NCBI RefSeq assembly: GCF_026151205.1
Contig: NC_087074.1
Location: 15,728,962 to 15,792,961, forward strand
Reading direction: 5' to 3'
DNA length: 64,000 nt
Source: Bolinopsis microptera
Taxonomy: Eukaryota > Ctenophora > Tentaculata > Lobata > Bolinopsidae
Positions 1 to 64,000 of this stretch are shown piece after piece; position 1 is the stretch's first letter; every line of letters starts with the position of its first letter. Made by a program: the position numbers and the translations under genes. The notes below the pieces were generated by a model. It did no database searches and was not told where the DNA came from. It was given only the letters and a program-made list of their open reading frames with translations.

Positions 1-769
1 ACTATGTCAACTAGGTCAAGGGACTTGTGTATGAGAGTTCTCGCGAGGGTTGAAAGAATAGTATCACCCTTTATTGTAACTGCAAAATTATAATCGCAAT
101 TCAATAACATATAAGGTGTTGGATGATCGAAGGATTTGTAAGCGATTTAAATATCTAACTGTGATTTACCGTCTAATATAATTAATTAGTACTGGGAGTT
201 TAATTAATACTAAAACACTACAATGGTTTTCGGTTAAAGTAGAAGTAATATCATATTGATCCTCAACCTCATTTTGGAAATGAGGTGTTGCATAATATCT
301 CAATATCATTATTCACTTCGATCGCCACGACACCAGGCGAAGTAAAAGTATTAAAGTATCGTATGAGTCGAATAAAATATCATCAAATAAAGAAAATCAC
401 GCATTGATGTAAGATAAATCACTTAAACTCAAGATCTTAGGGGCGGGAAATGTGTCACAGAAAAAACAAACTAGTCAGAGTCTCCTCGAATGTCGAGCCC
501 CCAGCTGACCGTTACATCACGGCGCTGGGTTTGCTCTTTCTTATACCCACGTGCTGCAGATGCCTTATCGGACGTTATTTAAACAGACATTGCTTGAACG
601 GACATGATTTTGAACGGACATTAAAATTAACACTTAAGTCTAAGAGGCTATCTACTTAGGACGTCCGCCAAAATTTGAACGGACAACGAACTAACAATTT
701 TGTCATCTGAAATTTTGCTAATTTTAAGACACCGAAAATTTGTATAAAATAATAACAATACCTTCTGAG
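1..769. other. Upstream intronic or intergenic sequence, no gene seen
   Basis: AT-rich sequence upstream of the first visible protease exon. The short open frame at 450-659 resembles no family I know and has no splice context. The 5' exons of the protease (signal peptide, propeptide, first Asp lobe) should lie before this window, so much of this stretch is probably intron. Confidence 0.4.
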
Positions 770-3700
770 GTGGGTGTAACGCTATTGCTGATACGGGAAC
801 CAGTCTGATGACTGGACCTACCCACGAAGTAGCTCAGATCTACGCAGCAGCTGGAGCTACCCCAGTTAGCGGAGTTGCTATCATAGACTGTACCAAGGTT
901 CGTTAAATCACTAAGTTAAATCACTAAGTTCGTTAAATACACTTAATTATACACTAGAGAAAAAAGAAGAACAAATATTTACTCTAATTTCACGCTGTTT
1001 ATAATCATACAAATGTTAAGTTTTGTAAATGTTACCTCGGCTACCGGACAACTGAACCCAATTTGGACTTTTCCTAGACAGGGTAGCTTGGGAAAATAAT
1101 TATAAACCCAATCAGACTACCTAATTAACTTTGAAACGACAACTGAACCCAATCGTCACTATAAATCACTAACAGTAACAGTTTAACAGGTTTCCAAATA
1201 CCGTTCTAGTTTAGCTGCTGCCTGGTTTCTAGTGCTATAATTTCGGTCTGTTGAGGTTGGTGCTTCGGAGTGGTTGGCAGATCCGGACTTATCTGCTCGT
1301 GATCGTTGGACAATTCTGGCAAGGGATTCTAGTTTAGGTAGTACCACGTTGATTTCGGATGGGCATGTAGATAAGGCTTCGGTGAGGAGGTTTTGGGTTG
1401 CTGAGAGGTGTTGGTCGGCAGCTTTCCGCTTCAATTCTGCTCTGAACTCTGCTTTCTCAGCTACTAAGTTGTCAGGGTCGTGGGAATGAGGTTTGGCACC
1501 GCTGGCCAAGGACTGATCTCCATGGTCAAGGAATACATGAGCAGGACATTTCTTGGTTCTGTAATTCTGGCATCTCCAAGTAGAGGTAGTAGGGGTATCT
1601 CGATCCTTTCGTACTAATAGATGACAAGGTCTCAGGTGTCTTTCGATCGCGAGATCTGATCTAACAAGCTTACGTGTTCAGTGTTCACGAAGCGTGCCGA
1701 AAAGGATACGATCCACTGCTCCTCAAGCATCGAGACCCAGGGCTCAAGATCTGAACCATGGCAGGCCCTCCCAAAGCATCAGGAGTCACGAGATCGGAGT
1801 CAAGTAACCTGAGCCAAGTATCCAGCGTGCTAATGGTGCGTTCCATCAGCTTTGGAAGACATGAAACAGTGGAACTATAAGAACGCCCATCAAGATCCGT
1901 ATCTACAAGGCTAACTTTCAAAGCTAGACGGACACGTTGCCAGAATGCCAGAGACACAGGTTCCCAATTTTTTACTGGATTAGAAACCAAACTATGGGAA
2001 GAGACTGAGAGGACGACTCCGTAAAGGCTGGATGGCTTGTGTTCTCGAGGATGCGGCTGACAGGTGTCGATAACATCAGCAGAGACGCAGTAAAACAGTT
2101 AGCTCTAAAACTAGTGGAACACCGTAGAAGAGATGTGTGTGATGCAGGCCACTCCAACGACTAGGAGGAGACCTCTTCAATCTTCATGTAGCATGTATGT
2201 ATTAATATTTTACCGGGGTAAGCACAGGGCTCCAATGCTCTAAATTACAGTGGTCATGATCTATCCTATAGTGATAATGAGCACAGTCCCCTGCGAAGAA
2301 GGAGAACCTGAAAATCCGATCGTTGGGTTCAGTTGTCGTATTTCCTTGGGTTCAGTTGTCGTATTTTCAATTTGGGTGCAGTTGTGATATGACCTGGGTT
2401 CAGTTGTCGTTTTGGGATTTAAACTGATTGGTCACCCAATTAAGCTGATTGGGTGCCTGTTAACTGCGTGGGAACTAGGTTCAATTGGGTTCAGTTGTCT
2501 GCCACCCGTTACCTCACTATTATTTTCAGATAAAGAGCCTACCAATGTTTACTATTATGATCGGAGGGACTAAGTTCACACTCACTGCAGACCAATATGT
2601 TCTCAAGGTTAGTAGAACTGGTCCCGGGCGGGACCCTAGTTCGGATGGCTGATGGGGCCGCTAAACTCAGAAAATCGTGCGGACATTTCCCCACCTCGTA
2701 TAGAAACGAGAAAAAAATTACGAATAGAAGAGAGAGTGGAACAGCAAGATAAAACCACAGGACATTTAAAGGTATATTAAGTAAACGTGGTGATGGCACG
2801 TAATATGAACAAACGTGATACAACCTCGGAACCAACCCCCTCACTTTACGTCACAGTTAACAGTATAGTACTTAAGCTAATTACTAAGGTAGTGATTGTT
2901 TAACTCCTAGGCTGGTTATCAATATCATATAACTGCGACTTTACTAATGGTCTGTTGCCTGAACAGCGGTTACATCGTACAAGTTCGTAGTCGTACTGAT
3001 AACCTAATATAGACAATATATAAATGGTCTGACAATATAATGGTATGTCACCTGAACAGCGAATATACCTCGTACGATCAGGTGTTCTTAAGTTTTGTTA
3101 TTTGACCATTCTGCAAGTAAGGTTAATGCCTCTTATTACCCCTATGGTTCGCTTTACTCACGTAAACAGTATACTCCTGGAGATGCGGAATGGCGTGACT
3201 GATAATGGTAACGCCTCTTTATAGTTATTTTTGGCCTGATAACTGATCAAATAAAGGGACTCGTTAAGGACCCTCGGTAGTCAAGTTATAAAGACTTATT
3301 AGTCTCTGTAACTCAGTCAAGTTATAAAGACTTATTACCACCTGACGACTTGGCTTCTGTTCCACCTGCAACTCCCAGTTTAGGTATGGTAAGTGGTTAA
3401 GGAAATCGTACGTAAAACGTCTATCCAGGTGTGTTATTGAAATTTGGAAATTTATTTTATTTGGAAGTTATTGAAATTTGGAAATTTCACCCTCCCATAA
3501 GATATCGTAGAATTTTATCATTTATTTTAAAAATGCAGTTTTGTTTCCCTTCTGCGGAAGAATAAGTTAGCTGCAAGAGTTCTCTTGAGCATCAGCTCAA
3601 ATTGCCACCTTATCGCTTTATAGACTAGATAGATTAATTAATAGACGGCATCGAATCAGCGGCAGCTTTGTGATAGTATTGCGGACTGGTTACTGAAATC

Positions 3701-4637
3701 CAACTGATAGTTATATTGGTATGGTCATCTTGAGCAGAACAAAACGAATCACAACGTTAATGAAATTCAACGCAGAACGTGAATCAAAATGGAAACTTTA
3801 GAGCTTTGAAGTTGGAGTGTTCAAAGCAAAGATATAACGCAGGACTAGTTCCCCTAACATGTTCATGCCATTTGCTCTCATCTCAGAAATCCATTAAAAC
3901 ACATTATAAAGTGACGTTTTTCTCAAATTTGTTTAATGGTAGTTTCGGTATAATATAGCAGCTTTAGAAAGCTGGGGGCATATAACAACTAGCTGCTGAA
4001 GACGATAAACACATATAAACTGAAAACTTCTGTTTGTTTTAAAATTAATCCCCTGAAGCTTGAACGAATTCAAGAATTTTGTATCAATACAACAGTTCTC
4101 GAGATGGAAGCAGAAATCAAGCGACAAAAAACTGCACAAGAGTTCCGTCACACTAAAATTTAAAGTCCAGTAAAAACATGGAAATCTTGCAAGAAATTTA
4201 ATTGTTCATTCATGTTTTATCTTTTTTAAACGACGATCCTAAAGCGGCTCCAAAATCACAATCATTACTTATAAACGATTGAAAAAAACTTTCAATGAGC
4301 GTATTCACAACGCAAAACGATCAATTTTTCGCGATTTGTATTATAGAAACAACCCTATCGTACAGCTATGAAATATAATACCATTTAAGAATTTACCAGG
4401 AGAGATTGATTTATTGATAAGTTGATTAATTAAATAAATTCAGCAACTGAGACTTGAACCACCTCTCCCCACCAGGTAACAGAGCTAGGACAGACTCAGT
4501 GTCTCCTCGGCATCACTGGTATGGACATCCCCGCACCTGCTGGCCCTCTCTGGATCCTGGGGGATGTTTTCCTAGGTCCTTACTACACTGTCTTCGACAT
4601 GGGCAATAAAAGGGTCGGGTTTGCTGCCGCCGCTTAA
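770..4637 (+). CDS. Aspartic protease (cathepsin D/pepsin A1 family), 3' three exons
   Basis: Exons 770-897, 2530-2607 and 4476-4637, each bounded by AG acceptors and GT donors. The first exon carries the second catalytic Asp motif as [13 protein letters not shown], followed by the IIDCTK region. The second exon encodes the [15 protein letters not shown] strand. The last encodes GQTQCLLG, then [15 protein letters not shown] and a RVGFA ending before TAA. This is the standard C-terminal lobe of pepsin-like endopeptidases that cleave proteins in lysosomes or the gut. The first exon starts in phase 1; the two introns are phase 0. The N-terminal lobe with the first Asp is outside the window, so the lysosomal or secreted subtype cannot be decided. 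A MULE sits in the 898-2529 intron. The family call is secure; the gene name is not. Confidence 0.9.
1183..1645 (-). pseudogene. FLYWCH zinc-finger protein N-terminal part, MULE-borne
   Basis: On the minus strand the frame runs upstream of the nominal start at 1509 and reads STWRCQNY then KKCPAH and, after a spacer, AKPHSHDPD. This gives the W-x-C, second Cys and His-x-His ligands of a FLYWCH zinc finger. A helical linker ([14 protein letters not shown] and [15 protein letters not shown]) follows, as is usual between the finger and the MULE transposase core. The frame ends at 1183 with no transposase DDE region, and the upstream start is unclear beyond about 1645, where frames shift. It is a decayed or internally deleted transposon gene. 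Confidence 0.7.
1950..2205 (+). pseudogene. LINE 3' end captured inside MULE copy A
   Basis: Translation in shifting frames gives RMPET, then [10 protein letters not shown], then [12 protein letters not shown] and a CDAGHSND end. This is the C-terminal tail of the same non-LTR retrotransposon reverse transcriptase seen on the minus strand at 11235-11878. It contains frameshifts and stops. It is followed by a GGAGACCTCTTCA and TGTAGCATGTATGT tail. A remnant of that tail survives in MULE copy B near 7190-7238. Confidence 0.7.
2608..4475. other. Protease intron, no gene seen
   Basis: Intron between the second and third protease exons. Short direct repeats occur (an ATTGAAATTTGGAAATTT motif twice at 3437-3488), but I find no supported coding region, RNA gene or transposon end. 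Open frames at 2539-2844 and 3933-4151 on the minus strand lack family features. Confidence 0.5.
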
Positions 4638-5458
4638 AACACGCATCAACTAACTAGTCATAATGATCTTCAAGTGACAGAATTCTACTTCGCTGATTGG
4701 TTTATTGTTTAGTTGATTGTGTTTCATGTTTTGTTATGGTCCGTGATTTTTGTGGTATTTGGTTTATAATATAATTTTATGTATAGTGATAAAACGATAT
4801 ACCGTTCAAGCATCCTAAGTTTTGCTTTTTATCATTCCAAACATGAAGTCATGCGAATAGCTGTGTCTTTAAATTTAATGGGACATAGACCAAACCGTTT
4901 ATGATTATTCCCGGCAGATCACTTTATAATGGACATAATATATAACATAAGTTTACTGTTTAGGCACTTACAAACATTTGTCGAATAAAGCTGAGTGAAG
5001 AATAATTTTAAACGTTTCCACCGACAAAATTGTAGATGCTACCAAATCGTACAGTTCTTGAGATATCGTTCCACAAATTATTTGAGTGCAGCTGAAGCCG
5101 GATTTCTCGGAATACAACATTAGCTAGCATTTATATTTTAAGTTCAACCAAACTGAAAGTCATTTAATTTAAACTGAGTACGAGCCTCTGTTTTGCTTTT
5201 TGTACCAGCCCTCTACTGAAACCATTTAACATTTAAAACAATCGCACCTTAGTAATAGTCGTTATTAAGTGGTAACGCCTACAAGTACAATAAACCGTTT
5301 TGTTTAAGACACAATTCAAATAGTTTCTGATCCATCAACTGGAGACGGAGTACCCCTGATAATCACAAACGATTTACGAGCCATTCATAATTCTCGAATG
5401 AGATTTGTAGTCGACCAAAAGATAAAGAGCCCACTCACCGCTGAACATCTTGAGAAGA
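4381..5458. repeat. Duplicated block, copy 1 (protease last exon plus 3' flank)
   Basis: About 1.08 kb that recurs with few differences at 10771-12508. It contains the final protease exon, its presumed 3' UTR and downstream sequence. Similarity stops at 5458, where a TA-rich hammerhead-bearing segment begins, and resumes at about 8632 (matching about 12625). The block 5459-8631 is therefore inserted in, or was lost from, one copy. Confidence 0.85.
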
Positions 5459-5690
5459 TATATAAATTATATATATATATATATTGTTAGTCAGCCACAA
5501 CTGTCAGTAAAACAACGCCTTGACTTCAAATGTCGGTAAAATGTACCTTTACAGTCATCCTCAAATTATTTGTTATATAGTAGTGTTGAAAGTATTAATA
5601 AGTATATATATATTAGAGCCATACTGATGAGTCCTAATAGGACGAAACACTGTGTCTATGGATATATATATATAATTTATATATATATTT
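5459..5690 (+). repeat. Retrozyme-like segment carrying a hammerhead ribozyme
   Basis: About 230 bp bounded on both sides by TA-dinucleotide tracts that are roughly inverted copies of each other (5459-5486 and 5660-5690). It is absent from the sister block at 12508. The size and the ribozyme content fit an animal retrozyme monomer, but I see only one copy and no tandem array, so the class is inferred. Confidence 0.45.
5603..5680 (+). ncRNA. Type I hammerhead self-cleaving ribozyme
   Basis: All core elements are present in order. Stem I 5' strand CCATA lies at 5619-5623, then CTGATGA at 5624-5630, then stem II (TCC with AGGA, TAAT loop). The conserved GAA follows at 5644-5646, then stem III ACA/TGT with a CTG loop (5647-5655 region) and the cleavage triplet GTC ending at 5655. 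Stem I closes with TATGG at 5656-5660, and the TA tracts can extend it. Predicted self-cleavage is after C5655. Such type I hammerheads are known from animal retrozymes, schistosome satellite repeats and some Penelope-like elements. The very short stem III is typical of those. Confidence 0.85.
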
Positions 5691-6323
5691 CAAAAGCTAT
5701 CCGCAGCCATTGACGTCACCTTCGGCACAGAACAAGGACATCCGATGTCCCCCGAGCTCTTCAAACTCTATATCCACGAGCTCTAGCTATCAGACTATCA
5801 TTGGATTTACCTTTATTAAACGGTGTCAAAGTAAGTCACCTCCTATGGGTAGATGACCTGGTCCTCTTATAGCACTGGTTGCGGACAGCTTACAGAAACT
5901 GCTCAATTGCTTGCATGGCTATGCCGAAAAGTGGGAGCTATCTGTGAATATCAACAAACAATATTAACCTTTTAACACAAGCTCACGAATACTGAAATGT
6001 GCTTACGGCTTCAAACTAGGCAACTTGGACATCGCACCAGTCAGAAAATACTGCTATCTTGGAATCCAATTGGCTACCCAACAACTGAACCCAATTTGAA
6101 CTTTTCCTAGACAGGGTAGCTTGGGAAAATAATTGTAAACCCAATCAGTCTACCTAATTAACGTTGAAACGACAACTGAACCCAATAGTCAGTTAGAAAT
6201 GACTAACAGATAAACAGGTGTCCAAATACCGTTCTAGTTTAGCTGCTGCCTGGTTTCTAGTGCTATAATTTCGGAGACAATATTTCATTAATGTTAATTT
6301 AAATAGGTAAAAATGTAAATATA

Positions 6324-7091
6324 CAGGGTGGGCCAAAAGTCAGTACCCATACGTTGGCCTTTATAGCTCAGTCACTGAGTGCCCAATTTAAATACTTCCT
6401 TCTGGTATGACTTAGTACCACCACTGGTTCGAGGAATTTGTCAACTCGAAAAATATTTGCGTTCATTTTTTTCAAATGGAAGTTCATTTTCACATTTATT
6501 TGATAGTTTGGATAGTCGGATCAAGCTAAATATTATTGAATTGTGTTTGGCCATTCGAATTACGTTTGTTCTGAAAGAATTAGAACTTTAGCTTTTCAGA
6601 TGACCGAGATATGAAGCATAACGAGTTTATTCATTACGTGTGATCAGGTGATTGGTTTACCTAATCACGTGATAAGGTGACCCCGTTAACTACCCCGTTA
6701 AACATTATGGGAATTGTTAAGGGTGCCCAATTAAGGTGTCGTGTCACGGTGTCACATAATCACCCAGTCAATTTTGTTAACGAGATACAGAAAATGCTTG
6801 ATAACTTTGTCATTTCTAATCCGTTTTGCCTCATGTTTTCAGATCATATGCAACATTTGATAATCTACCGTCTCTGAAAAAAATTAGGCGTTCAGCATGT
6901 TCAGAGAAAACGATATAGGTGTTTTAATATTGAATGGGCGTGGTCTAAAATATTCGAATTTTCAAATTTTGACGACGGAATCCTCGAACCAGTTAGTACA
7001 GTATGCCATCTGCAAAGCAACAGCTCTCAAATATACAACAGGGCGGAGCTATTAAGGCCAACGTATGGGTACTGACTTTTGGCCCACCCTG
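6324..7091. mobile_element. Mariner-like MITE inside MULE copy B
   Basis: Begins with CAGGGTGGGCCAAAAGTCAG and ends with its reverse complement. The inverted repeats extend about 40 bp, to GTACCCATACGTTGGCC. It is flanked by TA on both sides (6322-6323 and 7092-7093). The CAGGGTG tip and TA duplication are typical of Tc1/mariner elements. The 768-bp interior has no transposase, so it is non-autonomous. Confidence 0.88.
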
Positions 7092-7620
7092 TATAATAAT
7101 TATTACTTAAAATCGCATACATTAAGTCATCAAAATATAATTCTGCTGTAAGCAGCAACATCGTGTCCAAAGTACTTAGCAATGGCTATGAGGAGACCTC
7201 GTCAATCTTCATGTAGCATGTAATTGTATGTATTAACTAGTGTAACCCGTGCCTTCGGCCGGGAATTTACTGTCACAGTTGCAATGTAAAAGTATACAAC
7301 CGCATTATATATTTGATATCACGCATAATGCTGTCTTATGAAAGTATGAAATCTCCCTACAGTTAAAACAAAGCGGCCGCAAGAGTGAGCTCTGATATTA
7401 CGTGGGGCTAAACTAATTACGGTACATGTTATCCTCCTCGTTCTCTCTCCCATCCATTTATGTCACATTTCTGGAACAAAATCATCAATTAAACCACTTA
7501 CCACCGGCCGATTTTTATAAAATTTTCTTATGGGCTTCATCAGAGTTTTGTCGGCACTATACCGAAAAAAACCAGTCCCGTAACTATTACCGTTTTTTTT
7601 GTATAACTGTTCGGAAATTA

Positions 7621-7660
7621 CACACACAGACACACACACAGACACACAGACACACACACA
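7621..7660 (+). repeat. AC-dinucleotide microsatellite
   Basis: Imperfect ACACACAG run. It generates the spurious Cys/Val and His/Thr-rich frames on both strands here. Confidence 0.9.
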
Positions 7661-8731
7661 TTCTGGTGTTATTAAGTTGATATTTTACCGGGCTAAGCAC
7701 AGGGCTCCAATGCTCTAAATTACAGTGATCAAGATCGATCCTATAGTGATAATGACCACAGTCCCCTGCGAATAAGGAGAATCTGAAAACCCGATCGTTG
7801 GAGTTCAGTTGTCGTATTTCCAATTTGGGTGCAGTTGTGATATGACCTGAGCTGGGTTCAGTTGTCGTTTTAGGATTTAAGCTAATTGGTCACCCAATTA
7901 AGCTGATTGGGTGCCTGTAAACTGCGTGGGAACTAGGTTCAATTGGGTTCAGTTGTCGGTCACTCATCCAATTCTCTCTGAACGGTTCCTTCAAACAAGC
8001 AATCGATGAACTTAGGAAGAAAGCTCTTCGCTCATTCTTCTCTATGAGACGAACTATTGACACGAGAGCCCTTACCACTAGCATGATGCTAAAACTCTCA
8101 TTGATAGCTTAGTCAATCCAGTGGCCATATATGAATGCCCTATTTGGCTGCCATCAACTAACATCGTTAAAGCCATCCTCTCGAAAAATCAAGAAGCGAG
8201 TCTTCCCAAAGCAGCGCCAGCAGCAAAAGATGCTCTTGAAACTACTCACTTGAAAATTCTTAAATGGATATTGGGTGTCCACAAAAAGGCAAATAACAAC
8301 TTCTGCTACGGCGATACAGGTAGAACCCCCTGGACAGTGACCATCCTCCCTCAATGTATTGCCTACTTCTGTAGAGCATCACAAGCGGTAGTAGGTAACG
8401 TGAACACCCTCTTGCACCATACATATCAGGAGCAGAAACAATTGAACCTTACCCGTATGATGCATGGTCTACTATCATCAAGACGAGCACTGTCGCTAAG
8501 CCACACCTACCCCACACCCTTGCGGCTCGTGAACACATACACGAAACTTGTTTTAACCACTGGAAGAAGGATCTTCACAACCGTCAACCAGCCTAAATTT
8601 AAAATGAATGTCATTCTACACATCGATAGTATTGAGCTTATGACATCTAAGTTAAGTGCATTTTAAGTCTTTGAATTTGGACCGTAAAACTAAAAGCATA
8701 TGATATACTTTCGGCATCTCCTCTGTCAATG

Positions 8732-9015
8732 CAGTGGCGTAACGAAAGGCCAGGCCCAGCTGACCCCGCTGTGAGGGGGGCGCCATCTTAGGGGCGTGGC
8801 AAATCGTCGTTTGAATCATGTGGGAAAAGCTTAACTGAGGTACTAGCAAAGCTTAACTGATGTACTAGCAAAACTGAAACACACTTTTTTAGAGATTTTA
8901 CCGGCGTATCCTCTGAAATCACCAAATTTTTTCAATTTTAGGAAGGGGCGCCAAAAGGGGAGGGGGCGCCAACAGAGGGGGGGGGGGTCCAACAGGCAAC
9001 GTTACGCCGCTCATG
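8732..9015. mobile_element. hAT-type MITE with 8-bp target duplication
   Basis: Left end CAGTGGCGTAACG; right end, read on the other strand, CATGAGCGGCGTAACG. The flanks TGTCAATG (8724-8731) and TGTCGATG (9016-9023) are an 8-bp target duplication with one mismatch. The related block at about 12700-12735 has a single uninterrupted TGTCAATG followed by the same ATGCTTATTTT, so it shows the empty site. The interior is rich in G-runs and GGGGCGCC. A partial relative lies at 52380-52499. Confidence 0.85.
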
Positions 9016-9023
9016 TGTCGATG

Positions 9024-9295
9024 ATGCTTATTTTAATGTCCAATGAGTATATAACTATTTAAGAACTCTAGTGGTCCTTCAATGTGCTCACAACTTCGCA
9101 CTGAGCAGCCGATAGTTTGTATTGTATTATTTAAATTTAATGATTATACTTCATATTGATATAGTTTATATAATAATCGCCATGAGTTGGCTCACTTGGC
9201 ACAACATTTTTGTCTCCGATTTTGATACAATTTTGGTACCAAAAGATGCCTCTAAGTGTGAATAATAAAAATTCACCGTGCAGCACCGAGCGTGC
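9024..9295. other. No gene seen
   Basis: Low-complexity AT-rich sequence between two MITEs. No exon-like reading or RNA fold is supportable. Confidence 0.4.
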
Positions 9296-9665
9296 TAAAT
9301 CACTCTACAGTCGATCTTCGAGATTGTTCTAAAAGAGCCCCCGACAGTTGAAACCTAATTCAATCGATGTATTTTCGAACGCTGATTCCGAATCACCCCC
9401 ATGACATAGGGTTAAAATAAAATGCTCCCCTGACGAGATATTGGCGAAAAACTGTCTCGATCACGTGATATGACCGTATAAGGAAGTTAGTCTAATTTCT
9501 CGTTAGAGTTAGGGTTTCAGCATATGCTTTTGTTAAGGATTGGGTTAGGGTTAGGGTTGGGATCAGATTAAAGGGTTATGGTTTCGAATAGTCGTTCAGG
9601 ACCAGCTAGAGAACGGGTTGAAAAAGTCACGTGACAGTCGAGTGTAGAGTGATTAATCATCATCC
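9296..9665. mobile_element. MITE-like repeat with telomere-like GGGTTA units, copy 1
   Basis: Ends AATCACTCTACAGTCGA on the left and TGTAGAGTGATTAATCAT on the right are inverted. The interior has GGGTTAGGGTTAGGGTT near 9540-9556 and a GTCACGTGAC palindrome near 9629. A diverged relative with the same end motifs, a GGGTTA patch and GTCACGTGAC is at about 13244-13496. The bounds are approximate and no clear target duplication was found. Confidence 0.5.
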
Positions 9666-9862
9666 GTGCAGCACGATAAGGTCGAGCTGTATGTGGGCCT
9701 CCTGTGCATTGCAAATGCAAGTGTGCAAAAAGGACGAAAAATGAATGAATCACAACGTTGTCGTTAATGAAAATGAAATTCAACACAGAAGTTCTGCGGC
9801 AGAACGAAAGGCAGCACTACATATACTGATATAAAGATATTTAAATTAAAATTAAGTATGTT

Positions 9863-9961
9863 TTACTGGGCGGCGCTCAGCCTGTCATTCCGCCGAATCT
9901 TTATCCTTATATCTTTATCCTTATATGTTTATGAACATGATAGCCTGGGGTCCCCAGGTAA
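9863..9961 (+). mobile_element. Miniature TTACTGGGC...CCAGGTAA element, copy 1
   Basis: A 99-bp element starting TTACTGGGCGGCGC and ending with the palindrome CCTGGGGTCCCCAGG plus TAA. It is flanked by a perfect 8-bp duplication AGTATGTT (9855-9862 and 9962-9969). The interior has two TTTATCCTTATA units. Related copies are at 15560-15630 and 19609-19686. It is too small to encode anything; the 8-bp duplication suggests mobilisation by a hAT or MULE transposase. Confidence 0.85.
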
Positions 9962-9969
9962 AGTATGTT

Positions 9970-10770
9970 AAGTGGTACTGGTAGAGGAATTTATTTTCCC
10001 CCTTCGAATCAATCAAGCTAAATGATTTGTTGTAAATACTGAGATCAAACTATCAATTTACAGGCTATCGTCAAACATGTTGCAAGGAGTCATCTTCAGT
10101 GACATAAGCCTAAAAATTGTAAAAAGTTAGTAATACCCTAAATTCCTTTAAAAATATGAACACTCTTAAAGTTAAGGGGACATACACAAAAGATTTTTAT
10201 GCCGGGGGCCCTGTAGTTAACTTCATATTAAGAAAGTATACATCAATAAGATTTGATACATTAAAAGTTGTTTTTCATTTTGAGAGCACTCACTTTCGAA
10301 AAAAATAAATATTTTCTTTTTCGAAAGTTTTGGAGATTTTGAGAAGTCTGTCACTGTAATACCAATATTTCAGTCATTTTAATAGTCTTTTGGCTGATTT
10401 CTACTGAACATTACTTACAATCCGTTAAAAAAACCCCTGAAAGGATTATATAATTGAACAATAAATAACGAAGTTACAGACCGAACAAGGTCGAAAAAAG
10501 AAAAATTGAAATATTTGCCTACTTCTAAATCTAAAGTTGTACATTTCACCAATCACCCAGGTCAGCAGATATCGCTTTAAAAATTCTTTTGAGTGTAGCT
10601 GGTGATTACATCAAACCTTTTGGAATAGGATTTCTATCAGATTTGAGTTTTAAGCTATGAAACGTGGCCTTCGTAAAATTCATCGTAAAAAAGGGCCAAA
10701 AACATAAAATTAAAATTAAGATGTTAGGAGTAAGGGAAGGCAAAAGGATTTTAGTGTTCAAAATGTAATA
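9970..10770. other. No gene seen
   Basis: AT-rich sequence. A short imperfect palindrome around TTTCGAAAAAAATAAA (10306-10330) is the only structure noted. Confidence 0.4.
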
Positions 10771-10857
10771 CCATTTACCAGGAGCGATTGATTTATTGAT
10801 TAGTTGATTAATTAAATAAATTCAGCAACTGAGACTTGAACCACCTCTCCCCACCAG

Positions 10858-11019
10858 GTAACAGAGCTAGGACAGACTCAGTGTCTCCTCGGCATCACTG
10901 GTATGGACATCCCCGCACCTGCTGGCCCTCTCTGGATCCTGGGGGATGTTTTCCTAGGTCCTTACTACACTGTCTTCGACATGGGCAATAAAAGGGTCGG
11001 GTTTGCTGCCGCCGCTTAA
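10858..11019 (+). pseudogene. Orphan duplicate of the aspartic protease last exon
   Basis: The 54 codons with TAA at 11017-11019 match those of 4476-4637 base for base by eye, and the CCACCAG acceptor is kept. The upstream exons are not duplicated. It could serve as an alternative last exon for the protease transcript or be inert. The sequence alone does not decide. Confidence 0.8.
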
Positions 11020-11234
11020 AACACGCATCAACTAACTAGTCATAATGATCATCAACAATCAAGTGACAGAATTCTACTTTGCTGATTGGTTTATTGTTTA
11101 GTTGATTGGGTTTCATGTTTTGTCTTGGTCCGTGATTTTTGTGGTATTTGGTTTATAATATAATTTTATGTTTAGTGATAAAACGATAAACCGTTTAAGC
11201 ATCCTAAGTTTTGCTATTTATCATTCCAAACATG

Positions 11235-11878
11235 CTACATACATACATGCTACATGAAGAGGTCTCCTCCTAGTCGTTGGAGTGGCCTGCATCACACACA
11301 TCTCTTCTACGGCGTAACATGTTCCTCCATTCCACTCGCTTTAGAGCCAACTGTTTTACTGCATCTCTGCTGATGTTATCGACACCTGTAAATTCAGCCG
11401 CATCCTCGAGCACACAGGCCATCCAGCCTTTGCGGGGTCGTCCTCTCAGTCTCTTTCCATAGTTTGGTTTCCAATCCAGTAAGAAATTGGGGAACCGCGT
11501 CTCTGGCATTCTGACAACATGTCCGTACCACCTTAGTCTAGCCGCACCTATCCTGGTCTCACCCGACCTCGCAGAGGTAGAAGCACACCGTCCTTGATTT
11601 GTGTGTAATGTTTCAGTAGCAAACTTTTAGAGAGGAGAAGTTGCCAGCATCTCGCACCCGGTTTTTTATCGACCTTTGCCTGTCTAGATCCATAGTGTTT
11701 AGTTGCACGTCATCTGTTTATACTGGAGTCACCCAGGACAGATTACAATGCTTAATAGTAGCACCTCGAAAAGGATGTGATTCTTCATCACGCACTATGG
11801 TCATTGGAATAGGAGAGGTTATTGGCTTCACCGCCTTCACGATCACTATTCCCTGAGATTATAAATAATCTCTTGCCA
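11235..11878 (-). mobile_element. 5'-truncated LINE with 9-bp target duplication
   Basis: Flanked by CCAAACATG (11226-11234 and 11879-11887). The sister block near 4840 has one copy of this target, showing the empty site. The minus-strand reading gives RLRWYGHVVRMPETRF, then [18 protein letters not shown], then [12 protein letters not shown] and CDAGHSND, the C-terminal tail of a non-LTR reverse transcriptase. The 3' tail carries ATGT and CATGTAGCATG units. It is a truncated insertion that happened after the block duplication. Confidence 0.88.
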
Positions 11879-12740
11879 CCAAACATGAAGTCATGCGAAT
11901 AGCTGTGTCTTTAAATTTAATGGGACATACACCAAACCGTTTATGATTATTCCCGGCAGATCACTTCATAATGGACATAATACATAACATAAGTTTACTG
12001 TTTAGGCACTTACAGTTACAAACATTTGTCGAATAAAGCTGAGTGAAGAATAATTTTAAACGTTTCCACCGACAAAATTGTAGATGCTACCAAATCGTAC
12101 AGGTCTTGAGATATCGTTCCACAAATTCTTTGAGTGCAGCTGAAGCCGGATTTCTCGGAATACAACATTAGCTAGCATTTATATTTTAAGTTCAACCAAA
12201 CTGAAAGTCATTTAATTTAAACTGAGTACGAGCCTCTGTTTTGCTTTTTGTACCAGCTCTCTACTGAAACCGTTTAACATTTAAAACAATCGCACCTTAG
12301 TAATAGTCGTTATTAAGTGGTAATGCCTACAAGTACAATAAACCGTTTTGTTTAAGACACAATTCAAATGGTTTCTGATCCATCAACTGGAGTACCCCTG
12401 ACAATCACAACCGATTTACGAGCCATTCATAATTCTTGAATGAGATTTATCGTCGACCAAAAGATAAAGAGCCCACTCACTGCTGAACATCTTGAGAAGA
12501 TTATGAAATTGCTCGCAGATTGACATAACGATGGCTCTTAATTAAAGGAGTAAAGGGGAGCAACCTTCAGTTCACTGTTTCTTCCGAATTTAATGGGATT
12601 GTTCGTGGTTATCGTAGATAATTTCGAGCTTATGATATCAAAGTTAAGTGCATTTTAAGTCTTTGAATTTGGACCGTAAAAGCATATGATTTACATTCGC
12701 CATCTCCTCTGTCAATGATGCTTATTTTCATATTTACTTT

Positions 12741-13243
12741 GATTAAAATCATTTATCTACCTAGAGTGCTGAACTCATATAATTTGGAATGGACTCTCTT
12801 AACAGACACGACAAACTTTGTCAACTATTTCAAATCAGAGGTCACTGACACTAATTAGCATCTATGAAAAAGTGTACTGGATAGTGAACAAAAAGGACGA
12901 AAAATGGATAATTTCTCGTTTAAAATGTCAATAACTTCTAAAATCGTAATAACTATAAGCTTGGTCAGACCACAGACGCAACTTTTGGTCAATTTGAAGG
13001 ACCAAATTTTTCTCGGGTGATTCGATCGTAAAATATTGATTCCAAATATAAGCAATAAGGGGTCGTTCACATATTAGTTATTACGTAATCTTTTTTGGAC
13101 AATTTTACCCCCCCCCCCCCCCCACTCATGGCGCTTATTACACAGACTCTATACTTATAGAGTTTTAGGGTAAATGTTAAACGAGTTATCGGAGAAACCG
13201 AATTTGTCGTGAAGTCAATTTCTAAACGTTTCGATTCAGCAAG
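12741..13243. other. No gene seen; long C-run
   Basis: AT-rich sequence with a poly-C run at about 13108-13124, like the homopolymer G/C runs at 8981, 25421, 31103 and 35891. The open frames are not supportable. Confidence 0.4.
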
Positions 13244-13496
13244 TATGGTGATTAATCACTCAAAGTCGGCTGTCACGTGACTTTTTTTGACTAACCAAAC
13301 TACAAAATTCCGAGCATTCTGGTATAAGGGTTATTATATATCAAATGCTTGAGGTAGGGATTGGGTTAGTGACAGTGTTGGGGTGAGAGTAAAGTTTTGC
13401 AAAATTAAAATAATCAGTCAGAGGCACTTGTTAAACTGATTAAACATTTGTAGTTGTACTAACGTGACATTCCAGCGTAGAGTGATTTATAATCAT
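13244..13496. mobile_element. MITE-like repeat, copy 2
   Basis: A relative of 9296-9665. It has GTGATTAATCACTC at the left and GTAGAGTGATTTATAATCATC at the right, with GTCACGTGAC near 13257 and a GGGATTGGGTTAG patch inside. It is diverged and the bounds are approximate. Confidence 0.4.
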
Positions 13497-14737
13497 CCAG
13501 TTCCACTAGATTCAATAAGCATCTCTCCAATTAAGCTAGTGAATGTAGTGAATATCTAATTGTAATACTAATATCCTTGTAATATTACGGACTAATAAAA
13601 GTGTTTGGTTACTAAACCGTCCTTTCGCTAAAATTTATTTTTCTATTTAACAAAGTAATTAAGTGAACCAATACTAATTTCGATTTCAATAAAATGGTTG
13701 GAAATATAATGAAAAATTTAATGCAGCTCACAATTTTCCGGCCTGTCTCCTGAAGACCAATATGTAACTGAAAGATACTTGATATTCGCGAGGGTATCTC
13801 TCCTAAATGATCGGGTTTAAAATCTTGCTCGATTATCAGGAAGTCTTCAAAATCCCTGATAAAACCCCTAACCAAGCGACTTTGTAATCCGCCCCCAAAC
13901 GTATTTCAAGATACGTTAGATTTTTAAAACAAAAATAAATTGCAGTCTGCCCATAAGCTATAAATTTAATTTGATCCATTTTCAGCTTGGTACGTAAGTT
14001 CTTCAAAATTTTAATAGCGGAACATGGTCTGAACTCTGAGATGGTCAAATTCTAATCGTCATTCTTATTCGAAGCTTTAGCTACAGACAGTGGACAGAAA
14101 GTGCAATCAAAAATCGCGCTTGCTCTTTAAATGTAAACTCCTGAATACTTGAACATCATAGCTGCTACTGGGCTGGACATATAGTCAGACTAAACTGTAA
14201 ACTATTAATTAAACTATGGACAAGTCGTCCAGGATAAACCGACAAATTTTGTATTCTCGCCACTGGGCCCGGCCAGAAGCAATTACAGAATGAAAAATTA
14301 TTGTCAATTCCCCGCATTACATAATTCTCATTACCCATTGAACATCATATTTTATCCGTTTCCACTACGAATACGATCCCATTATTCTGATAAGGGATTA
14401 GCACCTAGTAACCTGATATCATCTTAAAGATATTGTTAAACTTGAAGTTTTCCAAGAAACTTGCAATGTATTCGGGGTAAGCTTGGTGGTATGGCAGCGA
14501 AATGACCATAACGAAGTGCCAAGTGCAGATTGGACCGACTCAAATTAATGATTCTTAAGTTATATTAAGTTTAACCAGACGACGTGGGGTGAGAGCTTTG
14601 ATGGCGCAAGTTGGGAGGCATTAATAAATTGGACTCCTGGTGGTTCTCCTTATAGGATGCGAACTCAAAACTGTTTAATCATTAAAAAGCTATTTCTTAA
14701 TATCGGAACAATTATTCTATTTCTAAAGTATCTCAAC
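13497..14737. other. No gene seen
   Basis: Overlapping short minus-strand frames at 13612-14048 have no recognisable features. The part 14330-14680 is a diverged relative of 18470-19030, sharing TTTCCAAGAAACTT, GGTGAGAGCTT and AATAAATTGGACTC, so an old duplication or repeat family flanks the hAT at 15083-18207. Confidence 0.45.
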
Positions 14738-14790
14738 AAAGTAAGTTCATTATTGAGCAATATCATATTGCTCAATAATGAACTTACTTT
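14738..14790. repeat. Perfect 26-bp-arm palindrome
   Basis: Positions 14738-14763 are the exact reverse complement of 14765-14790, with a single C at 14764 as centre. No mismatches are visible. The arms hold TTCATTATTGAGC and its complement. It could form a cruciform or an RNA hairpin. No flanking transposon end was found. Confidence 0.95.
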
Positions 14791-15559
14791 ATGGCACAAG
14801 TAGCTGCAACTGATCAGCTCTTAGTCTTAATTGGGCTGCAATCATTGACAGGCCTATAATTACTCATTTTTCAATGACCGATATCTCGATTTTTAATAGG
14901 ATTAGAGCGTAAAACGAATGCTTCCCGGAATCAGCACAATGAAGATAACAAGATCCTGTTGGATTTTCAATTATTCATCTCCCACAGGTAGTCCCTAGCA
15001 ATATGTTTGGCACGGTTAAATTGTCCACGAAAAATACTAAAACGTGCATTATTTTTGACCGTGCATATTTTTGAAACGCCACTGCCAAGGATCGACCGGG
15101 ACCACTTTTTTGGCCGGGACCGGAACTGGAGAAAAGTGCCGGGACCAGGATTAAGCCGGGACCGAGAATAAGACTGAGACCAGGAACAAGACCGGGACCG
15201 GGAATAAGACCAGGAACAAGACGGGGACCGGGAATACGACCGGGACCGGGATTAGGCCTGGATTGGGACCGGGATCGTAGATAACAAAAATTTTAGTTCT
15301 TTCATAATTTCATTCAAATTTCTGATTGTTTCTGAATAGACTCATTGACTCAGTGAAGACAGATTCTAATGAAAATAAATAGCTGAATTACGTATCGACA
15401 TTTCTACGTCATATTCGTATTCTGAAATAGTATTATTTCAATTATAAAGATCTATGTTCACATTAAAAATTTGACGACGAAATTCTCAAATCATGAGATT
15501 CAGTAACAGTAACACTACACGAATCCACAAGATTACAAAAATGTTACTTTCAATATTGT

Positions 15560-15630
15560 TTACCTGGGGACCCCAGGCTATTATGTTCATAAACATTTGG
15601 CGGAATGACAGGCTGAGCGCCGCCCAGTAA
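15560..15630 (-). mobile_element. Miniature TTACTGGGC element, copy 2
   Basis: Inverted relative to copy 1: starts TTACCTGGGGACCCCAGG and ends CGCCGCCCAGTAA. The flanks AATATTGT (15552-15559) and AATATTCT (15631-15638) are an 8-bp duplication with one mismatch. Confidence 0.8.
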
Positions 15631-15719
15631 AATATTCTTTGATATTATAATGTACTAGAAAACCCGTGGTCACAGGGAGGAACCTACTACTAATACTATT
15701 ATAGGTGCAGTATTTAAAC

Positions 15720-16175
15720 AATATGCTATTCATGCTTATATGTCATCTATGTCCTGCTACACATGTGGAAGATCCTCCATGGGTCCATCAGCAACGATCT
15801 GAAGATTAACTTCACTTCAAGACCTCGAACTGGCAATTGGCATTAAAGCAATTATACCCTCTCTACGAAGGGGTGTTGCTGCTTACCACCAGAGTCTCTA
15901 TGACAATTTGTTCGCTGTTATTGGTCCACGTCTCTGGAATTGTCTTCCTGGTTACATCAACAGGATGGAAGAATTTGAATCCTTCAAAATACAACTCACA
16001 TCCTTGCTCCGGCAGATCCCTGACCAGCCTCCGGTCAACAAGGGATACACATCCCTCAATATGCAATACCAACTCCATCCTGGAATGGCGAAAGGATCCT
16101 GTAACATCGGAGCTATGGGGCGGTCAAGATAGTTGATGACCCTGTTGCAATGCCCTAAACCCAACAAAAGTAAGT
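15720..16175 (+). pseudogene. LINE reverse transcriptase C-terminal fragment
   Basis: Reads SLYDNLFAVIGPRLWNCLP, then EFESFKIQLTSLL and QIPDQPPV in one frame, then switches frame to NSILEWRKDPVTSELWGG. This is the C-terminal domain common in CR1/jockey-type non-LTR elements (phrase 'FAVxGPxLWNxLP'). A short AAGTAAGTAAGTA tail ends the copy near 16175. It is frameshifted and dead. Confidence 0.7.
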
Positions 16176-17439
16176 AAGTATCAAGTTGGTTGATCAGTGT
16201 ATTGGAGTATTGGATTTCTAGAATATTCTACATTTGATTTTAGTAGTGTAAAATAGAGGTTGCCAACCAGACTAGTCCTCCCGGGGCATACCAATGATAA
16301 ACTTTGCCTGCTCACAAGTACTACGCACTACACACTTGACTTGCTTAGTCGTTTAGCGACTAAAACTAATTACTCACGATAAACAAGTATCGCACACTAG
16401 TATAACACTCTAGATACGATATTTAAGTATCGCACGCGTAAATGGAAAGGGTGCAATATCAAGTATTGTACGAATGGGAACTATAATGAAGGTACGGTAA
16501 TTTGTACCGTAAACGAATAGATTCACAAACCTCTACAAGCAATCCGTGCTGTGATATGACGTGTAATACAATAATGCGAGTATTGCTAACTACTCTAATT
16601 TGACTCTTTACATGCAATTTAGTGCTGTAATGCTTTCAATTCGATCGAGTGATTGTAACTTGAATCCTAAGTAAGGGAGGTACAAAGGAAACAGGGTATT
16701 TGAACAATAAGTCTCGAAGTGGAATATGCAACTATTTGATCAATGAACTATACTAGCGGCTCGTCGGCCACGCGACAGTGTTTTTCGGCAGCGGTAACTT
16801 TTGTAACTGTACATCAAAGCTCCTCGAAAAACTCACTCTAGCGGGGCAGGCGGGCACTAAACAGCATTGCCGCATTGTGTCACGTGATACCACATCGCGA
16901 ACCACGTCGTGGTGTCGCTCGGCGCAATCTCAAAAATAAATATCCTTAAACTAATGCACCCGACTAACGCGTGTCTTACTCCGCGAAACCATACAAAATC
17001 TATTACACTAATCCTACCTAAACTTACACTCAGCTCCAACGGCTTTTCTACACTCAAACTAGAACATTCTAAAAGATCGATTATTACGCTAAAACCCTGC
17101 TCACTGCTGTAAACAGCTTATCATATTACACTATTAGCGTATCACATACTACTGATATTTGGTTATCCGTATCTATTAAAGTCCAAGTAGACGTCGTGTT
17201 GTGGTTAATCATAGCGACTCTTTACCTAAAATGCAACCGTTTTTACATGTAGAGAGATTTTACTTGTAAAGAGTTCCTGATCTCCAAGAGGAAGGTGGGC
17301 TTCCGACAAAGAAAGATTACAAGAATCAGTGCGGACACTGGACAGTGATATCGAGAAAGGAAGAAACAGTGATACTGACGAGTCAGTCAGAGAGATTGGC
17401 GATGATGCAGCGACTTGGAACCTACTGACCAACTCCTAC

Positions 17440-17721
17440 GCAGTACTTCAGACGGGCCCGGATCTCCGAACAACGTGGTAAAGAACGAGATTACCAGATA
17501 GTTGAAGGACAAGCCCCAGAGACGTAATCCCCTGAAGTTCTGGCGAAAAATAACACTCTGTACCCTATCTGAACCAGCTTGTCTGGACATATCTGTGTCC
17601 ACCTCCTTTCTCAGTCGCAAGTGAAAGGGCTTTCAAGGTGGCGAAAAACATTGTAGGGGATAGCAGACTGAGCCTCCGGCTGGAAAACTTAAAAATCAAC
17701 TTGATTATCAAATACAACTGA
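17440..17721 (+). pseudogene. hAT transposase C-terminal dimerisation region
   Basis: Frames combine to give KDKPQRRNPLKFWR, then SVASERAFKVAKNIV, then RLSLRLENLKIN and IIKYN before a stop at 17721. The SVASERAFSxAxxxxxxxRxxLxxENxxxLxFLKxN pattern is the hallmark of the hAT C-terminal dimerisation domain. There is a frameshift just before SVASER, and the DDE part upstream is not recognisable. Confidence 0.8.
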
Positions 17722-18207
17722 AGAGCCATAAACTACGAAATATATCAGCTCAAGTTCCCACCTGATTGTTATTGGTTATATTACCATGCCCCGAACAATC
17801 TGAACAAAGACGACTCGGACGACGAGAGTATGGTTACAGAGTCTAATGAAGAGGCAGTTAGATTTACTGACGAATCAGATGCCACCCTACATTGCGTAGA
17901 CTGTAGGGTAGCATACGTTTATTGACAGACTATGACACTACAATCTTGGTATCCTTTAATGATTACAACTTACAAGCACAAACACAAGCACTAGCACAGC
18001 TCACCCAACAAACTGGCACTTATCTCTGACAGAGTTTTGTTGATTAATTGGTAAAGGATTTTGCTTTAATCTTCAAGTTTCATTTCATAATTTAACAAAA
18101 TTAGCAAATAAAACAATTTTAAAACGTATAAAAACCGGGATTTCTGACCCCGGCCGATTTTTGACCAGGATTGGGAATAAGCCGGGATCCCGTCGAACCT
18201 GCCAATC

Positions 18208-20247
18208 ATATTTTCATCCGTTTCAACTTTCAATTCACTACGACCAGTATTCAGACTAGCACCTTATTTAATGTTAAGACATAAGAGTCTTTGACTTTAC
18301 TAATTTTACTTATATTACTACTTACAACAGTCTCGCATGTTTGGAATGTCCCACTAAACAAACAGAATTAGGGGTCTTTTAACATACCACACTGACACGT
18401 ATTATAGTGGTAGTGGTAGGCACTAGGCACAAGTGACGTTTAGAGTGGAAGAGATTAGGGGATATACAATATAGCTTTTATCATCTTAAACATCCTATTA
18501 AAGATAAACATCCTCTTAAACACGAGGCTTTCCAAGAAACTTACAATGTAGATACATGTCACACTCACGTTTGGAGAGGGGAGGGGGAGATATTTTCCAA
18601 ATTGTTATAGCTGTTCACAGGAGTACAGGGGAAGGGGCAGAGGGTATCGATAGCTATTTGTCTATCTTACTGAAGGAAGCTGGGACGAACTCTAAGAGAA
18701 ACTGCAAACCCTGATGCAGGACAGGGATTTTATGGAGGGAGTTATCTGGCGTATTTCTGCCTCAGTTCCGACCTTATAGTAGTTATCCCCTTAAAACATC
18801 CTCTTAAACTCGAGGGTTTCCAAGAAAATTACTTTCGTGGTACAGTAAGCTTCTAGTGACAGCAAAATGACTTCAGCAAATGAGCAAGGATCACAGACTT
18901 AATAATTTCAACCAGTGCAGAAGGTGGGATGAGAGCTTCGATTTCGCAACTTGGTCGCCAACAATAAATTGGACTCTGGTAGCTGGCGGTCAACTCTTAA
19001 ATTGATCCCTATAATTCTTATTGATGCAAACTGTTTAATCGTTGCCATTTGCCACCATTAAAAAGCTGTTTTTCAGTATGTCAGTGTATAACCACTTAAC
19101 TCTATAAATCACTCGCCAGGTATTTCTGATTCCGAAAAAACTAGGGTTAAGCTATCCATATCGATAATCGTAACCAATAATATTTATAAAAATTTACTAA
19201 AAATTACCGAAAGAAATGCCACAATGAAGTGAAATTTGAAGGAAATATTAGTGGTTTTGCCTCTCTCAGATCAGAGTCTTTTCCAAAGTAATCCACGAAA
19301 CAGATCCAAACATCTAGTATGATAAAAGGGGCAGTTTACTTGCATGTGAGCTTAAGAGGTTTGTCTGCATTTGTATCCTTATACGTTATGGAGGAACTGC
19401 AGAAGTCCAGAAGAGACAATGTTCTCTAATTGAGAAGGGAGCTCCAGGATGTCAACAGGAGTCAGGAATACCGGCATGGCACTCATTTGAATTCCGGAAG
19501 TGTTCTGGGGGTTGATACAATGTCCTCATCGGATCTGTTGCCCCAAATTCAAATTGTCAACACGACAAGGAAACGGGTCACTGATGCTCTAATGTTTTCA
19601 TGAGAGGGTTACCTGAGGACCCCAGGCTATTATGTTCATTAACAATAAAGATTTGGCGGAATGACAGGCTGAGCGCGGCCCAGTAATGAGAGGGTAATAT
19701 TGGTGCTTTAATTTTACAGAAGAACAGAAGTGGTGCTGAACCAAGTTTACTGGTAGTGGTAAACAGTGATAAAAGTCACCAATTAATTTTAGTGAAATTT
19801 GGTAACCGTTTTGGCCTTTTCCTTCATAGGAGAAATTATTGGTTTTATCAGTTTTATCTAAGTAAACCTAAATCATTATCCGCGTCCGTTCATCAAGATA
19901 AAAGATTTCATACCATTATTGGATAGTCTAGTTAGGGTTGTGGTCAGAGTTATGGTAACAGGTCAACTGATGAAATTATCTATTAAGTTGCGGAAAAATC
20001 TTCCCAATCTGTACATAAAGTGTTGTATAAAATAGGTAAAAAGCCCCGAAAAATTGAAGTTTGGTAATTGCTTTTACAAGGTTGTGGGATGCGTTTTGCA
20101 CAACTGTGATATAATAACGAGAGCAAATACAATAATAATCCCATTTATAATTTGAGTTTTAAAACTGAATTTTAAATTCGAAGAAAACATTTGTAAAACT
20201 ACCATAGTTCAAAGTCAAAGCTGCTCTGATAATCATTTTGCTACTAA
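18208..20247. other. No intact gene; coding-like remnants
   Basis: Two patches translate to plausible protein with stops: about 18665-18777 (SWDEL, then EKLQTLMQDRDFMEGVIW) and about 19389-19600 (MEELQKSRRDNVL, then LRRELQDVNRSQEYRHG). They look like coiled-coil sequence from a lost gene or transposon ORF. I cannot name the family. The miniature element at 19609 interrupts the region just after the second patch. Confidence 0.3.
19609..19686 (-). mobile_element. Miniature TTACTGGGC element, copy 3
   Basis: Starts TTACCTGAGGACCCCAGG and ends GGCCCAGTAA. It is flanked by a perfect 8-bp duplication TGAGAGGG (19601-19608 and 19687-19694). It has the same orientation as copy 2 and is the least decayed of the three at its target site. 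Confidence 0.88.
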
Positions 20248-20595
20248 GTAACCATGGCTTTAAAGCTGTCTGCTATCTAGTTGGATATCATGACTATGTG
20301 CTAGTTAGTAACCATGACTCTACTTAGTTAGTAACCATGACTCTGTGCTAGTTAGTAACCATGACTCTATCTTAGTTACTAACAATGACTCTATCTTAAT
20401 TAGTAACAATAACTCTGTGCTAGTTAGTAACCATGACATAATGACTCTGTACTAGTTAGTAACCATGAAATTATGACTCTATATTAGTTACTAGTTAGTA
20501 ACCATGACATTATGACTCTATCTTAATTACTAACCATAACTCTGTCTTACTCTTAATTAGTAACCATAACTCTATCTTAGTTCGTAACCATGAAA
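20248..20595 (+). repeat. GTTAGTAACCATGACTCT minisatellite
   Basis: About a dozen imperfect units built on TTAGTAACCATGACTCTGT with variable spacers, ending right at the stop codon of the minus-strand TRIM gene. It therefore probably lies in that gene's 3' UTR. Confidence 0.85.
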
Positions 20596-23500
20596 TTATG
20601 CCTCTCTGCTAGGAGGAAGAGCGCTTGTCCTCAGGACCTCAACTCCAGAGCGCGTGTTCTCACGGCTGATGAGACCCAGAGCGTGGATTGCTTGCTTAAC
20701 CCTTTCCTCGGATATAACGCTTCCAAGTTCCCGAATCACATCCGTCAACCCCGACAACCCTTCGTCAACTGAAATGAACAGTCATAGAGGGCGAATACTG
20801 TATGATAAAATTATTTGAAGACGATTTATAGGTAGCAAGTTGCCGCTCTGGCTTAGCTTTCCGATAGTTAGGAAAGTGGATGGTATTACTTAAAACCATG
20901 TCTTAAATGACGATGAACAAGAATTGTATAACTGAATGAATAAATATTTAAGAATCAACTTCTTTCATACGAGATTTTTCAATAGAGATTGGGACTTGAG
21001 ACCCTAAAATGTGGTTGAAGAAAGTTTTAATTAGGGTTGATTTAATCGCTCCTATTAAAGTGCAAATTACTTACGGAACTCAGTTCTGGATACAGGGTAT
21101 GTGTACTTGTGAGTTTCAATCTCAGCAAGCTCCTCAAGTTTCGCCATCATCTGATCTTCAATTGCTACTATCTCCGCTTCAGTCCAGTTAGAAAATGCAG
21201 CTGATATGAAGTCCTGAAGGTTGATACTGGTGTCACAGAAATAATTTTTATTTTTATTGAGGCTACAAACAGTTTAACATATTAAAAGAAGCTGATTATT
21301 CATTGGTGTGAACCTACTTGTCCCTCTTTTAGATTGGTGAGATTCTCCTCGATCTGAGTCAGCTGTATCTTCATCACATCATCATTGCAGCTACATCTCT
21401 GATTAACTTGCTTAACCAGCTCGAGCTGAAATACAAAGGTTTACTAGGAATAACATGGTACTACATGGTAATGGTAACACTTCCATCAGATTATTTTAAC
21501 ATGTTGATCAGATGTTATAAAGTTATAAAGATCAGACAAAATGTAAGATAAGCAGTAACTCACCTCCCTTTCTTTGAGATAGTTGATGCAGCGCTCCGTC
21601 ATCTCCTGGATCTTCCTTTTAGCAGTAAGACTCTCCACATCACTCTCTCGCTCTGCGTTTTTTATCTTCACTATGCTCTGCCTGAAGGCGAAGACCAGAC
21701 TCATTGCTAGCTAATATTCATACATTTTCATGTGTTTCACCCTATCGAGTTTTGTGGAATGGTCAGTCTGTTGGTTTTCGTTCAGAAAGTGTGATCCAAA
21801 ATGACTTACTTGAGACTGTAAATTTTAGATTCTGTCTTCTTCTTGAGCTCCTCCATTTTTACCTGACAACAAAAATATGTTTATAATTTGTGCGCAATTT
21901 TAGTTGTCAAACCGTTGATAGATTTAAAGCTTGAACATTTTATTCGTTTATCAGTCATCAGTTTTCAGAAAGCACATTTATGAAGTAAACGTGTCATAAG
22001 AATTTACACTTAGATTAATCAGTATAACTATAACGCGAATATTGCCAAAATTGGAAACCTTGATGTGCTCGTACACTTCCTCGATACTGGTGACGTCATG
22101 AGACTTGTGGAAGCCAATTGCACATCTTGGACAGACTGCCTTCTCGCAGTCACTGCAGAACAGGGAGACCAGTTCCTTAGGATGACTTAAACCTGACCGG
22201 GAAGATTGACGTTGCAGTGGAGCAAATTAAATTCTGTGGAATCATGAATCCTGTGTGATCAATATTTGCTAATTCAGTGAGTTTATTCAAAAGAAGCGTT
22301 CAATTTTCGGAGAATAACTATGAACTCACAGTAGTGTCGTTTGTGTAGCATCTGGAAGGCTTGGTGGGACTCCAGAATATCCTCAATCACCACCAGGTGA
22401 TGATCACAAGTCGCTCTGGACCGGTCGTGGAAATCAGCGTGTTTCTGACAATAGTTCTCTTGGCACTCGATACAGTGGCATCTGTAATTTTGAATTATGT
22501 TGAAATGTGTTGTTCTGTGTTGAATAATATGGGATAACATGGGAATCTGCAATGTTACAGTCACAGTGACATGTTTGCAATAAATGAGGTTGACTAACTT
22601 GGCGAGTTCAGCACAGCCCACGCACTGGACATTTCCTTCATGGTGCTCCCCCCTCAGCTTCACCATCTGAAGCAGCTTCATCTGACGCAGGTTCGTCTTG
22701 AATCCCAGCACTGTTCCTCCTGGGATGCTAGCCTCTCTCCTGCACACCGGACAACGCAATATCTCGGGGTTTTTGGGGGCATATCCCACACCTAGAAGAC
22801 ATGGTGTGAGGGTTTACTCTTGTTAACATGGATTGGGGATGCACTTCAATCAATAGTTCTATCGATTGCAATAAAATAACAGATTTGAATCATATCTTTT
22901 ATCATCGTACAATGTCTGATTAAAATAGCTGGAATTGGATAGATTTAAAAAAATTACCCTTGTTGCAGCCGGGGCAGCATAGAGTCTTCTCTGGGCATCG
23001 AGGACATTTAATACTTTTCTTCTTTACATCTTCCTTAGCCAATACTTCTAAACACTCGCCGCAAACTGTTGGAGGGTAAGTGTTAAGGGGGGGGGGGGGG
23101 GGGTTAAGTGTTAAGGGGGGGGGGGGTTAAGGGGGGGAGTAAGTGTTAAGGAGGTAAGTGTTAAGGGGGGGGGGGGTAAGTGTTAAGGGGGGGGGGGGGA
23201 GAGTAAGTGTTAAGGGGGGTAAGTGTTAAGGGGGGGGTAAGTGTTAAGGGGGGGTTAAGCGTTAAGGGGGGGGGGGGGGAGTAAGTGTTAAGGGGGGAAG
23301 GTAAGTGTTAAGGTGGGGGGGGTAAGTGTTAAGGGGGGAGGGTAAGTGTTAAGGGGGGGGGTAGGTGTTAAAGGGGGGTTATGTGTTAAGGGGGGGGGAG
23401 TAAGTGTTAAGGGGGGAGGGTAAGTGTTAAGGGGGGGGGGGTTAAGTAATCAGTGACTGAAAGCTGGCTACCACATTTTGAGTTTCTAGCGTAGCTATTT

Positions 23501-26500
23501 TGCAACTTCGGACTTTTAGCGGCCAGCTGTTTACGAACGTGTTATAGAGGTTAGCTTTTTGATCGGTAGTTCTTGGTAAGAATTAAACAGTTCGTGGTGA
23601 GTATTAAACAGGATTCGTAAGCAAGTTAACTCCGTTAGCTGTTTCATTCGGTCTAGCTATAATCATGGTCTCACCAAAGTTTAATAGTTGAAAGATGGTA
23701 GACAGATTACTAGTTACTACGATTAAAAGCAGTGACACCTAGAAACTGGGGATTAATGGAAACTTCATGTCTTAACAGCCTAATTTAGTGTTATATACTA
23801 GACGAGTTATTCCTGATTCCCTCGAGTAGACGCTCATGTTGTTAATCACGTAAATGGTATAAATGCCTCGCACTGTTAAACTTCGTGTCAAAATTGTGAC
23901 CGTTACGGAGGGCGGTCTCCATGATCTAAACTTTATTTACAATGAAGTAAAACTATAAGAGTTAGGAATGGTGGGGGAATTATCCATATTGTTGCAAAGA
24001 AATTAACTGACGGGTGCACAAGGTTCACTATGGTCTTAGGAAAGGAATCCCGACTCGTTTTGTCTCTTACCTGTATGAAGACAGGGCAGAACTCGAGGTC
24101 TTTTGTCTCTTACATTTTCCTCCGTCGGCAGATCGTACGCTTTATTACATGACGGACACGTTAGTTCTGCTTGTAGAGACTGAAGGAGTATTACTAATAA
24201 GTAATAACTACTTGGTTACACTAGGCGCTATCCTAACCTTAGTCCACGACCTAAATGATAAAATATAGCCATTCAATTTGAGTAACATCATATGTCCAGC
24301 ATTTATAAAATCGAAGTGATCTTCTGCGTTTGGCCATGATTTACATGCAATAACATATTGTACCAACAACAATTTGATTCAATTCTATAGCTATTTCATA
24401 TTTTTGTCTCCCAGGATTTTAATCGCTTCGAGCAAAATAGAAGAGGAAAACCTTTAGCGATATCTAAAGCAGGTTATAGCTGAAGATGAAAGCAATAAAG
24501 TCACTTCTCTGGGTGCTATTCTGATGTTTTAGTCCGCGGTTTTTAATATTCATAAGTAAAATCGCCTGGATCGGGAATTTCTTTCCTTAAGATTTTAAAA
24601 CTTGAGCTGTTTTCTGTTTTAGCTCCAGGCCCGACTTAATCAAATTATGTCTTTGACGTTTACATAATTTTATTGCGGGATCTTAAACATATTCCAACTG
24701 TCAGATCCCAGCAGTCAGAAATAGGTGACCTGTAAATTCAGTTAAAGGTAAATTTATAGGTAAATGTTATAGCAAAAAAAATGTTATAATAAAGACCCAC
24801 TTTTATTGCTGTCTTTGAGTCTAAAACTTTTCTCCCGTATAAAAAAGCCTCGAAACTTTATTTTTATATTTTAGTGGTATGTGGTTATTCTCTCAGCCTA
24901 ATCGATTTCGACTGTAGAACAAGAATTACCAATAAATTTTAGTTGAATCATGGGTACCGAGAAAATCCACCAGGTTTATATCGGAAGTGGAGACGTCAGC
25001 AGAAAATAAAGAGGTTTTTAAACAGCAGTTTAGGATTTTTTTGAGAAATATTTGAAACACATTATAGCTCCAGCTCCCGACTCCCAAGGCATAAACTGTA
25101 AAACTATAGTGGATCACGAAATCCTCACGCGGTGTGGCCTGGTTGGCACTAACTGGAGGTGTGCTCTTTTGTTGAGCGCAACCACTGGGAGATTTTGGGA
25201 CCGGAAACTGATCCGGCCCCCAAAGAGGGGTCAGATCACATCACCAATTAGTGACGTATAATTAGTGATGTGATCCATGGATTGAATATAATTGACACAG
25301 AAATGGGCTTGATCTGGGGTAGAGTTCACATGTCAATTCTGTAAAACATAGCTGTACATTAAGAAGTAAACATGATCTGACTGCTCGAATCGTAGATCAC
25401 ATAAGGGACGGGAACCTTGCTAAAGGGGGGGGGGGGGGGGGGGGTTCTCGTATCAAGGGATGTGAGACGTACGTGTCAAAGGCATGCAAGGGGAGTGAGC
25501 CGATCTAGTGTTCTAGGTATAAATATTGGGTGATAGAAGGTAGCAGTATCGCATTCTATCAACAGTCATGCCTACCTTCTCCAAGTTCCTCAACGGTTTC
25601 AGAGGATGTCAACAGGTGCTTGATTCTGACGGATATATCTAAAGCAGCAAGAAGTATGATGACACCGTCCTCTCCTCTGCTTGGCGTTGCCAGAAGAACA
25701 AATCCCTTAAATGTCCTGCCATGTGCTACCTCGCTCTAACAGACAACACTCTTTCCCTTGGAAGTAAACCACACAACCACGATTCGGATCTGGCTACCCC
25801 ACAGAGACTCGAACTCCTTACAACGGTCAAGAGGAAGGCTGCAGAATAACCCTGCACATCTACGAGATGAGACGAACAATTTATCCTCTTTGATGGGAAG
25901 ACTGACCGAGATGTGAGAATCATAGCCTTTGCCACCAACAGGAACCTTCGCAGAACACAACAATTGGATCGCCCAAAGCCCTCTGTTCAAGAATATTTTC
26001 GTGCTATTAAGGAGCAACAGGTTGTTACAGACTATCATCTGGATCGGCTTGCTGTTGGAAAGACTCCGTCCAAAAAGAAGAGGATTTCCAGCAGTATTCT
26101 GTACGACTTTTGTTCTTCCTACACGACAAACAAAGATTGAGTACTTGTTCGCTGTTGCGAAATACTTTGGTAATAATATTGAGTAATTTGTTGTATTCTG
26201 AAGTATTATATTATTAATCGATTTATCATTTTATAACCAACCAATACATTGTCTCAATTTAAAACATGTTCACTTCTTAATTTGTACAGAGTTGTCATAT
26301 GAACTCTACCCCAGATCTAGCCCATTTCTAGGTCAATTATATTCAATCCATGGATCACATCACTAACTATACGTCACAAGCTTCAAGCTTGCATGTTAAT
26401 TACTTGATGACGTATATGGTGGATCATATCACTCCGGCCCCAAAGTCTGGCAGCCAGCGCAACGGTCGGGACTTGCCAACTCGAACCTCTCTAGGTGAAC

Positions 26501-27535
26501 CAGGAACGTAGCTCTAAGATCTATTAAACCACCAGGAAATTCTCGTTAAGCTTTCAGGTCCCCCATCGAAGTCACCCACCACAAAGCTAGGGATCCCAAT
26601 TCGCTCATTCTGACTACAAGGACACACTGATAGTGAAAAGTCCTGGCACTTCTCCCTCCAGTAACCGCTTTTCAGGTCTTTTCAGTTACTAGACAGCTAA
26701 TGCACAAGGGCTGACACACGCTAGACACAGGCACGTGATAAGTCGAGTTAGGGATTTCAACTCTTGTTAAGGCTTTAAAGAAATTATTCGAGCACATCTA
26801 TTCGTTTGGGTCACCTTCTGCCTCGTAGGTACCTTATTAACAGCGATTTTATTATAACTATATTGAATTTATGCTGTTCTTGTAAATCTTGATTTTGTGA
26901 ACCAATGCAGGCGATATATCTTTCACGAAGTCTCACGAATATGCTAACATTGGACCTTGCTACCATTGGACCTTTGTAAAACAGCGAGGACTAGATGATT
27001 CCACTGTTCGCTTACTTCATGGATACTATTGTATTGGCAGTTAAGATTATGTTCGCATCTTCTGCGTATAACTATAAAATAAACTGCGCAGCACGTGACA
27101 TTCCCAATATATTAATATATATTAATATTAGAGTTGACAGAAGTTTAAAACACTTAAGATTATGTGACATAAAGTTAAATCATTCAAAAAATTCTACTAC
27201 TTCTAGTCATTGAGTTGCATGATAGTTAGTTTCACTCTCAGTTTCAATACCTCTGAAGCAACGGAGAGATCCACTGGCGTGCCAGAGTCAGCGGAATAGG
27301 AGAGAGCTGTAGCCATCATCCCTGAAAACGGCGCTGTTAGAGCTTTCGTTACAAAGGGTTGCGAAATTCAGTCAACTATGTATCAATATTTCAATTCTCT
27401 TAAAAAAGAGAAGTATTGTAAATCTATTAATAGATAAATATAATATAGCGCACCCATTGCGGTGGGTAATTCATCGTTATTGTTCTCATTAGCACCCTCT
27501 TGGACGGCGTTGTTAGGTAACGGTGTCGTGGTCAT
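20596..27535 (-). CDS. TRIM protein: RING, two B-boxes, coiled coil, no NHL
   Basis: Twelve exons on the minus strand: 27454-27535, 27251-27321, 24071-24179, 22958-23065, 22599-22791, 22330-22481, 22059-22192, 21810-21862, 21564-21699, 21318-21425, 21075-21213 and 20596-20768. Together 1458 nt, 485 codons plus TAA. The RING is built from LTCPSCNKAYDLP, RPRVLPCLHT, VCGECL and LRCPVCRREA across exons 3-5. B-box 1 is VQCVGCAE with CHCIECQENYC; B-box 2 is YCLSHP with FCSDCEKAVCPRC and FHKSHDV. Exons 8-12 are helical. Such proteins are E3 ubiquitin ligases. It is a paralogue of the 28690 gene but stops before any NHL repeat. An upstream in-frame ATG at 27613 is an alternative start; the exon 9 acceptor is the least certain boundary. 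Confidence 0.82.
23075..23455 (+). repeat. TAAGTGTTAAGGGGGGG G-rich minisatellite
   Basis: About twenty units of GTAAGTGTTAAG followed by 6-14 Gs. It starts immediately upstream (in the gene's direction) of the acceptor of TRIM exon 4 at 23066, so on the sense strand it forms a C-rich polypyrimidine run leading into the splice site. The G-strand can form quadruplexes. Confidence 0.95.
23456..24070. other. TRIM intron, no feature seen
   Basis: Part of intron 3 of the minus-strand TRIM gene. No exon-like or repeat structure beyond AT-rich sequence. Confidence 0.4.
25226..26433 (+). mobile_element. FLYWCH MULE, copy C, with long inverted ends
   Basis: Long inverted repeats of roughly 120-150 bp share TTAGTGATGTGATCC, ATGGATTGAATATAATTGA and CTGGGGTAGAGTTCA. 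The flanks CCGGCCCCCAAAG (25213-25225) and CCGGCCCCAAAG (26434-26445) form a target duplication of about 12 bp differing by one C. It lies in intron 2 of the minus-strand TRIM gene. Its ends differ from copies A, B and D, so it is a separate family. A G-run occurs at 25421. Confidence 0.82.
25567..26140 (+). pseudogene. FLYWCH zinc-finger gene remnant in MULE copy C
   Basis: Reads MPTFSKFLNGFRGCQQVL, then DSDGYI, a stop, then SSAWRCQKN, KCPAMCYLAL and GSKPHNHD. This is a complete FLYWCH finger pattern (F-x-x-x-RG, W-x-C, Cys, H-x-H). The frame from 25913 gives VRIIAFATNRNL, then PSVQEYFRAIKEQQ, resembling the region after the transposase core in FLYWCH-MULE proteins. The catalytic middle is deleted, so the copy is non-autonomous. 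Confidence 0.72.
26434..27250. other. TRIM intron, no feature seen
   Basis: Intron 2 sequence of the minus-strand TRIM gene. The plus-strand frame at 26995-27213 is not supported by any motif. Confidence 0.4.
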
Positions 27536-28689
27536 GGTAACTAAGCAGGAATCTTGGATATTAGATAAAGTTATAAGAAAAGTGAGGTACGAGGTATCTG
27601 ATCTTCTTGCCAATCAAATAAGACCCTAATTAAGTTATTTGATTTCAGCTGTTCGGTACTTTGTCGGTGGACACTTTAACGTAAGCAAGGTTAAGGCACG
27701 GATAACACACCGTGCCTCAACCGTGTCTTAACTGTGTCCACTGACACTCGACAGAGTACCAAATTGCATATTATTTTATCAAAGTTCTAAGTCCTATGGA
27801 CTCAGGATTGCTTCAGCCGTGTGATATTCACAATCACCAAAGAACACCCAGGCTATATGAGCCCTAGCTGATCTGACAATTTATAAGGTTAACCCTACCT
27901 AGCACCTAGCCATAATCCAACAGTGAATTAATCAAGGCAAAGTTAAATAAGCTAGGGGAACAAATTTAATAGTCAAATAAATTATATAAGAATTTAAAGT
28001 TTATTCCTATCCAAAAATATTGCCGTTTAAATAACTTGAGATATTGGTGGTGAGGTGAACCAAGTAAATAATAATCAGCATTCTCCTATCAAAACCCAGA
28101 ATCACTGTCACGTGTCAACACAAAAACCCAAATTCACTGTCACGTGACAAAACAAAAATGCTTCAACTCCTGCCAGTATTGAGATCTACAACACTAAAGG
28201 ACTACATAAAATCCACAAATGAGATACATCACTACAAGAGACCGAGACGATGCTAAAGCTAGTACTATCGCAAAGAGAGCAGCAAAACAACAGCTCTAAC
28301 AAGTAAGCACGTGACCTTTTGCGAATGTTAGGGCAGATCACGTGACTGTTCAAACTAGATAACTAATCAGTGTTCTGAGTGCACGTGCGTGCGAGAAATC
28401 ATGCAAACAATTGATACTCGTTGCTATACAAACGCTGGAGAATTGCAGCTGTATCAAGAGATTTGTAGAACACTCGTTCCTACTAGGGCCGTTATTTTCT
28501 AGAGCTCAGTTTGTTTGGTTTTAACTGTCAATTTCCTAGTTCCACTTCCTGCTTCTAATCACCTCTTTTGTCTGTTTTTATAATTATTGAAAAGGCCCTG
28601 CTGATGACACAATTTATTTTTAAAAGTTTTTAGCACAGGATAACTTTGAACTCGATAACACCAAAGATCCTGATAACACCTGATATAAC
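27536..28689. promoter_or_regulatory. Shared upstream region of two divergent TRIM genes, E-box cluster
   Basis: 1.15 kb lies between the start codons of the two head-to-head TRIM genes. It holds five CACGTG E-boxes at 28109-28114, 28141-28146, 28308-28313, 28339-28344 and 28382-28387; two sit in TCACGTGAC context, the type bound by MITF/TFE and USF basic helix-loop-helix factors. A direct repeat (CAAAACCCAGAATCACTGTC and relatives) surrounds the first two. No TATA box was assigned. A bidirectional promoter is inferred from geometry. Confidence 0.5.
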
Positions 28690-31600
28690 ATGACAGCCAA
28701 ACCAGTTGATATGGCTGCCTCACCGTCTGAGATAGGGATGCTGTCCCGAAGTGCAGCTGTCACCTCCAGCTTCAGTTCTGTTCCCGGTGAAGAGAAAGTG
28801 GACAATCTCCTGACTGAGAAAGTTACCAAAGAGGTGGGTTTTAGGTCGGCCGCCGGGCTCTGATGTCGTCTTCGACATAATGTTTCACTGAGAAATTGAG
28901 CTCGGCTCCCATTCTGCCGGATATTGACATATCACTGATTCGTAGATATATATGTACGTTCCTGATTATGCGAATTCTATTTACATAAAGCCATACATAT
29001 TTTGCCCCTCATCCCAGTCCTTTACAATATTTCTGAACTGCATATTTTACAAGTAATAAAAGGGTTGATAACTAACAAACTCATCTCAGATCACGTGTAA
29101 CCCATGTGGTAAGGTGTTCCGGTACGGGATCAGGACACCTCGTATTCTGCCCTGTCTCCACACTTCATGTGAGAGGTGCCTTAAACCTAAATCTTCCTCC
29201 GGGCGAGACAGCAAAAATTGCATTCCCGGTATACTTTTTACTTTTATTTTTTGTAAGTTTAAATTTATTTAAAATAATTTAGACGTAATAATTCGGTCTA
29301 ACAAATAAAAATCATGGCCCGTATGCGTGGGCTCGACCAAGAGTCCCGGCTAAAAGTTCTGGTAACTGATAACCAGTAACCAGTAACCATGATTACTGGT
29401 AACTGGTAACCGTGGTAACTGGTAACTGATTTGAAACTCGCCCCTCTATTTTCAGAAGAAGAGCTGGTAGCTGATGAACTGTTCGCACAGCCACGCGTAA
29501 CTTGTCCCATCTGTCGTAAAGAGTCGGACGTTCCCGGAAGTGACATTTCCAAACTACCTATGAACTACTACGCTGTGAAACTACTAGAACTCATTGATTA
29601 CTTCAAGCTCGAACGGAAGGTTAGTTGCTCTTTTTCAAATATGATAAGTCAATTTTGCTTATGACTTTATGAATATTAACTGACTGACGCGTTATTATAA
29701 CTGTTCCTAGCTACTTATCGTGCGTAAAAATGTTCATCGTATAACTCTCAACTTTTAGTTAAAGTGTTAGGTACAAAATGAAGTTTGCAGCAGTTATGAT
29801 CGAGGAGCTATAGATAAACATGACCACTCATAATACGCTTAAAGTTTAAAAGCTTATGATGACATCTTCAGCGATAATAACCTGTGGTGTTTCAGGAGAG
29901 ATTACCGTGTATCATGGGTGTACTGTATAAAAACCTATTTCAGGGGAGATTGCCATGTATTGGGTGTACCGAACCAGCTCATTGGCGGTGCATTGAGTGC
30001 GATGAAAACTATTGCCAGGACCACTCTGACTTCCATCATAAATCCAGGTACTATAACGGCACACATATCTTATTAATATTTAAATCTTGCAATTCCTGCT
30101 ACTCTATCAACTTCTATTGAATTTGAAATAACGAAACTTCATATCCTCAGGGCCACATGTGATCACAGGATATTGACTTTCAAGCAGATCCTGCTTTCTC
30201 CCCGTTCTCTGAGTACAATGAGAAACCAGTACTGTACCACTCACAACAACAAACCTCTCGAGATATTCTGCAAGGTTAGAAATTGTGAATGTTTCAGCTG
30301 AACTTTTTAAAAAGAAGTTACAAAACCGTGTTAAGCAGGGAGACGAGAGTCACTGGTTAATTAATTCAGTTTTTACAATTCATTTCTTACAGTTCGGCCG
30401 TTTTAACATTCATGTCAATAAGCTTTTATTCTGTTTTTCAAATTCTTTTTTACAACCATCACTAAACTGGAGTTATCATCCCAGGACTGTAACCGAGCCA
30501 TATGCACCTTGTGTGCAGTAACACAACACAAGACTCACGAAACAAGAGAGGTATTTTCATTAACTTATTTAATTAATTAAATAAATTGATGACATATTTA
30601 TTTTTAGCTCATCAGCTGCGTTTTAATAGATAGTTTGAAAATTTGATATATAGTCTATTATTTTACAGTCCAGAGTAATCTTAAGTGAAATTTCTAAGCT
30701 TAATTGCAAACACCCCAGTTCCATAAAGTAACCGAGTAACCTGGCGCAGGTTGCGGAAGCTGTGGCAGCACTGAAAGCGAAGGTGGACGCTTTGAAACCT
30801 CAGATTAGTATGAGTCTTTACTCACTGCGACAAGCTCTTACAAGAGTCAAAACAGCTGCTAGGGAAGTCAATGTTGATTCTCAGGTAAGTTCGAACTGCA
30901 TCTAAGTATGATTAAAGCTACAAAGATTATTCTGTTGAAAGCGTGGATGTGTTATTCCTTGCAGAGTTCAATGATGGATCATGCGAATTAGCAAACAGAT
31001 AATTCGCTGCCTTCATCCCACTGTTTCTCCTCGGGTTTGGATGTAAAACACCATACTGTGTCACTCTCAAATCTCGCGCACACTTTACCACTAGACTTGC
31101 ATGGGGGGGGGGGGGGCCAATGGCATAAATGGAGAAAATGGAGAATTACTCATAGGTTTTTCCATTTTCTCCATAGAAATAGTCTCCATTTTATGTCATT
31201 TTATGCCATTTTATGCCATTTTATGCCATTTTATGCCATTGAAAACCTGAAAAATTTAGAATTTCGAGAAAAATTATTTTTTAAAAAGATATTTTCGGCC
31301 AATAATGAACAGGGTACGGGTGTAAGGCTGTCAGAATGAAGGTGTTTTTATAAAAGCCACAAAATCTTTAAAAACATCTGTTTTGAACCAGAAACTTCAC
31401 AAACACCTAAAAACTAGGGAAAGTTTCCTTCCCGGTGTTTGGAATTGTTAAAATTTGCCAGTAAAAGGGAAAAAAATGGGCATGAAATATACCCCTTTTT
31501 AGACTACGGCTGTCAGAATGAAGTTTTGTATTATGAGACCTACATTACAAAAAAAAAACTTTTGGTTTATATTGGACTTGCAGGCAGTTAGTTAAATTAT

Positions 31601-34600
31601 ACACCAATACCATATCACCTATTTTGTCAACTAAATCACTATTCTTGGGGAATTATACAACATAGAAGGAAGACTGCGGCTGTCAGAGTGAAGTTTTCCA
31701 AAACAAACTTGTCCCCATTTTTCCATCATGGCTCTAGGAATCTTTTTAGACCCTCTATCGTTATTAACACATATCTGCAGCGTTATTCTACCCAAATCAA
31801 ACATTCCTGGCATTTTGGTATAAGTCAATAATCGCAATTTAGAAAACCTTCATTCTGACAGCCGTATTAAGTAGTACACTTTTAAATTTTATATATTGGG
31901 CTGTGAGGTATTTCTAGGGCCTATGTTAGCTGTGTGTATGAACTAATTGACAAGTATGACCTTTTACACACTACAACTTTTTCCAATGCTGGCCCCCAAT
32001 TACTGCACTAGGCCCCCAATTATATTTATTGCATGTTATTGTCAACTTCAACTTGAAGAACAATCCATGGTTACAAGCTCTCTCTCTCATAACTGCTTGA
32101 AATCTCATTAAACTATTATATAAAAAAATAAGTATAAAGAATAAGAAAAAGGAACGGGAATGAAGCCAATACCAGAAGTGAAACCCCACCAAAGAATAAT
32201 TGATCCTTAGGTAGACCTGGTGAAATAAAGTAACTGAACTGTAAGTATAAGAAAAGACGGAAGGAATAAAGGAGAGAGGAAATAATGTTATGTGAACATC
32301 ATCAGCAGATGACTTGGCACACCGGTTTCGGGGGTTTAATACCTGTACCGGTTTAATGTGCCAAGACCCCCTAGCAATCACTCGTCAGTGATCACCTGTC
32401 CACGTTAAATGTGATGTCAAGGATGTCGCTGACATTAAGTATACTGTATTTGTACAGAATACTAGGTCGGTCTTTCAGAAGTTTTCTGAATTTACTTTTC
32501 AGGAGTCTGTCATTATAACATCTTGAAAGAAGTGTCCTATAAAGGGTGTTGGTAGAACACAGAAAAGAATCAAGGTCAGAGATAATGGAAGAGTAACGAA
32601 GGACCTGACCGTAAAAAACATTATAACCAACAGAAGAGGAAATATTACTGTTAGGAAAGGTGTACATGACCACAGGAAAGTTGAAGTCATCAAGTTTGTT
32701 GTAAAGCTTGGTTGCGACGTGTCCGGAGTTATTCATCGAGATGTTGATGTCGAAATAGTTTACGGACTTATTGTCGTCACCACTCCTCTCCATAAGCAGG
32801 TCAGGTGGATAAATGGACCTGATTAGGTTAGAGAAATACAAATAGTTCATGGTGTTGAGGTCGTCGACATATCTGCAGTTTCTTGAGAGGAGCTTCGCGA
32901 GACCGAACTTCTTTTCTTTGATGTGTCATGTAGTTTTCTTAGGCGTGTCATGTAGTTGAATTCACACTTCCCTAGCGAAAGATCAGCGAACTGGCTACTA
33001 GAATTCCCTCCCATGGGAATGCCTTTCGTTTGCCTTAAAATCTGATCCCCAAAACAAACAAAAGTGTTAAACAGAATAAATGTAATAGCTGTTTTGAGGT
33101 TATCAGCAGAAAAACATAAGTATCCGTTATATTCCTTTTTAGAGAAAACATTGTTGTTCTTATACAGAGAAACACAAATAAATTTATTCGTATTACTAAA
33201 GAGGAGATCTATTAGCTCGAAAAGCAGTGACTGTACAACCTGAAGGTCTAGATTGGTATACAGAGTGGTTAAGTCGTATACCTGCATATTAAAAATCTCT
33301 AGTCTAGGCAGCCTTTCCAGGAACTGTTTAGAGCTGTTAATGCTCCAGTCGCAGTTAATTCCAGTATTGTTGTAGATAGAGTTGCAGTATTTGGAAAAGT
33401 ATTATTTTAAAACTTTTAAAGCTTTGTTGACTACAACTGATATCTGCTTAGTGGTACATTTACTGGCCCCAGCTATAAATCTAGACTTATAAGGATTCTT
33501 GTGAAGTTTAGGAATCCAAAAGATTCTCGGTAGACAAAGGTTGTCCTCAGAAACACGAATATTAAAGTTATCTTTAATGAAGTTCACATGTTCCTGAATA
33601 ATATCATCCTCTACAGAGTTAACCGGATGATAAGTAGAATTTCTACGACACTCTAGAGAAGTGAGATCGTAGCCAAGTTCGTTGAGAAGGGTTAAAAGAT
33701 AAAACTTCTTGCAGACAAAAACATAATTATTTGAAGCTTTATCTACGGAGCAAATAATAAAAGAAGAAGAAAGACTGTCGAGATAAGATTTAACATCATC
33801 CCTTTGTAGAATGGAATTGTAGGGAGTGAAGTTATTAGGGGAGGAGGAGAGGAAGTTAAGGCGATTGGTGAAGATCCGGGAGACCTTATCTTTCCAATCC
33901 TGGAATTCCAAACATGAAAGTCCATGTTTCCTAGCCATACGGGTGGCGAAGTTGGCTGAACACTCGTTGAGGCTCTCCAAGATTTGCTCAGGAGGAACAG
34001 ACACAGGTTCCCTAAATTTGGTACCGTAACTCATGATGCCTCTTAAATCCTCGTGCTCAATGAAAGCAAGGTCACCGGTGATGATGTGGCCTCGAGGCTG
34101 ATAGCAATAAGGGTTACTGGAACAGGGCCAATCACCTTCCAAGATGGAGGAAATAGTAGTATTATCAAGTGATTTAAGGGGTTTAAGGAATCTATTATAA
34201 TTATAAATAGCTTACGCCCAACAGGAATATCGTACTTATAGTAAACTTTTAAGGGAAGGAAAGGCGTAAGGTTTGGAGGGAGAAGAGTCAAAATCCTAGA
34301 ATCACGAATGACTGATTCTATTCGGAGTTTATCAAAAACTTGATTTTGGGCATATTAAACAGGTTTGGATATACTAAAAACACAAATAAACACATTATTT
34401 TATGTATCGGTTGTTTCTGATGTTTTTGATCAACTTTTTTTTGAATGCAGAATATCATCATTCTGACAGCCGCCATACCATCATTCTGACAGCCGTTTGA
34501 ATTTTCTGTTTTAATTTGTTACGCATGTTTATTGAGGGTTTTTTAGGGTATGAATGCATTCTTTTAGGGTTGTTTGATATACCAGTACCAGGTCTTATAG

Positions 34601-37600
34601 GGATAACTTTAACAACAAGATCACATAAAACTGCCTCATATTTATGCAATGTCAAAATTTGAAAGTGTATTTCCAAATATTTCAGTAATAAATCATTTTT
34701 AGCCTTTCTTTCAGTGATGTAAGTGTTTATTCGTGTTTTTAGTATATGCAAACCTGTTTAATATGCCCAAAATAAAGTTTCTAACAACGTAATTTGATTT
34801 TTGATAAAAACTTCATTCTGACAGCCGCATCATTCTGACAGCCTTACACCCGTATCATGAAACATGGAGAAAAGTGGTTTTCAGAAAAACTTTGAAAAAT
34901 GTTGACTTAGAAAATTTTCGGTCCGAGTCATTCTTGATACCTACCTCCCGTATCAAGAGCTCCCGCTTCCGAGCTCGTGTTGCAAAGGGGAGGCCTGCCT
35001 TCCGAGATCGCATTACCTCGAGTCCAAAATTGTGTATCGAGGGGAAGGTGTGGACTTCGAAAAACTGAAAAAATATTTTCGGCAAATAATGAACAGGGTA
35101 GCATGAAACGTGCAGAAAAGCGTTTTTCAGAAAAACTTTGAAAAATTTTGACTTAGAAATTTACCCCTCGGTACACAATTTTGGACTCTAGGCTTCCCCC
35201 TGGTAATGCGATCTCGGAAGGCAGGCCTCCCCTTTGCAACACGAGCTCGGAATCGGGAGCTCTCGATACGAGAGGTACGTATCGAGAATGACTCGGGCCG
35301 AAAATTTTCTAAGTCAAAATTTTTCAAAGTTTTTCTAAAAACCACTTTTCTCCACGTTTCATGCTACCCTCTTCATTATTAGCCGAAAATATTTTTTTGG
35401 TTTTTCGGTTTATCAAAGTCTGCACCTACCCCTCGATACACAAATTTGGACTCGAGGCTTCCCCTGGTAATGCGATCTCGGAAGGCAGGCCTCCCCTTTG
35501 CAGTGCGAGCTTGTTTCGACTTTCGAGGATGTAGGTCTCACTTCTCAGTGCCTATTACTCTCCCCTATTATTACTCACTCCTGCTGTAGCCTGTAGAAAA
35601 AACTTTACACTAGGCCAGGCTTGAGTAATTATGAGTTTGCCTGAAGTGTGCCTCTACTAACCTAGTATAAGCATCTAGTAGCCTACTATGAGCTTTCATA
35701 AGCTTGTTACGCCCCTAGTAAGCGTAAATAAACATGTTAGGATGTCCAATTTAGGTGTTAAATGGTGTTAAAGATGAAATTTCGAAGACAAAATTCATGG
35801 CATAAAATGGAGAAAATGGAGAATTACTCATGGGTTTTTCCATTTTCTCCATAGAAAAAGTCTCCATTTTATGCCATTTTATGCCATTGGCCCCCCCCCC
35901 CCCCCCCCCCCCCCACTTGCATATTCGAGCACATCATATAAACCACAGCTGATTTTACCACTAGCATGAATTACCAGGTTTCATCCCGGAAAGTTAGCGG
36001 TATGATTGAGGTGTGCATCAGCGCTGTGCGGGAGAAGGAGCGTGAGTTGGTTAGTGATCTGGAGAAGAAGAAACGCCAGAACACTGAGATCATCAACTCT
36101 CAGGTAGGGACAATATTCAACAAATAAGGAGAACTTTTCAATTCTATTTCGGGGTCCTTTATCAGCAAATAAGGGGATCTTGATGTAGAAATAAAATATT
36201 CCAATTCTTCATATCTTTCGCTTTTTTACCAGCATTCTCTCTATCGCTTTGTCTAATATTAGTCGTGTCGAGCTTATTTACATTTTTCTCTGTGATGAAC
36301 ACCATCCTCTCCCAGAAAGAGTTATTGGAAGGAGAACTGTCATCAATGCAGACTGGTCGGGAGTTTGTAGAGCGGGCCTTCATTGGTAGCGAGGTCGAAG
36401 TACGTTAAACCCTGAATTGTTTTATGACAATCCGAAATCACGTGTCATTACTCCATAATCATAAATATAATAACAAGATGTCCCTATTTCAATATCCAAC
36501 TAGTCCACTCTTTACCAGGTGCTGTGTCTGGAACCCCAAATAGTCGCTAAGATGGACGAACTCATCTCAGGGGACTGTCCCACTATAAACTCTGAAGTGG
36601 ACCGTATCGGCTTCACTCCCAGGTCTCAGCCACTCTTCATCTCATATAGTTTATGACCATCAGTGTTATTGTGCCCAGGGTTGCATTCAAACGGAATCTA
36701 CAGCTGGTAATCGTTATAAAGTATCGTGCCCATCATACTATCATAGGGAATTCCTCGTAACATCTATTTTTCAGCGGACATGACCACATCTTGAAAGCAA
36801 TCGAAGTGCTCGGAAAGGTGGGACCTCCTAAACCAGATCGTGGTCCCAGAATGGTTAGTTTTTAGTAGTAGTAATAAACTATAATGATATGTTTCTCAGC
36901 CTTCTAACTTTACTTTTTCGATCTATTTATCATCAAACTGGCATGGTCATCAAACTGGCATGGTCTGTATTTCGAGTACTTTTTACATTTGATTAAATTC
37001 ACATCGTTCCCTGCTCACACTTCTCACTTCTGATTGTATTTATGCATCATAATAATAGGTAGTTGACGATAACGGAGATCTGGTTCTCTTGGATAACAAG
37101 GGAAACGTTATCCGAGGGGAGACGAAGGAGTTACTCAGACTGCTTAAACAGAACATCATCGAGGAAGAGTTGAGAGTGGATGAGGAGGAAAGGAAGAGAT
37201 TACAAGAGGAAGGTAGGTCATCTCTCTGTCTGTCTGACTGTCTGTTGTCTGCTTCTGCTGTTAACTCTATCAATGTAAAGGTCACAAAAATCCGAGCAAT
37301 TTAGTGGTCGCTGTTGAGCGGTGACGTCATCAACCACGGATGTGGGATTGGTGACGTCACTGGTGATTACTTGGATCTGTCTGTCTGTCTGTTTGTCCGT
37401 TAACATGTGTTCAATTCTTTGACATGATCTGAGTTTACTATCATAAGTATAGGAAACGTACTATGCCTATTTGCCTACTCAGGTACTTTGGAAATATTTA
37501 CGAAAATGTCATAATGAGTTAATTCGGTTTTAATTTCTTTTGTTTCTAAAGATCTCTCAGACTTTCTCTCCTACAATCTCCCCTCTTTCATTTCTAATAA

Positions 37601-40600
37601 CTCGATCTAGCGCATTAACCATCTCTAATGCTTTTCGAGGTAACAAAGTTGTTATTTATGTTTTTATGTCTATCTGTCCAGACTCCAGTATAGATAACAC
37701 TGTATTTAACCCTTAACTAATTAGTACTTTAGTATGAGAGTGAACCTAATATTTAAATTTGTTTGATATTCAAAGTATTTTAGAGGATGCAAGATTGGCT
37801 ATATTGAGAGAAGACGGTATGAATAATAGCAGGGACCACAATTTTATAAGCTCTCATTTTTCATACATTTTTAATACAAATTCCTAGAGCTATTCCTTAA
37901 TAAAATAGTTCAATTAAGCCATTTCTCCAAGGAGAGCACTCACTCAAGCTATTTTTAATAAAATTTATTAACTCCCGCTATTTTTATCAAAAATTATACT
38001 TCAAGCTATCTTTTAAATGAAAATTTTTCTTTCAAGCATTTGGTTTATGAAATTTGTCCTTTCAAGCTATTTTTGAACAAAAATTTCTTTCAAGCCTTTG
38101 ATTTATAGAAATAATTCTTTCAAGCTTTTTATTTAATAAAATTATTCTTTCAAGCTATTTTTTAACAAAAATTTCTTTCAAGCCTTTGAATTATGAAAAT
38201 TATTCTTTCAAGCTATTTTTAACAAACATTTCTTTCAAGCCTTTGATTTATAGAAATAATTCTTTCAAGCTATTTTGTAACAAAAATTATTCTTTCAAGC
38301 TATTTTGTAACAAAAATTTCTTTCAAGCCTTTGAATTATGAAAATTATTCTTTCAAGCTATTTTTTAACAAAAATTTCTTTCAAGCCTTTGAATTATGAA
38401 AATAATTCTTTCAAGCCTTTTGTTTAATAAAATTATTCTCTTGAGATATTTTCTCTGAGTACCTGTCTCCCAGTAGCTTCACACTATGTACTAATAATAA
38501 TAATATAATATCAATTTAAAATGTTTTGTTTGTCTAAACGTATGTTTTCCCGTCTGTTTCCCTATTTATTGGTCCTTGCTTTTTAGCCTGAATAACACGG
38601 CAAAATAACCTTTTTGTGCAACCACAATTAGTTGCGCAATAGTTTTGATAAAACATTATTTTACTTTTAGAGGAAGCAAGATTGGCTGCATTGAAGGAAG
38701 AGGGTATGAATAATAGCAGGATCACAATTTTACAAGCTCTTTATATTTCATACACATTACATCAGTTTTATGGAAAACAAAATCAAAATCTCTGCATAGT
38801 GCATGATGGCTGATGAGCTAAAAAACTCAAAGATGTCAATTAGCTTTTCAAGAATTTACAACCACTTTTGTTAGCATAAAGCAAACACTCGACAGCAGCA
38901 GGATCTGCCCCTGACTGTTTATTGAATATACTGACAGTCGCACATGTTCTTCAAAAATATTGCTGATTTCACTAAAAACAATAAGAAAATTCGTACTTTG
39001 CATGAAAACCAAGCCTTTAAAGCGATGACATGGTCTCACGAAACTGAAGGATAAATTCTGATAAATTTATGCTCTCTGCTCTGAGCTCTCTGTAAAGTGT
39101 AATCTACAACATGCAAACTTACAAAGCATATAGAGCAAACGCATACTTTCTACAGATCACCCTTTTAATACGCCTTTGATACCGAAGATAAACTTATAGC
39201 ACTCAATTCTCCCCCTCATCAAACATGACCTTTTCTCAATGAAGAATGCACATCTGGTTCAATGAACTTGGTAAATCTGTACATTTCTAAAGTTCTTCTT
39301 CGCGCATTAGAGTTAGACTCGTTTTAGAACTATTGGTCATTTTATGACTATTATATTCTTATCACAGCCCATCTTTCTCTCTTATTAAACCGCTTACCTT
39401 ACAACTGGTGCCTTTTCACCCTTCTAGCCAGTATCTTTAGATAACAGTGCATCTGCTTCTTAACTAACTAACTAATTAACTAACTTAACCTTCTAACTAA
39501 CTAATTAACAAGCTCAGCTTTTCGTGCAATTTATTGGCTCAGTAGCTGTCTGGACCACGTTTAAGTTAATAGCAAATTTGTTTGATATTCAAAGTATTTT
39601 AGACGATGAAAGATTGGCTGCATTGAAAGAAGAGGGTATGAATAATAGCAGGGACCACAATTTTATAAGCTCCCATTTTTAATACAAATTCCTAGAACTA
39701 TTTCTTAATAAAATAGTTTAATTAAGCCATTTCTCAAAAGAGATTATTCACTCAAGCTATCTTTTGATAAAAGTTATTCCCACGAGCATTTATTTACATG
39801 AAAACAAGCCATATTTTGATAGGAATAAACAATAATTTATTGAGCCATTACTTTACCAAATAATTCCTCCAAGCCATTTCTAGATGGAAATAATTCATTC
39901 AAGCCAATTTTAATAAAATCACTCACTTTTAAGCCATTTATTTAACAAATAATATCTTTTTGAAATCATTGCAATGATTCACCAAAGCTATTTTTAATAC
40001 AATCAATCACTTTTAAGCCATTTCTTTAAGAAAATAATCCTCTCTACTCTCAAGCCAAACAAAATCAAAATCGCTGCATGAATATAATCGCTGCATGATG
40101 ATCGATAAACCTACTTTCATAATAAACTTAAAATCACAGTTTCACTGATACACCTCAGGTTCTTTATAATTCTAATAATTCTTGTGAACTGATTGTGTAA
40201 TACTGATTGCAAACGGTAAGAATGTTCCCATACATAGACAAAAGCAAAGATGTACGTTATTTGAAATCCATGCTTCTAGTTTGCAATGATTTATCTGGAT
40301 GATTCACGGCATGTAAACTTACAAAGCATATAAAGCAAACGCATACTTTCTACTCTAACGCAAATAATACTATAAAATAAACCACCTTTATTACCAAAAC
40401 TAGCACTAACGGTTTAAATAAGGATTGCGAGTTTATCAGAGTAAGTTAGATCTGTACGTTAATTTTAAAGACGCTTTATTTTATATCAATGAGATGTCAC
40501 TCTTGGCAATATTTATAGTTAGTTAAGTAGCATAACTCGATATGTACTTGACTCTTATTCTTAGCACTCTGACCTTGAAACTTTGCACAATCGTAGAAGC

Positions 40601-43600
40601 TGATTTCTTACTAACTACTCTTATCTTCTTTTCATGTATTTCAGAACGGAAAAGGGCCGAGGAAGGTATATTTACTTACAAAGCATCTTTGAGTGGGCAC
40701 ATGAAGCAATTATTTGTTTAAATATTAAATTAAATTAGTTGTTTGATCACTTGGTTATACTGTTATAGTAGTTGAAGTTAGCGTTTGAGATTGTCCTGGT
40801 TCCTCGATTGAATTACGAAAGTGAAAAATAGAATCGCAAACACTGACTTGTAGTTATACACTAATTGATCTAGTTAAATTTAAACTTCGTTTGTTAAAAT
40901 TTATAGCCAGCCAGGTAAGTGCTCCATGTGCCCATCTCACGTCTTCAACTAAAAACAGCATTCTTTCACTCTCTTTCTCTTTCACAAACATTAGAAACTT
41001 AACCAAAAATGGGGGGAAAAAATACCCAAAAACTCTTAACTTGAGAAAGTTGAACATCCTGGATTTATTTCGTTTAACTGATAACATTTCCCTGCCAGCT
41101 GCTCGACTCAAAGCCCTGGAACCGCCCAGGACCCCGACCCCTCTTCCACCACGTGACTTCACCGTTCCAATCAACTTTAGCAGGACCTTCGGCAGTCAGG
41201 TAAACCCAGAGTAGTTTACCATCTGCTGTCTCGACAAGTTAACTAGCCGTTTTGTTTCAACTTTTAAACACCGCTCAGTGCTTATTAGTTAATACATGCA
41301 CCAATCATATAATAAGTCATGTGAATTCATGAATTGTGAAGGTACAATATTTAAGCAATTCCTGATACCATTACCATGTAGTAGAGCTCATACGCGACCC
41401 TTTAATAATTTACGTAATCCGTGTCAGAATTTCTCAGAAATTTCAGAGATTATAGATATGGGTATCTGGGAAAGTCCCTGAACTTTTGATTCAACTATCC
41501 TGGAACCTTGGACTGCTGCCAAGAACAAGATGTTATCCCCAGTTCTAATCATTCCGTGAAACTATTTCCCAGATAGTTCGTATTAATTCCAGACTGACGT
41601 TTTAGCCTAACATAGCTATATCTTTATAATATAGATGATTATATAACCACGGAACTAATGAAAAACGGAAAATTCATATCCGCAATTATAAGTCAGCAGT
41701 TTACCGGTTGAGACTGAGCTAAGCGAGGACGATGGGGATACCATAAATAAAATATAATAAAAATCTGCGACAATTATATTGAACGAACCAACTTCAGGGT
41801 AACGAGACAGGCATGTACAGCGGTCCGGTGGGCATGTGTATTACAGACAAGAACTACATTGCTATTTGTGACGTCCACAACAACCGGATACAGGTACATT
41901 CTTCAGATCACATCTATCCTGGCCCTGGAGAAGAGTTTGTTTTAGAGGGTCACTCTCGGGTTCTAAGATCGAGACCAGTGGACTGTTAATTGGATACAGA
42001 ATGCAGATTTGTTTAATAATTGGAACTGGAAAACTATGCTCTTTAAACATATAATCTAATATTCTGTATGCCTATGAAATAAGGTCCATCATCGTTATTT
42101 CAGGTAGTCAAACCAGATGGAACGTACGTGCTCGGATTTGGAGTAACAGGTATAATGCAGATTATATGTTGGTTTTATATTATCATTCCTGATGTAGTTA
42201 ATGTTCATTCGGCAGCTCAACTTGATCTACGTCTTATTGCTGTTCATTTTTTAAAGGGGAATTTTTTTCCATAATCCGATTATTCCGGATATACTTGGAC
42301 CCATCAAAGGGCGTATCCTACAATCACTTTGTTCCCCTAACTCCACGCTCTGTGTATCATATTATTTTACTTAGAGATCTAATAGTCCACCACATAACAG
42401 GCACAGCAGTGGGAGAGTTGAACGGTCCCAACGACATCTGCATGTTCAACAACAGAAACTTCATCATAGCAGACACTTACAACGACAGGTTAATACCGGC
42501 TTACATCTTCCACTGTATCAATTAGTCAATCGTGGTTTTATTTCAAATATTTCAATTTGAAAGACTGCTATTCAAATAACTTTGATTAAAAGTATTTAAA
42601 ATCAAATACATTCATTCAGATTACTGTTGTTCACATAGCTGATGTTACCGTTTAGCTAACCATGGGTCTGGTTTCAGGATCCAGCTGTTCGCCCCGACAG
42701 GAAGATTTATCAGAACTATCGGGCAGAAAGCACGCAGACGAGCTATCTTCAATATCCCTGGCTGTAAGTTTATCTTGTCCCACGTCGTGACCCTCATCTC
42801 GTGACCCTCATCGTCATCTCATTTAATACTCGTGCGCGGCGACCCTACAATATGAGGCAAAGTTTATAAATTCCTGTACTACTTACTGCAGAGTGTCACC
42901 CATATTAGCTAAATAAATTAATTTAATATAAGCTTACTTGTAGATTTGTGGATTGAAAATTCGTGTGACGTGTGTTGATTACACAGTTCTACAAGTTACG
43001 ATAATCCAACTAACTATATTACGTATGACAATTAAATTAATTTCAGCGCAAAAGAAACCAGATGCGATGGAAGGAATATTCGAAAAACCATTCGGTGTTT
43101 GCGTTAATTCTAAACTCCAGATTTTAGTATCTGATATGGGAAATCACAGGTAACTCCCGCATTGATACTTATAGTTTTCAAATGCCCCATACTCGTTTAT
43201 TCGCGAGATTTAACTTGTGTACTGATTATGTTTGCCACCTGGACTGAAAAGTCAATAACTCGCTCATCTTCCTCTGCAGAATACAAGTTTTCGAAAGGAA
43301 TGGTGACTTCTGCAGGCAGATAGGAGTGCGGGGTGATGACCCTGGACAGCTAATGTACCCTTACGGTATTGCTGTCGACTCACTGGACAACATATACGTC
43401 TGTGATCTAGGTACAGTTACTATCAGTTTGATGCATTTATAACTCGTGAAGCTAAAAGCCATCTGTTGATCGAATGTTTATTATTTACTAACTTGATCCA
43501 ATACCACACTTGATTAAGATAAACTTTTAAAACCAAAACACAGACCTGTTAGCGCCCCGAGATTATTGAAAACAAAGAAACGTATTCTTGGAGTTGTGTA

Positions 43601-44206
43601 GTTGTACTGAAACTACAGTGAGACATCATCTTCGGGAGCTAGAATTCAAACTAGGTCTGCTGCATTTCAATAATCATACATGTTAAATGTAGATACAGCA
43701 GTAAGTAATTCCTGGATCATATCAGGTAACCACAGAGTACAGAAGTACAACTCAGAAGGTCGGTTTTTGAAGCAGATAGGGCACGGCAAGGGTGAGAGTG
43801 ACGGGTGTTTCATGCAGCCTCGCTCCGTAGCTGTGGACATTAAGACAGGATGCGTGTCTATAGTCGATACTGCGCTCCATAGAGTACAGGTTTATATCCT
43901 TATCTTCTATTACATCTGAAATGCTGTCGTAATTATCTTTCATGTTAGTGACTTTAGCGTACTTTACTATTTAAAGGTCATTTTATACTGTGTATATGGT
44001 TACATTGAACGTTAAAAAACGTTTTATGAACACGAAACATAAACGGAAGTACACAGGTGTTCACCAGCGAGGGACAGTTCCTCAACAAGTTTGGTTCCCG
44101 AGGCAACTACGAGAACAAATTCAGCAGTCCCTGTGGCATAACCACCAACTTCGACGGAGAAATCTTCGTTTCAGACTTCAGAAACAACAGAATTCACGTT
44201 TTGTAA
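28690..44206 (+). CDS. TRIM-NHL protein (RING, B-boxes, coiled coil, NHL propeller)
   Basis: 23 exons beginning at 28690, 29090, 29456, 29944, 30151, 30485, 30750, 35978, 36316, 36519, 36775, 37059, 37784, 38671, 39603, 40645, 41099, 41798, 42104, 42401, 42678, 43047 and continuing with 43280, 43726 and 44057 (25 if all three mini-exons are used); stop TAA at 44204-44206. Total 2508 nt, 835 codons. The RING is ITCNPCGKVF, ILPCLHTSCERC and VTCPICRKE. B-box 1 is LPCIGCTE with CIECDENYCQDH. B-box 2 is YCTTHNNKPLEIFC with DCNRAICTLC. Coiled-coil exons follow, then six NHL blades (for example ICDVHNNRIQ, IADTYNDR, VSDMGNHR, VCDLGNHRVQ, IVDTALHRVQ, VSDFRNNRIHVL). The family acts as E3 ligases and RNA-binding repressors. 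No filamin-like domain was seen. It is unusual in having serial 33-nt exons. Confidence 0.9.
31317..34852. mobile_element. TIR element with repeated CATTCTGACAGCCG motif, nested
   Basis: Begins CGGGTGTAAGGCTGTCAGA and ends with its reverse complement, with TA on both sides (31315-31316 and 34853-34854). The motif GCTGTCAGAATGAAG recurs at 31325, 31506 and 31676 and, inverted, at 31845, 34451, 34476, 34806 and 34828. It lies inside the foldback element and itself contains the Penelope-like element. The TA duplication suggests a Tc1/mariner-type mobiliser. No transposase gene was found. Confidence 0.72.
32392..34300 (-). pseudogene. Penelope-like element reverse transcriptase, nearly intact
   Basis: Minus-strand frames join as one protein: 34142 to 33402, then in the same frame after one TAA to about 32900, then a frame switch to 32850-32392. 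Motifs in order are FWIPKLHKNPYKSRFI, YDLTTLYTNL, QTKGIPMGGNSSSQFADLSL and YVDDLNTMN (about 32860). These are the fingers and palm of Penelope-type reverse transcriptases. No GIY-YIG endonuclease is recognisable after the palm; the frame ends in FNVDR. It could be an endonuclease-lacking type or be truncated. One stop and one frameshift separate it from an intact frame. Confidence 0.8.
34856..35365. repeat. Large inverted repeat inside the foldback element
   Basis: 34856-35060 and 35150-35365 are inverted copies of about 200 bp with few mismatches, sharing AGGCCTGCCTTCCGAGATCG and TTTTCAGAAAAACTTTGAAA. A third partial copy follows at 35395-35530. The two mirrored open frames here (plus and minus) are the same sequence read twice and are not genes. 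Confidence 0.9.
37741..39660 (+). repeat. Tandem duplication of a 33-nt coding mini-exon with its introns
   Basis: Mini-exons 37784-37816, 38671-38703 and 39603-39635 each encode an ExARLAALKEEG-type 11-residue block in the same phase. The flanking introns repeat too: GTATTTTAG precedes the first and third, and GTATGAATAATAGCAGG follows all three. Each addition keeps the reading frame and lengthens the charged helix by 11 residues. Confidence 0.88.
37935..38440 (+). repeat. TTCTTTCAAGC intronic minisatellite
   Basis: About 55-60 bp units alternating TTCTTTCAAGCTATTTTTTAA and TTCTTTCAAGCCTTTGAATT, roughly eight copies, in the intron after the first mini-exon. A weaker array of AAGCCATTT units follows the third mini-exon (39720-40060). 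Confidence 0.9.
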
Positions 44207-44672
44207 AATGTTTTAAATTAGAACAATGGGGACAATGAGGACAATGAGGACAATCATCTCATTGGTTTTACTGAAATAGTTTGAGTCTCTTACTTATACT
44301 TTTAACTGTATCCAGATACACTGATACAGGTTGAAGCATTTAATTTTAAGTGAACACTTCACTTTCCCAACACATTTTAGGCTGCTTTGTTTTGCGCCAT
44401 GTTTTTATTCAGCCACTTCGAATAACAGTCTAGTTACTTCTACACCACTAATTCATTGTCTACTGTTATACACAAAGTACATAAAATTATTATCATTAAC
44501 GACATAATATTACTGAACATCTCTGAAAAGTCTCCAGGTCCAACCATAACAACCACACAGATAGCACATACCTGAAACTTAGAAACTGCAGCACGAGCTT
44601 GTTTCGTGTTTTCAGACAATTTTTGTTTATGTTACCTTGCACCTATTTAAAAGTTTAGACGTTTCTTGGAAC
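44207..44672. other. Intergenic gap between TRIM-NHL and TRPM
   Basis: Only 466 bp separate the TRIM-NHL stop from the TRPM start codon, on the same strand. GGACAATGA is repeated three times at 44224-44250. The region must hold the 3' end signals of one gene and the 5' region of the next; no clear poly-A signal or TATA was assigned. Confidence 0.4.
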
Positions 44673-47600
44673 ATGCCCGGATTCAAGGTGGCATTTGATG
44701 TTCTTGACGAACTACCGGAGGAGACTCCCCTTTATGAGCTGCAGGTGTGCCCTAGGGACCTGGTAGGGAGACACGAGAACAGAAACGATATTAACTCCTC
44801 TACTCCTCTAATAGAGGACGAGGAAGAGGACGAGGAGGAAGGGGAGGAGGAGGTGATTTCTCCTTTAGCAGAAAATGAAAATGTACATAATAGAACCGTC
44901 TCTTATAATGAGTTCCAGACTATACCAGCCCAGGTTTCCTCAGGAAATGACAGTTCTTCTTCCAGTACTAGTTCCATCCTAGAGGATGGAAGTAGATTCG
45001 GTCTCAGACAATTGAGGAAAAAGTTATCAGAGAGATCCCATTTAGTGTACTCAAGTAATTCCTCGACTACATATCTTGAGGCTGAGGAGGAGCTGGATTC
45101 CTTTAGATCACTCCCTCAATTTGAATTAGAATCAGCCGGTCGACCTTCCAATCATAAATCAAGAAGAGACTCTGTATTTTCTATGTTGTCAAAAGGGAAA
45201 GCAGGCTTAGAAAGCATCACGGGGCTAAGATCAAGGTCCTCATCACTGGCGCAATCTCGCCATAAAGTAAAAACTAAAAGTGGATACTACATTACCGACA
45301 ACTTCAACTGCAGGGTCTGCCACCATTTCGTCCCCAGACCTGCAGATTCCTCTTCTCTCCCGTCTGAGCGTTGTAAGTGTGGTCTCCCCGCCGAACTGCA
45401 CGTCCTGTCCGGAGCGTTCAATTCGGCTGATGTGTCCAACACTTCCGCTTCGTGGAGCTACACCCGGCACACTACAAAGATCCCTACCAACTCTTTTGGG
45501 TACATTGACTTCATCGACAGCTTCCTGGATACTAATACAATGCCATACTTCCTAAGATTAGACATTGACACTTCACCCGCTAAAATAACTGAACTTATGT
45601 TGGAAAAGTGGGGGATCCACAGACCCCGTCTCATCATGTCTGTATTCGGGGAGAGCTACAAGGATATCGACGAGAACTTCCTAAAAAGGAACTCTGAGTT
45701 GTTCGCGAAGCTGACAGCAGGACTCCTGAACGCCGCTAAGACGACGGAGGCCTGGTTCTTCACTGCTGGGTATGACTGCGGGGTTAGCAAACTTATCGGC
45801 CGGGCTGTTGGGAACAGCAGGAGCTTTATAAATGTCATACCTGCTATAGGGATAGGGTTCTGGGGCGCTGTTGCTAGCAGAGACAGACTGGTCGGGGAGG
45901 GAGGACTTTTCCCTGCAGAGTACTGTAAAACTAGCACGTATACTACAGTTGGGGTGGAGAGACCTTTAGACCCGAACCACACTCATTTTCTGCTGTTCGA
46001 TCGAGGAACTGTTGGAAGTTTCATGACAAATGAAATACACAATAAACGTATTGAAGTGGAAGCGAATATCTCAGAATTTACTAAAGCTCAGTTTATCTCA
46101 ATAATGATTGCAGGTGATCTTAGCTCTTTAAGGGAATTAAGGAAGAGAGTTGAGGAAGGTTATGCTGTGGTCATTATGAAGGGCACAGGTCGAATGGCTG
46201 ACATTCTTTGTCAGTTTCACGATGCTGCTAATGCTGAATCATATAGAAAAGCATCATGGCACGGAATGAAACTTTCTGCCAGTGCCATGGAGAAAACTCT
46301 TTCTCTTCTGAGAAAGGAATTTCCTCGCCGTAAGGACCAGAGTTTTGCGGTGCAGCTTGAAGATATCAAGGCTCTCTTGCGATATTGGAAAGATAGCATC
46401 ACCATATGTGATTGTGATGTTGACTGCGTGGACAGAATTATACTCCAGGGACTGATTAAGAGTATCAAATCCAGCGGTGCTTTGAATGACAATGTAGCTG
46501 AGCAGCTAAAATTAGCTATAATATGGAACAGGGTGGATCTTGTAGAGGAGTCATTCAAGGCGAACACCATCCCTCGTAATCTTGTGGAGGATTTGTTGTT
46601 TTTAGCTCTGAAACTGGATCGGGTAAGCTTCATCAGGAAGTTGTTAGATCACTGTGATGCTGCGTTTGATTTCAGTCAGTTTTTAACTGAGGACAGGTTT
46701 TCGGAACTGCTAAACGATGTCCCCGAAAGTAATTTTCTCCGAAAGCTACTGACCCAGCGAAGAAGAGTGATGAAACGATACGATAAAATATTCCCGAAAG
46801 CACCCGAAGTAGGCAACCCAAAGTTTAAATTCAGATTCGAGCACTTCGCTCAAGTGATATACAAGATAAGTTCGGGGGTTTACCAATGTTGCAAATGCAA
46901 ACGGAGAATCTCCGGTGATTTCGACGACCCTGAGGATATCCTAGTTTTGTTCTGTGTCTTGGAACAGCGCCAGAAGATGGCCATGTTGTTTTGGGAACGT
47001 AGCAGCACTCCGACCATGTTGGCACTGGTGGCTTGTCATATCTACAAATGGATGGCGGAAAAAGAGTCTTCTTACATAGAAATTACCCCCGAAATGAAGC
47101 CTGTTATCCTTCAATATGCCAGGTAAGGTTTGTCTTCTTACACCACTATCAGCTATTAACCTAGTAACCAGCTAGTAACCTAGAAACCAGTTAGTAAACT
47201 AGTAACCTAGTAACCAGCTAGTAACCTAGTGACCAGCTAGTAACCTAGTAACCAGCTAGTAACCAGCTAGTAACCTAGTAACCCGCTACTATTGTTTACA
47301 GTGAGTTTGAGACACTAGCCTGGAAGATAGTAGACGAAGTGTCTCACCACTATCCTACCAAGTGGATATCTTCTCTAATTACCCACAATTACTACAACTG
47401 GGGCGGCAAGAATTTGTTGCAGGTTTGAAAGTTAACTTGTACATATAGCGATAATTTATCGTTTTTTAATTCATTTTTTGTTTAATAATTAATAACCTTT
47501 CGCCAGCCCACACTTTACATAGTTAGATTATTCAGTCAGTTGTGGGAGTAAAGTATATAAAAGGTCGTCTATGAAAGTAAATACAATTCCCGACATGTCG

Positions 47601-50600
47601 CTTTATTTGGTTCAGTCTTGGTTTCATCTTAGGACTTGCCATTCAAACTATCTGTCATAATCTGACTCCCACAGAGATAAGATTACGTCACCAAATAAAA
47701 TATGTTTAATTCAGAGAGATTATTAGGTTCAAGATGAATCATTAATTTGTGAGAAGAAACTGAAAAAATTAAGCGCAGTATTGACCTTTTTGAATTTAAA
47801 CCAAATAAAAACACGTTAGCTCATATTTCATTTAATATCTACTACTACAAATATTAAAACTTTATACAATCTATGATATCAATAACTGAAATTAACTCTC
47901 AATTGGGACAGGATCTTTAATAAGTAAGTAATTATCCAAATTCTGTTATACTTCTTTGTAAGGACGAAAAAGGTGCTCTTTAGTCCATCACAAGGTGTCG
48001 AGTCTCCGTGCTTATTTAGTTGAGGCTCCAGCCTAGACGACAGACCGATGGATTTTAGGAAGAGGCAATTAATGTAGGAGTTTTGGTTAATGACCTTTAA
48101 TTTCAATAATAGTTCAATTCGCAAGTTCATTCATAATTTAGTTGTAATGACCGGATTCGGTCTTATTTTAGACTTGTTTTGTCTAAGATCAAGCTATCTC
48201 TTAGACGAGCAAAAAAGCAACCCAAGAAAACCTGGTATAATTGGGGAGCACTTAAATCGGATGAAGACCTACAGAAGAGATATGCAGTAGAAGTTAAGAA
48301 TCGGTACTCTGCTTTATGCGAGCAAACCGATGAAAGTGAGGTTACGGAACTGTATGGGCATTTTGTTGATGCGATTGCTGATACCAACAAAGCCATACTG
48401 CCTAAGAGAGAAAAGAAGAGACGTGACGATTTCGCGGGTGATCAGCGAGTTCAAAGCGTGCGTACAGCCTTGCAGCAAGCAGAGACTGTCTATCACCGGG
48501 ATCCTAGTGAAGACAGTCGACTGTCTGTTAAGCTACTAAAAACTGAACTGGATCAGGTGTACCAGGACATCTTTGAAGAAGATCTAGTTGCCAAGGTTAG
48601 AAGGGTCGAAATGGCTGCAGACAGATGCAAAAACAAAGAAAGTTGGAATGTCATAAATGAGATAACTGGCAGGAAGGCCAAGGGGGCAACTCAAATAAGG
48701 GGCAACGGAGCCGAAGAAAGGAAGAAAAATTGGCTTGGGCATTTCACGAATCTGTTAGGGAGTATACCGGATGTGGAAAACGAGCATCCTAGGATCGAGA
48801 CTCAATTTGAAGGACTCAACATCAGTACAGAACCTTTTACTGTGGATGAGCTTAAAGCTGCTAAACACAGGATAAAAGAAGGTAAAGCACCAGGTGATGA
48901 CGGCATACCACCTGAAGTCCTCAAAAGATGCGACCTGGATGAAATCTTGCTGTCCTTCTGCAACAAAGCCCTGACAGATGGTATTGCACCAGATCAGTGG
49001 AGGATAAGTAACATCATCCCGGTTCCCAAAAAGGGAGACTTGACCAACCCTGGAAACTGGAGGGGGATATCTTTGACTTCTCTCGTAGCTAAGACTCTTA
49101 ATAGAATGGTGCTTAATAGGATCCAGCCGGCTATAGAGGGGGTACTTAGGGACACTCAGAATGGTTTTCGGGAAGGACGGTCCACTACTAGTCACATCTT
49201 GGCACTCAGAAGGATTCTAGAGGGGGCTAGACAGAGAAATTTACCGGTAGCTATGGTGTTTGTTGATTTTAAGAAGGCCTTTGATTCACTTCACCGGGGA
49301 ATTTTGATGCAAATACTAAAGGCCTATGGAATACCGAACAGTATTGTAGATATCATTAATCTTCTCTATGTCAACACGAAGGGCAAAGTTATAACACCAG
49401 ATGGGGATACCGAGCTATTTGATATCCTGGCAGGAGTTCTTCAAGGGGATACATTAGCACCATACTTGTTCATTATAGCCCTTGACTATTGCATGAGACA
49501 AGCCTTAAGCAAGCATCCTGAAATAGGATTTACCATTAAGCCTTATCGGAGTAGGAGAGTCAAGGCGGAGAAGATAACAGACACTGGTTTTGCAGATGAC
49601 ATTGCTCTGATAGCAGATACTGTAAAGGAGGCAGAGATGCTGATGCTAGAGGTAGAAAGAGTTGCTGCTACAGTGGGACTTAAAATGAATGAAGGGAAAA
49701 CCAAATTCATTACTCAGAACATCGAGAACCCTGATACCATCAAGTCCCTGGGTAACAACACAATAGAGCACGTGGAAGACTTTACCTATCTTGGTTCTAG
49801 AATCAGAGACAGTGAGAGTGATATCAGGGTTAGGAAAGGAAGAGCATGGGGAGCATGCCACACTCTCAAAAAACTTTGGAAATCTAACCTTAGAAAGTCT
49901 ATTAAGACCAGAGTGTTCACAGCACTAGTCGAGTCGGTGCTTCTATACGGTTCTGAGACTTGGACTATGACGAAAAGGCTGGAGAAGATGGTTGATGGTT
50001 GCTATACACGAATGTTAAAGGACCAGTTAACTGAAAAATTTGTAGTCTCCAATTTGGCTAAGATTTAAATCAGCTGTGACAAACTGGTAAAGAATCGTAT
50101 CGCCGAAAGAACCAATTCTCTAGCGTACGTGTAACGCGTGTTATTGCAATAATAAGCTGTGGCCTCGTGACGTCATAAAGTCCCTCAGTGCGCGCTTGCA
50201 TAGCGTAATACATTGCAAATGTTTATCATCGTCAATAAAACACGTGTAACTCACTCAAATTTTAGAACTATGACTATTACCCTAGTTCTCCAAAATCCTT
50301 ATAGTTTTGGCTATCATCCTAACTAAAGGAATAGCTGATTGGATGTACAGTGCTCACTGCTCACGTCATGATTTTAAACAGTGATATAGGTTCTTGAACA
50401 GTGGCGGGTGAATGTACGGTTAGAAAGTTTCTGCTATTACAACTTATGTCATATGTGATAATTTTGGATTGTTTTCATTGCTTAATTACACAAGCAGGGA
50501 GACTGTACCGATTATTTTTCCCCAGTCCATGAAACTCTAACGAATTTAGAAAGGATCTAGATAAGTAGGATCAGTTTGTTCAATTCCGAGAGCAATTATA

Positions 50601-53600
50601 TTTATATCACAGCGAAATTTCTAACTTAAATCCGCATGTGTCAGCCAGTACAGGAGACAAGAAGTCTGGCTACTTTACGGCCGTTCCTCTGGGACCATTA
50701 GTAGAAGTAGCTTCCATCAGAACAGTGCCGTGGGAACAGAATTCCCGCCATAATACCCGGTCTACCAAATGATTGGAGTGTACGGTGTGCGGTGTGTTTT
50801 GAATTAGACTTACGGCTTACCTTATGGTTGTTATCCTAATTGCATTATCATCGGTACATAACATAAATAAACTACTGGTAAGTTTAAATACCAAGTGCAA
50901 ACGTGTTCAGTCAATCGACCCATTGAACAACTATAAAATTTCCAGGACCCTATTATTCTCTGGCCATATATTACGGCACGATCGATTGTTAGATGGCTAA
51001 ACGACCAACGTTAATCTATACAATTCTAAAACTATGAGCTAGCACTTTAATCTAAAAATACACTTTTTATATTACTCCTGATTTTTACATTTCACGTAAA
51101 ACATTGTCGCCACAGGTTGATCATGGACACTAACAGCTTAATTTGAGATAAAGTTGTGTAGTCCAGTCATTTATGGACATTTATGGAAATGAACCTGCAA
51201 ATGTTCAAATACTCACGAAACTTTGCACAGACCTTCCTGAAGGTATGAATAAACGATTTTCGTTCGGAGACATTTTTTTGACCGTGGAGAAAACCCAGGA
51301 GGGCCACGCCCATATTGACCCAATAACGTAACCGACCCCTTGCTTCTGAAGGTCGTAGAGACTTCAAAATAGGCTTAAACGAAGCGGCATATGCATGTTT
51401 ATATAGGAGTTACTGAGCAACACATGGCCTAAAATCCTTACTTTTCGAGAAATTTGCCAAAAACCATTTTGGGCGTGGTGCTGAGCCCATTTTCGATAGG
51501 ATCGTGATAGAGTCTTTACACAGGGTGCAAAAGAACCGCAATTAGCATATTAATATATGACTTGCGAACAAACATATGCCTTAAAGTGCTTACTTTTTCA
51601 GTTATTGGCGAAAAACTGATTTTCGGTTCCAGAAATCATGCAAAACTATGGGTATCTGGTAAATGGGGCTATGAAGGCCCTTAAGGTTTTTGAATGTGTG
51701 CAAATTGTGCAGAATGGCCCTGTTTATATACAACTTATGAAGCAACATGTACCCTAAATTACTTACTTTTCGAGTTATTCGGGGAAAAACATTGTATTAT
51801 GTCCATTTTCTACCTGTAAAATACAGTCTCACGAGCTCTTCTGCGCGCGCAAGGGACTTTATGACGTCATCGCCAAAATAATACAAACGCTATTTACACG
51901 CGTTAGAGAGCAGTTAGAGATTTAGGAATTTCGACTCGTTGCTTAGTTTGCTATTTGTCACAATCAGTCAAAATATGAGGATAACTTTTTTTTCAGTTAA
52001 CTGGTCCTTTAAGAATGGCCCTTAACATCAATCAATATCGAGACCATGTCAGCAACCACAGTCTGTACGGTGATCTTCCTAAAGTCAGCTCCAAGATAAC
52101 CCAACGAAGGCTCAGACTTGCAGGTCATGCTCACCGACATCCGGAGCTGACACTGAACAAACTGATCCTCTGGAAGCCGAGTCATGGGCATACTAACAGG
52201 GGGCGACCTTACCTAACACTACTAGATAACCTAAAAGCAGATACTGGGCTGAAATCAGTAGATGAGATAGCTAGACTGATGGAGGACAGAAAGCTGTGGA
52301 GAACTGTTGTCAATGGATCTCGGGAATACTACCCGCCTTAAGTCAAGTAAGTCAAGTCAAGTAGAGCAAAACGCGCAGTTTTGCTAGTACTTTAGTTAAG
52401 TTTTCGAAATTGTCCCACATTCAAACGACGATTTGGCGCCCCCCTAAGACGGCGCCCCCCTGCACAGCAGGGTCAGCAGGGCCTTTCGTTACGCCACTGG
52501 CACGTAGTGGTTATCAATTAGGCGGAGGGAGTTTTAAAGCTAGGGATTCTAATAAATGGTGTTAGGCCGGATTCATAGGTGGGAAGTTCCACTTCCACTT
52601 CGATGGTCAGGGAGAAAATAGGGACTTTGGTATGGAAACGTGCAGGGTATAGGCCATCTTCACACTTTTAATATAATCGTCAGTTCTTTCTAACTACAAT
52701 ACCTTCTACAAGTTAAATAATTAATATGCATATATTCTCTACAGTTCTGTCAATATTCTCCACAGTATTCATTATAACCGCTTTGTCTGACTGTTTTGAT
52801 GTTAAGTTTACTCTTCTAGAGACACATAGTCCTTCTCCCCTAGCTATAGATCTGTCTCAATGATCCCATCTCCACCAACCCCTGCTTGATAGGGTTTAAC
52901 CCTTCTTTTACCTCTTCTATCTCTTCTTGAGGGCTGTAATACTCTCCCTGCTCTCACGTTTCTATCCCCTTCAGCAGTGGTCTCCAATTCTTTGTCTCCT
53001 CCGATGGTACTTTGGTTGGGAATGTTGGGTGCATAACCTACCTCTTTTAGTTCCCCTGTTCGATTAGTAGCACTTGTTGTCGCCTTGGATGCTCTCATTT
53101 CAATACTTTCCACCTCCACTGTTTCTGTTGGTGCTGGATTGAACCATCCCCGAATTCTTTGGTAAACTATAGAGCTTGAAATTCTGGTCCAGATTACCCG
53201 TGAAGGTCTTCTAATGGCCTCTGTCAATTATACATCATCGTAGAGAAGCGGGTTGATCACAGAATTTATCGGAAGAATGACCATAGAGAACAGGGCATAC
53301 CAGGGTGTAGCGTCAAGAACACCCACTGAGTGGAGGACACATATCACGATGAAGGGTATCCAGCACAAAAAGTCGGTGCCTATTATGATGGCTATTTTCT
53401 GATTCATGCGCCTGTTTCGTTTCTGCATTTGCCGATTATTTGATCCTACCACACTTTTCGATGACCTTCGAGATGATATTCCGATGAGAAGGTATGAAAG
53501 AGAAATGAAGAGGAAGCAGATAAAGTTTAGAGCCAAGATACCCCATACGAAAGATCTTTGGGGGTCATCATTTTGGACGAAGTATTTGAAGAGGCAAACT

Positions 53601-56600
53601 CCGTCATTTCCGTAGAAATCAACTTTAGCCACCCTCTCCGTGTGGTCTTCATAGTCAAAATCCCGTGAAAACATATTTCTTGCCATTTTGATCAACAAAT
53701 CCCACTTTAAGTTCGCTTCTTTGGTCCTCCCATAGTATGCTTTAATGACATCAAAAACCTTTTCTTTATCTGGTGTCCCAATGAAGATCTTGAGGTCATC
53801 TAAGAACTTCACTCCGTTAACAAAGAAATTTGCTAACTTCTTGATGACTGGGATAACTGCAATTGCTGCCGAGGCTAAAACGGTAATCGTACTGTAATGC
53901 GACACGTACTCTAGTGCGACACGTACTCTAGTGCGACACGTACTCTAGTGCGAAGTCCGACAAAAACACCCTCTGTCGCACTACAGTACGTGTCGCACTA
54001 CGATCCAGGTAGCGTACTCTAGTGCGACAAAATATCCTGACTTATTTTCAAGTTCAGGTCACATCCTATCCTTCTTATGGACCATTAAGTGATTCGTCGG
54101 GTCGGTTCACGTCACTTATTTCGAAGTGATCTTGAGAATACGATTCGTCGGTTCACATCACGTGTTTCGAAGTGATCCACTGATCACAACCCTTCGGGTC
54201 AGTTCAAGCCACGTATGCAGTGTGTGATCCACCGGGTAACTCGTAAGCAGCATATGATCCTCATTCCTATCACGCATCGTATGAAGGTATATCTCCGATT
54301 GGGATAACAAGTTCATATGCTTGGGCCATATATAAGGTCACGATGATTCTACCAAAGCATCGAACAACATCAACATGTCTTCATTCCTAGAAGCGCGACG
54401 ACATGACCTACTGGCGATGCACTGAGAAGATCTGCTCCGGACTTCTCAGTTTGATGAACGACACTACTGTGACCAGTACGAAGACCCATTCCCACCCTCC
54501 TACTCCTGCAGCAAACTCTGTCTACACAGCAAAGCAGAACATGAAACGGAAAGCCTCCGATACTGACCTCCCTACGAAACACCTAATTGCTGACGCTGTT
54601 GGACCCCTCTCCTTCGAAGCCATGTCAAAACTCAACTGTCAGCAGGAATCCCTCGCTAAGATGGCACGCACAGCTCCTAACTCCTGACTACATCCGAACG
54701 AACGGTGGCGAAACCTTCCTTCTTTGGGATTCTACCTTTTCAGCAGAGAGAAGAAGATCTTTCCTGTTCGGCAAAATATGGATTGTTTAGCTGAGGCCCC
54801 TCATCTTGTCATCGATGGTACCTACAGCACCTCGACTAACTTGTTCACGCAGCTGGTGACTATCCACTGACTCTATCCTGACGGCTGGAGAAGGAAGATG
54901 CAGCAACATGACCTAGTGAATGTGTAAAGTGCTTTGTCACACTTTAGTTCGTGTCGCACTACAGTCCAGGTAGCGCACTGTAGTGCGACAGTGTCGGCCT
55001 TGAACATTCTCTGTCGCACTAGGGTACGTGTCGCACTACGATCCAGGTAACGTACTCAACTGCGACATGGTCGATCTTGGAGGTTTCGCACTAGGGTACA
55101 TGTCGCACTAGAGTACGTGTCGCACTACAGTACGTGAACCGGCTAAAACCAAGGAAAACATCGCTGCTGCAATCTGGAGGGATTTCTTTATATTAACCTC
55201 ACCTGGAACTCTCATAGAATTCCATATGCCATGTAGTCTGATGACACTGAGGCCTGTCATAGCGAAAAGGGAGACCTGAGATCCGATGGTGCTGAGTGGA
55301 GTTGGGTCCGATGGTGCTGAAAATGCCGACGGCAGAGCATTTGAGGCTTGTAATCCATGCGATCTGGTTGAGACAGTAACTTCTTTTAAAGGCTATTCCG
55401 TCGTAAATTGCTATCATTACAAGGTACCACCCTACCAAGAAGTCACCTAAAGCGATCAAAATTATCAAACATCTATTAGTCATCGCAACTGATGTCTTGC
55501 AACGTTTTAGCGTTACTAGACTCTTAGCAATGATGACAATATTTGAGAAAACTGCGAGGGAACCTATTAGCCAGGAGAGCCCTTTCAGTAAAGTGCTTTC
55601 CAGTAACTGCTTCGAACACTCTTCATTACACTCGTCTGTAAGATCTAGACAATCGAAATTTCCATCACATTTCTTAGACTTAGGTATGTAATTCCCAGAA
55701 GAGTCACACTTAAAATGGTTAGAACAGTGATCTTCGTCAGAACTGTCTCCACAGTCATCTACAAGATTGCACACTTTATCATAACCCACGCACCTTTTCT
55801 TATTTTCGCATACAAAGTATCGGTTGGTGTAAATATTACCGAATGACTTCGTGAAGAACGCAAGATACTTGCCATTTGCAATGGTTCCTATTCGCTCAGG
55901 AAATTGCTCAGGGCAAACCTCGTATCTTGGAATGTTTCTTAGCGGACAAGAGGCACTGATGCATCTACCAGTACAACTTGTGTACAGATAGTTCTCTCCG
56001 TAAAGGTGGTCACAAGATTGCTTGCTTCTAGGAAGAAACACAGAGGTTTTTGTGTCCACACCAAAGTAATCGTGGTCCGGATAGATGTGATGTTCTTCTA
56101 CGCAGGCATCCTTCAATAGTTCCAAACTTTTCAGACCTTTGTGACAATAAGATAGTCGTTTGGTGAGGCCACTGTTTGTTGTGTGTGCTGATGATACGAT
56201 ATCGTGAGCACTTCGTGAAATTGAACAGATTTTGTTTTCATTTCCACAAGTTTCTATCCCATCACAGAGATCACTCAGCTTCACATAGCCTGGGTTGCCC
56301 CAGGGACAGATAAGGGCATTTTCACATACAACCTTGTTGCTAGGCACATATCGTAGTGTTTTGCCGATTCCACATCTTGGCCAGTTTGCAGTTTCGTCTG
56401 CACCATCCTCACAGTCTTTAACCCCATCTCCTAACCAGGATATCGGTATGGGCAGATCTCGGTCTTTCCCAACCCGTCTCTTACAAGTAGCCTCTGTTCT
56501 AGAGAGACACGTGGAGTGACTTTCATCAGACCCATCCTCACATTCCTGCTTATCATTACACATGAGATGTTTGTGTATTTTACAGGTTTTAGTATAGAAG

Positions 56601-59600
56601 CATTTGCTTTCTATTTGATCGTCACAAGCCTTTATTCTTTCATCTAGACAGATCAAATATTTAGAAAGGGTGGCTTTATATCCGTTCACGTCGCAAGTAA
56701 CTCCAACTCTGGACGGGTCAGAGCAGTTTGTTTGACTGTTTATGTGATCATAATAATCACAATATCTTATGAGAAGCCAAACAGCAATTTCTTTATGTAT
56801 TATGGAACACCTGGTGAGATTGTGTACAGGCACTATCTCTCCAGTACGTTCGTGTTTGCAAGTGTGTTGTGTATTATCCGTAACTTTACATCCAATCATA
56901 TTCTCCTTATTTAGGCAGTAACTAGACTTGCGAGGATTACATATGTAATCAAAAGGAACGTAACTCAGCAAGCCAGTACGAGTTGTAATGCAATACAGTC
57001 CGTACGTGTAACCATTACAGACAGCTTCGTCTTCACAGGTTGGAGTATCACACTCATCGTCACAGATATCCTTAGTAAATACTGTGTCTCCACTCAGCAT
57101 TGTGGTCTTGTCTTCATCTGGATCACATCCTACTTCATCTAATTCAGTGTTTCCGCAGTCTAAGTTACCGTTACATATCAAACCCACCTCTTTAAGTGTA
57201 TAAGATGGAACTATAATATCGTTTCCATGCCCAAAATCAAGATGACATAAGTAGATTCCACAGAGCAGCTCATTGTTGGTTATCTTATCTGTTAATCCCT
57301 TATCACAAGCCTGATAGTATAATGGGTCTTGTGAGCAAACTTGTCCAAAGTAATAACGAATATATTCATGTTGAAAGTAAAACTCCTCTGTATTCCAACA
57401 CTTGAAATTGATGGTCTTCATGATCGGGTAGTTGTCGTAGCCGCACACGTACTTCAGAAAACCGTTTATTTCTTTAATGGGGCATTGAGCAACTGAAATA
57501 ATTTTGTAGTTTCACTGATAACCTATAAAATTGTATATTCTGGGTTGTGACTGGTCAGTGCTGGAAGCTGATTGGGTCATTGCTACGGCTCATTTCCTAT
57601 ATATTATTTGTGTATTGTTACAAAGACAATTTGGGGAAATTTTGGGGGCAATTTTGAACACCGGTACGGATTACCTCATAATCATTTTTATGTATAATCC
57701 TGTTTAATTGTAATTATATAATCAATTGTTTTCCATCCTTACCTGAATCAGTTGTAGAACTAATGCTAGTAGTAAAAAGAACTGCTTGGATTATAAGGAG
57801 AACATAGCTCCAAAGAAATATCATCAGCAGTGGGTCCTGTGTCCGTTACAGACTAATCCTGTGGAATTTATTCTATAAATCATATTGGGCATTGGGTATT
57901 GCAGTTTCTGAATGATAAAAATGATAAAACTGTAACCAAATGAACGAAATATTAATTATTTTAGCAGAAGAGAATCAGGCGATTTCTCAAAAATGTAAGA
58001 CGATCAATTTGCAATAAGGGGACTAGCACATGTGTCCTACAAGCGATGCTACTGGGACCCCAATCACATAGATAAAAGTTGTCTAATCAATTACCTTTAT
58101 GGAACGTAGCACCGTGAAAATGATCCAATTCAAATAACACCGCACAATGCATATACTGGTAAATTAGTCAGTTAAGCACATTTATAACATGAGACATTGG
58201 GAACTAAGCACAGACCTCCCCAATGGATAGGATATCAACAAAAAAGGATTTCAAAATGTTAATATAGGCATAATTCAGGGGGACACCTTGTTTTTTTTCG
58301 AAAGTGTATCCCAGTTTCTGAGGGTCGTAGAGATTTTAAAATGGGCTCAGGCAAATACTATTTGGAAAAGGAACCGACCAGTCTAGGGTTTCGGCTGCCG
58401 GACCGGAAACGGTTTCCCGGATTTTGCCGGGCCGGAACCGGCCACCGCGGGTGTTAAGAATAAGAAATTTAAGACTGCCGGAAATTGCTGGAAAATTTGA
58501 ATTAATCCTTATTTGAGTTTTGCTGTTCGGGCAGCAGTAAATGGTTGATATGCTGTGCGATCAAAGATCATTAATTAGTGGTTGAGCTAGTAACGAGTTT
58601 TGGAGCACAAATGTAGAGATTGTTCTAGAAATAAAACCAAAGACCCAGCTCTCAAAAGTTCGTGGCGTCGGACGTCGGTGTAACACAGGCTAGCATGTCT
58701 CGTGTAACCACAGGATTCGGTTTTAGATCAGAATCTCAAAACAACGATAAAGGAGCGGTCTGCGGTGACGTTAGTGTTCCAGGTTGGAATCACCCAAAAT
58801 TCACACTGGGCAATATTCAAGGACGGTTCAAAAATAGGGAAATTTTCAGGAGCAGGATACCTTAGTTCCCAAAAATTTGTGTGCCATTATATTGAGCACA
58901 ATTTATTTGAGCCCGAAAAATTTGGGCAGAAAATTTGAACTCATTTGGGCGACCAAAAATTTGGGCACAAATTCTTCGAAAAATGAACGATTTTCCACTA
59001 AAAATCGTTCATTTTTAGTGAAATCTGTCATTTCATTTGGTTAAGCCATGAATGACAGATTAGAAAAATAAAATTTTAAATATTATTTCACTTGGATATG
59101 AAGAAAAAGCCATCTTTATATAGATCTCAGGGCCACAGGCTAAATGCCAAAAGTTTGGTTAGCAAAAAATTTAGCAGACGGAAAAGATTTATGCAATTTA
59201 TTTGGTCTGCAAAAAATTTGGGCGAGAGGCCCGCTCAAATTTTTTGTCGCCCAAATTTTTGGGAATTAAGGTACCTGGATACTGTGTGATTCGAGATATA
59301 ATTATATAAGCGAGGACCAGAGACAAGTTTCCACACCCAGGCAACAGTGTATCAACTGTTTGACGATTAAACAGATTCAGAAGTAGCACCCACCAGGAAA
59401 CACTGCACAGTGCACACTCCTACGAATTGCACGTAGCAGGCCACGACCGCCCCTGGAAGTCCCTGTCTCTCCGTCTTTAACCCGACGGGGTTGCACCAGG
59501 GGCGGTGGTAACAGAGCTTCAAGACTCCAGGAGTACGTTGTCGATATCTATGATTAATATGAATATGGTATATACTTTGGGAGTCTCTCTCTCTCCAGAA

Positions 59601-62600
59601 GCAGGAGTTGGGGACATAGGGTCGCGTTGTGAAAGCCACCGTAAGGAAGGCACACAGTCGACGCTTACCAACCAAAAGAAGAATTCATTGTTGACTTAGC
59701 AAGGATTTATTAGACGAAAAATATGCATTTTATTTTAAAGAAATTTCCAGTCCGGCGAATTTCTTGGAAACCGAACCGGGACTGGATATTAAAGCCGGAA
59801 CCAGATTTACCGAAAGGCCTAAACATTACTTTTAGATAACTTTACTTTTAGATAAAATCTACGAAAAATATTTCTGCTTTGCTATGATGCCAAACCTAAT
59901 TTCCTTTTGGTTGCAGCATGATAAAAAATTCTGGATACCGACAACAAATGGATTTTGTAATAAAGGAAAATGAGTTCTTATAACTCTGTCCTTGCTATTG
60001 AATATAATATAATCAGGCACAAATAGCCACTGTTGAGTATAAAATAACAGCTGCCTTCATCATAAAATATAGTAAAATCATTCTCAGTTTGATGATTACT
60101 CCATTCCACTCAGAAGAATCACTGTCTGACTTTATTTTATAATGCCATTTACAGGTGTTATCTAAGTCTACAATAAATACAAAATCCTTAAAATTTTCGG
60201 GGGGGGGGGTCTTCATACCCATAGCACATAATGTAGCTTGTTTATGCTTTGGTGCCGTTTATTTGAAGCATTGCTTACTAAAGCACTAAGCATAATTCAT
60301 ACCTGTAAAGCAGCGAAACGACTGCCCCCGCTATACCTTCGCTAAGCCGACAAAGATTTCTTTCAACTGGATTGAGATGTATATAATCACTTCAGTTACG
60401 GACAACAAATGGATTTTGTAATTAAGACAGCTGTTAAAAGATAATAGCTGCCCTCATCGTAAAATATATTAAAATCAGGACAAATAGCCCTCTCAGTTTG
60501 ATAACTACTTTATTCCTTACGAATAGTAGAGATAAATAACTACAAGTAAATCTCGCAATCTCATGTCGTCCCGGTGGATTGGCACTTTCTTTTTAATTTC
60601 CTAACTCTGAAAGAAGTGGACATCTGTCATTATCATAATTTTTTAAATCTGGTCAAAACAACGGTCAAAACACACATTAAAATTTATCCCAGATTGCAGA
60701 CTACACCGACTATTATTTGTTTATATTCCAGATTTCAAACTACACCGACTGTTATTTGTTTATATCCCAGATTTCAGACTACACCGACTGTTATCTGTTT
60801 ATATCCCAGATTGCAGACTACACCGACTGTTATCTGTTTATATCCCAGATTGCAGACTACACCGACTGTTATCTGTTTATATCCTAGATTTCAGACTACA
60901 CCGACTGTTATCTGTTTATACCCCAGATTGCAGACTACACCGACTGTTATCTGTTTATATCCTGCAGATTTCAGACTACACCGACTGTTATCTGTTTATA
61001 TCCCAGATTGCAGACTACACCGACTGTTATCTGTTCATTTCCCACGACTCTATACAAGACTATCTTACCGGGGAGTGGATGGGAATGTTGGAACCGGATA
61101 TGACTTATTGGAACATTGTCTTCACTATTCCCTTCCCTTTCCTGGCTTCCTTTCGCAAGATCTCTGACAGCGAGATACAAAACAAAATGATATCTAAAGA
61201 AATCGATGAAATGGTATGTTATTTTGATAAATCCCAATCTTAATATTTTTTTTCTACATACCTTATAAATTAATAACAATGCTCTCTCATGTCAGTTTAT
61301 CAAAAATATCTACGTGCTTTAAAACATTGTACTGACAGGAGCGGAAGAAGATGGCGTTTGTGTCAAAGAAGACCGTGGAAGGAACTACAGGAAAAGACCC
61401 AGTACAGCAAGGACAACGACGTCTAAACCTCTTGCAGAGGATGTATCATTTCTATAATGCACCTGTGGTTAAATTCTTCATATACATTGTGAGTTATATC
61501 TGATTATTTGTTAGTTTTTATTCTGACCCGTTAAGTTAACGGTAATAGTTCAGTTTTTAATTTCACTGCTTAGATTTATCCGTCTTCTTTAATCTTTTAA
61601 TCTCTATCTCTTGCTTTAATCGTTCGCAATAACAAGGCTTATAATTAAGTGACGTTGTGGTAGTATTGTGATCTTATTAAGCGTTCATGGGTTATCGTTT
61701 TCACAAATGAACTTCCTAATCTTCCTTATCATATAGTTCGCAGACAGTTTTATAATTTATGGATTTGATATTTCTTTTTCAGTTAATGTACTTTGCTTTC
61801 CTTGTAAGCTTCTCATACGCTCTGCTGATAAAACAACCAAAAACCCGAGCAAGCGGGACTATGGACAATGCTGAGTTCGTGGTTTACATATGGACAGTCT
61901 CTATCATACCAGTTGAGATAAGACAGGTATTGAATACAGCTTTAGAAGAGAACAAAATATTAACGATTTTCACACATTTGCTAAAGCTTAGATGTTGGAG
62001 CCCCCTCCTATCGTAAGATAAGAGATGGTAGAATGTCATGCCTGAGAATCAAAATATAGTAGATACATTACATACCGTTTAGAATAGTGACTCGAACCTC
62101 GCGAGTTTGCAAGTATCCACCAAAAAGTGCTGAATATTTCAGATTTACCACTCCTGTCCCTCCACTACCATGGGCAAGATAAGAAACTACCTATCTAACC
62201 AATACAACAAGTTTGACGTGTACAGCATGATGTTCATCTTTATCTCCTTCTGCTGCAGAGTCCTCCCCAGACTAGGACTCCCGGAGAATGCTGACAATCT
62301 CCCTCCTGCTCGTCTGGAGGAGGCTGTCTTCAGAGTCTTCTTTGCTTTCGGTTTTGCGGGGATGTGTTTACGTTTGTTACAGGCCATGCAGATCAACTCT
62401 CGGTTGGGCCCTAAAGTGCTGATGGTCGCCTCCATGATCATGGATTTGGTGTTCTTTCTCGGCCTGCTGGGGATGGCTCTCATCTGCTACGGGGTACCTA
62501 CTAAGAGTTTAATTACTCCGACTAAGTCGAATGTAACTACTGATATGATATATGACTTGTTTTGGAGACCGTATATAAACATGTTTGGAGAACTAGATCT

Positions 62601-63687
62601 GGACTCCTTAACTGAGGATATTAATGAGGGGTACTGTCTGCTGGCTAACCAGTATAACCATACTGTTAACTGTACTGATGCCAAGACCGCGTATGATTGT
62701 AGCGCTGACAAGTATTGCTTTTATAACAGGTGTGTATAGCAACGTTATTGCAAGGTTTTACATGAACCTTCCAACCAATTTAAACAAAATCTTGCGTAGT
62801 TTGTACAATTGAACATTACCTTTCAATGCCAGAATCTCTTTCATATTATTTGTTCTTATTTCTGCTACTAAGCTCTCGTCCTAAACCCTGTCCCTAAATC
62901 TCAGCCCCTCACCAGGTTGCTGATATATTTAATGATGTCGGCGTATCTGATGGTAGTAGCTGTGATGATGCTGAACTTGTTAGTGGCTGTCTTCACTTTC
63001 ACCTACGATCAGATAAACGCTAACTCTGCCATACTGTGGAGATGGCAGCGGTATGAGCTCGTTACAGAGTTCAAAATGAGATCTAGTCTCCCCATACCAT
63101 TCAATACCATTGTACTCTGTGTATTCTTTCTCAGATTCCTTTACAGAAAGAGTTGTTCACGTGGAGGTTGGTATATTTCTTGCTTTTAAAACTAGGTCTT
63201 GGTTTAGGCAGCGGCGTCGCTCCTTCATCAGTTATTAATAGCAATAAATCTGTTAAACGCTAAACTCCTTCTATAACCTTCTATAACCATTGAAAACTCG
63301 GTAATCCTTGCGGTATTAGGTTTGCTTAACACAAAACGTGTGTAACAACTAGCAAGTGCTTATCTTTATGTCCTCATCTTTGGAAATTAACGTATGTTAT
63401 TAGTTTTCCCTTGGCAGCAGTTTCTGCTTATCAGAAGTTACTTCATTGATAGCCTATAAAAACTACACTCGTTTTCAGAGTTCGTGAGGAAACGTGACGC
63501 GTACAAACGCCGCCATGATCACAAGCAAGACCGGATCTCCCTGCTCGAGAGTGAGTGTCGCAGGAACCTGCTCAACAAACTGAACGAAGTAACAGAGATG
63601 AAGCAGATCCAACACCAGGTTCATGTCTGTGCGACTAGTGTGGATTCCTTGACCAGTGCCGTTCAGGATTTCAACCAAAACTTGCAG
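44673..63687 (+). CDS. TRPM-family cation channel, C-terminus beyond window
   Basis: Exons 44673-47122, 47302-47422, 61007-61213, 61339-61488, 61783-61926, 62143-62729, 62916-63166 and 63479-63687; 4119 nt, all phases match. The large first exon has an acidic N-terminus, then the TRPM homology region with YYITDNFNCRVC, SWSYTRHTTKIPTNSFGYIDF-type sequence, WFFTAGYDCGVSKLIGRAV and VIPAIGIGFWGAVASRD. Exon 3 has the FISH turn. Exons 5-7 hold transmembrane segments, with a pore region around YINMFGELD and, after the last segment, the TRP helix as WRWQRYELVTEF. The last visible exon is a coiled coil. Products are plasma-membrane Ca2+/Na+ channels. Whether a Nudix or kinase domain follows is unknown. 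I chose ATG 44673; the frame is open a little upstream without another ATG. Confidence 0.92.
47155..47290 (+). repeat. AACCTAGTAACCAGCTAGT minisatellite in TRPM intron 1
   Basis: Seven or so 9-19 bp units of TAACCTAGTAACCAGCTAG fill the short intron between the first two TRPM exons, ending just before the acceptor at 47301. Confidence 0.9.
47423..48100. other. TRPM intron 2, 5' part; no feature seen
   Basis: AT-rich intron sequence before the LINE insertion. The minus-strand frame at 47879-48130 has no recognisable motif. Confidence 0.4.
48100..52375 (+). mobile_element. LINE (RTE-like) reverse transcriptase, 5'-truncated, split by TTAA element
   Basis: Open frame 48179-50014 continues exactly at 52013 after removal of the 50019-52008 insertion. 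The reverse transcriptase shows FVDFKKAFDSL (about 49256), GVLQGDTLAPYLF, TGFADDIALIAD (about 49587) and GSETWTMTKRLEKMVDGCYTR; then RLRLAGHAHRH and GRPYLTLLDNL lie in the distal part, which ends at 52341. Only the last residues of the endonuclease (HNLVVM near 48131) remain, with a frameshift to the main frame. A tail of AAGTCAAG units follows. The reading frame is otherwise open for 630 codons, so this is a young copy. The RTE label rests on the overall look of the protein and is less sure than 'LINE'. Confidence 0.85.
50019..52008. mobile_element. Non-autonomous TTAA-target transposon inside the LINE
   Basis: Starts AGGACCAGTTAACTGAAAAA and ends with its reverse complement, flanked by TTAA (50015-50018 and 52009-52012). 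Removing it and one TTAA rejoins the LINE frame as YTRML-R-MALNINQ. TTAA targets fit piggyBac or Kolobok. Subterminal inverted segments share GACGTCATAAAGTCCCT (50167, 51848). The interior has three degenerate CCTTACTTTTCGAG units (51430-51775) and no transposase. A related fragment occurs near 58300-58370. Confidence 0.9.
52380..52499 (-). mobile_element. Partial hAT-type MITE relative of 8732-9015
   Basis: Ends GGGCCTTTCGTTACGCCACTG, the inverted counterpart of the 8732 element's left end, with the same GGCGCCCCCC and AAACGACGATTTGG interior. The other end is missing or merged with the LINE tail. Confidence 0.7.
53882..55140 (+). mobile_element. FLYWCH MULE, copy D, inserted in the GPCR
   Basis: An exact 9-bp duplication GGCTAAAAC flanks it (53873-53881 and 55141-55149). 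The inverted ends share CGTACTGTA, then TGCGACACGTACTCTAGTGC. Further CGTACTCTAGTGCGACA-type units repeat about a dozen times in both subterminal regions (53895-54030, 54940-55130). Excision of the element and one target copy restores the receptor frame through SLVLA-SAAIAV. It encodes a FLYWCH remnant. Confidence 0.92.
54360..54690 (+). pseudogene. FLYWCH zinc-finger remnant in MULE copy D
   Basis: Reads MTYWRCTEKICSGLLSL, then TKTHSHPPTP, then a linker with KQNMKRKASDTD and KLNCQQESLAKMAR. YWRC and HSH are the FLYWCH ligands; the upstream half of the finger and the transposase core are not in frame. The 54587-54790 frame gives a few residues (ETFLLWDSTF) that may be a trace of the following region. 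Confidence 0.65.
57825..58385. other. TRPM intron 2; no gene seen
   Basis: Upstream of the antisense receptor start. A stretch at about 58305-58370 resembles the interior of the 50019-52008 TTAA element (GGTCGTAGAGA and following). The promoter of the receptor would be here, but nothing specific is visible. Confidence 0.4.
58386..59822. mobile_element. Possible hAT remnant with CCGGAACCGG ends
   Basis: Left TAGGGTTTCGGCTGCCGG and right CCGAAAGGCCTAAA with CCGGAACC are roughly inverted, of the kind seen at hAT termini. They resemble the GC-rich ends of the 15083-18207 element in style only. No transposase reading and no certain target duplication. Contains a TA-flanked MITE. Confidence 0.35.
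58860..59271. mobile_element. TA-flanked MITE with CCTTARTTCCCAAAAATTTG ends
   Basis: A 412-bp element whose ends are CCTTAGTTCCCAAAAATTTG and the reverse complement of CCTTAATTCCCAAAAATTTG, with TA on each side (58858-58859 and 59272-59273). The interior has an AAAATCGTTCATTTT inverted pair and many AAATTTGGGC units. It has no coding capacity. Confidence 0.85.
59823..60692. other. TRPM intron 2, 3' part; diverged internal duplication
   Basis: Segments 59935-60090 and 60395-60520 share GACAACAAATGGATTTTGTAA, CAGCTGCC and CTCAGTTTGAT, an old local duplication. A G-run occurs at 60199. No gene is seen. Confidence 0.5.
60693..61006 (+). repeat. 39-bp minisatellite duplicating a TRPM splice acceptor and exon start
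   Basis: Eight units of 39 bp (one of 41 bp, 60927-60967) precede the genuine exon start at 61007. Each unit has ATTGCAGACTACACCGACTG, then TTATCTG, then TTTATATCCCAG, so each ends in an acceptor-like CAG. In the TRPM frame a unit reads IADYTDCYLFISQ, the same as the true exon start IADYTDCYLFISH. Unit 5 ends in TAG (60885-60887) and unit 7 is 41 bp, so only acceptors after these give an open frame. Confidence 0.93.
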
Positions 63688-64000
63688 GTTTTTTTCTGAA
63701 CGTTTTTTAATTTTTAGTCTCTATGTTTCCATTCAACATCTCCCGATTAACTATAACCATTGAATACCACTATAGTGTATCATTTAACTCAATGTGTATG
63801 GCTTTTTGAGATCGGTAGGTCAGTACAGGAAAATGTCTGAACTAATTCGGACACCAGAAATTCTCTGAGACCATCTGATAGGACAAAGAGATTTTTTTGA
63901 CATTTAGATGAATAGCATCTTCATACATTAGAATACGTAAACAAAACAAGTTTTTATTTTGCAAATCAATAATTATAACAAGAATTCGATAACAATTAAC
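63688..64000. other. TRPM intron at window end; no feature seen
   Basis: AT-rich sequence after the GT donor at 63688. No further exon before the end of the window. Confidence 0.5.

Follow-up and report, generated by a model that had tools for sequence, protein, structure and literature searches.

Minisatellites that extend across an intron-exon boundary have been described in amphioxus under the term mirage (PMC3087553, PMC3902484). According to these two papers, splice signals occur in many of the repeat units, and regular splicing is reportedly not disturbed. The length of a mirage varies between haplotypes, with 6 and 3 units in BflGb6. Beyond BflGb6 and BflGb9, the amphioxus cases named there are Adh3 and also TnC and PGBD5. 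Mirages have been proposed as starting points for new introns, a model set out in PMC3087553. In the literature searched, which left most subscription papers outside, the word is used in the sense of a boundary minisatellite only in the amphioxus papers among the matches listed. A search for ctenophore minisatellites in introns or boundary repeats returned nothing relevant by title among the matches listed.

The locus described here belongs to a TRPM gene of the ctenophore Bolinopsis microptera. It lies in the window, that is, the whole stretch of 64,000 nucleotides that was analysed. Its features are:

44673..47122, plus strand: large N-terminal TRPM exon region with LSDAT_euk and TRPM2-like domains; candidate gene start
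47302..47422, plus strand: TRPM exon preceding the array; ends in ...NLLQ, phase 0
60690..61003, plus strand: eight intronic repeat units, seven of 39 bp and one of 41 bp; each is an acceptor xAG plus 12 codons (IADYTDCYLFIS-like)
60807..60845, plus strand: unit 4; its acceptor leads to exon start 60810
60885..60887, plus strand: TAG; stop codon in the frame read from the acceptors of units 1-5, doubling as the xAG of unit 6
60924..60964, plus strand: unit 7, 41 bp; two extra bases put its own and the upstream acceptors out of the exon frame
60965..61003, plus strand: unit 8; its acceptor leads to exon start 60968
61001..61044, plus strand: TCCCA words at 61001-61005 and 61040-61044, exactly 39 bp (one unit) apart at the exon copy
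61007..61213, plus strand: TRPM exon after the array; phase 0, 207 nt
61339..63165, plus strand: downstream TRPM exons 61339-61488, 61783-61926, 62143-62729 and 62916-63165

One uninterrupted frame joins the exon ending at 47122, the two exons that flank the array (47302-47422 and 61007-61213) and the downstream exons listed above, and the exon frame given in the first-pass annotation is thus correct. The last 535 aa of the joined protein match the structures of TRPM5, TRPM4 and TRPM2 (best E 2.2e-52). Pfam assigns LSDAT_euk, the TRPM SLOG domain (8.1e-38), and a TRPM2-like domain (5.3e-17) to the N-terminal exon, while Ion_trans reaches 23.3 bits on one later exon, just below the 25-bit cut-off. 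The 69-aa exon after the array, searched alone, matched no Pfam family. The assignment to TRPM is carried by the N-terminal domains together with the structure matches of the transmembrane core. We take exon 61007-61213 and its upstream junction to be the region from MHR4 to pre-S1, and the exons between 61339 and 63165 presumably code for the region from S1 to the TRP box. Four alignments to structures were listed, all to TRPM5, and in these there is neither a gap nor an insert across the 47422/61007 junction.

Several other elements were seen in the window. A second minisatellite (47150-47283, CTAGTAACC-type units) ends 18 bp before the TRPM exon at 47302 and is devoid of exon sequence. At 48137-50065 and 53228-57511, the 13.6-kb TRPM intron contains a reverse-transcriptase ORF on the plus strand and minus-strand frames that match LDL-receptor-A and 7TM domains and probably represent a nested receptor gene. 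A type I hammerhead ribozyme is found at 5617-5663 (35.9 bits, cut-off 34).

When TRF was applied to the 64-kb window, the array was reported at 60685-61044 with a period of 39, 9.2 copies, 93% matches and a score of 611. The xAG of successive units starts at 60690, 60729, 60768, 60807, 60846, 60885, 60924, 60965 and 61004, which gives spacings of 39, 39, 39, 39, 39, 39, 41 and 39. The last of these nine copies forms the genuine 5' end of the TRPM exon, which starts at 61007. Thus, the repeat unit crosses the intron-exon boundary of a real gene, as it consists of the acceptor AG and the first 36 nt of the exon. The first-pass annotation had proposed that a minisatellite has amplified a 3' splice site together with the start of a TRPM exon, with eight units of 13 codons ahead of the real exon. 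The TRF array, the unit register and the TRPM structure matches uphold this: eight units are intronic, the exon contributes a copy of its own, and the 39-bp spacing agrees with 13 codons. Also present are the TAG at 60885-60887, located at the end of unit 5 as counted in that annotation, and the unit 7 of 41 bp; both limit translation, as had been claimed.

The units are very similar to each other. In their first 39 bases, units 4, 5 and 7 are identical, as are units 3 and 8, and only 7 of 39 positions vary among the eight intronic units. Relative to units 4, 5 and 7, the true exon copy has two substitutions (TTC ATT instead of TTT ATA), both synonymous under the standard code. The AG at the acceptor position is retained throughout (9/9). 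All nine units read xAG|ATT at the junction, which does not contain the AGGT required by dual-specific sites and provides no donor. Recursive or dual-specific splicing was rejected on this basis. An exon that is coding from unit 1 onward was also rejected, because its frame would not survive the TAG and the 41-bp unit and the alignments examined contain no insert.

By its anatomy, the TRPM array is a mirage as far as the sequence can define one. It resembles the amphioxus cases in having tandem units that combine the end of an intron with the start of an exon, as in BflGb6 (BflGb9 repeats an exon end), and in that several copies carry splice signals. The lengths of the units differ. A unit has 39 bp in TRPM, as compared to 150-160 bp in BflGb6 and 10-72 bp in Adh3. 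The host is also different, a ctenophore and hence another phylum, and the TRPM array is known here from the sequence of one assembly. The original paper on the Adh3 mirage is said to be that by Canestro from 2002. The mirage as a kind is already known; what is new is the taxon, a ctenophore and thus a new phylum.

Human genes offer two partial parallels. In genes of segmental duplications, internal tandem repeats at exon-intron boundaries, with units of about 30 bp, also change gene structure and can lead to new introns or alternative transcripts, but half of the variable repeats are coding there and the genes are recent primate paralogues (PMC2812944). In UBC and VCX3A, a splice signal is likewise repeated in each tandem unit; these dual-specific sites, however, need AGGT, usable as donor and acceptor, whereas the TRPM unit has xAG|ATT (PMC10809524).

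To read the coding outcome of each acceptor, exon 2 was joined in silico to each of the 21 AGs that lead to an exon start between 60600 and 61100. Only two of the nine unit acceptors keep the frame, namely 61007, which adds no residue, and 60968, which adds 13 aa. The product from 60968 is open through all known exons, and no other decoy behaves in this way. The remaining seven unit acceptors result in a premature stop. The same holds for all inner AGs, which are located seven bases into the unit (8/8; unit 2 has lost its inner AG), and for two AGs upstream of the array. Within the exon, 61059 leads to a stop, while 61076 keeps the frame at the cost of 23 residues. It had been suggested that the array could give one or two extra repeats. 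One is indeed available (60968, +13 aa). The second is not, since use of 60927 includes the 41-bp unit, which shifts the frame into a stop. The first-pass annotation also held that a change in copy number would directly alter either splicing or protein length. At most, it may do so: judged from the reading frames, new units on the 5' side of the 41-bp unit could yield nothing but stop-containing mRNAs, and comparable arrays in amphioxus reportedly leave normal splicing intact.

The decoys are close copies of the true acceptor. On the downstream side, decoys 60810 and 60849 both agree with it without a difference for 29 nt; on the upstream side, identity extends over 42 nt for 60810 (71 nt in all) and over 35 nt for 60849. 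When the 23 bases of an acceptor window are compared, decoys 1 to 8 share 14, 20, 22, 23, 23, 22, 22 and 13 positions with the true site. Two decoys match in 23/23 positions, so that the usual acceptor window cannot separate them from the true site. In decoy 60968 of unit 8, both the AG and the pyrimidine-rich approach to it are preserved. In register, this decoy is the one least like the true acceptor (13/23), owing to the 2-bp insertion.

We consider it probable that the array is a neutral by-product of minisatellite birth at the TRPM boundary and not a device, and that the last acceptor is the one normally used. The array would have been born by tandem duplication of the last intron bases together with the first 36 bases of the next TRPM exon. 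The TCCCA found at both unit edges is the likely microhomology for slippage. Judging by the pattern of units, growth of the array and its partial homogenisation came afterwards. In the normal transcript, 47422 is most likely joined to 61007, by analogy with amphioxus, because mirages there reportedly leave regular splicing undisturbed. Preference for 61007 may come from exon definition, as this acceptor directly borders the exon, which has 207 nt and is closed by a 5' splice site a short way downstream, at 61213. Following the amphioxus example, the decoys would be spliced out along with the intron, or their use would give stop-containing mRNA that is lost; acceptor 60968 might contribute a small amount of a +13-aa isoform.

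Some points speak against a neutral by-product. The local acceptor signal fails to explain how the last copy beats two exact decoys. In model systems, duplicated acceptors often favour the one nearest to the 5' splice site. Such a preference in the TRPM array would therefore produce a premature stop, which counts against neutrality. Also, the homogenised units and a unit length that is a multiple of three could reflect selection.

Sequences related to the unit are rare elsewhere in the genome. With up to 3 mismatches, the 26-base core of the unit was found at at least 10 places in the 264.65-Mb assembly, 9 of them here (exon copy included) and 1 on C5. A reversed-pattern control had 0 places, and we do not attribute the array to chance. 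A DNA search likewise returned one other place, C5:21231576-21231712 on the minus strand. This piece has one partial and about two full units, followed by the first part of the TRPM exon, which reaches approximately IQDY, and the exon copy is broken by a 13-bp insertion. Within 9.9 kb around it, all DNA matches to window positions 44583-64000 (10/10) and both TRPM protein matches (2/2) fall on the piece itself. Since it includes the exon start, we regard it as a copied TRPM fragment. The piece represents the array and the exon start in decayed form, so the array predates that copying and would be old enough for a fragment to have been copied to another chromosome and to have decayed there. Between the C5 piece and the TRPM exon, 7 of 39 aligned bases differ (6 silent, one amino-acid change), which is too few to build on. 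The unit as a dispersed repeat was rejected, as the only other place found also carries the TRPM exon start.

At the protein level, the TRPM exon has matches at 8 places with E up to 1, including itself. In one paralogue (L007, C3:8262402), the matching phase-0 intron has about 0.2 kb and a single plain acceptor, and there is no array. In four others (L004, L005, L006 and L009), the coding frame is continuous across the junction point, with neither an intron nor an insert. Two near-identical TRPM paralogue pieces were seen at C117:7922-8086 and C5:12930822-12930986; the small contig C117 may be an alternative haplotype. A further TRPM-paralogue piece (L008, C13:9687907, minus strand) carries what may be an exon end with its donor and, about 139-147 bp away, a degenerate second copy of these; it is doubtful as a boundary array.

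These comparisons bear on the first alternative, according to which 60968 and 61007 are both used, so that channel forms differ by 13 cytosolic residues (a QISDYTDCYLFIS-type repeat) before S1. The unit is exactly 13 codons, and 60968 is in frame, open to the end of the known exons and has retained its AG and pyrimidine-rich approach. However, the match of 60968 to the true site in register is the poorest of all decoys, and there is no such insert in the four listed TRPM5 alignments or in the four paralogues from the same genome. We consider regular use of both acceptors unlikely.

To see if such arrays occur in other genes of Bolinopsis microptera, 70 loci were surveyed: the best-scoring 30 Ion_trans and 25 kinase loci, 8 glutamate-receptor loci and 7 TRPM-paralogue loci. 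TRF was run over 45 loci, and a direct-repeat scan covered all 70 on both strands. Coding sequence was recognised only by a protein match to another sampled locus, so that boundary arrays may be missed. Clear boundary arrays were found in three of the 55 ion-channel and kinase loci (L062, L057 and L074).

The first of these is a Nav-like gene (L062 560-972; C12, near 4,554,920) with three tandem copies of acceptor and exon start. The exon as cut matches sodium channel type 9 from its first residue. Over 22+30 and 19+30 nt, respectively, its two decoys are the same as the true site, and both give stops. The near-identical paralogue L095, which was picked for this near-identity and stays outside the 3/55 count, has two acceptor copies, while 188 of 192 nt of the exons are identical. 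Thus, copy number changes while the exon stays. All three decoys of the pair (two in L062, one in L095) give stops. The difference in copy number between these near-identical genes resembles that between the BflGb6 haplotypes with 6 and 3 units. The less similar relatives L096 and L097 have an intron at this point with one acceptor; L098 and L099 have no such Nav-like exon motif and were left out of the comparison.

The other two arrays are of the donor type. In a Kv gene (L057 847-934; C12, near 11,489,950), the end of the T1 exon and the likely donor are duplicated over 41 bp without any difference. In a tyrosine-kinase gene (L074 2809-3548; C2, near 5,483,900), the last bases of an exon and the donor recur with a unit length of about 26 bp. 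No fewer than 23 copies match, counting the true one, and GTA is kept in 22 of these 23. This array ends near 3548 of the 3606-base stretch.

Other candidates were set aside. Nav-like paralogues have a second array of 11-bp units (TGTTTCACAAG) that abuts the acceptor of a later exon (L062 1048-1344; L060, reverse, up to 1343), with an extent of about 0.3 kb in one paralogue and apparently to the end of the stretch in the other. It runs up to the acceptor without exon sequence and was rejected as a mirage. Also rejected were L059 (a 27-bp in-frame coding repeat and a second, 35-bp array), L090/L091 (a 59-bp repeat at the stop codon), L056 (a coding repeat), L049 and L069 (arrays beside exon ends, not in them) and L053, L044 and L064 (arrays for which a coding boundary was not demonstrated). 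Arrays of L009, L035, L045, L047/L048, L070, L082 and L094 and the 27-bp arrays of L060/L062 were not counted on the basis of the repeat table alone.

Minisatellites are common in this genome. Arrays with a period of at least 20 make up 3.7% of the window and, among the surveyed loci, 3.7% of the sequence of the 30 ion-channel loci and 2.8% of that of the 25 kinase loci. If minisatellites are placed without regard to exons, arrays are expected at a few percent of junctions. The coverage of a few percent thus fits an origin of the TRPM array as a by-product.

The Nav-like pair is also relevant to a second alternative. Decoys might be used noticeably, resulting in stop-containing mRNA, so that copy number sets TRPM output by unproductive splicing. 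Such a rheostat could draw on the stops from 7/9 unit acceptors and 8/8 inner AGs and on the decoy that shares 71 nt exactly with the true site. The Nav-like decoys give stops as well, with a copy number of 3 versus 2. Against this, the amphioxus mirages are reported as silent, and the paralogue L007 has no array. We consider such a function very unlikely for the TRPM array.

Tandem arrays are prone to mis-assembly, and a single assembly is at hand. A collapsed or expanded repeat as the origin of the array is nevertheless hardly credible, given that point changes and a 2-bp insertion distinguish the units in a fixed order and that a related C5 array carries its own changes, although the copy number in the assembly could still be off.

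The preferred reading remains that the array arose neutrally, as a by-product of minisatellite birth, and that the last acceptor is the one in normal use. A more far-reaching idea is that boundary minisatellites are frequent and repeatedly born in the neuronal and signalling genes of this ctenophore, as acceptor and donor types (the latter with at least 23 donor copies), and that decoys are used to such an extent that array length is a heritable setting between productive and unproductive splicing for TRPM and other channels. We consider this improbable. Boundary arrays in four kinds of genes (TRPM, Nav-like, Kv and tyrosine kinase) suggest that they originate wherever a genome is rich in minisatellites. 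Since a decoy may agree with the true site in 71 nt without a single difference, each boundary array can serve as a natural experiment on the factors other than local sequence that decide between splice sites, be it exon definition, distance or position.
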